Shown here: positions 1 through 64,000 of the stretch, one piece after another
Layout of the letters: each line of letters begins with the position of its first letter
Position numbering within the stretch: the stretch's first letter is position 1
From: Fusobacterium sp. JB019
GTDB taxonomy: Bacteria > Fusobacteriota > Fusobacteriia > Fusobacteriales > Fusobacteriaceae
Reading direction: 5' to 3'
Assembly (NCBI GenBank): GCA_030673965.1
Contig: JAUTCN010000018.1
Location: 1-64,000 of the forward strand
Length of the DNA: 64,000 bases
Translations under genes and position numbers: made by a program
Notes under the pieces: model-generated
Told to the model about the DNA's origin: nothing
Databases searched by the model: none
What the model saw: only the letters and a program-made list of their open reading frames with translations

Positions 1-137
1 CAGCAAGAGTAGTACAAAAAGTTGGTCAAGAAGAGAACCCAGCAAACTTTTTATTAATGCATGCAATGGGACCAAATGTTGCAGGAGTAATAGGTTCAGC
101 AGTTGCAGCAGGAGTATTATTAAATATATTTGGATAA
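1..137 (+). CDS. Na+-translocating decarboxylase beta subunit, C-terminal end (partial)
   Basis: Only the last 44 codons are visible, with the frame starting at base 3; the gene begins before the window. The end reads [19 protein letters not shown] and closes with a hydrophobic helix. This is the typical C-terminus of the OadB/GcdB/MmdB family, the integral-membrane subunit that couples decarboxylation of oxaloacetate, glutaconyl-CoA or methylmalonyl-CoA to Na+ export. The substrate cannot be told from this fragment. An intrinsic terminator follows 22 bases later, so this is probably the last gene of its operon. Confidence 0.75.
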
Positions 138-158
138 AATAAAAATAGAAATAAATTA

Positions 159-188
159 AAAAAGGAGATTATTTTATCTCCTTTTTTA
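159..188 (+). terminator. Intrinsic terminator after the decarboxylase gene
   Basis: An AAAGGAGAT / ATCTCCTTT hairpin with a short loop is followed by a T-run. It closes the upstream operon before the tmRNA promoter. Confidence 0.85.
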
Positions 189-200
189 ATTTAGAATAGA

Positions 201-229
201 TTGAGTTTAAATTAAATTTATGATATAAT
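201..229 (+). promoter_or_regulatory. Promoter of the tmRNA gene
   Basis: TTGAGT at 201-206 and TATAAT at 224-229 are 17 bases apart and lie about 20 bases before the mature 5' end of tmRNA. The perfect -10 and optimal spacing fit a strong housekeeping sigma promoter for an abundant RNA. Confidence 0.75.
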
Positions 230-250
230 ACAATGTAAATAAGATATTAT

Positions 251-597
251 GGGGAAGCAAAGGTTTCGACAGGGCTAAAAGGTTATAGGTAGCAGGCCAG
301 GTTGACCGCTGTAAGAGGTTAACTCATCTTTTAGATGATAACAATAATTACGCAATAGCTGCCTAGTTGCAGCTCACCTTCGATCTCTCTTTTCTGTAGG
401 AGATTTCAAGCAAGGTGTCACTAAAATACAGATTACCAATTGTGATTTCTCTAAGCTGTTGGGACATTCTAGAGGATAGCTATTATCAGCCCTGTCTGAG
501 GGATTGGTATTAGTGAAATTGAATATCAGACTAAGCTTGTAGAAGCTTATGGCGCTTTTAGTTTTGGACACGGGTTCGATTCCCGTCTTCTCCACCA
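251..597 (+). ncRNA. ssrA: tmRNA (transfer-messenger RNA)
   Basis: One-piece tmRNA that rescues stalled ribosomes with SmpB. The acceptor arm pairs GGGGAAG (251-257) with CTTCTCC (587-593), followed by discriminator A and an encoded CCA. The T-arm GGGTTCGATTCCC lies at 571-584. The tag reading frame ends at a TAG at 364-366 and its last codons (334-363) encode DDNNNYAIAA. The resume codon cannot be fixed by eye, but the end has the form of a proteolysis tag. AIAA replaces the more common ALAA. Length (347 nt) is normal for a bacterial tmRNA. Confidence 0.95.
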
Positions 598-612
598 TAA
601 AACTATAAATAT

Positions 613-643
613 AACGAGTTATATCAAATGACTCGTTTTTTAT
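613..643 (+). terminator. Intrinsic terminator of ssrA
   Basis: AACGAGT (613-619) pairs with ACTCGTT (631-637), followed by a T-run. Confidence 0.85.
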
Positions 644-659
644 TTTTTGAAATTTACAG

Positions 660-688
660 CAAGAATTAATAATTCTTGTTTTTTTTTA
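660..688 (+). terminator. Second hairpin and T-run between ssrA and the SulP gene
   Basis: CAAGAATT and AATTCTTG flank a three-base loop at 660-678, followed directly by about ten T. It could be a back-up terminator for the tmRNA or an attenuator for the transporter downstream. No clear promoter separates it from ssrA. Confidence 0.6.
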
Positions 689-760
689 TTATAAATGGTA
701 AAATACGTTTCACGTAAATTTATTGTTGACAATAAATTAAAATATTTATCAGGAGGGAAA

Positions 761-2284
761 ATGACATCAACGATTCAAAAATTAAATTTAAAAAATGAAA
801 TTTTAGCAGGAATTACGGTTGCCATAGCTTTGCTTCCAGAAGTAATAGCTTTTGCATTTTTAGCAGGAATTGATCCGCTTATTGCATTACATGCTTCGAT
901 TATTATAGGGCTTTGTACATCTATATTTGGAGGAAGACCAGGAATGATATCAGGAGCTGCAGGAAGTGTTGCAGTTATATTTGTATCATTAGTAGCTGTG
1001 CATGGAAAAGAATACTTATTTGCCACAGCAGTTCTTATGGGAATTATACAAATTCTTGTAGGAGTCTTTAAATTGGGAAAGTTTGCAAGAATGATACCTC
1101 ATTCAGTAATATTAGGCTTTGTGAATGGGTTAGCAATAGTTATATTTTTAGCTCAATTAAATCAATTTAAAGTGGATGGAAGATATATGGGTGGAATTCA
1201 ATTATATGTTATGATAGCTTTAGTTGTATTAACTATGCTAGTAGTACATTTTTTACCTAAACTTACAAAAATAGTTCCCAGTTCTTTAGTTGCCATAGTA
1301 GTAGTAACAGTGCTTAGCTTATTTTTGGAAACTAAAGGTGTTCATATGCCAAATGTAAAAGAATTTGCCAAGGGAGGAATAGCAGGGGGATTACCTAGTT
1401 TTCATATACCAAAATTACCTATAAATATAGAAACTTTAAAAATAATATTTCCATATGCTTTAACAGCAGCTTTAGCAGGATTAATAGAATCATTATTAAC
1501 ATTATCTTTGATTGATGATTTAACAGATACTAGAGGAAAAGGTAATAGAGAATGTATTGGACAAGGAATTGGAAACTTGTTAAATGGTTTTATGGGAGGA
1601 ACAGGAGGTTGCGCTATGATAGGGCAATCAATGGTAAATCTTACAAGTAATGGTCGTGGAAGAATATCAGGTGTAGCAACAGCCTTGGCTATGTTATCTT
1701 TTGTGTTATTTGGATCTAAAATGATAGAAATAATACCTTTAGCAGCATTGGTAGGTGTTATGTTTATGGTTGTTATAGAGACATTTGCTTGGGAAAGTTT
1801 AAAAATGGGAAGTAGAGTTCCTAAAAAAGATGTGGCAATAATAGTGATTGTTGCAGCTATTACAATATTTCATGATTTAGCTTTAGCAGTTATAGCTGGA
1901 GTTATTATTTCTGCTCTTGTTTTTGCTTGGGAAAAAGGGGAGAAGATTAGTTGCAAAATTAAAATAGGAGATAATGGTTGTAAAACTTATATGATTGATG
2001 GACCTTTATTTTTTGGTTCAGCTTCTAATTTTAAAGAATTATTTAATCCTAAAGAAGATCCAGAAGAAGTATATATAGATTTTAAAAATTCCTATATAAG
2101 TGATCATTCTGCAATAGAAGCTATAAATGCTATTACAGAAAAATATTCAGATTCTGGTAAGAAAATTCATTTGAAATATTTAAGCCAAGATTGTTTATTA
2201 TTATTGAAAAATGCAGAGGAAATAATAGAAGTAAATGTATATGAAGATCCAAGGTATCATGTAGCAGATGATAGTTTAGCATAA
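761..2284 (+). CDS. SulP-family anion transporter with C-terminal STAS domain
   Basis: Integral membrane transporter of the SulP/SLC26 family, which carries sulfate, bicarbonate, C4-dicarboxylates or other anions. The first ~400 residues form repeated hydrophobic segments with the family's glycine-rich stretches. The last ~95 residues are a STAS domain, with a DFKNSYISDHSAIEAI-type core strand-helix. I start at the ATG at 761 (507 aa) because AGGAGG precedes it by a normal distance; an in-frame ATG at 695 has no ribosome binding site. Single gene between terminators. The substrate cannot be predicted; bicarbonate or sulfate are the usual guesses. Confidence 0.85.
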   Translation: MTSTIQKLNLKNEILAGITVAIALLPEVIAFAFLAGIDPLIALHASIIIGLCTSIFGGRPGMISGAAGSVAVIFVSLVAVHGKEYLFATAVLMGIIQILVGVFKLGKFARMIPHSVILGFVNGLAIVIFLAQLNQFKVDGRYMGGIQLYVMIALVVLTMLVVHFLPKLTKIVPSSLVAIVVVTVLSLFLETKGVHMPNVKEFAKGGIAGGLPSFHIPKLPINIETLKIIFPYALTAALAGLIESLLTLSLIDDLTDTRGKGNRECIGQGIGNLLNGFMGGTGGCAMIGQSMVNLTSNGRGRISGVATALAMLSFVLFGSKMIEIIPLAALVGVMFMVVIETFAWESLKMGSRVPKKDVAIIVIVAAITIFHDLALAVIAGVIISALVFAWEKGEKISCKIKIGDNGCKTYMIDGPLFFGSASNFKELFNPKEDPEEVYIDFKNSYISDHSAIEAINAITEKYSDSGKKIHLKYLSQDCLLLLKNAEEIIEVNVYEDPRYHVADDSLA

Positions 2285-2296
2285 ATTTAAAATAGA

Positions 2297-2325
2297 AAAT
2301 CACGGAATATTTCCGTGATTTTTTT
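2297..2325. terminator. Bidirectional terminator between the SulP and HTH-cupin genes
   Basis: AAATCACGGAA and TTCCGTGATTT form a perfect 11-bp stem with a T-run on the right and A-rich sequence on the left. It lies between two convergent genes, 12 bases after one stop and 6 before the other. Confidence 0.85.
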
Positions 2326-2330
2326 TATTG

Positions 2331-2864
2331 CTATTTTTTAGATGAGAACCAATAAACAATAGAAGGTGTAGGACTAGGGTTTTTATATCTATGTGGAATA
2401 CCACTTTTTATAATAACGCTGTCTCCTTCATTAAGATGATAAATTTCTTTATCTATTTCTATTTCAAGCTCTCCTTTAATTACAACTCCAATTTCATCAT
2501 ATGAATGTCCCCAAGACATTTCACTAAAATTATCGCCATTTTCAATAGTTATAGCAATTCCATTAAAATGAGATTTACCATTTAATAGACTTTCTACTTT
2601 AACATGAGATTCTAGATTTGAAAATATTTCTTCTCTTTCTTCCTTTTTTGTTACAGGGGAATAGTCATTATTAGAATCTAATATTTCCATAAGATTAACA
2701 TTTAAAACCTGGCATATTTGTTGTAAATTACTTATTGACGGGCTATTGATATCTCTTTCAATATTACTTAAAAATCCAATGGATAGTTTAGTTGCTTCAG
2801 AAATATATTTTAATGTATAATTTTTCTTCTTTCGAATAGCTTTTATTTTTTCTCCAAGTGTCAT
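2331..2864 (-). CDS. HTH-XRE / cupin transcriptional regulator
   Basis: A 177-residue regulator. Residues 1-62 are an XRE-type helix-turn-helix (LGEKIKAIRKKKNYTL, then SIGFLSNIERDINSPSI). Residues ~95-177 are a small cupin barrel with IGVVIKGELEIEI, LNEGDSVII and GIPHRY. Such HTH-cupin proteins sense a small ligand and often control amino-acid or polyamine catabolism. The start at 2864 has GGAGG upstream; a longer frame to 2930 has no ribosome binding site and an atypical N-terminus. It is divergent from the PfoR-type gene and sdaA and is their most likely regulator. That link rests on position only. Confidence 0.82.
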   Translation of the reverse strand: MTLGEKIKAIRKKKNYTLKYISEATKLSIGFLSNIERDINSPSISNLQQICQVLNVNLMEILDSNNDYSPVTKKEEREEIFSNLESHVKVESLLNGKSHFNGIAITIENGDNFSEMSWGHSYDEIGVVIKGELEIEIDKEIYHLNEGDSVIIKSGIPHRYKNPSPTPSIVYWFSSKK

Positions 2865-3077
2865 TTTTATCCTCCATTGTAGATTATTACATATTATATC
2901 ATAGTTGTAAAAAAAAGAAAAATATATCACTATACTGAAATTATAGTTTTTTATAAAAAAAAGAGCTAAGCAAAGATTTGATATTTAAATAATTTTATTT
3001 TTTATTTTAAAGTACTTATAAAACAGACAAAAGTAAAAGAATACTATAAAATATTTTCAGAATAATGAAAAAAATAT

Positions 3078-3106
3078 TTGAATTTATTAGTGAGCTATGC
3101 TATACT
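3078..3106 (+). promoter_or_regulatory. Promoter of the serine-catabolism operon and leader
   Basis: TTGAAT (3078-3083) and TATACT (3101-3106) are 17 bases apart. The 330-base divergent gap (2865-3194) holds little else apart from an imperfect dyad at about 3131-3171, where GTATTCGTA faces TACGAAGCTATAC. It lies in the leader and could be an operator for the HTH-cupin regulator. Confidence 0.55.
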
Positions 3107-3194
3107 TTTTCATGTATAAAAAAAAAGAATAGTATTCGTAAAGAGAACGAAAGTTATACGAAGCTATACAAATTTGGTTAAAGGGGAGAGTTAT

Positions 3195-4211
3195 ATGGAG
3201 ATTTTAAAAGGAATTATATTATTATTAATTGTTTTAGCAGGTTTTTCGTTATTTAGTTTAAAAATGCCTAAAGGAATGAAGGCAATGGGAGCGTTAGCCG
3301 GGGCAGCTACAGCAAGTTTTTTAGTCGAAGCATTTCAACGTTATGTTGGTGGAGATTTATTAGGAATAGAATTTTTAGGTGGAGTAGGAGATGCAGCAGG
3401 TTCTATGGGTGGAGTTGCAGCAGCAGCATTAGTACCATTAGCATTAGGAGTTAATCCAACATATGCAGTTTTAGTTGGAGTATCAGTTGCAGGATTTGGT
3501 ATATTACCAGGATTTTTAGCGGGATATATATTATCATTTATAGTACCTAAAGTGGAAGCAAAAGTCCCTCAAGGATTAGATTTAATATTTATAATCTGTT
3601 TTATAGCACCATTATCTAGATTAATAGCTACAGTTTCAGATCCATTAGTAAATTCAACTTTATTAAATATAGGAAAAATATTAGAACAAGCATCTCATAC
3701 AAGTCCAGTTCTTATGGGAATTGTTTTAGGAGGAATAATAACTGTGGTAGCAACAGCACCACTTTCTTCAATGGCTTTAACAGCTATGCTAGGTCTTACA
3801 GGAATACCAATGGCAATAGGTGCTTTATCAGTTATGGGATCTTCTTTTTTAAACGGAATCTTCTTTCATAGAATGGGATTTGGAGATAGAAAAACAACAA
3901 TAGCAGTTGCAGTAGAACCACTTACTCAAGCAGATGTAATTTCAGCAAATCCAATACCAGTATATGTAACTAATTTTATAGGTGGAGCAATAGCAGGAGT
4001 TATTGTATCAACTTTTGGATTGGTTAATAATGCAACAGGAACAGCAACTCCAATAGCGGGATTAATGGTAATGTATGGATTTAATAATCCTTTAGTAGTT
4101 ACAAAAGTTGCATTAATGTGTGCAATAGCAGGAGGAACTTCAGGATATGTAGGTTCATTAATATTTAAAAATTATAAAATTAAAACAGTTAACGAAATTA
4201 GAGGAAACTAA
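3195..4211 (+). CDS. PfoR-type / PTS_EIIC_2 multi-pass membrane protein
   Basis: A 338-residue, almost wholly hydrophobic protein of the COG3641 (PfoR) / PTS_EIIC_2 type. Motifs are glycine-rich membrane loops such as GDAAGSMGGVAAAALVP, FIAPLSRLIATVSDP and GGTSGYVGSL. The family is related to PTS EIIC permeases but has no EIIA or EIIB partner here, so classical PTS transport is unlikely. Placement directly before sdaA suggests L-serine or a related amino acid as substrate, as inference. AAGGGGAG precedes the ATG at 3195 by six bases; an earlier in-frame codon at 3174 lacks such a site. The gap to sdaA is 72 bases with no terminator. Confidence 0.75.
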   Translation: MEILKGIILLLIVLAGFSLFSLKMPKGMKAMGALAGAATASFLVEAFQRYVGGDLLGIEFLGGVGDAAGSMGGVAAAALVPLALGVNPTYAVLVGVSVAGFGILPGFLAGYILSFIVPKVEAKVPQGLDLIFIICFIAPLSRLIATVSDPLVNSTLLNIGKILEQASHTSPVLMGIVLGGIITVVATAPLSSMALTAMLGLTGIPMAIGALSVMGSSFLNGIFFHRMGFGDRKTTIAVAVEPLTQADVISANPIPVYVTNFIGGAIAGVIVSTFGLVNNATGTATPIAGLMVMYGFNNPLVVTKVALMCAIAGGTSGYVGSLIFKNYKIKTVNEIRGN

Positions 4212-4283
4212 AAAATAGGAAATTAGGAATGAATATATAAGGGCAAATATATTAATTAAGCAAGTATTTTAAGGAGGCAAACA

Positions 4284-5495
4284 ATGGATAGTTTAAAAGA
4301 ATTATTTAAAATAGGATGTGGGCCATCTAGTTCTCATACAATGGGACCAGAAAGAGCAGCTAAAAAATTTAAAAAGGAAACTGAAGATGCAGTATCTTAT
4401 AGAGTAGAACTTTACGGAAGTTTAGCTGCTACAGGAAAAGGACATTTAACAGATTGGATTATAGAAGAGACATTAAAACCTAAAAAAACTGAGGTTATAT
4501 GGATGCCTGAATTTATTCATGAGTTTCACACTAATGGAATGAAAATGGAAGCATTAGATTCTGAAGGTAATGTTATGAAGGATTGGTTAGTTTTTTCAGT
4601 TGGTGGAGGAACAATAAAAGATTTAGAAAGTAAATCTTCTTCTTTAGAAGAATGCTATAAATTAAACAAAATGGATGACATTATAAAATGGTGTGATGTA
4701 AATAAAAAAGAACTTTGGGAATATGTTGAATTTTCAGAAGGGAAAGAAATTTGGGAGCATTTAGGAGATATTTTAGATACTATGAATGCAGCTATAGATG
4801 CTGGTGTTAAAAAAGATGGTATTTTACCAGGAAAATTAAAATATCCAAGAAAAGCTAAAAAATTATATGATAAAATTGATAAGAAAAAAAATTATTTAGT
4901 TATAACTAAAAAAATATTTGCTTATGCTTTAGCAGTAGCTGAAGAAAATAGTAGTGCAGGAACAATAGTTACAGCACCTACTTGCGGAGCAGCAGGAGTA
5001 ATTCCAGGGTTATTAAGAGCTTTAATAGAAGAATATCAATTGGATAGAGAAACTTCTCTAAGAGCTTTAGCAATAGCAGGATTAATAGGAAACTTAATAA
5101 AAGAAAATGCAACTATATCTGGAGCTGAAGCAGGCTGCCAAGCTGAAATAGGAGCTGCATGCTCAATGGCAGCAGGAATGGCAACATACATTTTAGGTGG
5201 AACAATAGGGCAAATAGAGTATGCTGCAGAGATGGGATTAGAACATCATTTAGGAATGACTTGTGATCCTGTTGGAGGATATGTTCAAATTCCTTGTATA
5301 GAAAGAAATGCAATAGTAGCAGTTAGATCTTTAAATACAGCTGATTATGCGTTGTCAACTTCAGGAGAGCACACTATAAGCTTTGATCAAGTTGTAGTAA
5401 CTATGAAAGAAACAGGATGTGATATGTGTCCAGCTTATAAAGAAACTTCTTTAGGTGGACTAGCAAAATATTATGATAAATTTTTACAAGCTTAG
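4284..5495 (+). CDS. sdaA: L-serine ammonia-lyase, iron-sulfur dependent, single chain
   Basis: Converts L-serine to pyruvate and ammonia with an oxygen-sensitive [4Fe-4S] cluster. The N-terminus carries the beta-type motif GCGPSSSHTMGPERAA; the rest is the alpha-type catalytic domain with SSAGTIVTAPTCGAAG, GAEAGCQAEIGAACSMAAG and MTCDPVGGYVQIPC. The cysteines in these motifs are the expected cluster and active-site residues. At 403 residues it is shorter than the ~450-residue E. coli enzyme, the difference lying in the beta-type part. AAGGAGG precedes the start. Likely co-transcribed with the upstream membrane protein as a serine fermentation unit feeding pyruvate. Confidence 0.92.
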   Translation: MDSLKELFKIGCGPSSSHTMGPERAAKKFKKETEDAVSYRVELYGSLAATGKGHLTDWIIEETLKPKKTEVIWMPEFIHEFHTNGMKMEALDSEGNVMKDWLVFSVGGGTIKDLESKSSSLEECYKLNKMDDIIKWCDVNKKELWEYVEFSEGKEIWEHLGDILDTMNAAIDAGVKKDGILPGKLKYPRKAKKLYDKIDKKKNYLVITKKIFAYALAVAEENSSAGTIVTAPTCGAAGVIPGLLRALIEEYQLDRETSLRALAIAGLIGNLIKENATISGAEAGCQAEIGAACSMAAGMATYILGGTIGQIEYAAEMGLEHHLGMTCDPVGGYVQIPCIERNAIVAVRSLNTADYALSTSGEHTISFDQVVVTMKETGCDMCPAYKETSLGGLAKYYDKFLQA

Positions 5496-5533
5496 TTAGT
5501 CATAAAATACTTTAAAATAATATTAACTATAAA

Positions 5534-5570
5534 AAAAAGCATGGAAATTAATTTCCATGCTTTTGTATTT
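5534..5570. terminator. Bidirectional terminator between sdaA and pepV
   Basis: AAAAGCATGGAAAT and ATTTCCATGCTTTT form a 14-bp stem, T-rich on the right and A-rich on the left. It serves two convergent genes. Confidence 0.9.
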
Positions 5571-6953
5571 TTATTTAGCTAGTTTATAGATAGCTTCAAC
5601 ATAAATTTTTAAAAGAGTGTCTATTGTGTCTAAGTCAATACATTCATTTTTTTGGTGCATTGTATCAGGAGTTCCTTTTAATAAAGCACCAAAGGCAACA
5701 CAATTTTTTACAGCTTTAGCATAAGTACCTCCACCACTAGCTAAAGGTTCACAATCTGTATCTCCAGTAACTCTACTATAAACTTCAGTAAGAGTTTGAA
5801 CTAAAGGATCATCTTTTTTAACATATAAAGGTTTTTCTTGTTTTAAGAAAGTAAAATCCATTCCATATTTATCTAATAGAGTAAGAACTTTATTTTTAAT
5901 TTCATCTCCATCAACTGTAACTGGATATCTAGTATCAAGAGAGATATTGATATATCCATCTTCAACAAAAGCTTTTCCATAACACATAGAAATTTCTCCA
6001 GAAGGTTCATCTTCATAGAAAAGTCCAGCTGATTTACCATTAAATTCCATTTTAACATTTTCAGCAAAGAATTTAGCCATAGTATTTAAGCCAGAGATAT
6101 CTAAATTTAAAGAGTTTATAAATAGCATAAGTGCAGCTAAAGAATTATATCCTAGATGAGGATGAGCAGCGTGAGCAGCTTTTCCTAAAGAAGTAACAAC
6201 TATTTTATTATCTATAATTTCAGATGATATTTTATATTCTTTTCCTTCGTTAAATAGAGGAAGATTTTTTTCTATAATTTCTTTAGTTGAAATAGGTAAA
6301 GTAAGAATTGCTTTTTCAGGAACAGCATTTAAGACTTTTCCCCCTAAAATATCTAATTCGCTACAATCAGTTTTAATCTTAAGTAAACCTCTAAAAATAC
6401 CTTTTTCAGCAAAAGTTACAGGAAACTCACTATCAGGAGTAAAAGCTAAAGTAGGTTGAGGCATATTTAATTTACCAAAATAATGTTTCATACATCCCCA
6501 GTTAGTTTCTTCATTAGCTCCAACAATCATTCTAACTTTTTTGTTTAAAGGAATACCCATATCTTTTAAAGCTTTCATAGCATAAAGACAAATCATTAAA
6601 GGACCTTTATCATCAAGAGTTCCTCTTCCATACATTTTATTATCTACAATTTGTCCAGAGAAAGGAGGATAATCCCAACCAGTACCTTCAGGAACAACAT
6701 CAACATGTCCAACGATACCTAAAGTTTCTTCTCCTTCACCAAAATCTATATGTCCAGCATAATTATCAAAATTCTCAGTTTGGAATCCTAATTTTTCAGC
6801 AACACTTAAAAAATGTTTTAAAGCTTTTGCTGGTCCTTCTCCAAAAGGCATTCCAGGTTTAGCTTCTTCTTCTACACTTTTTATTTGAATAGATTCTTGT
6901 AAAGAAGAAATAACATCATTTTTATATTTTAAAACTTCATCTTGAATATTCAT
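5571..6953 (-). CDS. pepV: M20 family dipeptidase (PepV type)
   Basis: Cytosolic zinc dipeptidase of the PepV/Xaa-His branch of the M20 family, 460 residues, as usual for PepV. Visible metal and catalytic motifs: GHVDVVPEG (His83, Asp85), YGRGTLDDKGP (Asp115), GANEETNWGC (catalytic Glu148 and ligand Glu149), FTPDSEFPV, and a late metal His in DTMHQKNE. It ends unprotected di- or oligopeptides' breakdown and supplies amino acids to the fermentative pathways. GGAGG lies upstream of the start. The tRNA-Sec gene ends 22 bases upstream on the same strand, so the two may share a transcript. Confidence 0.9.
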   Translation of the reverse strand: MNIQDEVLKYKNDVISSLQESIQIKSVEEEAKPGMPFGEGPAKALKHFLSVAEKLGFQTENFDNYAGHIDFGEGEETLGIVGHVDVVPEGTGWDYPPFSGQIVDNKMYGRGTLDDKGPLMICLYAMKALKDMGIPLNKKVRMIVGANEETNWGCMKHYFGKLNMPQPTLAFTPDSEFPVTFAEKGIFRGLLKIKTDCSELDILGGKVLNAVPEKAILTLPISTKEIIEKNLPLFNEGKEYKISSEIIDNKIVVTSLGKAAHAAHPHLGYNSLAALMLFINSLNLDISGLNTMAKFFAENVKMEFNGKSAGLFYEDEPSGEISMCYGKAFVEDGYINISLDTRYPVTVDGDEIKNKVLTLLDKYGMDFTFLKQEKPLYVKKDDPLVQTLTEVYSRVTGDTDCEPLASGGGTYAKAVKNCVAFGALLKGTPDTMHQKNECIDLDTIDTLLKIYVEAIYKLAK

Positions 6954-6974
6954 AAAATCCTCCTAAAATTATTT

Positions 6975-7066
6975 TGGCGGAAGTGTGTAGGAATCGAACC
7001 TACCAACGAGTTAATCGCCAAGACAGTTTTGAAGACTGCTAAAAGCACCAGCTTTTATCCACTTCC
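6975..7066 (-). tRNA. selC: tRNA-Sec (anticodon UCA)
   Basis: Read on the minus strand, the 92-nt gene starts GGAAGTGGATAAAAG and ends ACTTCCGCCA with an encoded CCA. The acceptor pairs GGAAGT with ACTTCC and the discriminator is G. The anticodon loop CTTCAAA places UCA at 7030-7032. Between anticodon and T arms lies a long variable arm (TTGGCGATTAACTCGTTGG), and the T arm reads GGTAGGTTCGATTCCTAC. The extended acceptor-T stack, long D-stem region and UCA anticodon are diagnostic for selenocysteine tRNA. No selA, selB or selD lies in the window. Confidence 0.95.
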
Positions 7067-7199
7067 ATATAAGCACTTCAAAAAGAAGTACATATATAGT
7101 ATAACAAAAAAGATATTAAAAATAAATAAAAATTAAGAGCTAGATTTTTAAGTTAAAAATGATATAATATTAGTAGTATAGAATGGAGGGGATGTAGTA

Positions 7200-7844
7200 G
7201 TGAGATATATTTCATCAGAAAAAGAACTAAAAAGGATTTCTATTTATACAAATATGCCAGAGATAGAAAGCGTACTTTCTATGGGATTTTATAAAAGTGA
7301 TTTAAGTGATAAAGATGAAAAGATAAATGTATCTATAATCGATTCTGCAGAGCCATTTTTTATAAAAAAGATAAGAGAGTCTGAAATAATATTTGATGTG
7401 ACAGGAGGGTATCCTCAAATAAAACAAACAATATATAGAGGAACAGGAAAAGATAATAGAAAAAATTCTAAAGTTTGGCTAGAATTTATAATGACGTTAT
7501 TTTCTGTAGATAGTTGTTCAGAACCTTTTAGTTTAGTAGAATTTTTTAAAGAAATGGAAGATTATAGAAAAATTAAAATAAAGAAATATCCGTTAACAAA
7601 GGAAATAATTCAAGACTTAGATAATTATGAAAGAGCAGAGGTTTCTAGAAAAAATAAGAAAAGAATGTTACTATTTTTAATAAATGCCTATGTTGTTTTT
7701 CCTAATAAAGATAAGAATAATTTGAAATTTGGAATGGAAAGAAAATATGGAATTAAAAGTTTCTTAAAGGGTTCAAAAATAATGTTCTCTCCAGAAAGCA
7801 ATATTCCAGGATATGTATTTGAAATAGAAAAAGCAGATATGTAA
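7200..7844 (+). CDS. Hypothetical protein, about 214 residues
   Basis: I do not recognise this family. The protein is charged and soluble-looking, without signal peptide or membrane segment, rich in Lys and Glu with a basic middle part (KIKIKKYP, SRKNKKRMLLFLINAYVVF). The start is a GTG at 7200, with GGAGGGG 8 bases upstream and a TATAAT at 7163-7168. It is monocistronic, closed by its own terminator and facing a convergent HAD gene. Codon use resembles its neighbours, so no sign of transfer. Confidence 0.7.
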   Translation: MRYISSEKELKRISIYTNMPEIESVLSMGFYKSDLSDKDEKINVSIIDSAEPFFIKKIRESEIIFDVTGGYPQIKQTIYRGTGKDNRKNSKVWLEFIMTLFSVDSCSEPFSLVEFFKEMEDYRKIKIKKYPLTKEIIQDLDNYERAEVSRKNKKRMLLFLINAYVVFPNKDKNNLKFGMERKYGIKSFLKGSKIMFSPESNIPGYVFEIEKADM

Positions 7845-7845
7845 A

Positions 7846-7875
7846 AAAAACTAGATCATTTGATCTAGTTTTTTT
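7846..7875. terminator. Bidirectional terminator
   Basis: AAACTAGATCA and TGATCTAGTTT flank a short loop, with A-run left and T-run right, between two convergent genes. Confidence 0.88.
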
Positions 7876-7877
7876 AT

Positions 7878-8672
7878 TTATATATATTTGTTTAAAAATT
7901 CAACTATTCCATCTTCATCATTTGTTAAAGTAGAATAATTCAATCTTTTTTTGAAATCTTCTTGAGAATTTCCCATGGCTACACCGTATTTTACAGTTTT
8001 TAACATTTCAAAATCGTTTTCTGCATCTCCAAAAGCACATGTTTCCTCAGGAGAAATATTTAAATTATTTAAAAGCCATTTTAAAGTCTCTCCTTTGTTA
8101 GTTTTTTTGTTTAAAACTTCTAAGAAAATTCTGCTTGAAAAAGTAGTATGAACATTATTATTTGTTTTTTCTAATACAAGTTTTTCTATTTCAACAAGTT
8201 TTTCATAGGGAGCAATAAATAAATTTTTAGGCATACTATAATTTGTGAAAGTGTCAAAATCTTTTTCATGAGCTTCAATACTACATTTTTCACAATAATA
8301 TTTAACTTCATCTCGACTTATATCTTCGCAATATAGGATATCATCTTGATATAAATTAAGATGAGTTTTTGTTTCTCTAGAAATTTTTATCATTTCTTTA
8401 ACATATTTTTCTTCCAAGTTTCTTTGGAAAACAACTGAATTATCTTTAGAATTAAAAACATTGGCTCCATTATAACAGATAACAAATCCAGTTTTCAAAC
8501 CAATTTCTTTAATAATAGGTAGAGTACTATAATATGCACGCCCTGTAGCTATTATAATTGTAACTCCTTTTTTTTCTAGTTCTAAAAGAAATTGTTTAGT
8601 TCTTTCAGAAGGGTGATGATTACTAGTTAATAGGGTTCCATCCATATCAAGTGCTATTGCTTTTATTTTCAA
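7878..8672 (-). CDS. Cof-type HAD-IIB sugar/nucleotide phosphatase
   Basis: A 264-residue haloacid-dehalogenase hydrolase of the Cof/YidA subfamily. Motif I is ALDMDGTLLTS near the N-terminus, motif II IIIATGRAY, motif III the Lys in TNKGETLKWLL, and motif IV FGDAENDFEMLK. A type IIB cap lies between motifs II and III. These enzymes dephosphorylate sugar phosphates, FMN, PLP and similar metabolites with broad overlap, so no substrate is assigned. GGAGG precedes the start. It stands alone between a terminator and the divergent methyltransferase gene. Confidence 0.88.
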   Translation of the reverse strand: MKIKAIALDMDGTLLTSNHHPSERTKQFLLELEKKGVTIIIATGRAYYSTLPIIKEIGLKTGFVICYNGANVFNSKDNSVVFQRNLEEKYVKEMIKISRETKTHLNLYQDDILYCEDISRDEVKYYCEKCSIEAHEKDFDTFTNYSMPKNLFIAPYEKLVEIEKLVLEKTNNNVHTTFSSRIFLEVLNKKTNKGETLKWLLNNLNISPEETCAFGDAENDFEMLKTVKYGVAMGNSQEDFKKRLNYSTLTNDEDGIVEFLNKYI

Positions 8673-8783
8673 ATTTATACCTCCGTTAAAAATCTATCTA
8701 TATTATACATTACTACTTGTTAAATATAAAATTAAATTTTTTAAAAACAAAAGAATTTGATATAATATTTCATGGAGGTTGAG

Positions 8784-9527
8784 ATGATAGAATTAAATGA
8801 AAATGAAGTTATAAATAATCTTTTAAATAAAAATTTAAAAATAGTTCAGAGACCTGATTATTTTAATTTTTCTTTGGATTCTTTATTGGTTTCTAATTTT
8901 ATATCTTTAGGAAAAAATATTAATAAAATAGTTGATTTGGGAACTGGAAATGGAGCAATACCTTTATTTTTATCTGAAAGAACAAATGCAAAGATAAAGG
9001 GAATTGAAATTCAAGAGGTTTCTGCGAATTTAGCTAAAAAAAATATAAAACTTAATAATTTAGAAGATAGAATAGAAATAATAAATGATAATATGAAAAA
9101 TTGGAAAAAATATTTTAAACATGGTTCTCAAGATGCCGTAATTACTAATCCACCATTTTTTAAATTTAATGGGAATAGTGAATTTTTAAATGATTTAGAT
9201 CAATTAACTTTAGCAAGACATGAAATTACAATAAACTTAGAAAAAATAATAGAAGTAGCATCTTGTTTGTTAAAGGATAAAGGTTATTTTGCAATGGTGC
9301 ATAGACCAGATAGAATTTTAGAAATAATAGATATGATGAGAAAATATAAGATAACTCCTAAAAAAATAAGATTTTGTCATACAAAATTAAATAAACAAAG
9401 CAAAATTTTATTAATAGAAGGAGTTAAATTTGGAGCTGAAAATATGAAAATATTACCTCCTTTAATAGCTCATGATGAGGACGGAAAATATTCTAAAGAA
9501 ATTTTACAAATGTTTGAACCTGTGTAG
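8784..9527 (+). CDS. TrmN6/YabB-like SAM-dependent methyltransferase
   Basis: Class I methyltransferase of the TrmN6 (YfiC/YabB) group, which methylates N6 of adenine in tRNA1(Val). SAM-binding motif I is IVDLGTGNGAIPLFL and the catalytic motif IV is VITNPPFF, the N6-amine type NPP[FY]. The start at 8784 has GGAGG seven bases upstream; an ATG at 8772 overlaps that site and is unlikely. A TATAAT lies at 8761-8766. A second member of the same family lies at 29486-30160, so one of the two may have another RNA target. Confidence 0.8.
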   Translation: MIELNENEVINNLLNKNLKIVQRPDYFNFSLDSLLVSNFISLGKNINKIVDLGTGNGAIPLFLSERTNAKIKGIEIQEVSANLAKKNIKLNNLEDRIEIINDNMKNWKKYFKHGSQDAVITNPPFFKFNGNSEFLNDLDQLTLARHEITINLEKIIEVASCLLKDKGYFAMVHRPDRILEIIDMMRKYKITPKKIRFCHTKLNKQSKILLIEGVKFGAENMKILPPLIAHDEDGKYSKEILQMFEPV

Positions 9528-9535
9528 AAGAAAGA

Positions 9536-9567
9536 AAAATCACTAGTAGATATCTATTAGTGATTTT
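9536..9567. terminator. Bidirectional terminator
   Basis: AAATCACTAGTAGATATCTATTAGTGATTTT-type hairpin (stem AAATCACTA / TAGTGATTT), T-rich after, A-rich before, between convergent genes. Confidence 0.85.
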
Positions 9568-9572
9568 ATTTT

Positions 9573-10868
9573 TTAATAGTATATTTTTTTTATCTTTTTT
9601 TCAAGGGAGGCTGGGATTTTATAGTTTTCTTCAGAAACTATTTGTAAAGCATTAAAGGGTTTGTTTTTATAAGAAGCCCTATCTTTTTCAAAAGAAGTGA
9701 TTTCTTCTTCAATATCATTATTAAATGCAATAGCTTTACCAATGGTATTGTCAATTAAAGATAAGATATGTTTATTTTTAAATTTAGAATTTTCTCTTTC
9801 TTCAAAAGTTCTCCAATAATGACTATCTCTATCAAAAACAGCTATATATGGGATTCTAAAATTATTTAAAAGCAATATAAATTGTGGGATAGTACTTTTA
9901 CTACCACATTCAATAATAGAATAATCATATTTAAATATATTTAATTTCTTAGCCAAAAAAGAAATGATAATTTTATCAGTTTGTCCTTCAACAAGAATTA
10001 CTTTTTTTGCAAAAAATAATTCAGCACGATCAGGATTTATCCAATAGTTCATATTGAAAGCTTTTATTTCATCATCTTTAAAAAGTTCATTATCAGTTTG
10101 AGTAATAGATATTTTATTATTATATTTTTTAATTAAACAAATTGATTTATATTGTTTTAAACCTATAAAACAGCTAGAATATGTTTTAATATAAATTTTA
10201 GCTCCACGGTTAGTTAATTTAATAAAATAATTATATAGTTCTCTTTCTCTTTGGGGATGAAAATATAACTCAGGTTCTTCAAATAGAATAATAGTTTTTC
10301 CAAGAAGGGTTTTATTTTTTCCAAGACATTCTAAAGAGACTTGTTTAAAAAATTCAAATAAAATATTACGATAAAGTTCCTTGTCATAATATTTAACATT
10401 TAATTTTTTTGAGAATTCTTCCAGTTGGTCATCTATTTTATTAGGATCAGGAGAATTCCTTTTTAAAGTATTATAAAGAGATAATCCAATTTCTTTAAAA
10501 TCTTTTTCAAGATTTCCTTCAATATAGATAAAATTTATCTTTTGTATAAAATTTTCATATTCTTCTTTTGTAATTTTATTCCAGCCTTCTTTATGTTTAA
10601 TAAAGTATTCAACATCTTTATTTATAACAATTCTTAATTTATATACATTATTATTTTCATAAAAAATTAGTTTTAAAGTACAGCTTTTTTCTTTATTATA
10701 GATATCCTTTGGACTTAAAGTTTTTTTATTAAAAGCATAGAGTATACAAGAAATAATATCGTTAGTTCCTTCGATGCTATGTCCTAAAAAAAGCATTAAA
10801 TTTTCAAAATGAATTTCAGTATTTTTAATATTTCTCCAATTCTTGATAGATATAAGTTTAAGTTCCAT
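9573..10868 (-). CDS. OLD-family ATPase/TOPRIM nuclease with degenerate P-loop
   Basis: A 431-residue protein with the class-1 OLD layout: an N-terminal ABC-type ATPase and a C-terminal TOPRIM domain. Walker B is clear (TIILFEEPELYFHP, ~192-205). TOPRIM residues are ILVEGQTDK (Glu294) and IAVFDRDSH (Asp346, Asp348). The Walker A region at ~29-37 reads GHSIEGTND instead of GxxxxGKS, so the lysine is missing. OLD proteins act in phage defence or DNA processing, sometimes with a UvrD-like partner as in Gabija; none is adjacent here. It is monocistronic. Whether it still binds ATP is unknown. Confidence 0.8.
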   Translation of the reverse strand: MELKLISIKNWRNIKNTEIHFENLMLFLGHSIEGTNDIISCILYAFNKKTLSPKDIYNKEKSCTLKLIFYENNNVYKLRIVINKDVEYFIKHKEGWNKITKEEYENFIQKINFIYIEGNLEKDFKEIGLSLYNTLKRNSPDPNKIDDQLEEFSKKLNVKYYDKELYRNILFEFFKQVSLECLGKNKTLLGKTIILFEEPELYFHPQRERELYNYFIKLTNRGAKIYIKTYSSCFIGLKQYKSICLIKKYNNKISITQTDNELFKDDEIKAFNMNYWINPDRAELFFAKKVILVEGQTDKIIISFLAKKLNIFKYDYSIIECGSKSTIPQFILLLNNFRIPYIAVFDRDSHYWRTFEERENSKFKNKHILSLIDNTIGKAIAFNNDIEEEITSFEKDRASYKNKPFNALQIVSEENYKIPASLEKKIKKIYY

Positions 10869-10970
10869 GGGCTTGTCTCCTTTGAAAATATAGGCTTTAT
10901 TTATTTTAATGTATATGATAATATTACCTCAAGAAGGTAAAAAAATCAAAAAAAATTAATAGGGGTGTAT

Positions 10971-11615
10971 ATGAAAAAAATAATTAAAATAATTTTATTG
11001 TTAATAATAAGTGTTACCACTTTTTCAAAAGAAGGGATCGATACTTTGTTTTTATATAATAATTATCATTTAGAAGGAAAAATAAAATATAATATTTTTA
11101 AAATGGCAGTTAATGGATATGAAAAAATAGGTAATGAAGAGAACAAGTATTTTACAATAATAGATTATTCAAAACCTTCCTATGAAAAAAGAATGGTTAT
11201 TTTAAATTTAGAGGATAAAAATTTAGAGTACTATACTTATGTTGCTCATGGGAAAAATAGTGGAGCTGAAAAAGCCATAGCGTTTTCTAATAAGTTAAAT
11301 TCATATAAAAGTTCTATAGGATTTTATATGACAGGGAAACCTTATTATGGAAAATTTGGTTATTCATTAAGGTTAAAAGGTTTAGAAGAAAATTTTAATT
11401 CTAATGCAAAAATAAGAAATATAGTTATTCATGGATTGGGTGAAAATGAAAATAAATCTATTAAGAAGTTTGGATTTTTATCTAGAACAGAGGGATGTCC
11501 TGCAATTCCTAAGAAAATTTCTAGAGAGGTTATAGATAAAATAAAAAATGGATCAGTTATATTTATATATGGAATAGATAATAATTATTTAAAAGAAAGT
11601 AATTATATTAAATAA
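10971..11615 (+). CDS. Secreted YkuD_2-type L,D-transpeptidase domain protein
   Basis: A 214-residue protein with an N-terminal signal sequence (MKKIIKIILLLIISVTTFSK), so exported to the periplasm. The catalytic region carries IVIHGLG (His154) and FLSRTEGCPAIP (Cys176), matching the murein L,D-transpeptidase catalytic family PF13645 with its SxGCPA signature. It probably cross-links or modifies peptidoglycan or envelope proteins. Start chosen at the ATG at 10971, with AGGGGTG upstream; a GTG at 10965 overlaps that site. Monocistronic with its own terminator. Confidence 0.8.
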   Translation: MKKIIKIILLLIISVTTFSKEGIDTLFLYNNYHLEGKIKYNIFKMAVNGYEKIGNEENKYFTIIDYSKPSYEKRMVILNLEDKNLEYYTYVAHGKNSGAEKAIAFSNKLNSYKSSIGFYMTGKPYYGKFGYSLRLKGLEENFNSNAKIRNIVIHGLGENENKSIKKFGFLSRTEGCPAIPKKISREVIDKIKNGSVIFIYGIDNNYLKESNYIK

Positions 11616-11641
11616 AAAAGAGCTAAGGCTCTTTTTTTTAT
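11613..11641 (+). terminator. Intrinsic terminator
   Basis: AAAAAGAGC-TAAG-GCTCTTTTT hairpin with long T-run, overlapping the stop codon of the transpeptidase gene. Confidence 0.9.
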
Positions 11642-11676
11642 TCTGTTGTCAACTAAATATATAATTATAAAATAAT

Positions 11677-11705
11677 TTGACTTTCAAATTAAAAAGTTGT
11701 ATAAT
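11677..11705 (+). promoter_or_regulatory. Promoter of the flavodoxin operon
   Basis: TTGACT at 11677-11682 and TATAAT at 11700-11705 with 17-base spacing, about 40 bases before the flavodoxin start. Confidence 0.8.
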
Positions 11706-11746
11706 CCTTTTGTAGAAAAAAACTAAAATATGAAAGGAGCTTTAAA

Positions 11747-12223
11747 ATGAGTATAGGAATTTTTTATGGAAGTTCAACAGGAGTAACAGAGGACGTAGCA
11801 ACTAAAGTAGGAGAATTATTAGGAGCTGAAGTAATGGAAGCTTCTGAAATTAATAAAGTTGAAGATTATGATTTTGTTATATTTGCTTCATCAACTTGGG
11901 GGATGGGAGATTTACAAGATGATTGGATGGATGCTTTAGATGTTTTAAAAACTAAAAATTTATCAGGGAAAAAAGTAGGATTTATAGGTGTTGGTGATCA
12001 AGGAGCTTTTTCAGATACATTCGTAGATGCTATAGGAATAATATATGAAGAAATAAAGGATATGGGAATAAAATTAGTTGGACAAACTTCAACTGATGAT
12101 TATGATTTCTCAGATTCCAAAGCTATTTTAGATGATGACTTTATAGGATTGGTAATTGATGAAAATAACCAAAGTGATTTAACTGATGAAAGAATAAAAG
12201 AATGGGTTGAAAGCGTTAAATAA
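11747..12223 (+). CDS. Flavodoxin
   Basis: FMN-binding electron carrier, 158 residues, cytosolic. The phosphate loop GSSTGVTEDVA begins at residue 8, the SSTWGMGDLQDDW segment gives an aromatic FMN-stacking residue, and FIGVGDQGAFSDTFVDA matches the second FMN loop. It replaces ferredoxin under iron limitation in many anaerobes. AAAGGAG precedes the start. It is followed after two bases by a DUF2023 gene, so they form a two-gene operon with a strong promoter. Confidence 0.92.
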   Translation: MSIGIFYGSSTGVTEDVATKVGELLGAEVMEASEINKVEDYDFVIFASSTWGMGDLQDDWMDALDVLKTKNLSGKKVGFIGVGDQGAFSDTFVDAIGIIYEEIKDMGIKLVGQTSTDDYDFSDSKAILDDDFIGLVIDENNQSDLTDERIKEWVESVK

Positions 12224-12225
12224 TT

Positions 12226-12564
12226 ATGAGTATTGATAAAAGAAAAGAATTAGATGTATTTTTTCATATGCTTTATGAATTAGATAAAGGAATTAGAGGG
12301 CTTGCTTTATTGACAACAAGGGACACTAATTTAGAAGCTATAATGGAAAAATTATCAGAGAGTAGTTATCATTTTATAATAGAAAAGTTAAATTCAAATT
12401 ACATAAACGTTTTTTTTGGAGAGAAAGATCAAATAAAGGTTATTCAAAAAATGAAAAAGAATTCACTTAAAGAACTTAATCCTGAAGAAGATTTTATATT
12501 AGGAGTGTTATTAGGCTATAATACTTCCACTCAATGTAAAAGATATTTAGAAAAGACATCCTAA
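12226..12564 (+). CDS. DUF2023-like small protein, flavodoxin partner
   Basis: A 112-residue protein whose start lies two bases after the flavodoxin stop, so translation is probably coupled. The N-terminal stretch LDVFFHMLYELDKGIRGLALLTT matches the pattern I know for DUF2023, a small family often found next to flavodoxin genes. No catalytic motif is visible; it is mixed alpha/beta and cytosolic. A role in flavodoxin maturation, turnover or regulation is possible but unproven. Confidence 0.65.
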   Translation: MSIDKRKELDVFFHMLYELDKGIRGLALLTTRDTNLEAIMEKLSESSYHFIIEKLNSNYINVFFGEKDQIKVIQKMKKNSLKELNPEEDFILGVLLGYNTSTQCKRYLEKTS

Positions 12565-12599
12565 ATTAGCTACTACGTAATGATTTTAAAATAAATTTT

Positions 12600-12641
12600 A
12601 AGAAAAAGAGATATGAAAATATCTTTTTTTCTTTTTTTGAA
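12600..12641 (+). terminator. Intrinsic terminator of the flavodoxin operon
   Basis: AAAGAGATAT-GAAA-ATATCTTTTTT hairpin followed by a long T-rich tract. Confidence 0.8.
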
Positions 12642-12709
12642 AATTTTATTTTGAAAAATCTAGAAGAAGGGTTATACTATTATAGATTTTAAAAGAAAAG
12701 GAGTAAAAA

Positions 12710-13168
12710 ATGATTATAGGTAAATTAAAAGAAATAGAAAGATATAAAGGATTAAATAAAAATTTAGATAAGGCGATAGCTAGTATAGAAAATAAAGAAT
12801 ATTTAAAAGGAAAACTAGGGAAAAATTTAATAGATGGGGAAGAAGTATTTTTTAATTATGATATTGTAACAACAAAAGAAGAGAAAGAATCAGTATATGA
12901 AATTCATAAAAAATATATGGATATACAAATTCCAATTGATAATGATGAGAATTATAGTTTTTCTTTTTCTGTTGAAAATTTAAAAATATTAGAAAATTAT
13001 AATGAAGAAAAAGACTACGCTTTCTATAATGGAAAAATAGAAAATAAGATAAAATTAACTCCTGAAGATTTCATAATATTTTTTCCAGAAGAGCCTCACA
13101 TGCCGTTGTTAATGGTTGAAAATAAAAAGGAAATAAAAAAAGCTATTTATAAAATAAAAATAAAATAA
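12710..13168 (+). CDS. YhcH/YjgK/YiaL family protein
   Basis: A 152-residue cupin-fold protein of the YhcH/YjgK/YiaL (DUF386) family. Signature stretches are EEVFFNYDIVTT, YEIHKKYMDIQIPI (the conserved E-x-H-x5-D metal motif) and FIIFFPEEPHMP with a late His. Family members act in sialic acid and related sugar-acid catabolism, for example as anomerases (NanQ). No sugar genes lie next to it, so the substrate is open. AAAGGAG lies seven bases before the start. Confidence 0.85.
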   Translation: MIIGKLKEIERYKGLNKNLDKAIASIENKEYLKGKLGKNLIDGEEVFFNYDIVTTKEEKESVYEIHKKYMDIQIPIDNDENYSFSFSVENLKILENYNEEKDYAFYNGKIENKIKLTPEDFIIFFPEEPHMPLLMVENKKEIKKAIYKIKIK

Positions 13169-13234
13169 TTTATTAAAATATTTATTTTATGATATAATAA
13201 TTAGAAGTGAAAAAAGTAAAAAAAAGGATGGAAT

Positions 13235-13876
13235 ATGAGAAGAATATTATTAACAATTATATTAGGAATTTCCTTAATAGGATGTAGTAATTTAGAAAAT
13301 AAAAAAGAAGAAGTCTTTGTACCAGAAAGTATTTTGCCTAAAAATGTAAGAACAGTATCTGTTTATAAAAAGGTTTATGAAAAGGGCAATAAAATAGCTT
13401 ATGTTGAAGGGGAAACAGAGCCATTTACAGGAGTGTTTACTCTTAAGTATATAAATCACATACTTAGATTTGAACAATATAAAAATGGAGTATTAGATGG
13501 AGATGTTGCTTGGTTCAACAATGAGGGTGTTCTTGGAATGAGACATAAATATAAAAATGGAAAATTAGATGGGGAACAATATACATATTATGAAAATGGA
13601 AATATAAGATCAATTATTACTTATGTGGACGGAAAATTAAATGGGAAAATAGAATGGTATACAAAAGATGGTGTGTTGTTTGATAGTAGCGAAATAATAA
13701 ATGGTACAGGAGAATATGTTTTATACTGGAAGAATGGGAAATTACAAGAATCAGGTGAATATAGAAATGGTAAAAAGTTTGGTTCTTGGAAAAAATATGA
13801 CCAAGAGGGAAAACTTTTAAAAGATACAGTTTATTCTAAAAATGGTTATATATCAAAGATAAGATGGTATAGATAG
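13235..13876 (+). CDS. YwqK-like MORN-variant repeat lipoprotein
   Basis: A 213-residue exported lipoprotein: signal peptide with lipobox LIGC (Cys17) followed by a charged linker. The body consists of repeats of the form YKNGxLDGxxxxYxxNG, the MORN-variant repeat found in YwqK proteins. Annotation pipelines often call these antitoxins, but no toxin is present and the lipid anchor argues for an envelope role. TATAAT at 13193-13198 gives a likely promoter. The stop lies two bases before the TruA-like gene, so these genes are co-transcribed. Confidence 0.8.
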   Translation: MRRILLTIILGISLIGCSNLENKKEEVFVPESILPKNVRTVSVYKKVYEKGNKIAYVEGETEPFTGVFTLKYINHILRFEQYKNGVLDGDVAWFNNEGVLGMRHKYKNGKLDGEQYTYYENGNIRSIITYVDGKLNGKIEWYTKDGVLFDSSEIINGTGEYVLYWKNGKLQESGEYRNGKKFGSWKKYDQEGKLLKDTVYSKNGYISKIRWYR

Positions 13877-13878
13877 AT

Positions 13879-14727
13879 ATGGATATAAGAGCATTGGAAA
13901 AAACAAAAAAAATTGGATATATATTTGATATTTATTATGATGGAAAGTTTTTTGATTCTTTTGATGAAATGAAGGATAAAAATACTGTTAAGGGAAATTT
14001 TAAAGAAGTTATGAATTTACTTGGCTTTACTTGGGCTAAAGGGATTCAACAAGGGGGGAGAACAGATGCCAGGGTTACAGGAAGTAATTGTCTTTATGTT
14101 AGTAGTAGTTTCTGCGGAAATATTCAGGAGATAATTGATAAATTTAATGAAAAATTAAATGGGAAAATGAAAATAACAAGAGTAAGAAGGACAATACCAA
14201 ACTTAGCATTTCCTGATTTTGTAGAGGGAAGAAAATATATATATTCTTATCCTGTAAAAAAGATTAAAAGAAGCACAGAAGAAATAAATAAAATATGTGA
14301 GGAACTTAGTGGAACTTATGATGTAAGTGATTTTACAGATAAGAAGGGTAAAAAATTAAAGGAATATATTAGAAGTGTAAATATTTTATTTGAATCAGGT
14401 AAATTAATATTTCAAGGAAATTCATTTATGCCTAAACAAGTTAGGATAATGAGCTCTTATATATTAACAGGGTCAAAGGAACCTCTTCCAGGGAAGTTTT
14501 TAAAGTTAAGTGAAGTTTTATTGAAAGAAGAATTGTTAGAAAATATATTTTTAGAAATTGATTTAGAAATAGAAAATGTAGAAAAAGTATATACCAATAA
14601 AAATAAAGACTTATATATTTTATATATACAGAAAGATTTAAAGGGGAAACTTATAGGGAAAAATGGTAAAAATATAAAAAAATTAAGAAAAGATTTAAAT
14701 GGCAATATTATTGTGAGGGAAATATGA
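13879..14727 (+). CDS. Divergent TruA-like pseudouridine synthase with C-terminal KH motif
   Basis: A 282-residue protein. The N-terminal ~200 residues resemble TruA: QQGGRTDARVTG at 58-69 holds the catalytic aspartate (Asp63) in the GRTDA motif, and FVEGRKYIYSYPV and the Phe-rich FVEG/ISDFT-like segments follow the usual order. The C-terminal ~30 residues carry LIGKNGKNIKKLRKDL, a GxxG loop typical of KH RNA-binding domains, which ordinary TruA lacks. It may modify a tRNA or another structured RNA. The stop overlaps the start of the HD gene (ATGA), showing translational coupling. Confidence 0.7.
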   Translation: MDIRALEKTKKIGYIFDIYYDGKFFDSFDEMKDKNTVKGNFKEVMNLLGFTWAKGIQQGGRTDARVTGSNCLYVSSSFCGNIQEIIDKFNEKLNGKMKITRVRRTIPNLAFPDFVEGRKYIYSYPVKKIKRSTEEINKICEELSGTYDVSDFTDKKGKKLKEYIRSVNILFESGKLIFQGNSFMPKQVRIMSSYILTGSKEPLPGKFLKLSEVLLKEELLENIFLEIDLEIENVEKVYTNKNKDLYILYIQKDLKGKLIGKNGKNIKKLRKDLNGNIIVREI

Positions 14728-15146
14728 TAATTTCAAGAGTGAAGCAAGGACTTGTATATATTTTTTGTAGATATAAAAAAAGCAATGATAAAATTGTGAA
14801 GACTATTTTAAATGAAAAAGAATTTGAAATTTTTAAAAATATGAGTGGATATGATAAAATTCACTCATTTAATTTGTATAATAAAGTAAAAGAAGATGAA
14901 ATTTTAAATAAAAAAGAAATTTATTTAAAATTAGCCTTACTTCATGATTGTGGGAAAAAAAATTATTCTTTAATAAGAAGAGTAAAAAAAGTTTTATTTG
15001 GAGATAGAAAATTAGAAAAACATAGCGAAGAATCCTATGAAAAATTAAAGAATATAAATTTAGAGTTAGCAAAAAAAGCAAGAGACCATCACAAGAAAAA
15101 TTTAAGTTTAGAAATGGAAATTTTTAAAAAATTAGATGATAAATAA
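14724..15146 (+). CDS. Small HD-domain phosphohydrolase
   Basis: A 140-residue HD-superfamily protein. Metal-binding residues seen: His47 (KIHSFNLY), the HD pair His74-Asp75 in LALLHDCGK, and later histidines in KHSEES (His100) and ARDHHKK (His122-123). It overlaps the KH gene by four bases and is followed 16 bases on by the radical-SAM gene. The family includes nucleotide and cyclic-nucleotide phosphohydrolases; the substrate is not predictable. A Lys/Leu-rich start suggests a short amphipathic N-terminus. Confidence 0.75.
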   Translation: MIISRVKQGLVYIFCRYKKSNDKIVKTILNEKEFEIFKNMSGYDKIHSFNLYNKVKEDEILNKKEIYLKLALLHDCGKKNYSLIRRVKKVLFGDRKLEKHSEESYEKLKNINLELAKKARDHHKKNLSLEMEIFKKLDDK

Positions 15147-15162
15147 AAGTTAGGGAGAAAAT

Positions 15163-16929
15163 ATGAAAGTAAATTTAAGTAAGTATCTGTTATCTGTTGA
15201 AAAACCGGCACAGTATTTAGGAAACGAAATAAATAGTTATCATAAAATAGATTCTAAGGTGAAAATGTGTTTAGTTTTCCCAGATATATATGAAGTAGGA
15301 ATGTCAAATTTAGGAATAAAGATTTTATATTCAATATTAAATAAAGTTGAAGATTTTTCTTTAGAAAGAGCTTTTTTACCAATGTCAGATATGGAAGAAA
15401 TAATGAGAAAAGATAATATTCCTTTATTTGCTGTTGAAAGTAAAAATGAATTAAATGATTTTGATATATTAGGTTTTTCTCTTTCTTACGAAATGAGTTA
15501 TCCAAATATGTTAAATGCTTTAGATCTAGCAGGGATTCCAATAAGAAGAGAAGAAAGAACTGAGGATCATCCTTTGGTTATGGCTGGAGGAACTTGTGTT
15601 ATGAATCCAGCACCATTGAAAAAATTTGTAGATTTTTTAATGATTGGAGATGGGGAAGAAAATATGGTTGAAATGGCAAAAATATTAATTGCCAATAAAG
15701 ATAAAACCAAATCTGAAAAATTAGAAGCTTTAAAAGATGTTGAAGGAATTTATATTCCTTCATTACATGATGGAAAAACAAAAGTAAAAAGAGCAATATT
15801 AAGAGATTTGAATAAATCAGATTCCTATGAAAAGCAATTAGTTCCTTACATGGCTATAGTCCATGATAGAGCCACAGTTGAGATTCAAAGAGGATGTACT
15901 AGAGGTTGCAGATTTTGCCAAGCGGGAATTGTTTATAGACCTATCAGAGAAAGAAGTTTAGAAAACAATATAAAATTAATAGATCAAGTATTGGATAATA
16001 CAGGATACGGCGAAGTGTCACTGTCATCTTTAAGTAGTAGTGATTATACTAATATAGATAAATTAATCGGTGCTATAAAAGAAAAACATGGAAAAGACAG
16101 TGTAGGAGTATCTTTACCTTCTCTTAGAATGAATACTCATTCTGTAGATGTTGCTAAAATTATAAGTGGTGGTAAAAGAACCGGATTTACCTTTGCTCCA
16201 GAAGCAGGAACTCAAAGACTAAGAGATATAATAAATAAAGGTGTAACAGAAGAGGAAATAATGGATACAGCTTTAGCTGCAGTTAATGCAGGATGGGTTT
16301 CTTTAAAGTTTTATTTTATGATAGGACTTCCTTTTGAAACAATGGAAGATGTACAGGGAATCTTTGATTTAGCTAAAAAAGTTTCAATAGCTTGTAGATC
16401 TATAAATAAAAGATTGAATATAACTGTAAGTGTATCTAATTTCATTCCAAAACCTCATACTCCATTTGAATGGTGTAAACAAATGTCAATGGTTGAAATG
16501 GTTGAAAAACATAACTTTTTAAGAACAGCTTTTGCTAAAAATAAAGGACTTTCTTTAAAAATACATGCTCCTAAAAAATCATTTTTAGAAGGATTAATAG
16601 CTAGAGGAGATGAAAGAACAGGAGATCTAATAGAATTAGCTTTTAAAAAAGGTGTTAAGCTAGATGATTATAAGGATAATTATGAACTTTGGACAGAAGC
16701 CTTAGATGAATTAGGACTAACTTGGGAAGAATATTTTAGAGCTAGAGATTTAGAAGAAGAGTTACCTTGGGATATTGTTGATATAGGAGTATCTAAAGAT
16801 TTTTTAAAAAGAGAATATAAAAAGGCAGAAGAAATAAAATTATCTCATGACTGTAGACAAGGTTGTTTAGCTTGTGGTATGAGAAGAATAGTACCAGAAT
16901 GTGGAACTATTATAGATACAAGAAAATAA
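15163..16929 (+). CDS. TIGR03960-type B12-binding radical SAM protein
   Basis: A 588-residue radical-SAM protein. Residues ~30-200 form a B12-binding-like Rossmann domain (CLVFPDIYEVGMSNLG). The [4Fe-4S] motif is RGCTRGCRFCQAG (Cys245, Cys249, Cys252). The SPASM-less core shows FAPEAGTQRLRDIINK and FYFMIGLPFET. A C-terminal cysteine cluster (CRQGCLACG) could hold a second cluster. Elsewhere this family often precedes a TIGR03936/DUF2344 gene, which is absent here. Position next to the pseudouridine synthase-like and HD genes suggests an RNA-modification role, as inference. Confidence 0.85.
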   Translation: MKVNLSKYLLSVEKPAQYLGNEINSYHKIDSKVKMCLVFPDIYEVGMSNLGIKILYSILNKVEDFSLERAFLPMSDMEEIMRKDNIPLFAVESKNELNDFDILGFSLSYEMSYPNMLNALDLAGIPIRREERTEDHPLVMAGGTCVMNPAPLKKFVDFLMIGDGEENMVEMAKILIANKDKTKSEKLEALKDVEGIYIPSLHDGKTKVKRAILRDLNKSDSYEKQLVPYMAIVHDRATVEIQRGCTRGCRFCQAGIVYRPIRERSLENNIKLIDQVLDNTGYGEVSLSSLSSSDYTNIDKLIGAIKEKHGKDSVGVSLPSLRMNTHSVDVAKIISGGKRTGFTFAPEAGTQRLRDIINKGVTEEEIMDTALAAVNAGWVSLKFYFMIGLPFETMEDVQGIFDLAKKVSIACRSINKRLNITVSVSNFIPKPHTPFEWCKQMSMVEMVEKHNFLRTAFAKNKGLSLKIHAPKKSFLEGLIARGDERTGDLIELAFKKGVKLDDYKDNYELWTEALDELGLTWEEYFRARDLEEELPWDIVDIGVSKDFLKREYKKAEEIKLSHDCRQGCLACGMRRIVPECGTIIDTRK

Positions 16930-16938
16930 GGAGTAAGA

Positions 16939-17619
16939 ATGTTTAAGATAGGAAACGATTGGGACAAGTTTTTTCAAGAAGAATTTAAAGAGGATTATTT
17001 TTGTAAATTAAAGGATTTTTTAAAAGAAGAGTATAAAGAGAATATAATATATCCAAGTCAAGAAGATATATTTTCTCCTTTTAAATTTTCATCTTATGAG
17101 AATACAAAAATTTTAATATTAGGACAAGATCCTTATCATGGAGAAAATCAGGCTCATGGGCTAGCTTTTTCAGTTAAACCAGGAGTAAAAATACCTCCTT
17201 CTCTTAGAAATATTTATAAAGAAATAGAATCAGAATTAGGGATAAAAAAACCAAATAATGGTTATTTAGTTTCTTGGGCAAAACAAGGAATGCTTATGAT
17301 GAATACAGTTTTAACTGTAAGAGAAGGAAAAGCTAATTCTCATAAGGGTAAAGGTTGGGAAAAATTTACAGATAAAGTAATAGAATTATTAAATAAGAAA
17401 AAAGAGCCGATGATTTTTATTTTATGGGGAAACAATGCTAAAAAGAAAAAAAAATTAATAGATGACTCTAAACATTTTATAATAGAAGGAGTTCATCCTA
17501 GTCCTTTATCAGCAAATCGTGGTTTTTTTGGATGTAATCATTTTAAAGAAGTTAATAAAATATTAATTTCTTTAGGAGAAAAAGAAATAGATTGGTCAAT
17601 ACCAAATATAGAAGAATAA
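16939..17619 (+). CDS. ung: Uracil-DNA glycosylase, family 1
   Basis: Removes uracil from DNA in base-excision repair. At 226 residues it has the full family-1 set: [19 protein letters not shown] (catalytic Asp64, His67), the Phe/Asn stacking segment [11 protein letters not shown], and the DNA-intercalation loop [13 protein letters not shown]. Starts nine bases after the radical-SAM gene with AAGGAG in between, so it is the last gene of the operon starting near 13.2 kb. Confidence 0.95.
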
Positions 17620-17626
17620 AAGCTTA

Positions 17627-17658
17627 AAAGATAAACTCTACGGAGTTTATCTTTTTTT
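17627..17658 (+). terminator. Intrinsic terminator after ung
   Basis: AAAGATAAACTC and GAGTTTATCTTT form a 12-bp stem with a four-base loop, followed by T-run. Confidence 0.92.
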
Positions 17659-17670
17659 ATAAAAAAATTA

Positions 17671-17719
17671 TTGACATCTGTAGAGGGGAAGAGTATAATT
17701 CAAATGTGCATATGCACAT
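17671..17719 (+). promoter_or_regulatory. Consensus promoter with 16-bp palindromic operator
   Basis: TTGACA at 17671-17676 and TATAAT at 17694-17699 are both perfect with 17-base spacing. Five bases after the -10 lies the perfect 16-bp palindrome ATGTGCATATGCACAT (17704-17719), covering the expected transcription start. Its position fits a repressor operator; the DUF134 protein encoded first in the operon is the natural candidate to bind it. Confidence 0.85.
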
Positions 17720-17740
17720 AATAAAATTTGGAGGTGGCTT

Positions 17741-18034
17741 ATGCCTGGAATTAAGAAAAAAAGATGTTGTCGGATTCTAGATAATGAGGTATTTTTTAGA
17801 CCTGCAGGAATTCCATTTCCATTACTTGAAATAGTAGAATTAAAGCTAGATGAATTTGAAGCAATAAGACTTTGTGATTATGAGGGTAAAAGTCAGATAG
17901 AAACCGGAGAAATAATGGGAATATCTAGAGGAACTGTTCAAAGATTGATTTCTTCAGGAAGAAAAAAAATAATGGATGCACTATTAAATTTAAAGGGAAT
18001 AAGTATAAAAAATACATATGAAGATAAAAAATAA
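17741..18034 (+). CDS. DUF134-family helix-turn-helix regulator
   Basis: A 97-residue protein of the DUF134 family: MPGIKKKRCCRILDNEVFFRPAG at the N-terminus followed by LEIVELKLDEFEAIRLCDYEG and a sigma-region-4-like HTH (SQIETGEIMGISRGTVQRLI). The cysteine pair near the N-terminus could bind metal or sense a cluster. The family is common beside Mrp/NifX genes in anaerobes. GGAGG precedes the ATG. First gene of the ORP-like operon and probably autoregulatory through the palindrome just upstream. Confidence 0.87.
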   Translation: MPGIKKKRCCRILDNEVFFRPAGIPFPLLEIVELKLDEFEAIRLCDYEGKSQIETGEIMGISRGTVQRLISSGRKKIMDALLNLKGISIKNTYEDKK

Positions 18035-18051
18035 GGAGATGAATACAAGGA

Positions 18052-18855
18052 ATGCAAAAGCAAATGAGTGAACTTGATTTAAGAGTTAAGAGCAACATGG
18101 AAAAAATAAAACATAAAATTGTTGTTATGAGTGGAAAAGGTGGAGTAGGAAAATCAACAGTTTCAACTAATATAGCTTATGGATTAGCATTAAAAGGATA
18201 TAAGGTAGGAATAATAGATGCTGATCTTCATGGACCAAATGTAGCATTAATGTTAGGACAAGAAGGGAAAAAATTACCAACATTTGAACCTATAAGTATT
18301 TTAAATGGAAATTTAAAGATTGTATCATTAAGTTTTTTCTTAGGATCATCTGATGATCCTATAATTTGGAGAGGACCAGCTAAAATAGGAGCTATAAATC
18401 AATTATTAGGAGATGTAATTTGGGGAGAATTAGATTATCTAGTTGTTGATTTACCACCTGGAACAGGAGATGAACCATTAACAATTGCTCAATCTATAGG
18501 AAAAGCTGATGGAAGTGTAATAGTTACAACTCCTCAAGATGTTGCAATATTAGATTCAAGAAAATCAGTTAAATTTTCAAAATTAGTTAATTTACCTATA
18601 TTAGGTGTAGTAGAAAATATGAGTGGATTTGTATGTCCTCATTGTGGAGAAAGAATAGATATCTTTAAAACTGGTGGAGGAGAAAAAGCAGCAAATGAAT
18701 TAGATGTAGAATTTTTAGGTAAAATACCAATGAATCCTTCAATAGTTAATGCAGGAGACAATGGAACACCTTATATTGCAAGTGAGGAAAAAAATGCAGC
18801 TCATGATGCAATTAATGAAATTATAAATAAATTAGTAGAAAAAACACAAAAATAA
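18052..18855 (+). CDS. Mrp/NBP35-type iron-sulfur carrier ATPase
   Basis: A 267-residue P-loop ATPase of the Mrp/ApbC group that carries and transfers [4Fe-4S] clusters. Deviant Walker A is [12 protein letters not shown] (~residue 26); the switch region [16 protein letters not shown] and the cluster-binding pair CPHC near residue 200 are present. AAGGAG lies 14 bases upstream and AGGA directly upstream of the ATG at 18052; an ATG at 18064 is an alternative start. Co-transcribed with two NifX-like proteins, it fits the MRP partner of ORP-type complexes. Confidence 0.9.
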
Positions 18856-18877
18856 AAAAGGTTAAGGAGGATATAAG

Positions 18878-19240
18878 ATGGCAGTTAAAGTAGTATTTCC
18901 AACAAATGATGAGGTAATGGTAGAGCAACATTTTGGACATTGTGCTAAATTTTGTGCAATAACAGTAGAAGATGGGAAAGTAATCAAAAGAGAAATAATT
19001 CCAGCTCCAGAGCATCAACCAGGAGTATTTCCTAAATTTTTAGGAGCTCAAGGAGCAGATGTGATAGTTACTGGAGGAATGGGTCAAAGAGCAGTTGATT
19101 TATTCCATGCTCAAGATATAAAAGTGTTCTTAGGGGCAACAGGAACAATTGAAGATAATTTAAATGAATTAATTAAAGGACAATTAATTTCTAAAGGAAG
19201 TGCATGTACTCATGAACATGGGGAACATGACCATAACTAA
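18878..19240 (+). CDS. NifX/NifB-type cofactor-binding protein (ORP-like) with His-rich tail
   Basis: A 120-residue protein of the dinitrogenase FeMo-cofactor family (NifX/NifB C-terminal fold), with EQHFGHCAKFCAI and GADVIVTGGMGQRAVDLF motifs. The tail CTHEHGEHDHN is rich in His and could bind metal. In Desulfovibrio, proteins of this family (ORP) hold a mixed Mo-Cu-S cluster. AAGGAGG precedes the start. No nitrogenase gene is in the window, so a non-nitrogenase role is more likely. Confidence 0.85.
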   Translation: MAVKVVFPTNDEVMVEQHFGHCAKFCAITVEDGKVIKREIIPAPEHQPGVFPKFLGAQGADVIVTGGMGQRAVDLFHAQDIKVFLGATGTIEDNLNELIKGQLISKGSACTHEHGEHDHN

Positions 19241-19248
19241 AGGGGGCA

Positions 19249-19617
19249 ATGATGATAATAGCAATCGCATCAGCAGGAACTAAATTAACTTCAGAATTAG
19301 CTGAAAGATTTGGAAGAGCAGAATATTTTATTATATATAATACAGAAACAAAAGAATTTAAAGCTATAGAAAATACATCTAAAGATGATGTTTCAGGAGC
19401 AGGACAAAAGGCAATAAAAAAACTTTATGATAATGAGGTAAAAGAGGCAATAGTTCCAGAATTTGGACCAAAGGCTAAAGTTGCAGCTAAAGAATTTGGA
19501 ATTAAAGGATATTTATATGGAGAATATAAAATTGTAGAAAAAGCAATAAAAGCATATGAAGAAGGCCTTTTACAAGAGGAAAAATTAGAAGAAAAACCAG
19601 GATTAAGAATGGTTTAG
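19249..19617 (+). CDS. Second NifX/NifB-type cofactor-binding protein
   Basis: A 122-residue paralogue of the preceding protein: MIIAIASAGTKLTSELAERFGRAEYFIIY followed by GAGQKAIKKLYDN and a C-terminal KPGLRMV. The family cysteine and His-rich tail of the first copy are missing, so metal or cofactor binding may differ. Starts eight bases after its neighbour. The presence of two different NifX-like proteins suggests a scaffold pair. Confidence 0.82.
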   Translation: MMIIAIASAGTKLTSELAERFGRAEYFIIYNTETKEFKAIENTSKDDVSGAGQKAIKKLYDNEVKEAIVPEFGPKAKVAAKEFGIKGYLYGEYKIVEKAIKAYEEGLLQEEKLEEKPGLRMV

Positions 19618-19639
19618 TATCTAGAAATAAGTTTTAAAA

Positions 19640-19671
19640 TTTAAGCTACTTCTTTATAGGGGTAGCTTAAA
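19640..19671 (+). promoter_or_regulatory. Intergenic stem-loop without T-run
   Basis: TTTAAGCTAC (19640-19649) pairs with GTAGCTTAAA (19662-19671) around a 12-base loop. No U-tract follows, so termination is unlikely; it could set mRNA stability between the NifX part and the ATPase part of the operon. Confidence 0.6.
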
Positions 19672-19695
19672 AATTAAGTATAAGAAAGGAAATTT

Positions 19696-20526
19696 ATGAA
19701 AATAGCTGTTTTAAGTGGAAAAGGTGGAACAGGGAAAACAACAATTAGTGGAAACTTAGTTTACAGTATTCCTAATAGTTCAATAATAGATACAGATGTA
19801 GAAGAGCCAAATCAACATATATTTTTAAAACCATCTATAGAAAAAGAAATTTCTATTTATACAGAGTATCCAATTGTAAATCAAGAAAAATGTATTCTTT
19901 GTGGAAAATGTGAAGAACTTTGTAAATACAGCGCAATAATAGTTGGAAGAAAACAGGTTGTTATTTTTGATAAAAGTTGTCATGATTGTGGTGGTTGTAA
20001 AATAGTATGTGATTCAGGAGCTATAACTTATGAAAAAAGAGAAATAGGAAAAATTTATCAAGGAAAATCACATAATAAAGTAATTAGATATGGAAAATTA
20101 AATGTAGGAGAATTATCAGGAGTTAAAATTATAAATAAATTAAAAGAAATTTCTGAAGATGAAGAAATATTATTTATAGATTGTCCTCCTGGAACATCTT
20201 GCTCAACTGTTTCTGCAGTTGAAGATTCTGACTTTGCAATAATTGTAGTAGAACCAACTCCATTTGGGGTTAGTGATATGAAGATGGTAGTTTCAATGTT
20301 AAAAGATATGGGTAAAAAATTTGCAGTAGTTATAAATAAAGCTGGTTTAGGTGATGATGAAATATATGATTACTGTAAAAATGAAAATATTTCAATAATA
20401 GGAGAAATACCATTTGACGAAGAAGTAGCCAAACTATATGCAAAGGGAGAAATGGCTGCAGAAAAATTACCTAAATATAAAGTTGAATTTGAAAAAATAT
20501 TTGATAAAGCAAGGAGAATGATATAA
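19696..20526 (+). CDS. MinD/ParA-like ATPase with inserted 2[4Fe-4S] ferredoxin domain
   Basis: A 276-residue ATPase with deviant Walker A VLSGKGGTGKTT at residue 6. An inserted ferredoxin-like domain at ~60-110 has CILCGKCEELC and CHDCGGCKIVC, giving two [4Fe-4S] clusters. The switch motif is FIDCPPGTSCSTVSA. The same architecture occurs as a pair in the ORP operon of Desulfovibrio (DVU2103/2104-type). It overlaps the next gene by one base (TAATG), so the two ATPases are translationally coupled. Confidence 0.9.
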   Translation: MKIAVLSGKGGTGKTTISGNLVYSIPNSSIIDTDVEEPNQHIFLKPSIEKEISIYTEYPIVNQEKCILCGKCEELCKYSAIIVGRKQVVIFDKSCHDCGGCKIVCDSGAITYEKREIGKIYQGKSHNKVIRYGKLNVGELSGVKIINKLKEISEDEEILFIDCPPGTSCSTVSAVEDSDFAIIVVEPTPFGVSDMKMVVSMLKDMGKKFAVVINKAGLGDDEIYDYCKNENISIIGEIPFDEEVAKLYAKGEMAAEKLPKYKVEFEKIFDKARRMI

Positions 20527-21386
20527 TGAATATAAATGAAATAGTAGTTATATCTGGGAAAGGTGGAACAGGGAAAACAACTTTAACCTCTTGTTTAGTC
20601 CCTTATATTAAAAGTATTGTAATTGCAGATTGTGATGTGGATGCTCCAGATTTAGATATTTTATTTAATTCTAAAAAAGAAATAATAGAAAATTTTTCAG
20701 GATTAGATAGAGCTCATTTAAATAAAGATAAGTGTATAAAATGTGGTAGATGTTATGAAGTTTGTAAATTTGGATCAATAACTAAAGATATTGAATTTAA
20801 AGAAATAAAATGCGAAGGATGTTCTGTATGTGAGGTTGTTTGTCCAGTTGGAGCAATAGAAATGGTAAAGAATAAAACTGGAGAAGTGTATATGGGAGAT
20901 TCTAAATACGGTAGAATGATACATGCAAAACTTATTCCAGGAGAAGAAGCCTCTGGAAAATTAGTTGCTCAAGTAAGACAAAAAGCAAAAAAATATGCAA
21001 AGGAAAATAGTATCAGAAATATATTAGTGGACGGATCTCCAGGAATAGGATGTAATGTTATTAGTTCTATCATGGGTTCAAAAAAAGTAATAATGGTTTG
21101 TGAACCTACTTATTCAGGATTACATGACTTAGAAAGAGTATATGAATTAGTTTCAAATTATCCAATTGAAGTGTTTATAGTTATTAATAAATTTGATATT
21201 TCTTTAGAAATGACAGGAAAAATAGAAGAATTTGCTAAAAATAATGGAGTAAAAGTTAATTTAAAAGTTCCTTTTGATAAGAGAATAGTAAATTCTATTG
21301 TTGAGAAAAAAATTCCATCATTAAAAGAAAAAGAATTATTTGAAAAGATAGGATTTTTTCAATTTGTAAAAGAAATAATTAAATAA
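20526..21386 (+). CDS. Second MinD-like ATPase with inserted 2[4Fe-4S] domain
   Basis: A 286-residue paralogue of the preceding protein. Walker A is VISGKGGTGKTTL at residue 8, ferredoxin motifs are CIKCGRCYEVC and CEGCSVCEVVCPVG, and the switch motif is VDGSPGIGCNVISS. The C-terminus lacks further domains. The two probably form a heterodimer that loads an iron-sulfur/molybdenum cofactor onto the NifX-like proteins. Last gene of the operon, followed directly by a terminator shared with topA on the other strand. Confidence 0.9.
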   Translation: MNINEIVVISGKGGTGKTTLTSCLVPYIKSIVIADCDVDAPDLDILFNSKKEIIENFSGLDRAHLNKDKCIKCGRCYEVCKFGSITKDIEFKEIKCEGCSVCEVVCPVGAIEMVKNKTGEVYMGDSKYGRMIHAKLIPGEEASGKLVAQVRQKAKKYAKENSIRNILVDGSPGIGCNVISSIMGSKKVIMVCEPTYSGLHDLERVYELVSNYPIEVFIVINKFDISLEMTGKIEEFAKNNGVKVNLKVPFDKRIVNSIVEKKIPSLKEKELFEKIGFFQFVKEIIK

Positions 21387-21387
21387 A

Positions 21388-21425
21388 ACAAAGGTTCTTT
21401 AGAAAATTTCTAGAGAACCTTTGTA
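21388..21425. terminator. Terminator between the ORP-like operon and topA
   Basis: ACAAAGGTTCT and AGAACCTTTGT form the stem; T-rich on the right and A-rich on the left, so it can serve both convergent operons. Confidence 0.85.
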
Positions 21426-21432
21426 TTTAAAT

Positions 21433-23781
21433 CTATTTAGTTGTTTTTTTCTTAGTAGTTTTCTTTTTAGTAGTTTTTTTCTTAGTAGTTTTAGCTTTTG
21501 GCGGTACAATATTACCATCTTTATCAAGATTTTTAATATTTTTACACTCAGGATATCCAGTACATGCTAAATATTTACCCCATCTACTTCTTCCAATTCT
21601 AAATGGTTTTCCACATTTTTCACAAACTCCAACTTTAGAAAGAATTTGTTCTTCTTCTTCTTTTATAGCCTTTAACATAGAATCAAGTTTAACAATTTCA
21701 TTTTCAATAGGAACTTCTTCGTTAGCTAACGCTTTTCTAATTTGAGAAGGAAGAGGAATTCTAACATTATCATTAGAATAATTTTCACTTTCTAAATAAC
21801 TACCAAATCTACCGAATTTTAGTACCATTTTAGTTCCTGATTCAGATAAAACATCAGTAGGTTTTCCTTTTTTGTCAGCAATTCTTTTTTTCAAAATTTC
21901 ATTTACAAAAATTTTACCATTTTTAATTTCATCTCTAGATAAGTCAATACCTTTAAGTGAAAATTTTTCGGTACATTCTTCATTAGTACAAGCAAGATAT
22001 CTACCAAACCTACCATTTTTCATAACCATAATTCCATGATTATTAGGGCATTCCACATCAGAAGTAACAATTTTATTTTCTTCTTCTTCAACTATAACTT
22101 TATATTTTTCAATATTTTTATCTAATTCAGAATAAAATAATTCTAAAATTTCTTGCCAATTTTCATGCCCCTCAGCAATTTCATCTAATTTATGTTCCAT
22201 TTCAGCTGTAAATTTAACATTCATAATTTGTTTAAAATTTTCATTTAAGGTTGTTTCAACTTCATAACCTAATTCTGTAGGAATAAAGCTTTTTCCTTTT
22301 AATGAAACATATTCTCTTTTCTTTAATGTATCAATTATAGTTGCATATGTAGAAGGTCTTCCAATTCCATCTGCTTCTAGTTTTTTGATAAGAGAAGATT
22401 CTGTAAGTCTAGCAGGAGGCTTTGTATAATCTTCTTTAATATTCAATTTATTTAAGTTTAAACTATCGTTTTCTTTAATATGAGGAAAATCTCCAATTGG
22501 TAAAGAGTCTTCATCTTTAAAAATTTTATAATAACCATCGAATGTGATTTTATTAGTAACACCTCTAAATTTTATGTTTTCCTTAGAACAAATAATTTCA
22601 AATTGATCATATTTCATAGGAGCTAATTGAGAAATTATAAATCTTTCCCAAATAAGAGTATAAAGTTTTAATTGATTTTTATCTAGATATTTTGCTAAAA
22701 ACTCAGGTGTATAATCAATATTTGTAGGTCTAATTCCTTCATGGGCATCTTGAACATTTTCTTGTTTTTTTGTAGATTTTTTCTTTTCAACTCCTAAATA
22801 TTCATTTCCATAAGTTTTGATAATGAAATCTTTAGCCATATTTTTAGCTTCTTCAGAGATTCTAGTGGAATCTGTTCTCATATAAGTAATAAGCCCTTTA
22901 TGATTACCATTAATATTAATTCCTTCATATAAATTTTGGGCTAATTTCATAGTTCTAGAAGCTCCAAATCCCAAATAAGAAGATGCTAATTGTTGAAGTG
23001 TACTTGTTTTTAATGGAACAGGTGGATTTTTAGTCTTCTTATTAATTTTAGCTTTTTCTACATTGAAATCAGCTTTATTAAAAGATTTAATTTTTTTAAC
23101 CACTTCTTCATCTTTAAGTTTATCAATTTTTTTATCATCAACTTTGTATAAATTTAAATTTATATTGTTTTGAAATTCTCCATTAATATCCCAATATTTT
23201 TCAGGAATAAAAGCTTGTATAGAATTTTCTAATTCACAAATTAATTTAAGAGCAACTGATTGGACTCTTCCAGCACTGGTATTAGAAGAAATAGTTTTCC
23301 AAAGTAAAGGACTAATTCCATACCCAACTAGTCTATCAAGAATTCTTCTTGCTTGTTGAGCGTTAACTTTGTTAATATCAATTTTTTTTGGATTTTTAAT
23401 AGCTTCAGTAATAGCTGAAGCAGTTATTTCATTAAATTCTATTCTGTTATTATCATTGTCATCTAACTTTAAAGTTTGAGCTATATGCCAAGCAATTGCT
23501 TCCCCTTCTCTATCTGGGTCAGAAGCAAGATAAACTTTTTCAGATTTTTTAGAAAGCTCTTTTAGAGTACGAGTAACATCTCCTTTTCCACGAATTGTTG
23601 AATATTTAGGAACAAATCCATTTTCAACATCAACTCCTAATTTACTTTTAGGTAAATCTCTAATATGCCCAAAAGAGGCAGTTACTAAAAATTTATCTCC
23701 TAATATTTTTTCAATTGTTTTAGCTTTAGCGGGGGATTCCACAATAACTAAATTTTTTTTTGGTGCTTTTTTTCTCGCCAT
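21433..23781 (-). CDS. topA: DNA topoisomerase I
   Basis: Type IA topoisomerase, 782 residues, relaxes negative supercoils. The TOPRIM domain shows VIVESPAKAKTIEKIL and ASDPDREGEAIAWH; the catalytic tyrosine is Tyr300 in LITYMRTDSTRIS. Two C-terminal zinc-ribbon modules follow, one CPNNHG...CTNEEC type and one CEKCGKPF...CTGYPEC. The protein ends in a tandem basic tail of four TTKKK-type repeats, whose DNA forms a short in-frame repeat at about 21440-21490. Last gene of the uvrB-xseA-TPR-dprA-topA run, with its own promoter-like site upstream. Confidence 0.97.
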   Translation of the reverse strand: MARKKAPKKNLVIVESPAKAKTIEKILGDKFLVTASFGHIRDLPKSKLGVDVENGFVPKYSTIRGKGDVTRTLKELSKKSEKVYLASDPDREGEAIAWHIAQTLKLDDNDNNRIEFNEITASAITEAIKNPKKIDINKVNAQQARRILDRLVGYGISPLLWKTISSNTSAGRVQSVALKLICELENSIQAFIPEKYWDINGEFQNNINLNLYKVDDKKIDKLKDEEVVKKIKSFNKADFNVEKAKINKKTKNPPVPLKTSTLQQLASSYLGFGASRTMKLAQNLYEGININGNHKGLITYMRTDSTRISEEAKNMAKDFIIKTYGNEYLGVEKKKSTKKQENVQDAHEGIRPTNIDYTPEFLAKYLDKNQLKLYTLIWERFIISQLAPMKYDQFEIICSKENIKFRGVTNKITFDGYYKIFKDEDSLPIGDFPHIKENDSLNLNKLNIKEDYTKPPARLTESSLIKKLEADGIGRPSTYATIIDTLKKREYVSLKGKSFIPTELGYEVETTLNENFKQIMNVKFTAEMEHKLDEIAEGHENWQEILELFYSELDKNIEKYKVIVEEEENKIVTSDVECPNNHGIMVMKNGRFGRYLACTNEECTEKFSLKGIDLSRDEIKNGKIFVNEILKKRIADKKGKPTDVLSESGTKMVLKFGRFGSYLESENYSNDNVRIPLPSQIRKALANEEVPIENEIVKLDSMLKAIKEEEEQILSKVGVCEKCGKPFRIGRSRWGKYLACTGYPECKNIKNLDKDGNIVPPKAKTTKKKTTKKKTTKKKTTK

Positions 23782-23835
23782 TTTCCCATCCCTTCAAATA
23801 AACCTATTTAAATTATATTTATAGTATATGCTCTA

Positions 23836-23864
23836 ATTATATTAGAACATACACAAAAAATCAA
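23836..23864 (-). promoter_or_regulatory. Probable topA promoter
   Basis: On the minus strand, TTGATT (23859-23864) and TATAAT (23836-23841) are 17 bases apart. The -10 lies in a small dyad CTAAT-TATA-TTAG. This could give topA supercoil-responsive expression independent of the upstream genes, as is common for topA. Confidence 0.6.
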
Positions 23865-23882
23865 TATTTCATTTAAAATCAT

Positions 23883-24938
23883 TTATTTTTTTCGTCTATA
23901 TTTACCACCACTAACACTAGTGATAGCATTTTTAATTTCCATATTTATAAGAAGTGCTAGTAGTATATTTGCTTTCATGCCAGTACTTAAAATAAGTTCA
24001 TCTAAAGTTTTTTCAGTGGCAAGGTTATTATAGACTATGCTTTCTTCTTTTGTTAAGTTTAAATTACTTTTTTTAAAAAAACATTCCCAATTAAACTCTT
24101 TTAATATATCATTTCCGCAAGTAACAAGTTTTGCTTCAGAATTTTTGATTAAATTATTAGTCCCTAATGAAGCAGGAGAATAAATATCTCCAGGAACAGC
24201 AAAAACATCTCTTCCTTCTTCGATAGCTAATGATGCTGTGATTAAACTTCCACCTTTTTCTTTGCTTTCAACAACAAGAATACCCTTAGCTATTCCTGCA
24301 ATAATTCTATTTCTCATTGGAAAATTAAAGGATAAAGGTTTTGTATTAAGTGGAAACTCAGATAAAATAAGTCCCTTCTCACTAACTTCATTCCAATATT
24401 TTTTATTTTCATATGGATAAATAACATTTAAACCAGATCCAACAATAGCAATTGTATTTCCCTTTTCTTCAAGAGTTGTTTTATGACAAATAGCATCAAT
24501 TCCTAGAGCTAGTCCGCTAATAGTAGTTATTCCAGATTGAACAAGTTCTCTAGTAAATTTTTCGCAACAAATTTTTCCATAAGCTGTAGGTTTTCTTGTT
24601 CCTACAATAGCAATAATTTTATTTTTTAATAAGTTTATGTTTCCTTTATAATATAAGAATACTGGCGGATGAGAAATATTTTTTAAATAAATAGGATAAT
24701 TATCATCCTTCAAAGAAATAATATTAATTTTATTTCTTTTTAATATTTCTAGTTCTTTGCTTAAGTTAACTTTTTTAGATTCATAAATTTTGTTAATATC
24801 TTCGTCTTTCAAACGAAAATAAATTTTTAATTGTTCTTTGCTTAGTTTAAAAATATCATTGTAATGGTTGAGCTTTCTCATTAAGTTAAGTATAATATTA
24901 TCTTTTAAATTAATTAATCTTAATCTATACCAATCCAT
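23883..24938 (-). CDS. dprA: DNA-processing protein DprA
   Basis: A 351-residue DprA/Smf protein that loads RecA on incoming single-stranded DNA. The Rossmann core carries IAIVGTRKPTAYG, TISGLALGIDA and the GSGLNVIYPYENKKYW segment; FPMRNRIIAG and the S-rich GGSLITASLA follow. A helical N-terminal region and a C-terminal winged-helix-like domain (~290-351) complete the family layout. Overlapping context with topA is widely conserved (dprA-topA). It suggests capacity for natural transformation, though no com genes are in view. Confidence 0.95.
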   Translation of the reverse strand: MDWYRLRLINLKDNIILNLMRKLNHYNDIFKLSKEQLKIYFRLKDEDINKIYESKKVNLSKELEILKRNKINIISLKDDNYPIYLKNISHPPVFLYYKGNINLLKNKIIAIVGTRKPTAYGKICCEKFTRELVQSGITTISGLALGIDAICHKTTLEEKGNTIAIVGSGLNVIYPYENKKYWNEVSEKGLILSEFPLNTKPLSFNFPMRNRIIAGIAKGILVVESKEKGGSLITASLAIEEGRDVFAVPGDIYSPASLGTNNLIKNSEAKLVTCGNDILKEFNWECFFKKSNLNLTKEESIVYNNLATEKTLDELILSTGMKANILLALLINMEIKNAITSVSGGKYRRKK

Positions 24939-24955
24939 TTAAAGCCTCCTAATAT

Positions 24956-25774
24956 TTAATTATTAATATAGGATTTTTTTAGAAGTTCTTTCATTAACTT
25001 AGAATTTGGATATAAATTTCTTCCTTGATTTAGAATTTCATTGGCTTTATTAAAGTCTTTTCTAAGAAGATAAATATTACCAAGTGCTAAATAAGATTCT
25101 TCAGAATTACTCATACTTTTATATTTAGTAAAATCAGAGAGAGCTTCTCTATATTGTCCTAAATTTCTGTAACAAATACCTCTTCCTAAATAAGGTTCAC
25201 TTAAATTAGGTTCTCTATAAATAATTTCTCCATAGTAATTTATAGCATTGTTATAATTTCCTAAAAATTTATTTGTAACAGCAGCTCCAAAAAGGTTTTC
25301 AATAATATCAGTATTTTTACTAAAAATCATTCTAGCTTTTTCATATTGATGATTTTTAAAATATTGATTGCCAAGTAGATAAATTTCTTTTGGATTATCA
25401 CTTATTTCTTCAAGATGTTCTTTAAATATTTTATTATAATATTTTAAAACAACAACAGCTTTTTCTCTAATAGTGATACTATCAACGATTTTTTCAATAG
25501 AAGCAATTTCTTTTGTTCTATGATCTCCTTTTTTAATATCAATTAAAGGAACAAAAAATTCTTTTTCTAATTTTGTTTCTTTATCAATATACTTAAATTG
25601 AATAGAAGTGTTGTTGATATTAGCTAAATTTTCTTCTGTAAAACTTTGGTTTTCGATAGTTTTTTCCTTTTTCACTTTGAATAATTTATCAAAAAAAGAA
25701 AAAGCAAGTTTTTCTTCAGCTAGGGTAGAAGTTCCTAAAGTTACTAAAAGTAACAGTGTAAATATTTTTTTCAT
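24956..25774 (-). CDS. Secreted TPR-repeat protein
   Basis: A 272-residue protein with a signal peptide (MKKIFTLLLLVTLGTSTLAEE), so periplasmic or outer-membrane associated. From about residue 130 it consists of tetratricopeptide repeats (YLLGNQYFKNHQYEKARMIF, YNNAINYYGEIIYREPNLSE, PYLGRGICYRNLGQYREALS). It starts one base within the xseA stop (TAATG), so it is co-translated with it. No enzyme motif; a scaffold role is likely. Confidence 0.8.
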   Translation of the reverse strand: MKKIFTLLLLVTLGTSTLAEEKLAFSFFDKLFKVKKEKTIENQSFTEENLANINNTSIQFKYIDKETKLEKEFFVPLIDIKKGDHRTKEIASIEKIVDSITIREKAVVVLKYYNKIFKEHLEEISDNPKEIYLLGNQYFKNHQYEKARMIFSKNTDIIENLFGAAVTNKFLGNYNNAINYYGEIIYREPNLSEPYLGRGICYRNLGQYREALSDFTKYKSMSNSEESYLALGNIYLLRKDFNKANEILNQGRNLYPNSKLMKELLKKSYINN

Positions 25775-26976
25775 TAATTTTTAATCTCCTTTATAGTACT
25801 AATTAATTCTCCATTATATAGTTTAGTTGAAATTTCATCTCCAACTTTTACATTATTACTTGATTTTAGTATTGAATTTTTGTATCTAGTTATTGAATAT
25901 CCTCTTTTAAGAGTAGTCAAAGGATTTAAATTGATTAGTGTTTCTATTTTTAAATCAAGAAGTTGTTTTTTTCTTTCAAGATTTAAATTAATAGCTCTAT
26001 TTAACTCCGACTCTTTTGAGACTAGATTTTCTTTATAATTGTTCAAATAATTTACAAAATTTTTAATTGTATAAGAATTTTTATAAAAACTTAAATCATT
26101 ATTATAAGATATTAATTTATTTTCTATTAAATTTTCTATTTTATGTTTTCTATTATTAAGAATTTTAATAATTTCATATTTTGAAGGAATTGCAATTTCA
26201 GCACTTTGTGTTGGAGTAGCAGCTCGAACATCAGCAACTAAATCAGTAAGTAAAAAATCTATTTCATGACCAACTGCTGAAATTATAGGTGTTTTACAAT
26301 TATAAAAAGCCATAGCGGTTTTTTCTTCATTAAAAGACCAAAGGTCTTCAATACTTCCTCCACCTCTACCAGCAATAATTAAATCAATTTCAGGGATTTT
26401 ATCTAAAGTTTGGATTCCTTTTATAATTTCCTTTACAGAATTTTCTCCTTGAACTTTAGCAGGATAAAAATAGAAATTTAATCCCCCCATTCTTTTTCTA
26501 GCAGTAGTAACTATATCGTGGAATCCTGCTCCAATAGGAGAGGTTACAATTCCAATATTGACAGGAAATTTAGGTAAAGGTTTTTTATGAAGTTGGGAAA
26601 AATAACCTTTTTCTTCAAATGACTTTTTAACTTTATCAAGTTTTTCATAAAGTGCTCCTAACTTATTATCCTTTTCTATATGTCTTACAAGTATTTGAAG
26701 ATTTCCTCTAGTCTCATAAAAGCCTACATCTCCAAATAAGGTTACTGCATCTCCTTCTTTTAAATCATTGGGTATTTTTTTTAACTTATAATTAAATGCA
26801 ACACATTTTATTTGAGCTTTATTATCTTTTAAGGTGAAATAAAGATGGCCACTTCTATAATATGTAACACCTGATAGTTCACCTTTTAAAAAGAAATTAT
26901 GGAAATTATTATTTGTTTCCACAAAGGATTTTATTAATTTATTAAATTCGCTAACTTTATAAATTCTATCTTCCAT
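25774..26976 (-). CDS. xseA: Exodeoxyribonuclease VII large subunit
   Basis: A 400-residue XseA. The N-terminal OB-fold (~1-100) carries LKGELSGVTYYRSGHLYFTLKD; the catalytic core shows IGIVTSPIGAGFHDI, IIAGRGGGSIEDLWSFNE and ISAVGHEIDFLLTDLVAD RAATPTQSAE-type motifs; a coiled-coil C-terminus follows. It degrades single-stranded DNA with XseB. The small-subunit gene xseB is not adjacent, unlike in many genomes. Starts 14 bases after uvrB. Confidence 0.95.
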   Translation of the reverse strand: MEDRIYKVSEFNKLIKSFVETNNNFHNFFLKGELSGVTYYRSGHLYFTLKDNKAQIKCVAFNYKLKKIPNDLKEGDAVTLFGDVGFYETRGNLQILVRHIEKDNKLGALYEKLDKVKKSFEEKGYFSQLHKKPLPKFPVNIGIVTSPIGAGFHDIVTTARKRMGGLNFYFYPAKVQGENSVKEIIKGIQTLDKIPEIDLIIAGRGGGSIEDLWSFNEEKTAMAFYNCKTPIISAVGHEIDFLLTDLVADVRAATPTQSAEIAIPSKYEIIKILNNRKHKIENLIENKLISYNNDLSFYKNSYTIKNFVNYLNNYKENLVSKESELNRAINLNLERKKQLLDLKIETLINLNPLTTLKRGYSITRYKNSILKSSNNVKVGDEISTKLYNGELISTIKEIKN

Positions 26977-26990
26977 TTTTCTCCTTTTAT

Positions 26991-28976
26991 TTAAAAATCA
27001 ATTAACATTTCTTTTAATTTTAGCATTTTATCTCTTTTTTTAATAGCTTTTTCAAAATCAAATTCATCAGAAAGTTTTTTAATTTCTTTTTCAAGTTTTT
27101 TAATTTCTTTTTCTATATCCTTTTTAGAGGAATAAGTTATTAAGTTATCAAATTTATTCAAATCATTTTCAGAAATACCATAATCTAAATTTAAAATAGT
27201 TTTAGAAATTTCTTTGATAATATTTTCTGGATTAATATGATTTATTTTGTTATATTCTATTTGTTTATTTCTTCTTCTGTTAGTTTCAAGAATAGCTTCG
27301 TTCATGGATTTTGTAATAATATCTCCATAAAGAATAGCCTTACCATTTATATTTCTAGCGGCTCTTCCAATAGTCTGGATAAATGAACGGCGACTTCTTA
27401 AAAAGCCTTCTTTATCAGCTTCTAATATAGCTACCAAAGAAACTTCAGGTATATCTAGCCCTTCTCTAAGAAGATTTATTCCAACTAATACATCAATTTC
27501 TCCATTTCTTAATTCTTTTATTATTTCGATTCTTTCTAAAGTATCAATTTCAGAATGCATATATTTTACTTTTATTCCTAAGTTGGCATAGTATTCAGTA
27601 AGTTCTTCAGCTGTTTTTTTAGTTAAAGTTGTAATAAGAACTCTTTCATTAATTCTTGTTCTTAAATTAATTTCATTTAGCAAATCATCAATTTGATTAG
27701 TGGATTTTCTTATTTCAATTATAGGATCAGTAATTCCTGTAGGTCTTATTAATTGTTCTGCAATATAATTATTAGAAGCATTTACTTCAAATTCTCCAGG
27801 GGTCGCAGAAACAAAAATAGTTTGAGGACATAATTTTCTAAATTCTTTAAATTTTAAGGGCCTATTATCAAGAGCGGATTTTAGTCTAAATCCATTTTCT
27901 ACTAAATTAGTTTTTCTAGAAAAATCACCTTTATACATTCCATTTATTTGAGGAACTCCAATATGAGATTCATCAATAACAAGTAAAAAATCCTTTGGGA
28001 AATAGTCAATTAAAGTATCTGGTCTATCTCCAGGTTTTTTAAAGGTAAGATACCTTGAATAATTTTCGATTCCTTTACAATGACCAATTTCCTTAATCAT
28101 TTCAATATCATATTTAGTTCTTTGTTCAAGTCTTTGAGCTTCTAATAGTTTTCCTTCTTTTTTAAAATTATTAATTTCAATTATTAAATCTTTTTTTATT
28201 TCAGAAATAATAGAATCAAGCTCACTACTTTCAGTAACATAGTGATTTGCTGGTGGAATGATAATCCTTTGTAAGTTTTTTTTAATTTTTTGTCCAGAAA
28301 GAGTATCAATTTCAGAGATTTCTTCTAAATCATCTCCAAAATATTCTAGTCTGTAACCAATTTTCATAGATGCAGGATATATATCAATAACATCTCCTTT
28401 TATTCTAAACTTTCCTCTTTCAAAGGAGATATCATTTCGTTCATATCTTAAATTTACTAAAGATTGAATAAGTTTTTTTCTATTATAACCTGTTTTTAAA
28501 TCAAGAGGAATAGTAAGCTTTTTATATTTCTCAGGAGATCCTAATCCATATATAGCAGAAACAGAAGCTACAATAATAACGTCTTTTCTATTAATTAAAG
28601 CTGCAGTTGCAGCATTTTTCAATCTATCAATTTCATCATTTATGGAGGAATCTTTTTCAATATATGTGTCAGTTGATTTTATATATGCTTCTGGTTGGTA
28701 GTAATCATAATAAGAAACAAAATATTCTACCGCATTTTCAGGAAAAAATTTTTGATATTCTTGGTATAATTGAGCAGCTAAAGTTTTATTAGGAGCTAAT
28801 ATTAAAGTTGGTTTATTAACATTTTTAATGACATTTGCAATGGTAAATGTTTTTCCAGAACCTGTAACTCCTAATAATATTTGATCAGAAATATTATTTT
28901 TTATATTATTTGTTAATGTTTCAATTGCTTTAGGTTGATCTCCAGTGGGATAAAAATTAGATTTTAATTTAAACAT
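26991..28976 (-). CDS. uvrB: Excinuclease ABC subunit B
   Basis: UvrB, 661 residues, damage-verifying helicase of nucleotide excision repair. Walker A is LLGVTGSGKTFT (~36), the beta-hairpin YYDYYQPEAY lies near 95, motif II reads VIDESH, motif VI QTIGRAARN, and the last 40 residues are the UVR helical domain that contacts UvrC. AGGTGAG precedes the start. First gene of the repair run uvrB-xseA-TPR-dprA-topA. Confidence 0.97.
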   Translation of the reverse strand: MFKLKSNFYPTGDQPKAIETLTNNIKNNISDQILLGVTGSGKTFTIANVIKNVNKPTLILAPNKTLAAQLYQEYQKFFPENAVEYFVSYYDYYQPEAYIKSTDTYIEKDSSINDEIDRLKNAATAALINRKDVIIVASVSAIYGLGSPEKYKKLTIPLDLKTGYNRKKLIQSLVNLRYERNDISFERGKFRIKGDVIDIYPASMKIGYRLEYFGDDLEEISEIDTLSGQKIKKNLQRIIIPPANHYVTESSELDSIISEIKKDLIIEINNFKKEGKLLEAQRLEQRTKYDIEMIKEIGHCKGIENYSRYLTFKKPGDRPDTLIDYFPKDFLLVIDESHIGVPQINGMYKGDFSRKTNLVENGFRLKSALDNRPLKFKEFRKLCPQTIFVSATPGEFEVNASNNYIAEQLIRPTGITDPIIEIRKSTNQIDDLLNEINLRTRINERVLITTLTKKTAEELTEYYANLGIKVKYMHSEIDTLERIEIIKELRNGEIDVLVGINLLREGLDIPEVSLVAILEADKEGFLRSRRSFIQTIGRAARNINGKAILYGDIITKSMNEAILETNRRRNKQIEYNKINHINPENIIKEISKTILNLDYGISENDLNKFDNLITYSSKKDIEKEIKKLEKEIKKLSDEFDFEKAIKKRDKMLKLKEMLIDF

Positions 28977-29002
28977 AGTCTCACCTCAATAAAAAGATAA
29001 TT

Positions 29003-29028
29003 TAAAAAAGCCAATCTATTGATTGGCA
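29003..29028 (-). terminator. Terminator after the ankyrin gene
   Basis: On the minus strand GCCAATC-AATA-GATTGGC followed by TTTTTT. It separates the long cobU-to-ankyrin transcript from uvrB. Confidence 0.85.
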
Positions 29029-29039
29029 GTGAGTATAAT

Positions 29040-29408
29040 TTATTCTTCTTCAACATTTTCAATGATTTTTAAAACTTTTTTACTGTGATTTTCCTCTGCA
29101 ATATCTTTTGGTAATTGATCAAAATCATTTTCTTGACGTAAATCAGCCCCATATTTTAGTAGTAATTCAAAAATCTGATCAAAATCTAATCTAGCAGCTA
29201 TATGCAAAGGTGTTTCTTCTTTTTTATTTTCAATATTTGGATCAGCTCCGTGATATAGTAAAACTTCAACAAAATTAATCTTCTTTTTTAAAACTGCAAA
29301 GTGAAGAATAGTATTTCCTTTATTATCTGTTTCTTCAACAGCCGAAATACTCAGATTTTCCTCAAAATTTTCTAAATCATTATTTTCTAAAAACGTTAAC
29401 AACTCCAT
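29040..29408 (-). CDS. Small ankyrin-repeat protein
   Basis: A 122-residue cytosolic protein with three ankyrin repeats: NKGNTILHFAVLKKKINFVEVLLYHGADPN, KKEETPLHIAARLDFDQIFELLLKYGADLRQE-type and a last half repeat. Such proteins bind other proteins; the partner is unknown. It closes the minus-strand run that begins at cobU, 77 bases after the TrmN6-like gene, with a terminator right after. Confidence 0.85.
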   Translation of the reverse strand: MELLTFLENNDLENFEENLSISAVEETDNKGNTILHFAVLKKKINFVEVLLYHGADPNIENKKEETPLHIAARLDFDQIFELLLKYGADLRQENDFDQLPKDIAEENHSKKVLKIIENVEEE

Positions 29409-29485
29409 TATTTATTACTCCTAGTTATATTAAAAATTATATTTTATATTATCTATTATACTATAAAAATTATTAAATTCAAGTA

Positions 29486-30160
29486 TTAATAACCATTTTC
29501 TTCTAAAAAAAGTGGGGGAAGAAATTTAAGAATAGATTTTCTACCCTTTGAAGCCTGTATTAATACTAAGTTAGAATCACTTGTTTTGTTAAAATATACA
29601 AATTGAACTTTAGAAATTGAAAGTCCAATATTTTCAAATTCTTTTGCAATTTCTAAAAATCTAAAGCTTCTGTGAATTAAGAAGATTTCTCCTCTAGGTT
29701 TTAGTAATCTTTTGCAGTTTTTAGCAAAAGAAGAAAGATTTAAACAAATTTCATGTCTAGAGATTTGTTTATTTTCATTGGTAGAAATTTTTTTTCCGTC
29801 TAAAACCATATATGGAGGATTTGAAATAATATAATCAAATGAATTGCCTTCTTTTAAATTATTAACATCTCCTAAAACAGGTTTAATAATCTTTTCTAGA
29901 TTATTTTCTTTAAGATTTTTCTTAAACAGCTCAAAAGATTTTTTTTGAATTTCAATTCCTGTAATATTAGTCATATTCTTCTTTTTAGCTAGAAGAATTG
30001 GAATGATTCCACATCCACTTCCAATATCTAGTATTTTTTTATTAGAATTACCATTAAAAAAATCAACTAAAAGTATAGGATCAACAGAAAATCTAAAGCC
30101 GTCTTTATATTGATATATATTAGTTCCATCTTTAAAAGTGGTTATATCTGTATTCCTCAT
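29486..30160 (-). CDS. YabB/TrmN6-like SAM-dependent methyltransferase
   Basis: A 224-residue class I methyltransferase: motif I ILDIGSGCGIIPILLA, catalytic motif YIISNPPYMVLDG. The N-terminal DGFRFSVDPILLVDF matches the YabB/TrmN6 family that makes m6A37 in tRNA1(Val). It starts two bases after ricT. In Bacillus, yaaT (ricT), yabA and yabB lie together in the same order, which makes this copy the more likely orthologue of YabB. A paralogue lies at 8784-9527. Confidence 0.85.
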   Translation of the reverse strand: MRNTDITTFKDGTNIYQYKDGFRFSVDPILLVDFFNGNSNKKILDIGSGCGIIPILLAKKKNMTNITGIEIQKKSFELFKKNLKENNLEKIIKPVLGDVNNLKEGNSFDYIISNPPYMVLDGKKISTNENKQISRHEICLNLSSFAKNCKRLLKPRGEIFLIHRSFRFLEIAKEFENIGLSISKVQFVYFNKTSDSNLVLIQASKGRKSILKFLPPLFLEENGY

Positions 30161-30162
30161 AA

Positions 30163-31356
30163 TTATTCCTTTTCAAGCAAATTTAAGTGTTTTTCTTCGT
30201 GCTTGTTAGGAGTTTCGTTTTGAATTTTTTTAGTCTCTTTTTTATTAAATTTAACTTCATGAATATCAAATTTAGTAATTCCTTGGTTTGGAACATCAAC
30301 ATATAAAAATTCATTTAATGGATTAATACTGATAACTTTACCATCCCCTTTATTAGTTTTAACATATTGATTAACTGCCGGGAAATTTCTAAGTGCTTTT
30401 TCATATTGAGAATATTCATAGTTAATGCAACATAATAATCTTCCACAAACACCAGATATTTTAGCAGGATTAATAACAAGTCCTTGATCTCTAGCCATTT
30501 TAATAGAAACAGAATTAAATTTATTTATAAAAGTTCTACAACATAATTCTTTTCCGCATACTCCTATATCTCCAAGAATTCTAGCTTCATCCCTGACACC
30601 GATTTGTCTTAATTCTATTCTAAGTTTAAAGATATTAGCAAGGTCTTTTACAAGATCTCTAAAATCAATTCTTCCTTCAGCTGTGAAATAAAAAATAAGT
30701 TTTGTTTTATCAAAAGTAAATTCAGTATTAATAAGTTTCATAGGAAGATCGTGTTTTTTTATTTTTTCTTTACCAACAGTGTAAGCATTTTTAGCTTCTT
30801 CTTTTAATTGATAATATTTTTCAATTTCTTCTTTGCTTGCCTTTTTTAAAACAGGTTTTAAAGGTAATACAAGATGTTTTTCAGATAAAGTCATAGGAGT
30901 ATTGTAAACAGTTCCTATTTCTTGCCCTCTGATAGTATCAACAATTACTTTATCTCCTTTTTTATAAGTTTCATTTTCATCAATTACTTCAAAATAATAT
31001 CTTTTTCTTGTTATTTCAAAAATTATTCCTAAAACTTTGAAAAATTTTTCTTCTTGTTTTTCTTGAGAATTTTCATCTTTTTTTTGAGCTTCTACTTTTG
31101 GAGCAGGTATTTTAGAAATATTTTTTTCAACTTTTTTTTCAGGTCTTTTTTTATTGTTAAAACTTTGTTTAGTTTCTTTTAATTCTTTGTTTTCAACAGT
31201 TATTTTTTGTTTGTTGTTATTATTATTTTTATCGAATTTTTTATTAAATCTTTTTTTTGAATTTTTATCAAATTTTTTATGAGTAACTTTATTATCTTTA
31301 TTAACTTTGTTATCTTTATTCTCTATAATTTTTTTATTTTCTTTTATATCGTTCAT
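30163..31356 (-). CDS. ricT: RicT/PSP1 family protein with Lys/Asn-rich N-terminal extension
   Basis: A 397-residue protein. Residues ~105-350 are the PSP1/RicT domain, with KGDKVIVDTIRGQEIGTV, FRDLVKDLANIFKLRIELRQIGVRDEARILGDIGVCGKELCC and ISGVCGRLLCCINYEY; these cysteines match the iron-sulfur ligands of Bacillus RicT. RicT works with RicA and RicF in RNA processing through RNase Y. The first ~100 residues are low-complexity Lys/Asn/Glu (NNNNNK, KKFDKNSKKRFNKKFDK), probably disordered and RNA-binding. Coupled to the YabB-like methyltransferase. Confidence 0.9.
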   Translation of the reverse strand: MNDIKENKKIIENKDNKVNKDNKVTHKKFDKNSKKRFNKKFDKNNNNNKQKITVENKELKETKQSFNNKKRPEKKVEKNISKIPAPKVEAQKKDENSQEKQEEKFFKVLGIIFEITRKRYYFEVIDENETYKKGDKVIVDTIRGQEIGTVYNTPMTLSEKHLVLPLKPVLKKASKEEIEKYYQLKEEAKNAYTVGKEKIKKHDLPMKLINTEFTFDKTKLIFYFTAEGRIDFRDLVKDLANIFKLRIELRQIGVRDEARILGDIGVCGKELCCRTFINKFNSVSIKMARDQGLVINPAKISGVCGRLLCCINYEYSQYEKALRNFPAVNQYVKTNKGDGKVISINPLNEFLYVDVPNQGITKFDIHEVKFNKKETKKIQNETPNKHEEKHLNLLEKE

Positions 31357-31367
31357 TAATCCTCCAT

Positions 31368-32057
31368 TTATAAAATTCCTTCTTCTAAAAAACTGAAATA
31401 AGAATCTTTACCTATTATTATATGATCAATTATATTAACATCTACCATTTTAAAAAAGTTTTCCATATTTTTGGTAAGCTCAATATCTTTCCTTGAGGGA
31501 TAAGTATTCCCAGAAGGATGATTATGAGCAAAAATTATAGAACGAGCATTATGGAAAAGGACTCTTTCTAAAATTTTTCTGGGGTAGATAGCACTTTTAT
31601 CAATAGTTCCTGTAAATAATGTTTCAAAACTTATTATTCTATTAGCTGAATCTAAAAAAAGAACTTTAAAAGCTTCATTTTTATCAAATCCGATATTATT
31701 TTTAAGATAGTTAATAAGTTGATTTTTTGTTTTTAATTCTAAATTTAAATTTTCTTTTTTTATTTTATCCTCAAAGGAATAAAGATTTAAATCTCCTAGT
31801 AATTTTAAATAAATAGCAATTCTTTCACTTATTCCTTCAAATTGAGATAAAACAGTAGTATCTGCTTTAAAAACTTTTTCTAAAGTATTAAAATATTTTA
31901 TTAAAGTTTTTGCTAATTCTTTAGTATCTTTTCTTGGAATGACAAAAGTAAGTATTAATTCTAAGACTTCGTAATCCAAAAGACTTTTATATCCAGAAGA
32001 TAGATACCTTTTTCTTAATCTTTCTCTATGGCCTAAATAAGTTTTATTTTTGGACAT
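31368..32057 (-). CDS. radC: RadC family JAMM-domain protein
   Basis: A 229-residue RadC. The N-terminal third is a helix-hairpin-helix region (YEVLELILTFVIPRKDTKELAKTL); the C-terminal half is a JAB/JAMM domain with the metal motif AHNHPSGNTYPSRKD (HxHPSG-x6-D). Despite the name, its function is not settled; a DNA-repair link is doubtful. Eleven bases separate it from ricT and 14 from cobT, all on one transcript. Confidence 0.93.
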   Translation of the reverse strand: MSKNKTYLGHRERLRKRYLSSGYKSLLDYEVLELILTFVIPRKDTKELAKTLIKYFNTLEKVFKADTTVLSQFEGISERIAIYLKLLGDLNLYSFEDKIKKENLNLELKTKNQLINYLKNNIGFDKNEAFKVLFLDSANRIISFETLFTGTIDKSAIYPRKILERVLFHNARSIIFAHNHPSGNTYPSRKDIELTKNMENFFKMVDVNIIDHIIIGKDSYFSFLEEGIL

Positions 32058-32071
32058 ATTACATCAAACTC

Positions 32072-33130
32072 CTATTTACTAAAAAGTTCATATATTTCAT
32101 TAGGTGTTTTCATTGTTTTATAAATATCAATCGCAGACTTAATCATAGGATGTGCTAATACAGCTCCAGTTCCTTCTCCTAATCTCATATTCATAAAAAG
32201 AAAAGGTTTAAGACCTAATTCATCAATAACTAATTGCATTCCTGGTTCTTCGCTTAAATGAGTTATAAGAATGTAGTTTTTAATTAGAGGATTTAATTTG
32301 CAAGCTACCAAAGCAGCAATAGCTGAAATAAATCCATCAACAAGCATTATTTTTTTACATTTAGCAGCTCCTATATAAAGACCAACTAAGAATGCAATAT
32401 CAAGACCACCAACACAAGCTAGTATTTCTAATGGATTTAATTGAAAAGTGTTATATTTTATACAACTTTCAAATATAATTTTCTTTTTCCGACAAAGTTT
32501 TTCATCAGAAAGACCTCCGCCTCTCCCTACAGCAGTTTCAATACTACATTTAGTAAGGGAATATAGGATAGCAGAAGAAGTGGTAGTATTTCCTATTCCC
32601 ATTTCTCCATTTGAAAAAATATCATATTTATTTTCTAAACCCTCCATCATAATAATACCGTTTTCAATAGTTTCAATTACTTGTTCTTTTGTCATAGCTT
32701 CTTTTTTATGAAAGTTATGAGTCCCTTTTATAGTTTTAAAATCATATAAATTTTTAGAATGAATATTCAAATCTTCACATATTCCAACATCAGCTAATTT
32801 AAAATCGATATCTAAATTTTTGCACATTATACTTATTGCTGCTAAATCACTTAACATAGCTTTAGAAACTAAGGAAGTGTATTCTTTAGGACAAGAAGAA
32901 ACTCCTTCTTCAACAATTCCATTATCAGCAGAAGCTACAATATGGCAAGGTCTTAAATGAAGTTTTTCTAATCTGTTTTCAAAAATACCAGAAAGTTGTT
33001 TTAAGATATCCTCTAATTTTCCTAAACTTCCAATAGGTTTCATTTTTGAATTTAAAACTTTTTCACATAAATCTATAGAATTTTTATTTAAAGGAGTTAT
33101 TTCCTTTAAACTTTCTTCAAATCTTTTCAT
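32072..33130 (-). CDS. cobT: Nicotinate-nucleotide-dimethylbenzimidazole phosphoribosyltransferase
   Basis: CobT, 352 residues, activates the lower-ligand base to alpha-ribazole phosphate in cobalamin assembly. Diagnostic stretches: KPIGSLGKLEDI, VASADNGIVEEGVSSCPKEYT, GEMGIGNTTTSSAI, VGRGGGLSDE and LGEGTGAVLAHPMI with the catalytic glutamate. The reaction is cytosolic. Together with cobU, cobS and cobC it completes the nucleotide-loop assembly; the corrin ring genes are outside the window, so the cell may salvage or make cobamides. Confidence 0.96.
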   Translation of the reverse strand: MKRFEESLKEITPLNKNSIDLCEKVLNSKMKPIGSLGKLEDILKQLSGIFENRLEKLHLRPCHIVASADNGIVEEGVSSCPKEYTSLVSKAMLSDLAAISIMCKNLDIDFKLADVGICEDLNIHSKNLYDFKTIKGTHNFHKKEAMTKEQVIETIENGIIMMEGLENKYDIFSNGEMGIGNTTTSSAILYSLTKCSIETAVGRGGGLSDEKLCRKKKIIFESCIKYNTFQLNPLEILACVGGLDIAFLVGLYIGAAKCKKIMLVDGFISAIAALVACKLNPLIKNYILITHLSEEPGMQLVIDELGLKPFLFMNMRLGEGTGAVLAHPMIKSAIDIYKTMKTPNEIYELFSK

Positions 33131-33139
33131 AAGTTAATT

Positions 33140-33727
33140 TCATCCTCCGATATTAAATCCTGCTAAGATTGGAAAATTATTTTCATCAAATTCAATAATA
33201 ATAATACCACAATTATTAACTTTAAATTTCCAGTAAGCATCTAAATTGCCAGAAAAATAATAACTTAAAACTGTACATATAATTCCCCAATGGGTAACAA
33301 TCAAGTAATTTAAATTTTTATCCAAAGAATTAATAAATTCAACAGCTCTTTTTTGCAAAACTAAAGGACTTTCTCCAGTTTTGAAATCATAAGTTTTCCA
33401 GTTTTTAGTAGCTATTTCTAATTCTTTAGGATATTTTTTTGAAATTTGATTATAGGATAATCCTTCGAAAATTCCAAAATTTAGTTCTCTAATTTTATCA
33501 GAAATTTCTATATTTAAATTTTTATAATTTAAAATTTCAGCTGTTTCATAAGCTCTTTTCAAATTACTGGAAAAGATTTTGTCATAATCGAGATTCTTTA
33601 CTATATCATAAGCCTTTTCAGCCTGTTTTATACCAGTATTATTTAATTCAGGATCAAGAATTCCATGATAAAGATTATCTTTATTCATATCAGTTTCGCC
33701 GTGTCTAATCAAAATAATTTTACTCAT
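33140..33727 (-). CDS. cobC: Alpha-ribazole phosphatase (histidine phosphatase family)
   Basis: A 195-residue histidine phosphatase: catalytic LIRHGETDMN (His9), later FSSNLKRAYETAEIL, RELNFGIFEG and LIVTHWGIICTVL with the second catalytic His. Location between cobS and cobT assigns it as the alpha-ribazole-5'-phosphate phosphatase of the cobalamin tail pathway rather than phosphoglycerate mutase. Confidence 0.88.
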   Translation of the reverse strand: MSKIILIRHGETDMNKDNLYHGILDPELNNTGIKQAEKAYDIVKNLDYDKIFSSNLKRAYETAEILNYKNLNIEISDKIRELNFGIFEGLSYNQISKKYPKELEIATKNWKTYDFKTGESPLVLQKRAVEFINSLDKNLNYLIVTHWGIICTVLSYYFSGNLDAYWKFKVNNCGIIIIEFDENNFPILAGFNIGG

Positions 33728-33737
33728 AAGAACTCCT

Positions 33738-34517
33738 TTAGAAACTAAATGATATATACAATCCTAAAAGGAATAGTATTTCAGATAATTCTAAAATAGC
33801 TCCTAAAGTATCTCCTGTAATTCCTCCAATTTTTCTATCCATAAGTTTAGCAAAATAAATACCAAGTACATGAATAACAAAAGTAATATTAACTAAATGT
33901 ATTGGATTTAAAACAGGAAATAAGATTCCTTGTATTAAAAATAAAAACACTAAAGATGTAAGTACAGCAAAAGTTGCCCCTTGCCTACTTGTTTCTTTTA
34001 CAAAATCTTTTGCCATGCCCATAGATTTTGCATATTTTCCAACAGCACAATTAAGAGTACTATTTGCTCTAGCTATTACTGGAGTCATAAGAACAGCTAT
34101 TCCCATTCCTTGAAATCCAAAACTAGTTTCTAGACCAGCAAGTAATAAAATCTTAAATAAGAAATAAATTATTAAAGATAAAGCTCCATTTGTACCAAGT
34201 CTAGAATCCTTCATTATCTCTAACATTTTTTGTTTGCTACGGTAGCTAAAAATACCATCAAAAGTATCTGCTAATCCATCAAGATGTAAACCTCCAGTTA
34301 TAATTACTTCAGCTAAAACTAAAATAGCTGCAAGAATATAAGGGGAAGGTATAATTATTCTTCCAAAGTAATATATAATATAAAGTAAAGCTCCAATTAT
34401 AATTCCAACAAATGGAAAGAATTTCATGCTACTTCCTAATTTTTTAGAGTCATATTCAGGCTCTATAGGGATAGGAAATCTAGTCATAAATTTTAATAGT
34501 AAAATAAATCCTTTCAT
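33738..34517 (-). CDS. cobS: Adenosylcobinamide-GDP ribazoletransferase (cobalamin synthase)
   Basis: CobS, 259 residues, integral membrane. It joins GDP-cobinamide and alpha-ribazole. Motifs: FMTRFPIP near the N-terminus, GGLHLDGLADTFDGIFS with the Asp-rich metal site, MKDSRLGTNGA, and GGITGDTLGAILELSE. Six to seven hydrophobic segments. RBS AGGAGG lies before the start; gap to cobU 15 bases. Confidence 0.95.
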   Translation of the reverse strand: MKGFILLLKFMTRFPIPIEPEYDSKKLGSSMKFFPFVGIIIGALLYIIYYFGRIIIPSPYILAAILVLAEVIITGGLHLDGLADTFDGIFSYRSKQKMLEIMKDSRLGTNGALSLIIYFLFKILLLAGLETSFGFQGMGIAVLMTPVIARANSTLNCAVGKYAKSMGMAKDFVKETSRQGATFAVLTSLVFLFLIQGILFPVLNPIHLVNITFVIHVLGIYFAKLMDRKIGGITGDTLGAILELSEILFLLGLYISFSF

Positions 34518-34532
34518 AAATCCTCCTAAGTG

Positions 34533-35093
34533 TTATTTCAACTTCATAGGCAAACCAGAAACTATAAAATAAGCTTCTTCTGATTGTGCAGCTACGAGTT
34601 GGTTAAGTTTACCATTTATATCTCTAAAAAATCTTCCAAGAGGGTAATCAGGAATACTTCCCATCCCAACCTCATTGGAAACTATTAAGATATCAATGTC
34701 ATTTTCTTTGACAAAATTAATAAGAGAATTAACCTCTTTAATAATTATTTCTCTTATATTGTCTACATCTTTAGGTGTAGCCTTGTCCCAAACTATATTA
34801 TTTTCCAGAAGCATATAGTTTGTAATTAAATTTGTTAAGCAATCAAGTAGAATAACATCATATCCTTGAATATGTTTTTTTAAAATATTCTTTAGACTTT
34901 TATAGTTTTCGATTGTTTTCCAATTTTTACCTCTTTGTTTTTTATGTTTTTCTATTCTATCTTTCATTTCTTCATCAAAAGGAATTCCAGTAGCTAAATA
35001 AATTTTTTTCGAATAATTTTCTTTAATATATTTTTCTGAAAAAAAACTTTTTCCACTGCGAGCTCCTCCGCTTACATAAATTACTTTTCCCAA
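34533..35093 (-). CDS. cobU: Bifunctional adenosylcobinamide kinase / guanylyltransferase
   Basis: CobU phosphorylates adenosylcobinamide and transfers GMP from GTP. The P-loop is VSGGARSGKSFFSEKY, followed by YLATGIPFDEEMKDRIEKHK with the guanylylation His, and VLLDCLTNLITN. I place the start at a TTG at 35093, because AGGAGG (35103-35108) abuts the ATG at 35102 with no spacer while the TTG has a nine-base spacer; the ATG would add MLT. First gene of the cob run; no cobalamin riboswitch is visible in the 70-base gap upstream. Confidence 0.93.
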   Translation of the reverse strand: MGKVIYVSGGARSGKSFFSEKYIKENYSKKIYLATGIPFDEEMKDRIEKHKKQRGKNWKTIENYKSLKNILKKHIQGYDVILLDCLTNLITNYMLLENNIVWDKATPKDVDNIREIIIKEVNSLINFVKENDIDILIVSNEVGMGSIPDYPLGRFFRDINGKLNQLVAAQSEEAYFIVSGLPMKLK

Positions 35094-35165
35094 GGTTAAC
35101 ATCCTCCTAAATAAAAAATATTTATATTGATAATTATAACATATATTTAAATAAAATTCTCAAAA

Positions 35166-35199
35166 TAAAAAGAGCAATTATTATAATTGCTCTTTTTAT
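35166..35199 (-). terminator. Terminator after hup
   Basis: AAAAAGAGCAATTA / TAATTGCTCTTTTT hairpin with T-tracts on both strands, between hup and cobU (same strand). It makes hup monocistronic. Confidence 0.88.
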
Positions 35200-35210
35200 T
35201 TTTTATAATT

Positions 35211-35492
35211 TTATTTGCTGTTTAATCTATCCTCTAAATCTTTACCCACTCTAAATTTAATATATTTTTTAGGAGTAATTTTGATAGATTCACCAGTTCT
35301 AGGATTTCTTCCTTCTTTTCTTTTAGTAGTTCTTCTTTCAAAAGTACCTAATCCTCTAAAAATTAAAACTTCATCAGCTTCTAGAGCGTCTTTCATAGTT
35401 TCAATAAATAATTCAACTTGTCTTTTAGCTTCTTCTTTGCTTTTTAATTCAGCTTTAACCATAAACAATTCTGCAAATTCTTTCTTTTTCAT
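35211..35492 (-). CDS. hup: HU-family DNA-binding protein
   Basis: A 93-residue histone-like protein that bends and compacts DNA. The dimerisation helices (KEFAELFMVKAELKSKEEAKR) are followed by LIFRGLGTFERRTTKRKEGRNPRTGESIKI, the DNA-embracing beta arm with the conserved RNPxTG. AAGGAGA lies upstream of the start. It is divergent from the purE leader across a 564-base gap. Confidence 0.95.
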   Translation of the reverse strand: MKKKEFAELFMVKAELKSKEEAKRQVELFIETMKDALEADEVLIFRGLGTFERRTTKRKEGRNPRTGESIKITPKKYIKFRVGKDLEDRLNSK

Positions 35493-35724
35493 AAAAATCT
35501 CCTTTTTAAAAATGAATAGATAAAAAACATAAAACTCACCCTAATTACTTTATTATGACTAAGAAATAAAGTGTTTAGTTTAAAAAAAACAAAAAATTTT
35601 TTTTTGAAAATTTTTGAATGAGAATTTTTCTGAAGTTACACAAATAAAAAAAATAAAATATTTTATTTTAGGAGTTGAAAAAAAATAAAAAGTATGATAC
35701 CCTAGGGTTAATTAATTGAATAGA

Positions 35725-35797
35725 TAGCTTATATAAAGGTCATAATACGGATGACAAGTTTCTACCTACTAACCTTAAATTAGTAGACTATAAGCAC
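35725..35797 (+). promoter_or_regulatory. Guanine-class purine riboswitch aptamer (purE leader)
   Basis: P1 pairs GCTTATA (35727-35733) with TATAAGC (35789-35795). P2 is GTCAT/ATGAC with loop AATACGG, J2/3 is GTTTCTACC, and P3 is CTACTAA/TTAGTAG with loop CCTTAAA. The specificity base after P3 (35788, in GACTATA) is C, as in guanine/hypoxanthine-binding members; adenine members have U. J1/2 reads ATAAAG where most members have ATAATC. The 564-base gap 35493-36056 holds this leader; 35520-35690 shows no gene. A TTGAAA/TATGAT-like promoter just upstream is weak. Confidence 0.92.
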
Positions 35798-35839
35798 AAA
35801 GATATAATGAAAAACTTCGTTGTAGCTAAGTTGCTTTTT

Positions 35840-35870
35840 CAAATGATTGGTGTAATCATTTGTTTTTTTT
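35840..35870 (+). terminator. First terminator of the purE leader
   Basis: CAAATGATT and AATCATTTG flank a GGTGT loop (35840-35862), followed by eight T. It lies 43 bases after the aptamer and is its probable expression platform. The same hairpin and loop recur in the purM leader at 44014-44032. Confidence 0.85.
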
Positions 35871-35898
35871 GTAGATGTTAAAAAAGGGAGACTAAGCG

Positions 35899-36021
35899 AT
35901 GTTTTTTATTTTTTTTATTAAAATAAAAGAAGTTTTAAAAAAGACAAAGAATAGATTAATAAACGTCATAAATATGAGGGAGAGTGTGCCCTTGATTTAT
36001 GACGTTTTTTTATTACTGTAA
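35899..36021 (+). CDS. Putative 40-residue leader peptide before purE (MFFIF type)
   Basis: A short ORF lies between the riboswitch terminator and purE. AAAGGGAG precedes the ATG by eight bases. The product starts MFFIFFIKIK and is hydrophobic then basic. The reading frame runs straight through the second terminator hairpin (35962-36011) and stops ten bases after its T-run. The purM leader has an equivalent ORF beginning MFFIFGVKIK, eight of ten residues identical. It may be a translated attenuator rather than a functional peptide. A caveat: the U-rich start codon region also forms an A-U hairpin, which could explain the N-terminal similarity. Confidence 0.45.
   Translation: MFFIFFIKIKEVLKKTKNRLINVINMRESVPLIYDVFLLL
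35961..36011 (+). terminator. Second terminator of the purE leader
   Basis: AACGTCATAAAT (35962-35973) pairs with ATTTATGACGTT (35995-36006); an inner stem GAGGG/CCCTT closes the loop; seven T follow. It lies 46 bases before purE and inside the short ORF, so a translating ribosome would prevent its folding. Confidence 0.9.
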
Positions 36022-36056
36022 GTTAAAAAATTAAAATAAATTATTTGGAGGTAAAT

Positions 36057-36542
36057 ATGTCAATAGTTAGTGTTATTATGGGAAGTAGATCAGATCTTCC
36101 AACTATGGAAAAAGCTGTTGAAATGTTAGAAGTGTTTGGTATAGATTATGAAGTTAAAATAATTTCAGCGCACAGAACACCAGATTTAATGTATGATTAT
36201 GCAAAAAAAGCAAGAAAAAGAGGTATAAAAGTAATAATAGCAGGTGCAGGTGGAGCTGCTCATCTTCCAGGGATGGTAGCAGCTTTAACAACTTTACCAG
36301 TTTTAGGAGTTCCAATAAAATCAAGAGCTTTAAATGGAAAAGACTCATTATTATCAATAGTTCAAATGCCAGGTGGTATACCTGTAGGGACTTTAGCTAT
36401 AGGAGCTGCGGGAGCTAAAAATGCTGGAATTTTAGCAGCTGAAATAATTGGATTAATGAACGAAGAAGTTGCAAAAAAAATTATTAAATTTAGAGATGAG
36501 CAGAAAAATAAAGTTTTAGAAACAAGTGAGGTAACTTTGTAA
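36057..36542 (+). CDS. purE: 5-(carboxyamino)imidazole ribonucleotide mutase
   Basis: PurE class I, about 161 residues, moves the carboxyl group of N5-CAIR to C4. Typical stretches: [47 protein letters not shown] and [15 protein letters not shown]. The start at 36057 has GGAGG seven bases upstream. It overlaps purK by one base (TAATG). First gene after the double-terminator riboswitch leader. Confidence 0.96.
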
Positions 36543-37660
36543 TGGTTATTGAAAAAGGTAAAAATATAGGAATTTTAGGTGGAGGTCAATTAGGAAAAAT
36601 GCTTTGTGAAAGTGCAAGTAAAAAAGGCTATAATACAATAATTTTAGATCCAGGAAAAGATGCTTGTGCAAGTAAAGCTTCAAATAGTCATATAATTGGA
36701 GAATATAACGATAAGGAAAGTATTTTAAAGATAACAAAAAAATCAGATGTAATAACTTATGAATTTGAGAATGTAACTTCTGAATCAGTAGATATAATAA
36801 AAAATAATGGTGGCTATATTCCTCAAGGAATAGAGCCTTTATATGTAAGTCAAAATAGATTAAGAGAAAAAAGAAAAATAAATGAATTAGGAATAAAAAC
36901 AGCAAAATTTAAAGCTGTAGATAAAAATAATTCTTTAGATGAGGCAATAGATGTTATTGGTTATCCAAGTATATTAAAAACTTCTACTGGAGGGTATGAT
37001 GGAAAAGGTCAATGGATTATAAAAAATGAGCAAGATAAAAAAATAGTAAATGAAAAATTAAAAGAGATATTTAAGGAAAGAGAATATATATTAGAGAAAA
37101 TGATAAGTTTTGAATGCGAATTATCTTGTTTTGTTGTAAGAAGTACAGATGATAGTTTGTCTGTTTTTCCAGTGGCAGAAAATATTCATAAAAAAGGAAT
37201 TTTACATTTAACTATAGTGCCTGCTAGAATTTCCAATGAAACAGAGGAGAGAATAAAGATAATAAGTAAAGAAATTATAAAGGGATTAAACTTTGTAGGA
37301 CCTTTAGCAATTGAATATTTTTATGGAAATGATGGAGAAATTTATGTTAATGAAATAGCTCCAAGGCCTCATAATTCTTTTCATTATACAATGGATGCTT
37401 GTGATTGTTCACAGTTTGATATGCATATTGACGCTATTTGTGGGAAAAAGTTAAAGACTCCTAAACTTTTAAAAAAAGTAGTGATGTTAAACATATTAGG
37501 ACAAGATGTAGAAAATATAGAAAAATGTTCATTTAAAGATGAAGAGAAATTACATATGTACAATAAAGGAGAAGCTAAATTAAATAGAAAAATGGGACAT
37601 TTGAATATATTAGGAAATGATATAGATGAAATATTAGAAAGAATTAATGAAATATACTAA
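36542..37660 (+). CDS. purK: 5-(carboxyamino)imidazole ribonucleotide synthase
   Basis: ATP-grasp enzyme, 372 residues, forms N5-CAIR from AIR, bicarbonate and ATP. IGILGGGQLGKMLCESA at the N-terminus, then YPSILKTSTGGYDGKGQW, ECELSCFVVR and VNEIAPRPHNSFHYTMDAC are family motifs. Coupled to purE (one-base overlap). The usual next enzyme PurC is not encoded here; purL follows after 29 bases. Confidence 0.95.
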   Translation: MVIEKGKNIGILGGGQLGKMLCESASKKGYNTIILDPGKDACASKASNSHIIGEYNDKESILKITKKSDVITYEFENVTSESVDIIKNNGGYIPQGIEPLYVSQNRLREKRKINELGIKTAKFKAVDKNNSLDEAIDVIGYPSILKTSTGGYDGKGQWIIKNEQDKKIVNEKLKEIFKEREYILEKMISFECELSCFVVRSTDDSLSVFPVAENIHKKGILHLTIVPARISNETEERIKIISKEIIKGLNFVGPLAIEYFYGNDGEIYVNEIAPRPHNSFHYTMDACDCSQFDMHIDAICGKKLKTPKLLKKVVMLNILGQDVENIEKCSFKDEEKLHMYNKGEAKLNRKMGHLNILGNDIDEILERINEIY

Positions 37661-37689
37661 TTTAATAATGAAAATATAAGGAGAAAAAA

Positions 37690-40600
37690 GTGAATAGAAG
37701 AATATACGTTTCTAAAAAAGAAGAATTTAGAGTTGAAGGAAAGTCTCTTTTAAACGAATTAAAGGAAAACTTACATGAAGATGGATTAAGAAATTTAAGA
37801 TTATATAATGTATATGATGTTTTTAATTGTGAAAATGAAGATATCGAACTTTTAAAGTCTAAAGTTTTATCAGAAATAGTGACAGATAATGTATATGATG
37901 AGGTTGACTTGATTGATAAAAATTATATTGCTATAGAAAATTTGCCTGGTCAATATGATCAAAGGGCAGATTCAGCAGAGCAATGTTTAGTTTTATTGAA
38001 TAATAAAGATAATGTTCAAATTAAAAGTGGAAGGGTAATTGTAATAGAAGGAGAAATAAAATCCTTTGAGAAAATAAAAAAATATATAATAAATCCAATA
38101 GAAACAAGAGAGAAGGATTTAAGCATATTAAATAATGAAGAAGATATTACAATTGAAGATGTACCAATTATAGAAGGATTTGTAGAATATTCTGAAAAAA
38201 AATTAGAAGATTTTATAGAAGAGAATGGACTTGCTATGAGTTTAGCTGATTTGAAACATATTCAAGATTATTTTATAAATGAAAAGAGAAATCCAACAGA
38301 CACTGAAATAAAGGTTTTAGATACTTATTGGTCAGATCATTGCAGACATACAACTTTTGAAACTTATTTAAAAAATATTAAAATAGGTAAAAGCCATATG
38401 ACAGAAGCTATACAAAAGTCATATGATAAATATATGGAATTAAGAGAAAAAGTACATGGGAATAAAAAACCTATGACCCTAATGGATATGGGAACAATAG
38501 GTGGTAAATATATGAGAAAAATTGGTAAATTAGATGATCTTGAAATTACAGAAGAAATAAATGCTTGTAGTGTTGAAGTTAATGTTGATGAAGATGGGAA
38601 AATAGAAAAATGGTTATTGATGTTTAAAAATGAAACTCATAATCATCCTACAGAAATAGAACCATTTGGTGGAGCTTCTACTTGTGTAGGAGGAGCTATA
38701 AGAGATCCATTATCAGGAAGATCATATGTATACCAAGCTATGAGAATAACAGGAGCAGGAGATATATGTGAAAAAATAGAAAATACATTGCCTAATAAAT
38801 TACCTCAAGTAAGAATTTCAAAAGGAGCAGCTCACGGATATTCTTCTTATGGAAATCAAATAGGATTAGCTACAACTTTTGTAAATGAAATATATCATGA
38901 AGGTTACAAAGCAAAAAGAATGGAAGTAGGTGCAGTTGTAGGTGCAGTTAAGAAAGAATATGTTTTAAGAGAAGAGCCTAAACCAGGAGATATAATTCTT
39001 GTTTTTGGTGGAAAAACAGGAAGAGATGGAGTAGGAGGAGCTACAGGATCATCAAAAGAACATACAGATTCATCTTTAACAAAATGTTCTTCAGAAGTTC
39101 AAAAAGGTAATGCTCCAGTAGAAAGAAAAATTCAAAGAGCTTTTAGAAATCCAGAAGTGACTAAGCTTATAAAAAAATCCAATGATTTTGGAGCAGGTGG
39201 AGTATCAGTTGCCATAGGAGAGTTAGCAAGAGGAATAGAAGTTGATTTAGATAAAGTTTCTGTTAAGTATTTAGGTCTTAGTGGGACAGAACTTGCTATT
39301 AGTGAATCTCAAGAGAGAATGGCAGTTGTAGTAGCCCCTGAAAATGTAGAAAAATTTGGTGAATTATTAAAAAAAGAAAATTTAGATATAAATAAAGTAG
39401 CTAAAGTTACAGAAAATGAAGATTTAATAATAAAATTTAGAGGGAAAACTATAGTTAATTTGTCTAGAGAGTTTTTAGATACAAATGGAGTTACTCAGGA
39501 ACAAGACATAGAAGTTGTACCGTTAAAAGATAAAAATATATTTAAAGTTGATAAAACAGGAGATTTAAAAGAAAAGTTAAAAGAAATATTAAAAGAAATG
39601 AATGTTGCTTCTCAAAGAGGAATGGTTGAAATGTTTGATGCTACAGTTGGAAGATCTACTGTATTAATGCCTTATGGTGGAAAATATCAATTAACAGAAA
39701 GTGAAGCTAGTGTGCAAAAATTTCCAACAAAAGGATTTACAAATACAGCTTCTATAATGGCTTATGGATTTAATCCTTATATATCTGAAAAATCTCCATA
39801 TTTAGGAGCTATATATGCAGTTATAGAATCACTAGCTAGAATAACAGCTGTTGGTGGAGATTTTACAAAGGCGAGATTGACATTTCAAGAATATTTTGAA
39901 AAATTAGGTAAAGATAAAACAAGATGGGGAAAACCATTTATGGCTTTATTAGGTGCATTAGAAGCACAAGTTGAATTTAAAACACCTGCAATAGGTGGAA
40001 AAGATAGTATGAGTGGAACTTTTAAAGATATTGATGTTCCTCCTACATTAATTTCCTTTGCTGTGGTGACAGAAAATGTAAATAATATAATTTCTTCTGA
40101 ACTAAAAGAAAAAGGAAATTATATCTATTTAATAAAGCCAGAATATCAAGATGATTTTACTCCAGTATATTCTAGTTTAAAAGAGAACTTTAAAAATGTA
40201 AAAGAAGGAATAAAAGAGAAGAAAATTGTATCAGCTTCAGTAGTTAAATTTGGAGGAGTGGCAGAAGCCTTAATGAAAATGTCATTTGGAAATAAATTAG
40301 GAATTAATGTAGAAACTGAAGAAAATTTATTTGATTTATTACCAGGAGGAATAATTGTAGAATCAGAGGAGAAATTAGATTTTGGAATTTTATTAGGAGA
40401 TGTTAAGGATAATCAAATTATAAAAATAAACGAAGCTGAATTAAGTTCAGAAGAAGCTATAAAAATTTGGGAGACAAGATATTCAAAAATTTATCCCACT
40501 AAAAGTCATGAAATAAAAAGTAAACTAATAATTCCAGATAAAAAAATTGTAAATATGCCTCAGAAAGCTAAAAGATTATATGATGAGCCTAAAGTTTTAG

Positions 40601-41382
40601 TGATTACATTTCCAGGAACTAACTCAGAATATGATACAGCAAAAGCTTTTGATAGAGCAGGTGGAAAATCAGAAATTTTTGTTATTAATAATTTAACAGT
40701 TAAAGATATGAAAAAATCAATGGAAGACTTAGCTAATAAAATTTTAGAAGCTCAAATAATTGCTATTCCAGGTGGATTTAGTGCTGGAGATGAGCCCGAT
40801 GGATCAGGGAAGTTTATAACAAACATATTATCTAATGAAAAAATAAAAATATCAATTAAGAAATTTTTAGAAAATGAAGGACTTATGCTAGGGATATGTA
40901 ATGGATTCCAAGCTTTAATAAAATCAGGATTATTACCTTATGGAGATATGGATAAGCTAAATGAAAATTCTCCTACATTATTTAGAAATGATATTAATCG
41001 TCATGTTTCTAGAATGGCATATACTAGAATTTCTTCTAATTCTTCCCCTTGGTTATCATCTTTTGAAATAGGAGATGTTTTCCCAATGACTCTATCTCAT
41101 GGAGAAGGTAAATTTGTAGTTAGTGATAAATTTGCTGATGAATTATTTAAAAATGGGCAAGTGGCAACTCAGTATTGTGATTTAAATGGAGAACCAACTT
41201 TAAATCCAGAATATAATTTAAACGGCTCATATTATGCTATAGAAGGAATAACTTCTGCAGATGGAAAAATATTAGGTAAAATGGGACATTCTGAAAGATA
41301 TGAAGAAGGATTATACAAAAATATTTATGGAGAAAAAATGCAAGATATCTTTAAAAATGGAGTTAATTTCTTTAAAAAATAA
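37690..41382 (+). CDS. purL: Phosphoribosylformylglycinamidine synthase, large single-chain form
   Basis: FGAM synthase of 1230 residues that fuses synthase and glutaminase. N-terminal PurS-like segment, then AIR-synthase type domains with SDHCRHTTFETYL, FKNETHNHPTEIEPFGGASTCVGG and GIGGKDSMSG-like AIGGKDSMSGTFKD. The C-terminal glutamine amidotransferase carries PGGFSAGDEPDGSG, LGICNGFQALIKSGLLPYG (catalytic Cys) and a late MGHSERYEEG. Start is a GTG at 37690 with AAGGAGA seven bases upstream. This matches the clostridial/fusobacterial long PurL type. Confidence 0.96.
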   Translation: MNRRIYVSKKEEFRVEGKSLLNELKENLHEDGLRNLRLYNVYDVFNCENEDIELLKSKVLSEIVTDNVYDEVDLIDKNYIAIENLPGQYDQRADSAEQCLVLLNNKDNVQIKSGRVIVIEGEIKSFEKIKKYIINPIETREKDLSILNNEEDITIEDVPIIEGFVEYSEKKLEDFIEENGLAMSLADLKHIQDYFINEKRNPTDTEIKVLDTYWSDHCRHTTFETYLKNIKIGKSHMTEAIQKSYDKYMELREKVHGNKKPMTLMDMGTIGGKYMRKIGKLDDLEITEEINACSVEVNVDEDGKIEKWLLMFKNETHNHPTEIEPFGGASTCVGGAIRDPLSGRSYVYQAMRITGAGDICEKIENTLPNKLPQVRISKGAAHGYSSYGNQIGLATTFVNEIYHEGYKAKRMEVGAVVGAVKKEYVLREEPKPGDIILVFGGKTGRDGVGGATGSSKEHTDSSLTKCSSEVQKGNAPVERKIQRAFRNPEVTKLIKKSNDFGAGGVSVAIGELARGIEVDLDKVSVKYLGLSGTELAISESQERMAVVVAPENVEKFGELLKKENLDINKVAKVTENEDLIIKFRGKTIVNLSREFLDTNGVTQEQDIEVVPLKDKNIFKVDKTGDLKEKLKEILKEMNVASQRGMVEMFDATVGRSTVLMPYGGKYQLTESEASVQKFPTKGFTNTASIMAYGFNPYISEKSPYLGAIYAVIESLARITAVGGDFTKARLTFQEYFEKLGKDKTRWGKPFMALLGALEAQVEFKTPAIGGKDSMSGTFKDIDVPPTLISFAVVTENVNNIISSELKEKGNYIYLIKPEYQDDFTPVYSSLKENFKNVKEGIKEKKIVSASVVKFGGVAEALMKMSFGNKLGINVETEENLFDLLPGGIIVESEEKLDFGILLGDVKDNQIIKINEAELSSEEAIKIWETRYSKIYPTKSHEIKSKLIIPDKKIVNMPQKAKRLYDEPKVLVITFPGTNSEYDTAKAFDRAGGKSEIFVINNLTVKDMKKSMEDLANKILEAQIIAIPGGFSAGDEPDGSGKFITNILSNEKIKISIKKFLENEGLMLGICNGFQALIKSGLLPYGDMDKLNENSPTLFRNDINRHVSRMAYTRISSNSSPWLSSFEIGDVFPMTLSHGEGKFVVSDKFADELFKNGQVATQYCDLNGEPTLNPEYNLNGSYYAIEGITSADGKILGKMGHSERYEEGLYKNIYGEKMQDIFKNGVNFFKK

Positions 41383-41401
41383 AAGGGAGTTGTGGAATAA
41401 A

Positions 41402-42829
41402 ATGATTAAAGGATTAGAGGAGCTATTAGAAAATAAAATAGTGGAAGAATGCGGAGTTTTTGGAATATACAATGTGAAAAATGCAAGTCAATTAACATAT
41501 TATGGTTTACATGCTCTTCAACACAGAGGACAGCAAGGATCTGGAATAGCTACTTTTGATGGAGAAAAAATTTCTAGATATAGAGGGGAAGGGTTAGTAA
41601 TTGAGATTTTTAATAGTGAGAATATTTCTCAATTAAAAGGAAATTACGCTATCGGACATGTTAGAATGGGGAGTGATAAAGCACCAGGAATAGAAAATAT
41701 TCAACCTTTATTAGTTAGATCTCATACAGGAGATTTTACAGTAGCTCATAATGGAAGAATAATTAATTATGAACAATTAAGGACTCAATTAGAATATGAA
41801 GGAAGTATATTTCAAACTTCTTCAAGCAGTGAAATAATATGTCATTTAATTCAAAAACAAACAGGGACATTTACAGAAAAAATAAAAAAAGCAGTTGAAA
41901 AATTAGAAGGATCATTTGCTTTTGTAATAATGACAGAAAAAAATATTTATGCAATAAGAGATAAAAATGGTTTTAGTCCTCTTGCAATAGCGAAACTTGA
42001 TGATGGTTTTGTAATTAGTTCAGAAACAGTTGGTTTTGAGATGATAAATGCTCAAATAATAAGAGATGTAAAACCTGGAGAAATAATAAAGATAGGTAAG
42101 AAAGGATTACGTTCTATAATGTATGCAGAAAGTACTCAAAGTAAAATGTGTGCGATGGAATATATCTATTTAGCTAGACCAGATAGTAACATAGATGGAA
42201 TAAATGTTCATTCATCTAGAAGAAAATGTGGTAGAGTATTAGCAGAAGAATTTCCTTGTGAAAATGCGGATATAGTTATAGGAGTTCCTGATTCATCTTT
42301 ATCTGCAGCTATGGGGTATTCAGATGGATCTAAATTACCTTATGAAATAGGACTTATAAAAAACAGATATATAGGTAGAACTTTTATACAACCTACCCAA
42401 GAAGAAAGAGAAAAAGGAGTTAAAATGAAGTTATCTCCTGTTTCCAATACAATAAAAGGGAAAAGTATAGTTTTAGTCGATGACTCTATAGTGAGAGGGA
42501 CAACTAGTAAATATATAATAAAACTTTTAAAGGAAGCAGGAGCTAAAGAAGTACATGTAAGGATTGCTTCTCCAGCTATGATAGCTCCTTGTTTCTATGG
42601 AGTAGATACTTCTTCTTTAAAAGATTTAATAAGCGCAAGAATGTCTGTTGAAGAGCTAAGAGATTATATAGGAGCAGATTCTTTAGCTTTTTTATCAAAT
42701 GAAGGTTTAAAAAAAGGGTTAGGAAATAATATATGCAGTGCTTGTTTTGATAGAGAATACCCAACGTATTTGTTCGATTTAGATAAAAATTTTAAAAAAG
42801 AATTGAAGGAATTGGAAAAAAACAAATAA
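41402..42829 (+). CDS. purF: Amidophosphoribosyltransferase
   Basis: First enzyme of de novo purine synthesis, about 475 residues. After a 16-residue propeptide the nucleophile is Cys17 in EECGVFGIYN. Glutaminase motifs: GLHALQHRGQQGSGIA and VAHNGRIINY. The PRPP site is SIVLVDDSIVRGTTSK. Cysteines in KMCAMEYIY, APCFYGVD and NNICSACFDREYP match the [4Fe-4S] ligands of the Bacillus-type enzyme. The start at 41402 has GGGAG 12 bases upstream; a longer frame from 41300 would overlap purL and is a shadow. Confidence 0.95.
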   Translation: MIKGLEELLENKIVEECGVFGIYNVKNASQLTYYGLHALQHRGQQGSGIATFDGEKISRYRGEGLVIEIFNSENISQLKGNYAIGHVRMGSDKAPGIENIQPLLVRSHTGDFTVAHNGRIINYEQLRTQLEYEGSIFQTSSSSEIICHLIQKQTGTFTEKIKKAVEKLEGSFAFVIMTEKNIYAIRDKNGFSPLAIAKLDDGFVISSETVGFEMINAQIIRDVKPGEIIKIGKKGLRSIMYAESTQSKMCAMEYIYLARPDSNIDGINVHSSRRKCGRVLAEEFPCENADIVIGVPDSSLSAAMGYSDGSKLPYEIGLIKNRYIGRTFIQPTQEEREKGVKMKLSPVSNTIKGKSIVLVDDSIVRGTTSKYIIKLLKEAGAKEVHVRIASPAMIAPCFYGVDTSSLKDLISARMSVEELRDYIGADSLAFLSNEGLKKGLGNNICSACFDREYPTYLFDLDKNFKKELKELEKNK

Positions 42830-42830
42830 A

Positions 42831-42868
42831 GTAAAAAAGAGGTAGTTTTCAGACTACCTCTTTTTTAT
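42831..42868 (+). terminator. Terminator after purF
   Basis: AAAAAGAGGTAGT / ACTACCTCTTTTT hairpin and T-run. It ends the purEKLF operon. Confidence 0.93.
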
Positions 42869-42907
42869 GGTATACTTGAATTGGAAGAATACTTGAGGGG
42901 GTTAATC

Positions 42908-43804
42908 ATGGAAAAAAATATGTATACTAAAATATTGAATGGAATTAGTGAAGGAGTTTATTTTGTAGATGTTAATAGAAAAATAAATTTTTGGAATAAA
43001 GCTGCAGAAGATATAACAGGATACAGGAAGTCAGAAATTATTGAAAAGCATTGTTATAATAATATTTTAAATCATGTGGATGATAAAGGAAATCACTTAT
43101 GTATGAACGGATGTCCATTGTTGGAAACAATAAAAGATGGAAAATCAAGAGAAATGAAAGTATATTTAAGACATAAAAAAGGATACAGAGTACCAGTGAT
43201 AGTAAAAGTAATGCCAATTTACGATAAAGGAGAAGTTATAGGAGCTGTAGAAACTTTTACAGATATTTCTCCTAATAAAATGCTTTTAAAGTCAAATAAT
43301 GATTTAATGGATAATATTTTTAGAGATGAATTAACAAAACTTCCTAATAGAAAATATTTAAACTCACATTTAGATTCTGTTATGCTTAAGTATAAAAATT
43401 TAAATACTGGTTTTGGAGTAATGTTTTTGGATATAGATTTTTTTAAAAAAGTTAATGATACCTATGGACACGATGTGGGAGATGAAGTTTTACAAATGAT
43501 TGCCAAAGTATTTAATAATTCTTGTAGAGATAATGATGTTATAGGTAGATGGGGTGGAGAAGAATTTATTGGAGTTTTTGAAAATGTGGATGAAAATAAA
43601 TTAATTGAAATTGCAAACAGAATAAGAGTATTAGTAGAAAACAGTGAGCTCAATTTAGAAAAAGGGAAAATTAAAGTAACAATTTCCATAGGTGTTTCTT
43701 TGATTAAAGAGGAAGATAGTATAGGAACTCTAGTAAAAAGAGCAGATGAAGGAGTTTATTTAGCTAAAAAAAATGGAAGAAATAGAGTGGAATTTAAAAA
43801 ATAA
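42908..43804 (+). CDS. PAS-GGDEF diguanylate cyclase
   Basis: A 298-residue cytosolic protein. Residues ~1-125 are a PAS/PAC sensor (GVYFVDVNRKINFWNKAAEDITGY, then VIGAVETFTDIS). Residues ~135-298 are a GGDEF domain with FLDIDFFKKVNDTYGHDVGD and the intact active site GRWGGEEF. An RxxD I-site (RDND) lies five residues before GGEEF, so c-di-GMP feedback is possible. No membrane segment. GAGGGGG precedes the ATG at 42908; a TTG at 42881 is less likely. It separates purF from the second purine operon. Confidence 0.92.
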   Translation: MEKNMYTKILNGISEGVYFVDVNRKINFWNKAAEDITGYRKSEIIEKHCYNNILNHVDDKGNHLCMNGCPLLETIKDGKSREMKVYLRHKKGYRVPVIVKVMPIYDKGEVIGAVETFTDISPNKMLLKSNNDLMDNIFRDELTKLPNRKYLNSHLDSVMLKYKNLNTGFGVMFLDIDFFKKVNDTYGHDVGDEVLQMIAKVFNNSCRDNDVIGRWGGEEFIGVFENVDENKLIEIANRIRVLVENSELNLEKGKIKVTISIGVSLIKEEDSIGTLVKRADEGVYLAKKNGRNRVEFKK

Positions 43805-43824
43805 TATTAATATTATTTTTATAG

Positions 43825-43853
43825 TTGTAAAAATAATAAAAATATGTTATTCT
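43825..43853 (+). promoter_or_regulatory. Promoter of the purM leader
   Basis: TTGTAA (43825-43830) and TATTCT (43848-43853) with 17-base spacing, about 20 bases before the aptamer. Confidence 0.6.
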
Positions 43854-43882
43854 TAGGAAGTAAATAGATAGATAGAAGTTTA

Positions 43883-43953
43883 CGCTTATATAATAGCCGT
43901 GATATGGACGGCGAGTTTCTACCTGCAACCTTAAATTGACAGACTATAAGCAA
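43883..43953 (+). promoter_or_regulatory. Guanine-class purine riboswitch aptamer (purM leader)
   Basis: P1 pairs GCTTATA (43884-43890) with TATAAGC (43945-43951). J1/2 is ATAATA, P2 GCCGT/ACGGC with loop GATATGG, J2/3 GTTTCTACC, P3 TGCAA/TTGACA-type with loop CCTTAAA. The specificity base (43944) is C, so guanine or hypoxanthine is expected. The 479-base gap 43805-44283 holds this aptamer, two or three hairpins and the short ORF described below. Confidence 0.93.
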
Positions 43954-43966
43954 AAGAATACAATAT

Positions 43967-43991
43967 AGACAGGGTGACTGTCTTTTTATTT
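43967..43991 (+). terminator. First terminator of the purM leader
   Basis: AGACAG (43967-43972) pairs with CTGTCT (43978-43983) around GGTGA, followed by TTTTATTT. Likely expression platform of the riboswitch. Confidence 0.75.
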
Positions 43992-44055
43992 CATTGTAAT
44001 TATTTTGCTTTGTAATGGTTGGTGTAATCATTTGTTAAAAAAGGAGATAAATACA

Positions 44056-44226
44056 ATGTTTTTTATTTTTGGTGTAAAAATAAAAAGAATAATAATAAAT
44101 ATTTCCAGAATATTTAAACTAGTTAAGTTTGGAAATATTTTTGTGTGCAAAGAAAAAAGTTTAAAAAATTTAAAAAATAATATAGAGGTTTCGAAAGGGG
44201 AACGCTATAAAATTATTATGCCTTAG
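44056..44226 (+). CDS. Putative 56-residue leader peptide before purM (MFFIF type)
   Basis: A short ORF with AAGGAG nine bases upstream. The product starts MFFIFGVKIK, then is Ile/Lys/Asn-rich with no known domain. Its stop codon (TAG at 44224-44226) lies in the loop of the last terminator before purM, so a ribosome finishing the ORF would cover the left arm. The leader of purE has an equivalent ORF (MFFIFFIKIK). The TTTTTATTTTT-GGTGT-AAAAATAAAAA hairpin at its start can sequester the start region. Coding nature is not proven. Confidence 0.4.
   Translation: MFFIFGVKIKRIIINISRIFKLVKFGNIFVCKEKSLKNLKNNIEVSKGERYKIIMP
44097..44143 (+). terminator. Internal hairpin of the purM leader ORF
   Basis: AAATATTTCCA (44097-44107) pairs with TGGAAATATTT (44130-44140), ending in five T. 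A possible weak terminator or pause site within the short ORF. Confidence 0.5.
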
Positions 44227-44254
44227 AGCTAATATTTTGTAGCGTATTTTTTTA
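44202..44254 (+). terminator. Last terminator of the purM leader
   Basis: ACGCTATAAAAT (44202-44213) and onward pairs with ATTTTGTAGCGT (44234-44245) with one bulge and a G-U pair; seven T follow. It lies 29 bases before purM and overlaps the end of the short ORF. Confidence 0.85.
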
Positions 44255-44283
44255 TTTGAAAATAAATTTTGGAGGAAAATAAA

Positions 44284-45348
44284 ATGGTAGAAAATTACAT
44301 GGAAGATGTTAAGAGTAGTAAAAAGTATGCTGAGTCTGGTGTTAATTTAGAAGCTGGTTATGAGTCTGTAAGAAGAATAAAATCTCATGTTGAGAAAACT
44401 AAAGTTAAAGGAGTTATGGATAGCATAGGAGCTTTTGGTGGAATGTTTGATCTCTCTAGTTTAGGTTATAAAGAACCTGTATTAATAAGCGGAACAGATG
44501 GAGTAGGAACAAAATTAATGTTAGCTTTTGAAATGAATAAACATGATACCATTGGGCAAGATGTAGTAGCTATGTGTGTAAATGATGTATTGGTTCAGGG
44601 AGCTATGCCTATATTTTTTCTAGATTATATAGCAGTAGGTAAGAATTTTCCAGAGCAAATAGAACAAATAGTAAAAGGAGTTTCAGATGGATGTCTTTTA
44701 TCAGAGTGTGGATTAATTGGAGGAGAAACTGCAGAAATGCCAGACATGTATGATATTGGCGATTATGACCTTGCAGGATTTTGCGTAGGAGTAGTTGAAA
44801 AATCAAAATTAATAACTGGAGAAAAAGTAAAAAAAGGAAATAAAATAATAGGAATTCCTTCTTCAGGTGTTCACTCTAATGGCTTTTCTCTTGTTAGAAA
44901 AATAGTAATGAAGGATAATGAGTTTGACTTGAATGCTTATAAAGAAAGATTTGATGGAAAAACTTTAGGAGAAACACTTCTTACTCCAACTAGAATATAT
45001 GTTAAAACAATAAAAAAATTATTAGAAAAGGTTGAAATAAATGGAATGTGTCATGTTACTGGGGGAGGATTTTATGAAAATATTCCTAGAATACTTCCTG
45101 ATAAATTAAGAGCTAAGATAGATACTAAAGCAATAAATACTCCTGAAATTTTTAAATTTTTAGAAGAAAAAGGAAATTTAGAAAAAGAAGAATTATATAA
45201 TGTCTTTAATATGGGGATTGGATTTATTTTAGTAGTTGAAGAGAATAAAATAGAGAAAATTATGGAAGAATTGGAAAATTTAGGTGAAAAACCTGTAATT
45301 CTTGGAGAAATAATAGATGGAGAAAAAGGAGTAGAGCTAGAATGGTAA
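44284..45348 (+). CDS. purM: Phosphoribosylformylglycinamidine cyclo-ligase
   Basis: AIR synthetase, 354 residues: YAESGVNLEAGYESVRRIK at the start, then GGFGGMFDL-like AFGGMFDLSSLGY, SGTDGVGTKLMLAFEMNKHDTIG, GGETAEMPDMY and CHVTGGGFYENIPR. The start at 44284 follows GGAGG. It overlaps purN by seven bases, so the two are translationally coupled. First gene of the second purine operon. Confidence 0.96.
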   Translation: MVENYMEDVKSSKKYAESGVNLEAGYESVRRIKSHVEKTKVKGVMDSIGAFGGMFDLSSLGYKEPVLISGTDGVGTKLMLAFEMNKHDTIGQDVVAMCVNDVLVQGAMPIFFLDYIAVGKNFPEQIEQIVKGVSDGCLLSECGLIGGETAEMPDMYDIGDYDLAGFCVGVVEKSKLITGEKVKKGNKIIGIPSSGVHSNGFSLVRKIVMKDNEFDLNAYKERFDGKTLGETLLTPTRIYVKTIKKLLEKVEINGMCHVTGGGFYENIPRILPDKLRAKIDTKAINTPEIFKFLEEKGNLEKEELYNVFNMGIGFILVVEENKIEKIMEELENLGEKPVILGEIIDGEKGVELEW

Positions 45349-45923
45349 AAATTGCAGTATTTGCTTCTGGTAATGGAGGGAATTTTCAAAGTATTGTAGA
45401 AAAAAGTAGAACTATTGATCTTATAAATTATTCAGTAGAACTTTTAATAGTTGATAAAAAAGATGCATATGCTAAAAATAGAGCTGAGAAATTAGGGATA
45501 CCTTGTTATACAATAATTCCTAAGGAATTTTCTAGTAAAGCTAAATACGAAGAAAAAATAATAGAAATTTTAAAAGAAAAAGAGATAGAATTAATAGCTT
45601 TAGCAGGATATATGAGAATAATATCTTCTACTTTATTAAAAGAATACGAAAATAGAATTATAAACATTCATCCAGCTTATTTGCCTAACTTTCCAGGGAA
45701 AGATGGGATAGGGGATGCCTTTAAAGCGAAAGTTGCAGAGACGGGAGTAACTATTCATTATGTAGATGAAGGAGTAGATTCTGGAGAAATTATATATCAA
45801 GAAAAACTAATTATAAAAAAAGAGTGGGATTTAGGAAAACTAGAAGAAGAAATTCATAAAATAGAACATAGGATATATCCTTGTATTTTAGAAGAACTTA
45901 GTAAAAAAATAAAATTAAGATAA
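45342..45923 (+). CDS. purN: Phosphoribosylglycinamide formyltransferase
   Basis: Folate-dependent GAR transformylase, 193 residues. ASGNGGNFQSIVE binds the substrate phosphate, LAGYMRIISSTLL and IINIHPAYLPNFPGKDGIG contain the catalytic Asn-His-Asp triad with GVTIHYVDEGVDSGEII. Starts inside the purM end. Twenty bases to purH. Confidence 0.95.
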   Translation: MVKIAVFASGNGGNFQSIVEKSRTIDLINYSVELLIVDKKDAYAKNRAEKLGIPCYTIIPKEFSSKAKYEEKIIEILKEKEIELIALAGYMRIISSTLLKEYENRIINIHPAYLPNFPGKDGIGDAFKAKVAETGVTIHYVDEGVDSGEIIYQEKLIIKKEWDLGKLEEEIHKIEHRIYPCILEELSKKIKLR

Positions 45924-45942
45924 ATTTTGGAGGTAAAATAAA

Positions 45943-47478
45943 ATGAAAAGAGCTTTAATAAGTGTTTCGGACAAAAATGGAATAGTTGATTTTTCTAAAA
46001 AATTAGTTGATTTAGGTTATGAAATTATATCAACAGGAGGAACTAAAAAAGTTTTAGATGATGCAGGGATAAAAACTCTAGGAATTTCAGAGGTAACTAA
46101 GTTTCCTGAAATGATGGATGGGAGAGTAAAAACACTTCATCCTAATGTTCATGGAGGGCTTTTGTGTGTTAGAGATGATGAAAAGCATATGAAAGATTTA
46201 GTAGACAATGGAATAGAACTAATAGATTTAGTTATAGTTAATTTATATCCTTTTAAAGAAACTTTAAAAAAAGGGGGAACTCATGAAGAGTTGATAGAAA
46301 ATATTGATATTGGGGGACCTAGTATGCTTAGATCAGCAGCTAAGAATCATAAATTTGTGACAGTATGTGTGGATCCATTAGATTATGATCAAATATTAGA
46401 AGAAATTAAAGAAAAGGGTGATACAAGTCTAAGTTTTAGAGCTAATTTAGCTGCTAAAGTATTTAGAACAACCGCAGCTTATGATGCTTTAATAGCTGAT
46501 TATTTAACTAAAAAAGAACAAATAGAGTTTCCTGAAAAATTAACAATGACTTATGAGAAAGTTCAAGATTTAAGATATGGAGAAAATCCTCATCAAAAAG
46601 CGGCTTTTTATGCAGCTCCAATGACAGGTTATTCTTTAGCGAGTGCAAAACAACTTCATGGAAAAGAGCTATCTTATAATAATATTCAAGATGCAAATGG
46701 GGCTATAGATATATTAAGGGAATTTTTAGATGATAATAAGAAAATAGTGGTAGGAGTAAAGCATACTAATCCTTGTGGAATTGGAACTGGAGATACTCTA
46801 ATAGAAGCTTGGGAAAAAGCTTATAATGCTGATCCTATTTCTATTTTTGGGGGAATAGTTGCTGTAAATGAAATTATTGATGAAAAGGTAGCTCTTGAGT
46901 TACATAAATTATTTTTAGAGATTGTTATAGCTCCTGATTATACAAAGGAAGCTTTAGAGATATTAAGTAAGAAAAAAAATATTAGATTAATGACATTAGA
47001 TATAAAACAAGAAATTTTAAATAAAAAGAAAATTGTAGGGGTTAACGATGGTATGCTGATACAAGATATGGATTTTGGGAAGGTTGAGTTAGATGATTTA
47101 GTATGTGTAACAGAAGCAAAACCTACAAAAGAAGATATAGAAGAGCTTTTATTTGGTTGGAAAGTTGTGAAAAATGTAAAATCAAATGCAATTGTAGTAA
47201 CAAAAGCAGGTCAAACTGTGGGAGTAGGAGCAGGTCAAATGAATAGAGTGGGGGCAGCTAAAATTGCATTAGAGCAAGCTGGAGAAAAGGCGAAAGGTTC
47301 TTATCTTGCTTCAGATGCTTTCTTTCCAATGCCAGATACTGTGGAGTTAGCTATAAAAAATGGAGTTAAAGCAATAGTTCAACCAGGTGGATCAATAAAA
47401 GATCAACTTTCAATAGATGAATGTAACAAACATGGAATACCAATGTTATTTACTAAAATGAGACATTTTAAACATTAA
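45943..47478 (+). CDS. purH: Bifunctional AICAR transformylase / IMP cyclohydrolase
   Basis: PurH, 511 residues, last two steps to IMP. The N-terminal IMP cyclohydrolase shows ALISVSDKNGIVDFSK, MMDGRVKTLHPNVHGGLL and NIDIGGPSMLRSAAKNHKF. The transformylase part has LRYGENPHQKAAFY, VGVKHTNPCGIGTG and SDAFFPMPDTVELAIKNG with VQPGGSIKDQ. TTTTGGAGG precedes the start. Product IMP feeds guaB downstream. Confidence 0.97.
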   Translation: MKRALISVSDKNGIVDFSKKLVDLGYEIISTGGTKKVLDDAGIKTLGISEVTKFPEMMDGRVKTLHPNVHGGLLCVRDDEKHMKDLVDNGIELIDLVIVNLYPFKETLKKGGTHEELIENIDIGGPSMLRSAAKNHKFVTVCVDPLDYDQILEEIKEKGDTSLSFRANLAAKVFRTTAAYDALIADYLTKKEQIEFPEKLTMTYEKVQDLRYGENPHQKAAFYAAPMTGYSLASAKQLHGKELSYNNIQDANGAIDILREFLDDNKKIVVGVKHTNPCGIGTGDTLIEAWEKAYNADPISIFGGIVAVNEIIDEKVALELHKLFLEIVIAPDYTKEALEILSKKKNIRLMTLDIKQEILNKKKIVGVNDGMLIQDMDFGKVELDDLVCVTEAKPTKEDIEELLFGWKVVKNVKSNAIVVTKAGQTVGVGAGQMNRVGAAKIALEQAGEKAKGSYLASDAFFPMPDTVELAIKNGVKAIVQPGGSIKDQLSIDECNKHGIPMLFTKMRHFKH

Positions 47479-47506
47479 TTTTTTGAATAGTTTACAGGGG
47501 GATAAA

Positions 47507-48742
47507 ATGAAGGTTTTAGTTATAGGAAAAGGTGGAAGAGAAAATGCTTTAGCTTGGAAAGTAAATCAAAGTTCTTTAGTAAAAAAAGTATATGTTGCTC
47601 CAGGAAATCCAGGTACAAGAGAATTTTGCGAAAATATTAATATAGAAGAAGATGATATAAAATCTTTGGTTTTATTTGCTAAAAATGAAGGAATAGATTT
47701 AACTATTGTTGGTCCAGAAACTACTTTAGCTTTAGGGATAGTTGATGTATTTCAAGAAAATAATTTGAGGATTTTTGGTCCAAGAAAAGAAGTTGCAAGA
47801 TTAGAAAGTAGTAAAGACTTTGCAAAAAAAATAATGGAAAAATATAGTATTCCAACAGGGAAATATAAAACTTTCTATAAACTAGGTGAAGCAAAATTAT
47901 ATGTTGAAAAACAAGGAGCTCCTATAGTAATTAAAGAAGATGGTTTAAAAGCAGGAAAAGGTGTAACGGTTGCTATGAAGAAAGAAGAGGCTTATAAAGC
48001 TTTAGAAGCAGCATTTTCTATACCGGATAATAAGGTTGTAATTGAAGAATATTTAGATGGTTTTGAGTTTTCTTTAATAGCTCTTGCTCACGAGGATAAA
48101 ATAATTCCTTTAGAAGTTGGACAAGATCACAAAAGAGTTTTTGATGGAGATAAGGGACCAAATACAGGTGGAATGGGAGTATATTCTCCTGTGAGAAAGG
48201 TAACAGAAGAAAAAATAAAAGAAAGTGTTGAAAAAATAATAAGACCTACATTAAAAGGACTTCAAAAAGAAGGACTTTCTTTTACAGGATTTATATTTGC
48301 TGGAATTATGGATACAAAAGAAGGAGTTAAGACAATAGAATTTAATGTTAGATTTGGTGATCCAGAAGCAGAAGCTATTCTTCCTAGGATGAAAAGTGAT
48401 TTAGTTCAGTTGATTTTAGATATATTAGAAGAAAAAGAAACTTTAGTTGAATGGAGTGAGGAAACTTCTTGTGGTGTTGTTTTAGCTTCTGATGGTTATC
48501 CTGCAAGTTCAACAAAAGATTGTGAGATAATTGTTCCTGAAAAATTAGAATCTATAGTTTTTCATATGGGGACAAAAGAAGTTGATGGAAAACTTTATAC
48601 AAACGGTGGAAGGGTCTTAATTGTAGTTGGTAAAGGAAATAATTTAGAGGAAGCTAAACGAAATGCGTATAGAGATGTTGAAAAAATAAAATGTGATAAA
48701 TTATTTTATAGAAAAGATATAGGAGCTAAAGACTTAATATAA
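47507..48742 (+). CDS. purD: Phosphoribosylamine-glycine ligase
   Basis: GAR synthetase, ATP-grasp fold, 411 residues. VLVIGKGGRENALAWK at the N-terminus, then VGPETTLALGIVDVF, IVIKEDGLKAGKGVTVA, GGMGVYSPVRK and FNVRFGDPEAEAILPR. The start at 47507 follows AGGGGGA; a TTG at 47483 gives a longer but unsupported N-terminus. Last gene of purMNHD. Confidence 0.96.
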   Translation: MKVLVIGKGGRENALAWKVNQSSLVKKVYVAPGNPGTREFCENINIEEDDIKSLVLFAKNEGIDLTIVGPETTLALGIVDVFQENNLRIFGPRKEVARLESSKDFAKKIMEKYSIPTGKYKTFYKLGEAKLYVEKQGAPIVIKEDGLKAGKGVTVAMKKEEAYKALEAAFSIPDNKVVIEEYLDGFEFSLIALAHEDKIIPLEVGQDHKRVFDGDKGPNTGGMGVYSPVRKVTEEKIKESVEKIIRPTLKGLQKEGLSFTGFIFAGIMDTKEGVKTIEFNVRFGDPEAEAILPRMKSDLVQLILDILEEKETLVEWSEETSCGVVLASDGYPASSTKDCEIIVPEKLESIVFHMGTKEVDGKLYTNGGRVLIVVGKGNNLEEAKRNAYRDVEKIKCDKLFYRKDIGAKDLI

Positions 48743-48786
48743 AGGTAATATAATAAAAAAGTATAGAAAAAATAGGACTATTATGC

Positions 48787-48890
48787 TATAATATGTCAAT
48801 TAAGCTGAATACTTAAATGAAGGAAGCTATTAAATATTGAGTGCATAAAAAACGGGGCTGTTAGAAATTGACAGCCTCTTTGTTGAATAA
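48787..48890 (+). promoter_or_regulatory. guaB promoter and attenuator-like leader of unknown class
   Basis: A perfect TATAAT at 48787-48792 (with a weak TAGAAA 17 bases upstream) starts a leader of about 130 bases. TCAAT (48795-48799) can pair with ATTGA (48836-48840), enclosing an AGCT/AGCT inner helix. Then GGGCTGT (48856-48862) pairs with ACAGCCT-type sequence (48871-48877), followed by CTTTGTT. No purine aptamer core (TTTCTACC) is present. Confidence 0.55.
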
Positions 48891-48913
48891 TTTATATAAA
48901 AAAATTTAAATAG

Positions 48914-50395
<1,482 letters not shown>

Positions 50396-50398
50396 AAT

Positions 50399-50427
50399 TT
50401 GCATTTAAGCTTGGTTTATGATATAGT
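50399..50427 (+). promoter_or_regulatory. Promoter of the glycine riboswitch transcript
   Basis: TTGCAT (50399-50404) and TATAGT (50422-50427), 17-base spacing, about 40 bases before the first aptamer. Confidence 0.65.
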
Positions 50428-50464
50428 AATTACATTCAAAAAACAACTAAATATAAGTGGATGA

Positions 50465-50627
50465 ATTGTATGGGAGAATGCAGTAACGCATACCGAAGGA
50501 GTCAAACTCTCAGGTGCTTTTATAAAGTGAGGACCGTACAAGGACACAACTCTGGAGAGTCCCTTAATTGGGCGCCGAAGGTGCACAGATTTTAATCTTT
50601 ATCTCTCAGGCAAAAGGACAGAGGAAA
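50465..50627 (+). promoter_or_regulatory. Tandem glycine riboswitch (two aptamers)
   Basis: Aptamer I (about 50467-50549) has GGGAGAA, TACCGAAGGAGTCAAACTCT, CAGGTG and the AAGGAC end. Aptamer II (about 50550-50625) has CTCTGGAGAG, GGCGCCGAAGGTGCAC, CTCTCAGGCAAAAGGACAGAG. The cores GCCGAAGG and CTCTCAGG...AAGGACAGAG are the glycine aptamer consensus. P1 of aptamer II is CTCTG (50550-50554) with CAGAG (50619-50623). The 436-base gap between guaB and the symporter holds this switch and its terminator. Confidence 0.95.
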
Positions 50628-50769
50628 TATAAATTATTAATATTTAAATGATTATTAGTAATTTAATAAATTTAATTATATAAATAACTAAATTTAAGCA
50701 ATTTTTCTAGAAGATTGTTTTTATATTTAGTTTGATTTATATGAATATTAAAAAATTTCCAAAAATTCT

Positions 50770-50812
50770 AAAACTATCTCCAGAGTAAAATTGGTTGATA
50801 GTTTTTTTTATT
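50770..50812 (+). terminator. Expression-platform terminator of the glycine riboswitch
   Basis: AAACTATC (50771-50778) pairs with GATAGTTT (50797-50804), followed by a T-run. Its loop side holds TCTCCAGAG (50777-50785), which is complementary to CTCTGGAGA in aptamer II. Confidence 0.85.
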
Positions 50813-50831
50813 ATAGGGGAGGATTTTATTT

Positions 50832-52187
50832 ATGGATTACTTAAAGGTTTTAAATAGTATTGATAGTTTTGTATGGGGGCCACCTCTTTTAGTCTTACTT
50901 GTTGGAACAGGAATTATGCTAACATTAAGATTAAAATTTTTACAGATTTTTAGTTTGCCAAAAGCATTAAAATTAATTTTTACAAGTATTAAAGATCAAG
51001 ATGAAGATCATGGAGATATTAATAGTTTTCAGGCTCTTTGTACAGCACTTGCAGCAACTATTGGAACAGGGAATATAGTAGGGGTTGCGACAGCTATAAA
51101 AGTAGGAGGACCAGGAGCATTATTTTGGATGTGGGTTGCGGCATTTTTTGGAATGGCTACTAAATATTCAGAATGTTTGCTTGCTGTAAAGTTTCGTAGT
51201 ATTGATGCCAATGGAGCTGTTGCAGGAGGGCCAATGCATTATATAGAAAAAGGTTTAGGAGAAAAATATAAGCCACTAGCAATTATGTTTGCAGCGTTTG
51301 GAGTGTTAGTTGCTTATTTTGGGATTGGAACCTTTGCTCAAGTTAATGCAATAACAGAAATAACAAATTTATCATTTGGTATTCCCGTGGAAATAGTAGC
51401 TATTGTTTTAACAATTTTAGTAACTGCGGTAACAATTGGTGGATTAAAGTCAATTTCTAGGGTAGCAAGTAAAATTGTTCCAACTATGGCATTAATTTAT
51501 TTTATTGCAGTTATAGGTTTCTTGATTATTTTTGCAGATAAAGTTCCTGGAGCTATTAGAGAAATTATTACATGTGCCTTTAATCCAACTGCAGCAAAAG
51601 GTGGATTTTTAGGATCTACTGTTATAATTGCAATGCGTAGTGGTATTGCTCGTGGGGTTTTTTCAAACGAATCAGGTTTAGGAAGTGCTCCTATTGTAGC
51701 AGCAGCAGCAAAAGTTAAATGGCCAGCACAACAAGGTCTTATTTCTATGACAGGAACATTTATAGATACAATAATTGTGTGCACTTTAACTGGATTAACA
51801 CTTATAATTAGTGGGATGTGGACAGGAGATTTAAATGGAGCTGCGCTGACACAAGCTGCTTTTTCAACAGGATATCCAGTGATTGGAAAATATATTTTAA
51901 CAATAGGTCTTGTTTTATTTGCTTTTACTACAATCTTAGGTTGGAATTATTATGGGGAACGTTGCATAGAATATTTAGTAGGAGTAAAAGGGATTTTACC
52001 TTATAGAATCATATTTATTGTTTTAATTGCTTGCGGAGCTTTTATAAAATTAGAAGCTATTTGGACACTTGCTGATATTGTAAATGGACTTATGGCTATT
52101 CCGAACTTGATAGCTTTAATTGGGTTGTCAGGTATAGTTGTAGCTGAAACAAAAGCTTACAAAAAACATTTAGAAGAGAAAAATTAA
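50832..52187 (+). CDS. AGCS-family alanine/glycine:cation symporter
   Basis: Membrane Na+ (or H+) symporter for alanine or glycine, 451 residues, about ten membrane segments. Family motifs: GTGIMLTLRLKFLQI, QALCTALAATIGTGNIVGVATA, GGPGALFWMWVAAFFGMATKYSE, GGPMHYIEKGLG and FSNESGLGSAPIVAAAAK. Placement under a glycine riboswitch strongly suggests glycine as a substrate. GGGGAGGA lies before the start. Monocistronic with a terminator. Confidence 0.95.
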   Translation: MDYLKVLNSIDSFVWGPPLLVLLVGTGIMLTLRLKFLQIFSLPKALKLIFTSIKDQDEDHGDINSFQALCTALAATIGTGNIVGVATAIKVGGPGALFWMWVAAFFGMATKYSECLLAVKFRSIDANGAVAGGPMHYIEKGLGEKYKPLAIMFAAFGVLVAYFGIGTFAQVNAITEITNLSFGIPVEIVAIVLTILVTAVTIGGLKSISRVASKIVPTMALIYFIAVIGFLIIFADKVPGAIREIITCAFNPTAAKGGFLGSTVIIAMRSGIARGVFSNESGLGSAPIVAAAAKVKWPAQQGLISMTGTFIDTIIVCTLTGLTLIISGMWTGDLNGAALTQAAFSTGYPVIGKYILTIGLVLFAFTTILGWNYYGERCIEYLVGVKGILPYRIIFIVLIACGAFIKLEAIWTLADIVNGLMAIPNLIALIGLSGIVVAETKAYKKHLEEKN

Positions 52188-52202
52188 AAAATAAAAATAA
52201 AT

Positions 52203-52242
52203 AAAAAGAAGCTAGATTTAAAAAAATCTAGCTTCTTTTTTA
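52203..52242 (+). terminator. Terminator after the AGCS symporter
   Basis: AAAAAGAAGCTAGATT and AATCTAGCTTCTTTTT flank an A-rich loop, with T-run. Nothing else is seen in 52243-52332. Confidence 0.9.
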
Positions 52243-52332
52243 TATAATAATTCAATAACTGTTCATATAAATTAAGGGATTGAATAAAATGGGTAAAAAC
52301 TTATATTTAGGTTATTGAGTTATTGATTTGAA

Positions 52333-53049
52333 CTATAAACGTGTTACTTGCTTAACACATGGAGATTTAGCAATCTCTGAAATTAAATCTATAGGTTTTA
52401 ACTGCTTAGGCATAATTAAAATATATCTAGCTTTGTTTTCATCTGAATCTTTTTTAATATCTTTGATTTTAGATTTTAAATTAGAACATTTAAGCAATTC
52501 ATAAATCATAAGTATATTTTCTCCATAATTATTTTCTTCGGTAAAGATTACCTCTAGTTTTACCGTATGTTTATTATCGATTACAGAAACTTCTAGCTTT
52601 TTTAGTGTTACTAAGACAATCATAACTGCAATTCCAGAAGTTATGGATAAAGTATAAAATCCCCAACCAATACCTAATCCAATACAACCAGTTGCCCAAA
52701 GAGAAGCAGCAGTAGTTAATCCTTCTATTGTTCCTCTTTCTTTCATAATTGTACCAGCACCTAAGAAACCAATTCCACTGATTACTTGTGCTCCTAATCT
52801 TCCTAAATCACTCTTAAAATTTTCTCCAAGACTAGGGTTATCTATTGCTAATTTGATTATATTTACTCTTAGTTGTTCTTGAATTAGAGAAACAATAGCA
52901 GCTCCTAAACATACCAATATATGAGTTCTAAAACCTGCAGGACGATTGTTACATCCTCTTTCGTAACCGATCATTCCTCCGATTATTATAGCTGTAAATA
53001 TTCTAATGAAAATTTGAGCATTTCCTAGTGTTAAATCAAATGGAGTCAT
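52333..53049 (-). CDS. MgtC/SapB family membrane protein
   Basis: A 238-residue inner-membrane protein. The first ~140 residues carry the MgtC motifs IIIGGMIGYERGCNNRPAGFRTHILVCLGAA, ISGIGFLGAGTIMKE and GLTTAASLWATGCIGLGIG; the C-terminal part is a soluble ACT-like domain. MgtC proteins modulate ATP synthase or Mg2+ adaptation in some bacteria. AGGAGG precedes the start. It is monocistronic with an attenuator-type leader. Confidence 0.9.
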   Translation of the reverse strand: MTPFDLTLGNAQIFIRIFTAIIIGGMIGYERGCNNRPAGFRTHILVCLGAAIVSLIQEQLRVNIIKLAIDNPSLGENFKSDLGRLGAQVISGIGFLGAGTIMKERGTIEGLTTAASLWATGCIGLGIGWGFYTLSITSGIAVMIVLVTLKKLEVSVIDNKHTVKLEVIFTEENNYGENILMIYELLKCSNLKSKIKDIKKDSDENKARYILIMPKQLKPIDLISEIAKSPCVKQVTRL

Positions 53050-53081
53050 ATAATCACCTCCTGATAAAAATTAAATGAAAT

Positions 53082-53197
53082 AAAAAAGAGAGCACAAAAA
53101 AATTAAAAAGACAAAAGTCTTTTAAAAATTTAGCTCACCATAAACTCCGCTTTATATTCATTTATAATAGAATAACAAAAAAAAATTAAAAAGTCAA
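53082..53197 (-). promoter_or_regulatory. mgtC promoter and attenuator leader
   Basis: On the minus strand, TTGACT (53192-53197) and TATTCT (53169-53174) are 17 bases apart. The leader then folds a hairpin closed by GAGC/GCTC (53133-53136 with 53090-53093) with AAAAGAC/GTCTTTT inside, followed by TCTTTTTT, an intrinsic terminator about 30 bases before mgtC. A tiny frame ATG GTG AGC TAA preceded by GCGGAG overlaps the left arm. In 53198-53345 I see no gene. Confidence 0.6.
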
Positions 53198-53345
53198 ATT
53201 AAAAAAATAAAATCATTTAAAAAAAGAACAAAATAACTTAAAAATAGAATAAATTTCTAAAAACGAACTGAAAAAAAGTGTGTATATATAAGTGTAATAT
53301 ATGGTATAATTTGTGTGATAAATAAAAAAAGGTGGTAAAAAAACT

Positions 53346-53909
53346 ATGATTAATATAAAAGAAATTTTGGAAAGAAATCCGGTTATTCCGGCAATAAAAA
53401 ATAGAGATAATTTAAAGGAAGCTATTGATAGTAGTAGTGAAATTATATTTGTAATTATGTCTAATCTAATAAATATAGATGAAATAGTTTCAGAATTAAA
53501 AGAAGCAGGAAAAATAGTTTTTGTTCATATTGATATGGTTGAAGGATTATCTAATTCTAGTTACGGAATAGAGTACTTAATAAATAGAACAAAGTTTGAT
53601 GGAATAATAACTACTAAGCATAACATAGTTTCTTTTGCTAATAAAAATAAAATACCAGTTATTCAAAGATTTTTTATATTAGATTCTTTTTCTTTTAAAA
53701 ATACAGTGTTACATATTAGAGAGAATAAGCCAAATGCTGTTGAAATTTTACCAGGAGTTATGCCTAAAGTGATAAAGAGAATATGTAATTTAGTTAACGT
53801 AGCTGTTATAACAGGTGGGTTGATTGATGATAAAGAGGATGTTATAAATGCTTTGGCAGCAGGAGCTGAAGGAGTATCTACAACAAAAAGTGAGCTTTGG
53901 AAAATTTAA
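53346..53909 (+). CDS. glpP: Glycerol-3-phosphate-responsive antiterminator
   Basis: A 187-residue GlpP. It binds glycerol-3-phosphate and prevents termination in glp leaders. Visible family stretches: NPVIPAIKN, EIIFVIMSNLINI, KIVFVHIDMVEGLS, DGIITTKHNIVSFAN, VIQRFFILDSFS, EILPGVMPKVIK, VAVITGGLIDDKEDVINALAAGAEGVSTTKSELW. A TATAAT at 53305-53310 and GGTGG before the ATG. Downstream glpF and glpA leaders carry terminators that are its likely targets. Confidence 0.93.
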   Translation: MINIKEILERNPVIPAIKNRDNLKEAIDSSSEIIFVIMSNLINIDEIVSELKEAGKIVFVHIDMVEGLSNSSYGIEYLINRTKFDGIITTKHNIVSFANKNKIPVIQRFFILDSFSFKNTVLHIRENKPNAVEILPGVMPKVIKRICNLVNVAVITGGLIDDKEDVINALAAGAEGVSTTKSELWKI

Positions 53910-54052
53910 CGAATGATTAAATTTTGACCAATAATAGATTAAAAAAAATTCTATTTTTAAGTAGAGTTGTTGAAATTTAAAGGTAATTCACGGTGAAAAA
54001 AGAAACAAATATACGAAAAAAAACTTAATCATCTAAAATTGGTACAAAAAAT

Positions 54053-54081
54053 TTGACAAACACATATTAAAAAGGTAAAAT
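54053..54081 (+). promoter_or_regulatory. Promoter of the TRAP operon with flanking dyad
   Basis: TTGACA (54053-54058) and TAAAAT (54076-54081), 17-base spacing. ACACAT and ATGTGT arms flank the spacer and -10 at about 54060-54085, a possible operator. Confidence 0.75.
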
Positions 54082-54113
54082 GTGTATTATTAAAAATAGA
54101 ATAAGGCTGTAGA

Positions 54114-54180
54114 GAAAGGAGAGGCTAAATTGAAACTTTGGAAACTTAATTGCTAAAGTTGTTTTTGGCTTTTTTATTTT
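54114..54180 (+). promoter_or_regulatory. dctP leader terminator/antiterminator region
   Basis: GAAAGGAG (54114-54121) is followed by GGCTAAA and AACTTT (54134-54139), which pairs with AAAGTT (54155-54160), then TTTGGCTTTTTTATTTTT. The outer arms pair AGGCTAAA with TTTGGCTT including G-U pairs. The whole has the form of an intrinsic terminator in the 5' leader. A similar layout occurs before glpF. An eight-codon frame (TTG at 54130, stop 54154-54156) with a ribosome binding site lies inside. Confidence 0.6.
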
Positions 54181-54215
54181 TTTCTTCTTTATTCAAAAAA
54201 CAGGGAGGACAAACT

Positions 54216-55241
54216 ATGAATAAGTTTAAAGGTTTATTGTGTGCATCATTATTATCTTTATTAGTAGTAGGATGTGGTGGTGAAAAAAAAGAGGAATCAA
54301 AAGTTGAGGCTCGTGTTATTAAAGTAACAACTAAATTTGTTGATGATGAGCAAACTTCAAAATCACTAGTTAAAGTTGTTAAAGCAGTTAATGAAAGAAG
54401 TAAAGGGACATTAGAATTACAATTATTCACAAGTGGAACTTTACCAATAGGTAAAGATGGAATGGAACAAGTTGCAAGTGGTTCAGATTGGATTCTTGTT
54501 GATGGAGTTAATTTCTTAGGAGATTATATTCCTGATTATAATGCGATAACAGGTCCTATGTTATATACATCTTTTGAGGAATACTTAAGAATGGTTAGAA
54601 CTCCTCTAGTAGAAGATTTAAATAAACAAGCTTATGAAAAAGGAATTAAAGTATTATCTCTTGATTGGGTATTTGGATTTAGAAGTTTAGAAACTAATAA
54701 AGTAATTAAGACTCCAGAAGATTTAAAAGGAGTAAAATTAAGAGTTCCAACAAGTCAATTATACACTTATACATTAGAAGCTATGGGAGCAAATCCAGTA
54801 GCAATGCCTTATCCTGATACTTATGCAGCTATTCAACAAGGTGTTATTGAAGGGGTTGAAGGATCAATACTTTCTTATTACGGAACTAAACAATATGAGA
54901 ATGTTAAAAATTACTCATTAACAAGACATTTATTAGGTGTTTCAGCAGTTTCTGTGTCTAGAAAATGTTGGGAAAGTTTAACTGATGAGCAAAGAACTAT
55001 AATTCAAGAAGAATTTAATAACGGAGCTCAAGATAACTTATCTGAAACTAACAGATTAGAAGGAGTTTATGCTGAAAAATTAAAAGAAGCAGGAGTACAA
55101 TTTAATGAAGTTGATACAGCAGCATTTAATAAAGCAGCATCAGTAGTATTTACTAAATTCCCTAAATGGACACCAGGAATTTATGATAAAATAATGGAAA
55201 ATCTTACTCAAATTAGAGAAGATATAAAAAATGGTAAATAA
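54216..55241 (+). CDS. dctP: TRAP transporter solute-binding lipoprotein
   Basis: DctP-type binding protein, 341 residues. Signal peptide with lipobox VVGC (Cys20), then a two-lobe domain: VTTKFVDDEQTSKSLVKVVKAVNERSKG, FTSGTLPIGKDGMEQVASGS, FRSLETNKVIKTPEDLKGVKLRVP (with the ligand-carboxylate Arg) and PYPDTYAAIQQGVIEGVEGS. The conserved RxP arginine suggests an organic-acid substrate. Start at 54216 follows AGGGAGG; an in-frame ATG at 54150 lies in the terminator region and is not used. Confidence 0.92.
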   Translation: MNKFKGLLCASLLSLLVVGCGGEKKEESKVEARVIKVTTKFVDDEQTSKSLVKVVKAVNERSKGTLELQLFTSGTLPIGKDGMEQVASGSDWILVDGVNFLGDYIPDYNAITGPMLYTSFEEYLRMVRTPLVEDLNKQAYEKGIKVLSLDWVFGFRSLETNKVIKTPEDLKGVKLRVPTSQLYTYTLEAMGANPVAMPYPDTYAAIQQGVIEGVEGSILSYYGTKQYENVKNYSLTRHLLGVSAVSVSRKCWESLTDEQRTIIQEEFNNGAQDNLSETNRLEGVYAEKLKEAGVQFNEVDTAAFNKAASVVFTKFPKWTPGIYDKIMENLTQIREDIKNGK

Positions 55242-55264
55242 TTAGGTAGAATAACCTTATTAAA

Positions 55265-55307
55265 GAAGAGACTAGGTATTAGGATTAGTCCTATATCTAG
55301 TCTCTTT
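55265..55307 (+). promoter_or_regulatory. Large intergenic stem-loop between dctP and dctQ
   Basis: AAGAGACTAG (55266-55275) pairs with CTAGTCTCTT (55297-55306), with an inner AGGA/TCCT helix. No T-run follows. A typical stabiliser that lets the binding protein be made in excess over the permeases. The remaining 115 bases before dctQ hold a small GTTTA/TAAAC dyad but no gene. Confidence 0.7.
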
Positions 55308-55422
55308 AAAATAAATATTGGATTAAGAATAAAAAGTTTCTTAATAAAATAGTAAATTATATTAAGGGAGTGTTTATTTTTAAGTAAACAAAAATGGTAA
55401 TATATTATATGAGGAGTGGACA

Positions 55423-55914
55423 ATGAAAAAAGGATTAAATGATTTTCTGAAACATTTTGAGTTGTATCTTGGAAGTTTGTTTATTAGTGTGACTGTAGTT
55501 ATAGTTATAATGAATGTATTTACAAGATATTGTTTAAATTTTACTTATTATTGGACAGAGGAAGTGGCTGTAGGGTGCTTTATTTGGACAATTTTTTTAG
55601 GAACAGCAGGAGCTTACAGAGAAAAAGGATTGATAGGTGTTGAAGCTTTAATGGTTCTGTTACCAGCTAAAATAAGAAATGTGGTTGAATTTTTCACATC
55701 AATAATTTTAGTAGGACTAAATGTATTAATGTTTGTTTTTAGTTATGGTTATGTGGCAGGATCAACAAAGATAACTTCAGCATTAGAGATGTCTTATTCT
55801 TATATTAATGCATCTTTAGTTTTATCTTTTGGATTAATGACATTATATTCTTTATTATTTATGATAGAAGCGTTTAAGAAAGCATTTTTACACGTTGATG
55901 AGAAAAAAGATTAG
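55423..55914 (+). CDS. dctQ: TRAP transporter small permease
   Basis: DctQ, 163 residues, four membrane segments. FTYYWTEEVAVGCFIWTIFLGTAGAYREKGLIGVEAL is the family signature region (YWTEE, GAYREKGLIGVE). It pairs with DctM. GAGGAG precedes the start; 15 bases to dctM. Confidence 0.92.
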   Translation: MKKGLNDFLKHFELYLGSLFISVTVVIVIMNVFTRYCLNFTYYWTEEVAVGCFIWTIFLGTAGAYREKGLIGVEALMVLLPAKIRNVVEFFTSIILVGLNVLMFVFSYGYVAGSTKITSALEMSYSYINASLVLSFGLMTLYSLLFMIEAFKKAFLHVDEKKD

Positions 55915-55929
55915 GGGGGTATTAGTAAT

Positions 55930-57216
55930 ATGAATTCGTTTTCTCCGATAGTGGTTTTATTTATTTTATTTTTCTTGAATATACCAATAGGATTTGCTTT
56001 AATGGGATCAGCATTATTCTATTTTATATTTATAAACAATATCATGGCAATGAACATGGTTATTCAAAGATTTTCGACATCAGTTGAATCTTTTCCTTAT
56101 TTAGCGGTTCCTTTCTTTATAATGGTAGGATCAGTTATGAATTATTCAGGTATTAGTGAGCAGCTTATGAATATGGCGGAAGTTTTAGCAGGACATATGA
56201 AAGGTGGACTTGCTCAAGTTAACTGTTTACTTAGTGCTATGATGGGTGGAATTTCAGGATCTGCAAATGCAGATGCTGCAATGGAATCAAAAATATTAGT
56301 GCCGGAAATGTTAAAAAAAGGATTTACAGCTCCTTTTGCAGCTGCAGTAACAGCAGCTTCATCATCAGTTAGTCCGGTAATTCCACCAGGAACTAACCTA
56401 ATATTATATGCTCTAATAGCAAATATACCAGTAGGAGATATGTTCTTAGCAGGATACACTCCAGGGATATTGATGACTGGGGCATTAATGATTACAGTTT
56501 ATATAATTTCAGTAAAAAGAGGTTATGCTCCAACAAGGGAAAAAGCGGCAACACCTGTAGAAATAGGAAAGCAAGCTTTAAAATCAATTTGGGCATTAGC
56601 TATTCCTTTTGGGATCATTTTAGGAATGAGAATAGGAATGTTTACTCCAACAGAAGCAGGTGGAATAGCTGTATTCTTCTGCTTTGTAGTAGGGACACTT
56701 ATTTATAGAAAATTAAAATTTAAACATATACCAATAATTTTAACAGAAACAGTAAGAAGTACAGGATCAGTTATGATTATTATAGCAGCAGCAAAAGTAT
56801 TTGGATATTATTTAACATTAGAAAGAATACCTCAAATGATAACTCAAGGTTTAATGAACTTTACAGATAACAGATTTGTATTACTTATGTTAATTAATGT
56901 TATGCTTCTATTTATTGGAATGTTCATAGAGGGTGGGGCTGCATTAGTTATATTAGCACCTTTACTAGTTCCAGCAGTTACTGCTTTAGGAATAGATCCA
57001 CTACATTTTGGTGTAATATTTATAGTAAATATAATGATTGGTGGTTTAACACCTCCATTCGGTTCAATGATGTTTACAGTATGTTCTATAGTTGATGTAA
57101 AATTGGAAGATTTTATAAAAGAAATATGGCCATTTGTAGTAGCTTTATTAATAGTTTTAGTTATGGTGACTTATTCTCAAAGTATAGCCTTAATTATTCC
57201 AAATTTATTTAGTTAG
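55930..57216 (+). CDS. dctM: TRAP transporter large permease
   Basis: DctM, 428 residues, about 12 membrane segments. PYLAVPFFIMVGSVMNYSGIS, MMGGISGSANADAAMESKILVPEM, VSPVIPPGTNLILYAL and GGLTPPFGSMMFT are family motifs. It drives Na+-coupled uptake with the DctP protein. GGGGGT-type ribosome binding site upstream. Followed by a terminator. Confidence 0.94.
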   Translation: MNSFSPIVVLFILFFLNIPIGFALMGSALFYFIFINNIMAMNMVIQRFSTSVESFPYLAVPFFIMVGSVMNYSGISEQLMNMAEVLAGHMKGGLAQVNCLLSAMMGGISGSANADAAMESKILVPEMLKKGFTAPFAAAVTAASSSVSPVIPPGTNLILYALIANIPVGDMFLAGYTPGILMTGALMITVYIISVKRGYAPTREKAATPVEIGKQALKSIWALAIPFGIILGMRIGMFTPTEAGGIAVFFCFVVGTLIYRKLKFKHIPIILTETVRSTGSVMIIIAAAKVFGYYLTLERIPQMITQGLMNFTDNRFVLLMLINVMLLFIGMFIEGGAALVILAPLLVPAVTALGIDPLHFGVIFIVNIMIGGLTPPFGSMMFTVCSIVDVKLEDFIKEIWPFVVALLIVLVMVTYSQSIALIIPNLFS

Positions 57217-57259
57217 AATTGATTTAACTTGTTGATTAAAAGTTTTGAAATATAATTAT

Positions 57260-57312
57260 AAGGGTTGTTTGTTTTACAAGTTTAAATTTGTAAAAAACAG
57301 CCCTTTTATTTT
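57260..57312 (+). terminator. Terminator after dctM
   Basis: AAGGGTTGTTTGTTTTACAA and its partner TTTGTAAAAAACAGCCCTTT form a long hairpin followed by TTATTTT. It ends ten bases before the HAD start, so HAD expression depends on read-through or an unseen promoter. Confidence 0.8.
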
Positions 57313-57322
57313 AGGAGGAGAA

Positions 57323-58114
57323 ATGAATAAACTTAAAGAAAAAAAATGTTTTTTATTAGATATGGATGGAACTATTTATTTAGGAGACGAATTAATTGAT
57401 GGAGCAAAAGAATTTTTAGAAAGAGCAAAGCTTGAAAATAAAAAGTATTTATTTTTAACTAATAATTCTTCTAAAAATAAAGGAGCTTATGTTGAAAAAT
57501 TAAGAAAATTAGGGATAAAAGCTGAAGAAGATGAAATATTTACATCTGGTGAAGCAACAACGATTTATTTAAATAAAAGAAAACCAGGAGCGAAAGTTTT
57601 TTTACTTGGAACTAAAGCTTTAGAAGAAGAATTTGAAAATGCAGGATTTGAGTTAGTGAAAGAAAGAGGAAAAAAAATTGATTTTGTGGTATTAGGATTT
57701 GATACTACATTAACTTATGAAAAATTATGGATAGCTTGTGATTATATAGCTGAAGGAGTAGAGTATATAGCGACTCACCCTGATTTTGTGTGTCCTTTGG
57801 CTGAAGGTAAATGTATGCCAGATGTGGGATCGATAATAGCTTTAATAAAAGGAACTACAGGAAAAGAACCTTTAGTAGTGGGAAAACCTAATAAATATAT
57901 TGTAGAAGCGATTTTAGAAAAATATAATTTAAAAAAAGAAGAAATAGCTATGGTTGGGGATAGATTGTATACGGATATTAGAACAGGATTAGATAATGGA
58001 TTATCTTCTATTTTGGTAATGAGTGGAGAAACAGATAGAAAAATGTTAGAGGATACAAAATTTGTACCAAATTATGTGTTTAATTCAATAAAGGAAATGA
58101 TTGAAATATTATAA
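57323..58114 (+). CDS. HAD-IIA phosphatase (NagD/AraL type)
   Basis: A 263-residue phosphatase: motif I CFLLDMDGTIYLGDELIDGA, motif II FLTNNSSKNKGAYVEKL, the Lys in VVGKPNKYI, and motif IV AMVGDRLYTDIRTG. The IIA cap lies between motifs II and III. Members dephosphorylate glycerol-phosphate, phosphoglycolate, p-nitrophenyl phosphate or sugar phosphates. The position next to glycerol genes makes glycerol-3-phosphate a plausible substrate, as inference. The start at 57323 follows AGGAGGAG; the longer frame from 57245 reads through the terminator. Confidence 0.9.
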   Translation: MNKLKEKKCFLLDMDGTIYLGDELIDGAKEFLERAKLENKKYLFLTNNSSKNKGAYVEKLRKLGIKAEEDEIFTSGEATTIYLNKRKPGAKVFLLGTKALEEEFENAGFELVKERGKKIDFVVLGFDTTLTYEKLWIACDYIAEGVEYIATHPDFVCPLAEGKCMPDVGSIIALIKGTTGKEPLVVGKPNKYIVEAILEKYNLKKEEIAMVGDRLYTDIRTGLDNGLSSILVMSGETDRKMLEDTKFVPNYVFNSIKEMIEIL

Positions 58115-58155
58115 AAAAAATTGATAGAGGGTGTTAAGTAAAAAAATAGTTTCCT

Positions 58156-58187
58156 AAAGAGTGAAGGCTTTCCTTTGCTCTTTTTTT
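58156..58187 (+). terminator. Terminator after the HAD gene
   Basis: AAAGAG...CTCTTT with AAGG/CCTT inside, followed by T-run. Confidence 0.8.
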
Positions 58188-58241
58188 GGTGGTTTATGTA
58201 AAAAAATAGATTATTTGAAACAGAAATGATACGTTCTGTAT

Positions 58242-58291
58242 GTCAATATTTGTAATTTTATATTGACAAAAGAAAAAACATAGGGTATTCT
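58242..58291 (+). promoter_or_regulatory. glpF promoter with inverted repeat over the -35
   Basis: TTGACA (58263-58268) and TATTCT (58286-58291), 17-base spacing. GTCAATAT (58242-58249) and ATATTGAC (58260-58267) form a perfect 8-bp inverted repeat that covers the -35, a likely operator. Further upstream ACAGAA/TTCTGT (58220-58239) is another small dyad. Confidence 0.75.
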
Positions 58292-58314
58292 TAAATTAAC
58301 GGAATATAGCTCGG

Positions 58315-58381
58315 AGAAAAAGAAAGGAGGCTTAAAATAATAACTTTTCTAAAGTTATAATTTAAGGTTTTCTTTTTTTAT
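58315..58381 (+). promoter_or_regulatory. glpF leader terminator (probable GlpP target)
   Basis: GAAAAAGAAAGGAGGCTTAAA is followed by ATAACTTT (58340-58347) pairing with AAAGTTAT (58351-58358); outer arms pair with TTTAAGG and TTTTCTTTTTT, ending in a T-run (58372-58379). It stands between the promoter and glpF and lies about 25 bases after the expected transcript start. A GAAAGGAG-GCT...AACTTT...CTAAAGTT layout is shared with the dctP leader. Confidence 0.7.
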
Positions 58382-58421
58382 TAATGTTATATTTTATCGT
58401 GAATTAAAAGGAGGAATTAAT

Positions 58422-59150
58422 ATGACACCAGGAGCAATGTATTTAGGAGAATTTGTAGGAACAGCAGCACTTTTATTTTTTGGTAACGGAGTTAATATGA
58501 CGACAAGTTTAAATAAAAGTTATGGAAAGGGTTCCGGTTGGATAGTAACTTGTATAGGTTGGGGATTATCGGTTACTATGGCAGTTTATATGGTTGGTTG
58601 GGTTAGTGGAGCTCACATAAATCCAGCAGTAACTATTGGACTAGCAGCAGCAGGAATGTTTCCTTGGGAATTAGTTCCAGGGTATATTATTGCTCAAGTT
58701 GCAGGAGCTTTTGTAGGAGCTTGCCTAGCATGGCTAACTTATAAAGATTTAATGGATGAAGAACCAGAAGCAGGAACAAAATTAGGTGTTTTCTCTACAG
58801 GTCCAGCTATAGATAATAAACCAATGAATGTAGTGACAGAATTTTTGGGAACATTTTTATTGCTAGCAGGTTTATTAGCCATTGGATATGGAGATGGAGT
58901 TACAGGAGGAATGGCACCATTTGTTGTAGGAATGTTAATAGCAGTTATAGGAATGGCAACAGGTGGAGCAACAGGATTTGCTATAAATCCGGCCAGAGAT
59001 TTAGGTCCAAGAATAGCTCATGCAATATTACCAATAAAAGGAAAAGGTGGATCAAATTGGGGATATGCTTTAGTACCAATAGTAGGACCTATATTAGGTG
59101 GAATAGTTGGTGGAGTTTTTTATGCAGGATTTATTGCAATAGCACATTAA
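58422..59150 (+). CDS. glpF: Glycerol facilitator (MIP/aquaglyceroporin)
   Basis: A 242-residue channel with six membrane segments. The two half-helix motifs are SGAHINPAVTIGLA and GFAINPARDLGPR; the Asp after the second NPARD is typical of glycerol facilitators rather than water channels. AGGAGG precedes the start. It lies 52 bases before glpK, forming a glycerol uptake operon. Confidence 0.95.
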   Translation: MTPGAMYLGEFVGTAALLFFGNGVNMTTSLNKSYGKGSGWIVTCIGWGLSVTMAVYMVGWVSGAHINPAVTIGLAAAGMFPWELVPGYIIAQVAGAFVGACLAWLTYKDLMDEEPEAGTKLGVFSTGPAIDNKPMNVVTEFLGTFLLLAGLLAIGYGDGVTGGMAPFVVGMLIAVIGMATGGATGFAINPARDLGPRIAHAILPIKGKGGSNWGYALVPIVGPILGGIVGGVFYAGFIAIAH

Positions 59151-59190
59151 TTTTATAAAGCAATTTTAAATTTACAAAATTATTTATTAG

Positions 59191-60699
<1,509 letters not shown>

Positions 60700-60733
60700 A
60701 AAATAGAAAAAATTTAAATATAAAATAATATTA

Positions 60734-60767
60734 GGCTAGGTAAAGCGGCACTTTTCTTTATCTAGCC
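60734..60767 (+). promoter_or_regulatory. Intergenic stem-loop between glpK and dhaK
   Basis: GGCTAGGTAAAG (60734-60745) pairs with CTTTATCTAGCC (60756-60767), 12 bp with one G-U pair and a ten-base loop. No T-run follows, so it is more likely a stability or processing element than a terminator. Confidence 0.7.
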
Positions 60768-60790
60768 AAAATTTCTAAACAGGAGGATTT

Positions 60791-61786
60791 ATGAAAAAAA
60801 TATTAAATAACGTGGATAATATAGTTGATGAAATGTTAAGTGGAATGATAGATGCTCATGGAAATTTATTAGATAGGGTAGATGGAAGAAATATAATTAT
60901 AAGAAGAAATAAAAAAATAGATAAAGTAGCTTTAATAAGTGGAGGAGGAAGTGGACATGAGCCAGCTCATGCAGGTTATGTAGGAAGAGGAATGCTTGAT
61001 GCAGCAGTTTGTGGACAAATTTTTTCTTCTCCAGGAGCAGATGAGGTTTATGATGCAATAAAAGCAGTTGCTACGGATGCAGGAGTTTTATTGATAATAA
61101 AAAACTATAGTGGAGATGTAATGAATTTTGAAATGGCAGCAGAATTAGCAGCAGCAGATGGGATAAAAGTAGATAAGATAGTAGTTAATGATGATGTAGC
61201 AGTTGAAGGTAGTACTTATACAGTTGGAAGAAGAGGAATAGCAGGGACTGTTTTCGTTCATAAAATAGTTGGAGCAGCAGCAGAGAAAGGTTATTCTTTA
61301 GAAGAATTAAGAAAACTAGGAGAAAAAGTTATAGATAATGTAAAAACTATGGGGATGTCTTTAGAACCTTGTTTTGTACCTACAACAGGAAGAAAAAGTT
61401 TTGATATTGCAAATGATGAAGTAGAAATAGGATTAGGAATTCATGGGGAACCAGGAACTCATAGAGAAAAAATAAAAAGTGCAGAAATTCACGTTAAACA
61501 ACTTTTAGATGAAATATTTAAACATTCAAACGCTAAAACAGATGATGAAGTAGCAGTTATGGTTAATGGATTAGGGGCTACCACATTAATAGAATTATAT
61601 ATTGCTAATAAAACAGTCAAAGAATTTTTAGATGAAAGAGAAATAAATATTTATAAAACTTTAGTAGGAAATTTTATGACTTCTATAGATATGGAAGGCT
61701 TTTCAATAAGCATATTGAAATTAGATGAAGAAATGAAAGAATTATTAGATGCTCAAAGTGATACTGTTGGGATGAAAAATCTATAA
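60791..61786 (+). CDS. dhaK: Dihydroxyacetone kinase subunit DhaK
   Basis: Binds dihydroxyacetone covalently through His218 (LGIHGEPG). 331 residues with ISGGGSGHEPAHAGYVGRGMLDAAVCGQIFSSP and IIKNYSGDVMNFEMAAE as the substrate-site motifs. Works with DhaL and the phosphoryl donor DhaM. AGGAGG precedes the start. First of three dha genes downstream of glpFK. Confidence 0.96.
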   Translation: MKKILNNVDNIVDEMLSGMIDAHGNLLDRVDGRNIIIRRNKKIDKVALISGGGSGHEPAHAGYVGRGMLDAAVCGQIFSSPGADEVYDAIKAVATDAGVLLIIKNYSGDVMNFEMAAELAAADGIKVDKIVVNDDVAVEGSTYTVGRRGIAGTVFVHKIVGAAAEKGYSLEELRKLGEKVIDNVKTMGMSLEPCFVPTTGRKSFDIANDEVEIGLGIHGEPGTHREKIKSAEIHVKQLLDEIFKHSNAKTDDEVAVMVNGLGATTLIELYIANKTVKEFLDEREINIYKTLVGNFMTSIDMEGFSISILKLDEEMKELLDAQSDTVGMKNL

Positions 61787-61798
61787 AAAGGGGATAAT

Positions 61799-62431
61799 AT
61801 GCAAAAAATAATTATAGAACTGATAAATAGAATTGCAGAAGTAATAAACACTAATAAAGATTATTTAACAGATTTAGATAGAACAATTGGTGATGGAGAT
61901 CATGGAGTTAATTTAAATAGAGGCTTTTCTAAAATAAAGGAAGATGCAGGAGGATATTCTAATTTAAGTGATAGCGAAATATCTAATAAAATAGCAATGA
62001 CTTTAATATCTAATGTTGGTGGAGCTTCAGGAGCTCTTTATGGTACTGCATTTATGAAAATGGCTATATTTTTGAAAGGGAAAGAAAATATTTCAAAAAA
62101 TGATATACCTGATATTATCAGTGTAGGAATAGAAGGTATTAAAATGAGAGGGAAATCTGATGTTCAAGAAAAAACAATGTTAGATACTTTGGTTCCATTT
62201 TCTAATTATTTGAAAAAAAATATTCAAAAGGAAGAAAAATTAAATATAATTTTTTCAGAAGCTTTGATTAAAGCTAAGGAAGGTCGAGATTCAACTATTG
62301 ATATGTTAGCTAAAAAAGGAAGAGCGAGTTATTTAAAGGAAAGAAGTATAGGACATTTAGACCCAGGAGCAGCATCTTCTTATTTAATATTAGAAACTAT
62401 AACAGATGTATTGCGAGGTAAAGATATATGA
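61799..62431 (+). CDS. dhaL: Dihydroxyacetone kinase subunit DhaL
   Basis: ADP-binding subunit, 210 residues. The metal motif DLDRTIGDGDHGVNLNRGF supplies Asp27, Asp32 and Asp34; SNVGGASGALYGTAF and IGHLDPGAASSYLIL complete the nucleotide site. Overlaps dhaM by four bases. Confidence 0.95.
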   Translation: MQKIIIELINRIAEVINTNKDYLTDLDRTIGDGDHGVNLNRGFSKIKEDAGGYSNLSDSEISNKIAMTLISNVGGASGALYGTAFMKMAIFLKGKENISKNDIPDIISVGIEGIKMRGKSDVQEKTMLDTLVPFSNYLKKNIQKEEKLNIIFSEALIKAKEGRDSTIDMLAKKGRASYLKERSIGHLDPGAASSYLILETITDVLRGKDI

Positions 62432-62826
62432 TAGGTATAGTAGTAGTATCTCATAATAAAAAATTAGGAGATGAAATAATCGAACTTTGTAAAGAAATGC
62501 AAAATAAAGAATTTAAGCTATTAAATGGTGGAGGAATGGAAGAAGGAAGATTTGGTTCTAATCCTTTAGTTATAAAAACAGCTATAGAAGAAGCTTATGA
62601 AAAAGATGGAGTTTTAATTTTTTGTGATTTAGGAAGTTCAATATTAAATTCAGAAATGGCTATAGAGTTTATAGAAGGAGAGGAGTATAATAAAGAACTA
62701 ATAAAAATAGCAGATGCTCCTATAGTTGAAGGAGCTATTTTAGCAGTTTCAATGAATGATGAAAATATAAAAATAGAAAATATTGAAAAAGAATTGGAGG
62801 ACCTAAAAGCTTTTAAAAAAGTTTAA
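62428..62826 (+). CDS. dhaM: PTS-dependent DHA kinase phosphoryl donor, EIIA domain only
   Basis: A 132-residue mannose-EIIA-like domain. The phosphorylated His is His9 in IVVVSHNKKLGDE; VLIFCDLGSSILNSEMAIEF is the conserved region. The HPr- and EI-like extensions of E. coli DhaM are missing, so phosphate comes from the general EI and HPr of the cell. Start overlaps dhaL. Confidence 0.93.
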   Translation: MIGIVVVSHNKKLGDEIIELCKEMQNKEFKLLNGGGMEEGRFGSNPLVIKTAIEEAYEKDGVLIFCDLGSSILNSEMAIEFIEGEEYNKELIKIADAPIVEGAILAVSMNDENIKIENIEKELEDLKAFKKV

Positions 62827-62833
62827 AAACTAA

Positions 62834-62862
62834 TTGACAAAATATCCTAAATAAGAGATAAT
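62834..62862 (+). promoter_or_regulatory. Promoter of the glpA-like gene
   Basis: TTGACA (62834-62839) and GATAAT (62857-62862), 17-base spacing, ten bases after the dhaM stop. Confidence 0.75.
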
Positions 62863-62879
62863 TAAGTGTAAAAATAATA

Positions 62880-62953
62880 TTGACTAGAGATCAAAGAGAG
62901 TCAAACAAAGGAAAGGGATATTACCCTCTTTTCTTTGTTTGACTATTTTTTTT
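62880..62953 (+). promoter_or_regulatory. glpA leader antiterminator/terminator pair
   Basis: AGTCAAACAAAG (62899-62910) pairs with CTTTGTTTGACT (62933-62944) with an inner GGG/CCC helix, followed by a nine-base T-run: a strong terminator. The left arm start AGTCAA can instead pair with TTGACT at 62880-62885, a mutually exclusive hairpin. Fits a protein-controlled antitermination leader, with GlpP as the candidate protein. Confidence 0.75.
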
Positions 62954-62974
62954 TAAGAGTTCAGGGAGGTAAAA

Positions 62975-64000
62975 ATGTTAGACGTGTTAGTAATAGGTGC
63001 TGGAATAATGGGGGCATCAGTTTCAAGAGAACTATCAAAGTATAATTTAAACGTTGCTGTATTAGAAAAAGAAAATGATGTATCTAATGGAACAACAAAA
63101 GCAAATTCAGCAATAGTCCATGCAGGTTATGATGCAAAAGAAGGATCTTTAATGGCAAAATATAATGTTGCAGGATGTGGAATGTATGAAGAATTAAGTA
63201 AGGAAGTAGATGCTCCTTATAGAAATATAGGTTCATACGTTATGGCTTTTTCAGAAGAAGAAAGAAAACATGTTGAAACTTTATATAAAAGAGGACTAGC
63301 TAATGGTGTTCCCGGTATGAAAATTATGGAAAAAGATGAAATATTAGCAAAAGAACCCAATATAAATAAAAATATAGTATGCGCTTTATGGGCACCATCT
63401 GCAGGAGTAACAGGACCATATGAATTTTGTATAAAATTATTTGAAAATGCAGCAGAAAATGGTGTAGACGTAATACTTAATGCTGAAGTTAAAAATATAG
63501 AAAAAAGAAACGGAAATTATAATGTAGTATTAAAAGATGGAAGAGAATATGAAACTAAAACTGTTATAAATGCAGCAGGAGTTTATGCTGATAAGATCAA
63601 TGATATGGTTAGCAAAGAACATTTTGATATTCATCCAAGAATAGGAGAATATTATATTCTTGATAAAGTTCAAACACATTTAACAAATAGTGTTATATTT
63701 CAATGCCCTACAGAAATGGGAAAAGGAGTGTTAGTTGCACAAACAGTTCATGGAAATATAATAGTTGGACCAACTGCTCATGATGTTGAAGATAGAGATT
63801 GTGTAGCAAGTACGCAAGAAGGATTAGATGACATAAAAAGACAAGCAGAAAAAAGCATAAAAAATATAAACTATAGAGATAATATTAGAAACTTTACAGG
63901 AATAAGGGCAGAACCTAGTACAGGAGATTTTATAATAGGAGAAGCAAAAGATGCTGAAGGTTTCTTTAATATAGCTGGAACAAAGTCACCAGGACTTTCA
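62975..64000 (+). CDS. GlpA-like FAD-dependent glycerol-3-phosphate dehydrogenase (partial)
   Basis: The first 342 codons are visible; the gene runs off the window. The N-terminus has the FAD Rossmann motif VLVIGAGIMGASVSRELSK, followed by TTKANSAIVHAGYDAKEGSL, INAAGVYADKINDMV, IHPRIGEYYILDK and FTGIRAEPSTGDFIIGEA near the end, as in the DAO-type glycerol-3-phosphate dehydrogenases. It would oxidise glycerol-3-phosphate to dihydroxyacetone phosphate. GGGAGG precedes the ATG. An L-2-hydroxyglutarate oxidase-like role cannot be excluded, but the glycerol context favours GlpA. Confidence 0.87.
   Translation, partial: MLDVLVIGAGIMGASVSRELSKYNLNVAVLEKENDVSNGTTKANSAIVHAGYDAKEGSLMAKYNVAGCGMYEELSKEVDAPYRNIGSYVMAFSEEERKHVETLYKRGLANGVPGMKIMEKDEILAKEPNINKNIVCALWAPSAGVTGPYEFCIKLFENAAENGVDVILNAEVKNIEKRNGNYNVVLKDGREYETKTVINAAGVYADKINDMVSKEHFDIHPRIGEYYILDKVQTHLTNSVIFQCPTEMGKGVLVAQTVHGNIIVGPTAHDVEDRDCVASTQEGLDDIKRQAEKSIKNINYRDNIRNFTGIRAEPSTGDFIIGEAKDAEGFFNIAGTKSPGLS

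Follow-up and report, generated by a model that had tools for sequence, protein, structure and literature searches.

In Fusobacterium sp. JB019, the leader of purM is probably a two-stage attenuator, in which a guanine riboswitch precedes a translation-coupled attenuator of the pyrBI type that is tuned to purines. The pyrBI operon is the textbook case of a nucleotide being read through the speed of RNA polymerase, and we know of no purine-synthesis counterpart of its attenuation. Literature searches returned pyrBI and mgtM, and neither a purine-synthesis counterpart nor an attenuator of Fusobacteriales pur or pyr genes; the main text of a survey of premature terminators makes no mention of Fusobacteriales pur or pyr attenuators (PMC2965389). 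The leader lies in a window of 64,000 nucleotides, the whole stretch of DNA that was analyzed, to which the coordinates below refer. Its parts are the following:

43866-43966, plus strand: purine riboswitch aptamer of the guanine type (Rfam RF00167, with C at 43944)
43967-43991, plus strand: terminator 1, the presumed expression platform of the riboswitch (terminator scan and folding)
44014-44032, plus strand: small hairpin AAUGGUU-GGUGU-AAUCAUU, directly 5′ of the Shine-Dalgarno (SD) sequence (read from the sequence)
44041-44046, plus strand: SD sequence AAGGAG of the leader ORF, with 9-nt spacing to the ATG
44056-44226, plus strand: leader ORF of 56 codons, MFFIFGVKIKRIII...GERYKIIMP (ORF list; ATG at 44056, TAG at 44224-44226)
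44097-44140, plus strand: hairpin within the leader ORF, with a U-rich stretch after it (-11.1 kcal/mol, z -2.9)
44143-44147, plus strand: GUGUG, a candidate RNA polymerase pause (U before G), 10 nt past the GGAAAU that ends the hairpin core
44150-44188, plus strand: A-rich tract 5′ of terminator 2, a candidate ATP-sensitive stretch (base composition)
44202-44254, plus strand: terminator 2, with its stem at 44202-44245 and its U-run at 44246-44252 (-16.2 kcal/mol, z -4.0)
44284-45348, plus strand: purM, the regulated gene and first of purM-purN-purH-purD (ORF list, homologue search)

The aptamer matches the RF00167 covariance model with 75.4 bits (E 1.4e-11; Rfam gathering score 37), and its guanine-type specificity base, read from the sequence, is the C within GACTATAAGC. 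As in guanine riboswitches of the B. subtilis type (RF00167), the aptamer with C at this position is followed by a terminator, but the purM leader adds a second, ORF-coupled attenuator. Terminator 1, identified by terminator scan as a hairpin at 43967-43983 with the U-rich tail UUUUUAUUU, is weak on folding (-7.7 to -7.8 kcal/mol, z -1.5) and is near-identical in the aligned purM leader of the closest relative (G031). Terminator 2 was matched in stability by 0 of 200 shuffles, and the stop codon of the leader ORF falls inside its folded loop (44222-44227); the chance of an open frame as long as this ORF was P ~0.002 in dinucleotide shuffles. The hairpin within the ORF, possibly a pause hairpin or a weak terminator, has an equivalent in the G031 purM leader with unchanged spacing to the UGUG. 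An earlier note on this DNA had described the aptamer with its C, terminator 1, AAGGAG with the 56-codon ORF, and terminator 2, all of which were recovered where it had placed them, as was the stop in the loop of the last terminator; the mid-ORF hairpin, given there as 44097-44143, was found again within the slightly narrower limits listed above.

The nearest named PurM is that of Cetobacterium sp. 2A (74%). A GGDEF (diguanylate-cyclase-like) ORF at 42881-43804 separates purF from purM, and the extra purM leader after this GGDEF gene is present only in the window genome (G000) and in G031, while in the other genomes read purM lies directly 3′ of another pur gene. The window contains two purine riboswitches, one before purE and one before purM, each having C as its specificity base. 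The sister leader before purE (35709-36021) includes:

35709-35810, plus strand: guanine riboswitch aptamer of the purE operon (RF00167, 76.6 bits)
35899-36021, plus strand: purE leader ORF of 40 codons (ORF list), with its stop past the terminator U-run
35961-36007, plus strand: terminator 2 of the purE leader, wholly inside the leader ORF (-21.1 kcal/mol)

The order of parts is that of the purM leader, but the purE ORF crosses the entire terminator. The loop of the purE terminator 2 holds GAGAGUGUGCC, a pause-type motif. Hairpins with a GGUGU loop lie just 5′ of the leader SD sequence in both leaders (44014-44032 and 35840-35862), and another lies where the purM leader ORF begins (44059-44091, UUUUUAUUUUUGGUGUAAAAAUAAAAA). 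These hairpins were rejected as a second aptamer, as they gave no Rfam match at the gathering score and the loop is lost in the G031 purM leader, where the stem of the 44014-44032 hairpin is retained and its loop altered. Elsewhere in the window, a single glycine riboswitch aptamer (50542-50631) precedes a sodium:alanine symporter-like gene, and a selenocysteine tRNA gene is located on the minus strand (6979-7066).

We searched genomes from the family of the window genome for PurE, PurM, PyrB and the purine riboswitch, and scanned the leaders for ORFs that have an SD sequence and whose stop falls in or close to a terminator. Purine-synthesis leaders with this layout number 44, come from 42 genomes in 8 genera, and stand before purE, purL, fhs or purM; six further ones, before purL or fhs, belong to a second family (f4) within the order. 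Leaders of G021 and G020 are near-duplicates, and because the sequences are related, p values across genomes overstate independence, though genus-level means agree in direction. One ORF-terminator match outside the set (L016, in G052) probably arose by chance and was left out. The separate fhs gene of the window genome has a different structured leader (L003, about 1725-1870), by eye a candidate ZTP-type riboswitch.

The combination of leader ORF and terminator was not found with transporter-type purine riboswitches, nor was the layout found in the permease-type riboswitch leaders fetched from f4, and of the remaining riboswitch leaders of the first family that were scanned, most had no such ORF. 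The layout was likewise not found in the purine leaders read from G002, g7, g8 and G043, in whose purine-synthesis leaders the riboswitch is present and the ORF absent. These leaders would suit an explanation in which the riboswitch and terminator 1 do all the regulation, with the ORF and terminator 2 being fortuitous or a remnant; this is extremely unlikely given that the module is conserved over 8 genera as well as in a second family, and is retained where the riboswitch is missing. The genomes G049 and G050 have no RF00167 match, yet their leaders keep the ORF and terminator, and the purE leader of G046, from which the riboswitch is missing, keeps them as well. The persistence of both elements in these three leaders indicates that the module is independent of the riboswitch; it goes with purine synthesis, and not with the riboswitch.

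What this module conserves is a frame that stays open into the terminator, while the identity of that frame is not conserved. The frame was open up to the stem in 33/33 leaders tested, the other two frames together holding about 8 stops on average, and combining one median P per genus gave a product of 2e-12. The stop itself was located 5′ of the stem in 3 of the 44 pur leaders, in the left arm in 16, in the loop in 16, in the right arm in 6 and past the hairpin in 3, positions that are conditioned on the choice of the leader set by ORF-terminator overlap. Their spread from before the stem to past the hairpin rules out a stop in the loop as a conserved feature. The proposal of the earlier note that a ribosome near the stop would cover the left arm is borne out in that all 44 pur leaders, selected on overlap, stop in, just before or beyond the stem, and in E. 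coli ribosomes are known to repress a terminator when a stop codon lies no more than about 27 nt away (PMC4824070). In genus g4, three species (L143, L144 and L156) have a UAA stop immediately at the terminator stem (UAAUCUGRGUA), with different peptides.

The purM orthologues of G000 and G031 share their first 11 codons and then differ by indels of 12 nt and 13 nt, with the result that in G031 the frame is shifted relative to the hairpin and the stop has moved from the loop to past the U-run, with the frame still open. The stop does not keep its position relative to the hairpin in this orthologue, a point that the earlier note had proposed to check; the outcome named there as counting against the proposal, a frame lost while the hairpins are kept, was found only in part, as the frame is shifted by the 13-nt deletion but remains open through the hairpin. 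Similarly, G036 and G037 enter the hairpin in different frames, both with stops in the loop. Between G000 and G031, the aptamer P2 helix carries a C-G to U-A double change, and in terminator 2 a pair differs as U-A versus C-G, which would be compensatory if the centroid pairing is right.

The peptide is weakly constrained, with a pooled pN/pS of 0.45 for the leader ORFs and values of 0.03-0.14 for purE in close pairs. Weak peptide constraint and frame shifts are predicted by translation coupling and not by a nascent-peptide sensor, and they exclude a conserved leader peptide. Attenuation specific to codons or to a nascent peptide (trp or tnaC type), in which an amino acid or a metabolite would serve as the signal, is very unlikely: although the peptides are basic, with Lys making up 25% of the residues before the stem, and an MFF-F start recurs in genus g1, the C-termini are unconserved, the frame shifts relative to the hairpin in both the purM G000/G031 and the G036/G037 pairs, and Gly, Gln and Asp each account for <=2.4% of residues. 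Antiterminator pairing between the left arm and ORF sequence 5′ of it was no better than in shuffles (duplex energies, mean z -0.13). A C-terminal arrest sequence like that of tnaC was not found, the C-termini differing between the G000 and G031 purM leaders and between genera, and trp-type attenuation was rejected on the lack of both Gly/Gln/Asp codon enrichment and an alternative antiterminator helix. Weakly constrained peptides together with missing antiterminator pairing thus argue against trp-type or arrest-peptide control. From the earlier note's description of the purM leader as classical translation-coupled attenuation added after a riboswitch, the translation-coupled attenuator 3′ of the riboswitch is retained, and the word classical, in the sense of an amino-acid or trp type, is not, as codon or peptide conservation and an antiterminator are missing and the leaders are A-rich where pyrBI-type leaders are U-rich. 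Ribosome-coupled attenuation in the pur leaders is likely and well supported, and we lean towards ATP/GTP as what they sense.

The nucleotide in question is suggested by a comparison with pyrB leaders found in the same genomes (n = 38), which have a layout like that of the pur leaders but are U-rich, as pyrBI-type attenuation by UTP would predict. In the pyr leaders, U reaches 0.47 vs. 0.29 in coding sequence (p 3e-11) with A at background, while in the pur leaders A reaches 0.53 vs. 0.39 in coding windows from these genomes (p 1.6e-8) with U at background. When paired by genome, pur leaders exceed pyr leaders in A in 31/32 cases and fall below them in U in 32/32, and both compositions have their maximum 30-45 nt ahead of the stem, at 0.58 for A in pur leaders and 0.61 for U in pyr leaders. 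The AT skew of the pur leaders is -0.15 in the upstream untranslated stretch and +0.30 in the ORF; as the stretch before the ORF is slightly U-rich, the A skew is local to the ORF. It is also not a by-product of stop avoidance, since a stop-free random frame would give ~0.38 A. Across the family, the pyrB leaders (L242-L267, with L268 from the window genome) resemble the U-rich leader ORFs of the pyrBI type that overlap a terminator.

The A enrichment is uneven among genera. In the genus of the window (g1), A is only mildly raised over the whole ORF (0.45 vs. 0.41), and the effect is seen only between 15 and 45 nt 5′ of the stem (A 0.57). In these 30 nt the purM leader has 63% A, which corresponds to an upper tail of 0.021 of coding windows, and the two A tracts of the window reach only tails of 0.011 and 0.021. 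Leaders of g4 and several of f4 are not A-rich, and pyrB leaders of g3 also hold a Lys/A-rich block, such that A-rich codons are not exclusive to pur. Among the features of a pyrBI-type attenuator, an SD-led ORF reaching the terminator is present at the sequence level, no conserved peptide is needed (as indicated by the pN/pS and the frame shifts), and an NTP-rich tract is present in the pur leaders overall, weak in g1 and absent in g4.

The same anatomy and weak peptide constraint would be expected of a general translation gate, which reports whether ribosomes closely trail polymerase (through initiation capacity or amino-acid supply) with no specific nucleotide signal, so that pur genes are transcribed only when translation is active. 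The modest A-rich tract of g1 and its absence in g4 also fit such a gate. It is nevertheless unlikely, as it leaves unexplained why A and U contents are opposite in pur and pyr leaders at a matching position, why the module is confined to operons for nucleotide synthesis, and why GUGUR is enriched in pur leaders only. With expectations taken from shuffles that keep base composition only, GUGUR occurs in 40/44 pur leaders (expected 8.5) vs. 2/38 pyr leaders (expected 4.8), AGUGUR around the terminator in 35/44 (expected 2.5) vs. 1/38, and GGN6TGYG, an extended form of AGUGUR that equals the consensus elemental pause, in 19/44 (expected 0.5) vs. 0/38. At such a consensus, bacterial RNA polymerase pauses ahead of adding G+1, which has been reported as the most important element (PMC9291695). 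These motifs, a second feature particular to the pur leaders, were not part of the earlier note. In purine riboswitch leaders without an ORF, the motif is mildly above chance (13/84, expected 5.4).

AGUGUR was not found in the purM terminator of the window, where only the mid-ORF GUGUG is present. The 10-nt spacing of this GUGUG after the mid-ORF hairpin, which also occurs in G031, is close to the hairpin spacing of 11 nt at the hisL pause (PMC10268239). The purM leader resembles hisL and trpL in having a candidate U-before-G pause with a hairpin about 10-11 nt upstream, but pausing there synchronizes amino-acid attenuation, while the purM leader is without an amino-acid codon run. In f4 the motif occurs as GUCUAAGU, and the strict G-10 Y-1 G+1 consensus is often missing. 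The sequence GUCUAAGUGU recurs in purine terminators of two families (among them L145, L147 and L152 in the first and L302 in the second), often enclosing the stop UAA.

AGUGUR, or GUCUAAGUG, near the terminator may instead be recognized by an RNA-binding protein or other factor, with the ORF merely keeping the leader open. The pur-specific excess of AGUGUR is compatible with such a site, as are its occurrence in the left arm, the loop, the right arm or just 5′ of the stem and in all three reading frames, and the recurrence of GUCUAAGU in f4, where the strict pause consensus is missing. So variable a structural context would, however, be unusual for a protein site, the extended motif is identical to the consensus pause, and the conserved open frame would have no explanation, which renders this alternative distinctly unlikely.

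The two-stage model is favored by the open frame, the restriction to pur operons, the riboswitch-free copies, the weak peptide constraint and the base contrast between pur and pyr leaders; from these we infer leader translation, polymerase pausing, an ATP/GTP signal and the direction of control. In the first stage, high guanine would lead the riboswitch to stop transcription at terminator 1, while low guanine would allow polymerase to proceed into the leader ORF. With ample ATP/GTP, polymerase would then outrun the leading ribosome, such that terminator 2 folds and transcription ends. When ATP/GTP is scarce, polymerase would pause in the A-rich tract and at U-before-G sequences, and the ribosome would catch up and cover the left arm of the hairpin, permitting readthrough into purM.

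This mechanism has two partial precedents. In the E. coli pyrBI leader (pyrL), a short translated ORF overlaps an intrinsic terminator and contains a nucleotide-rich tract, and termination is prevented when a ribosome follows polymerase closely (PMC5021804; PMC3641672). The pur leaders share the short ORF overlapping a terminator and the nucleotide-rich tract, but are A-rich rather than U-rich, have pause motifs in which G is next, stand in series with a guanine riboswitch, and belong to purine operons of Fusobacteriales. In the mgtM leader of Salmonella mgtCBR, adenines of the leader ORF are conserved while the peptide is not, and ATP is proposed to be sensed via polymerase-ribosome coupling as part of a tandem attenuator (PMC3641672). 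The adenine-rich ORF, unconserved peptide and tandem arrangement are common to the pur leaders; however, high ATP raises mgtCBR expression via alternative stem-loops, whereas in the pur leaders low purine would be expected to do so by blocking the terminator.

Extended to the order, we lean slightly towards an attenuator that senses ATP and/or GTP via polymerase pausing and ribosome catch-up throughout the purine-synthesis operons of Fusobacteriales, paired with U-tract (UTP) attenuators on pyrB in the same genomes and, in series with the guanine riboswitch, forming a two-input gate. The paired pur and pyr leaders of each genome represent a natural experiment, with the same layout and opposite tracts, in which what determines the sensed nucleotide can be tested directly. 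If the model is correct, the logic of pyrBI would have been reused for purines with nothing altered but a short ORF's sequence, and stacking this attenuator on a riboswitch would let the supply of guanine base and that of nucleotide triphosphates be read separately.
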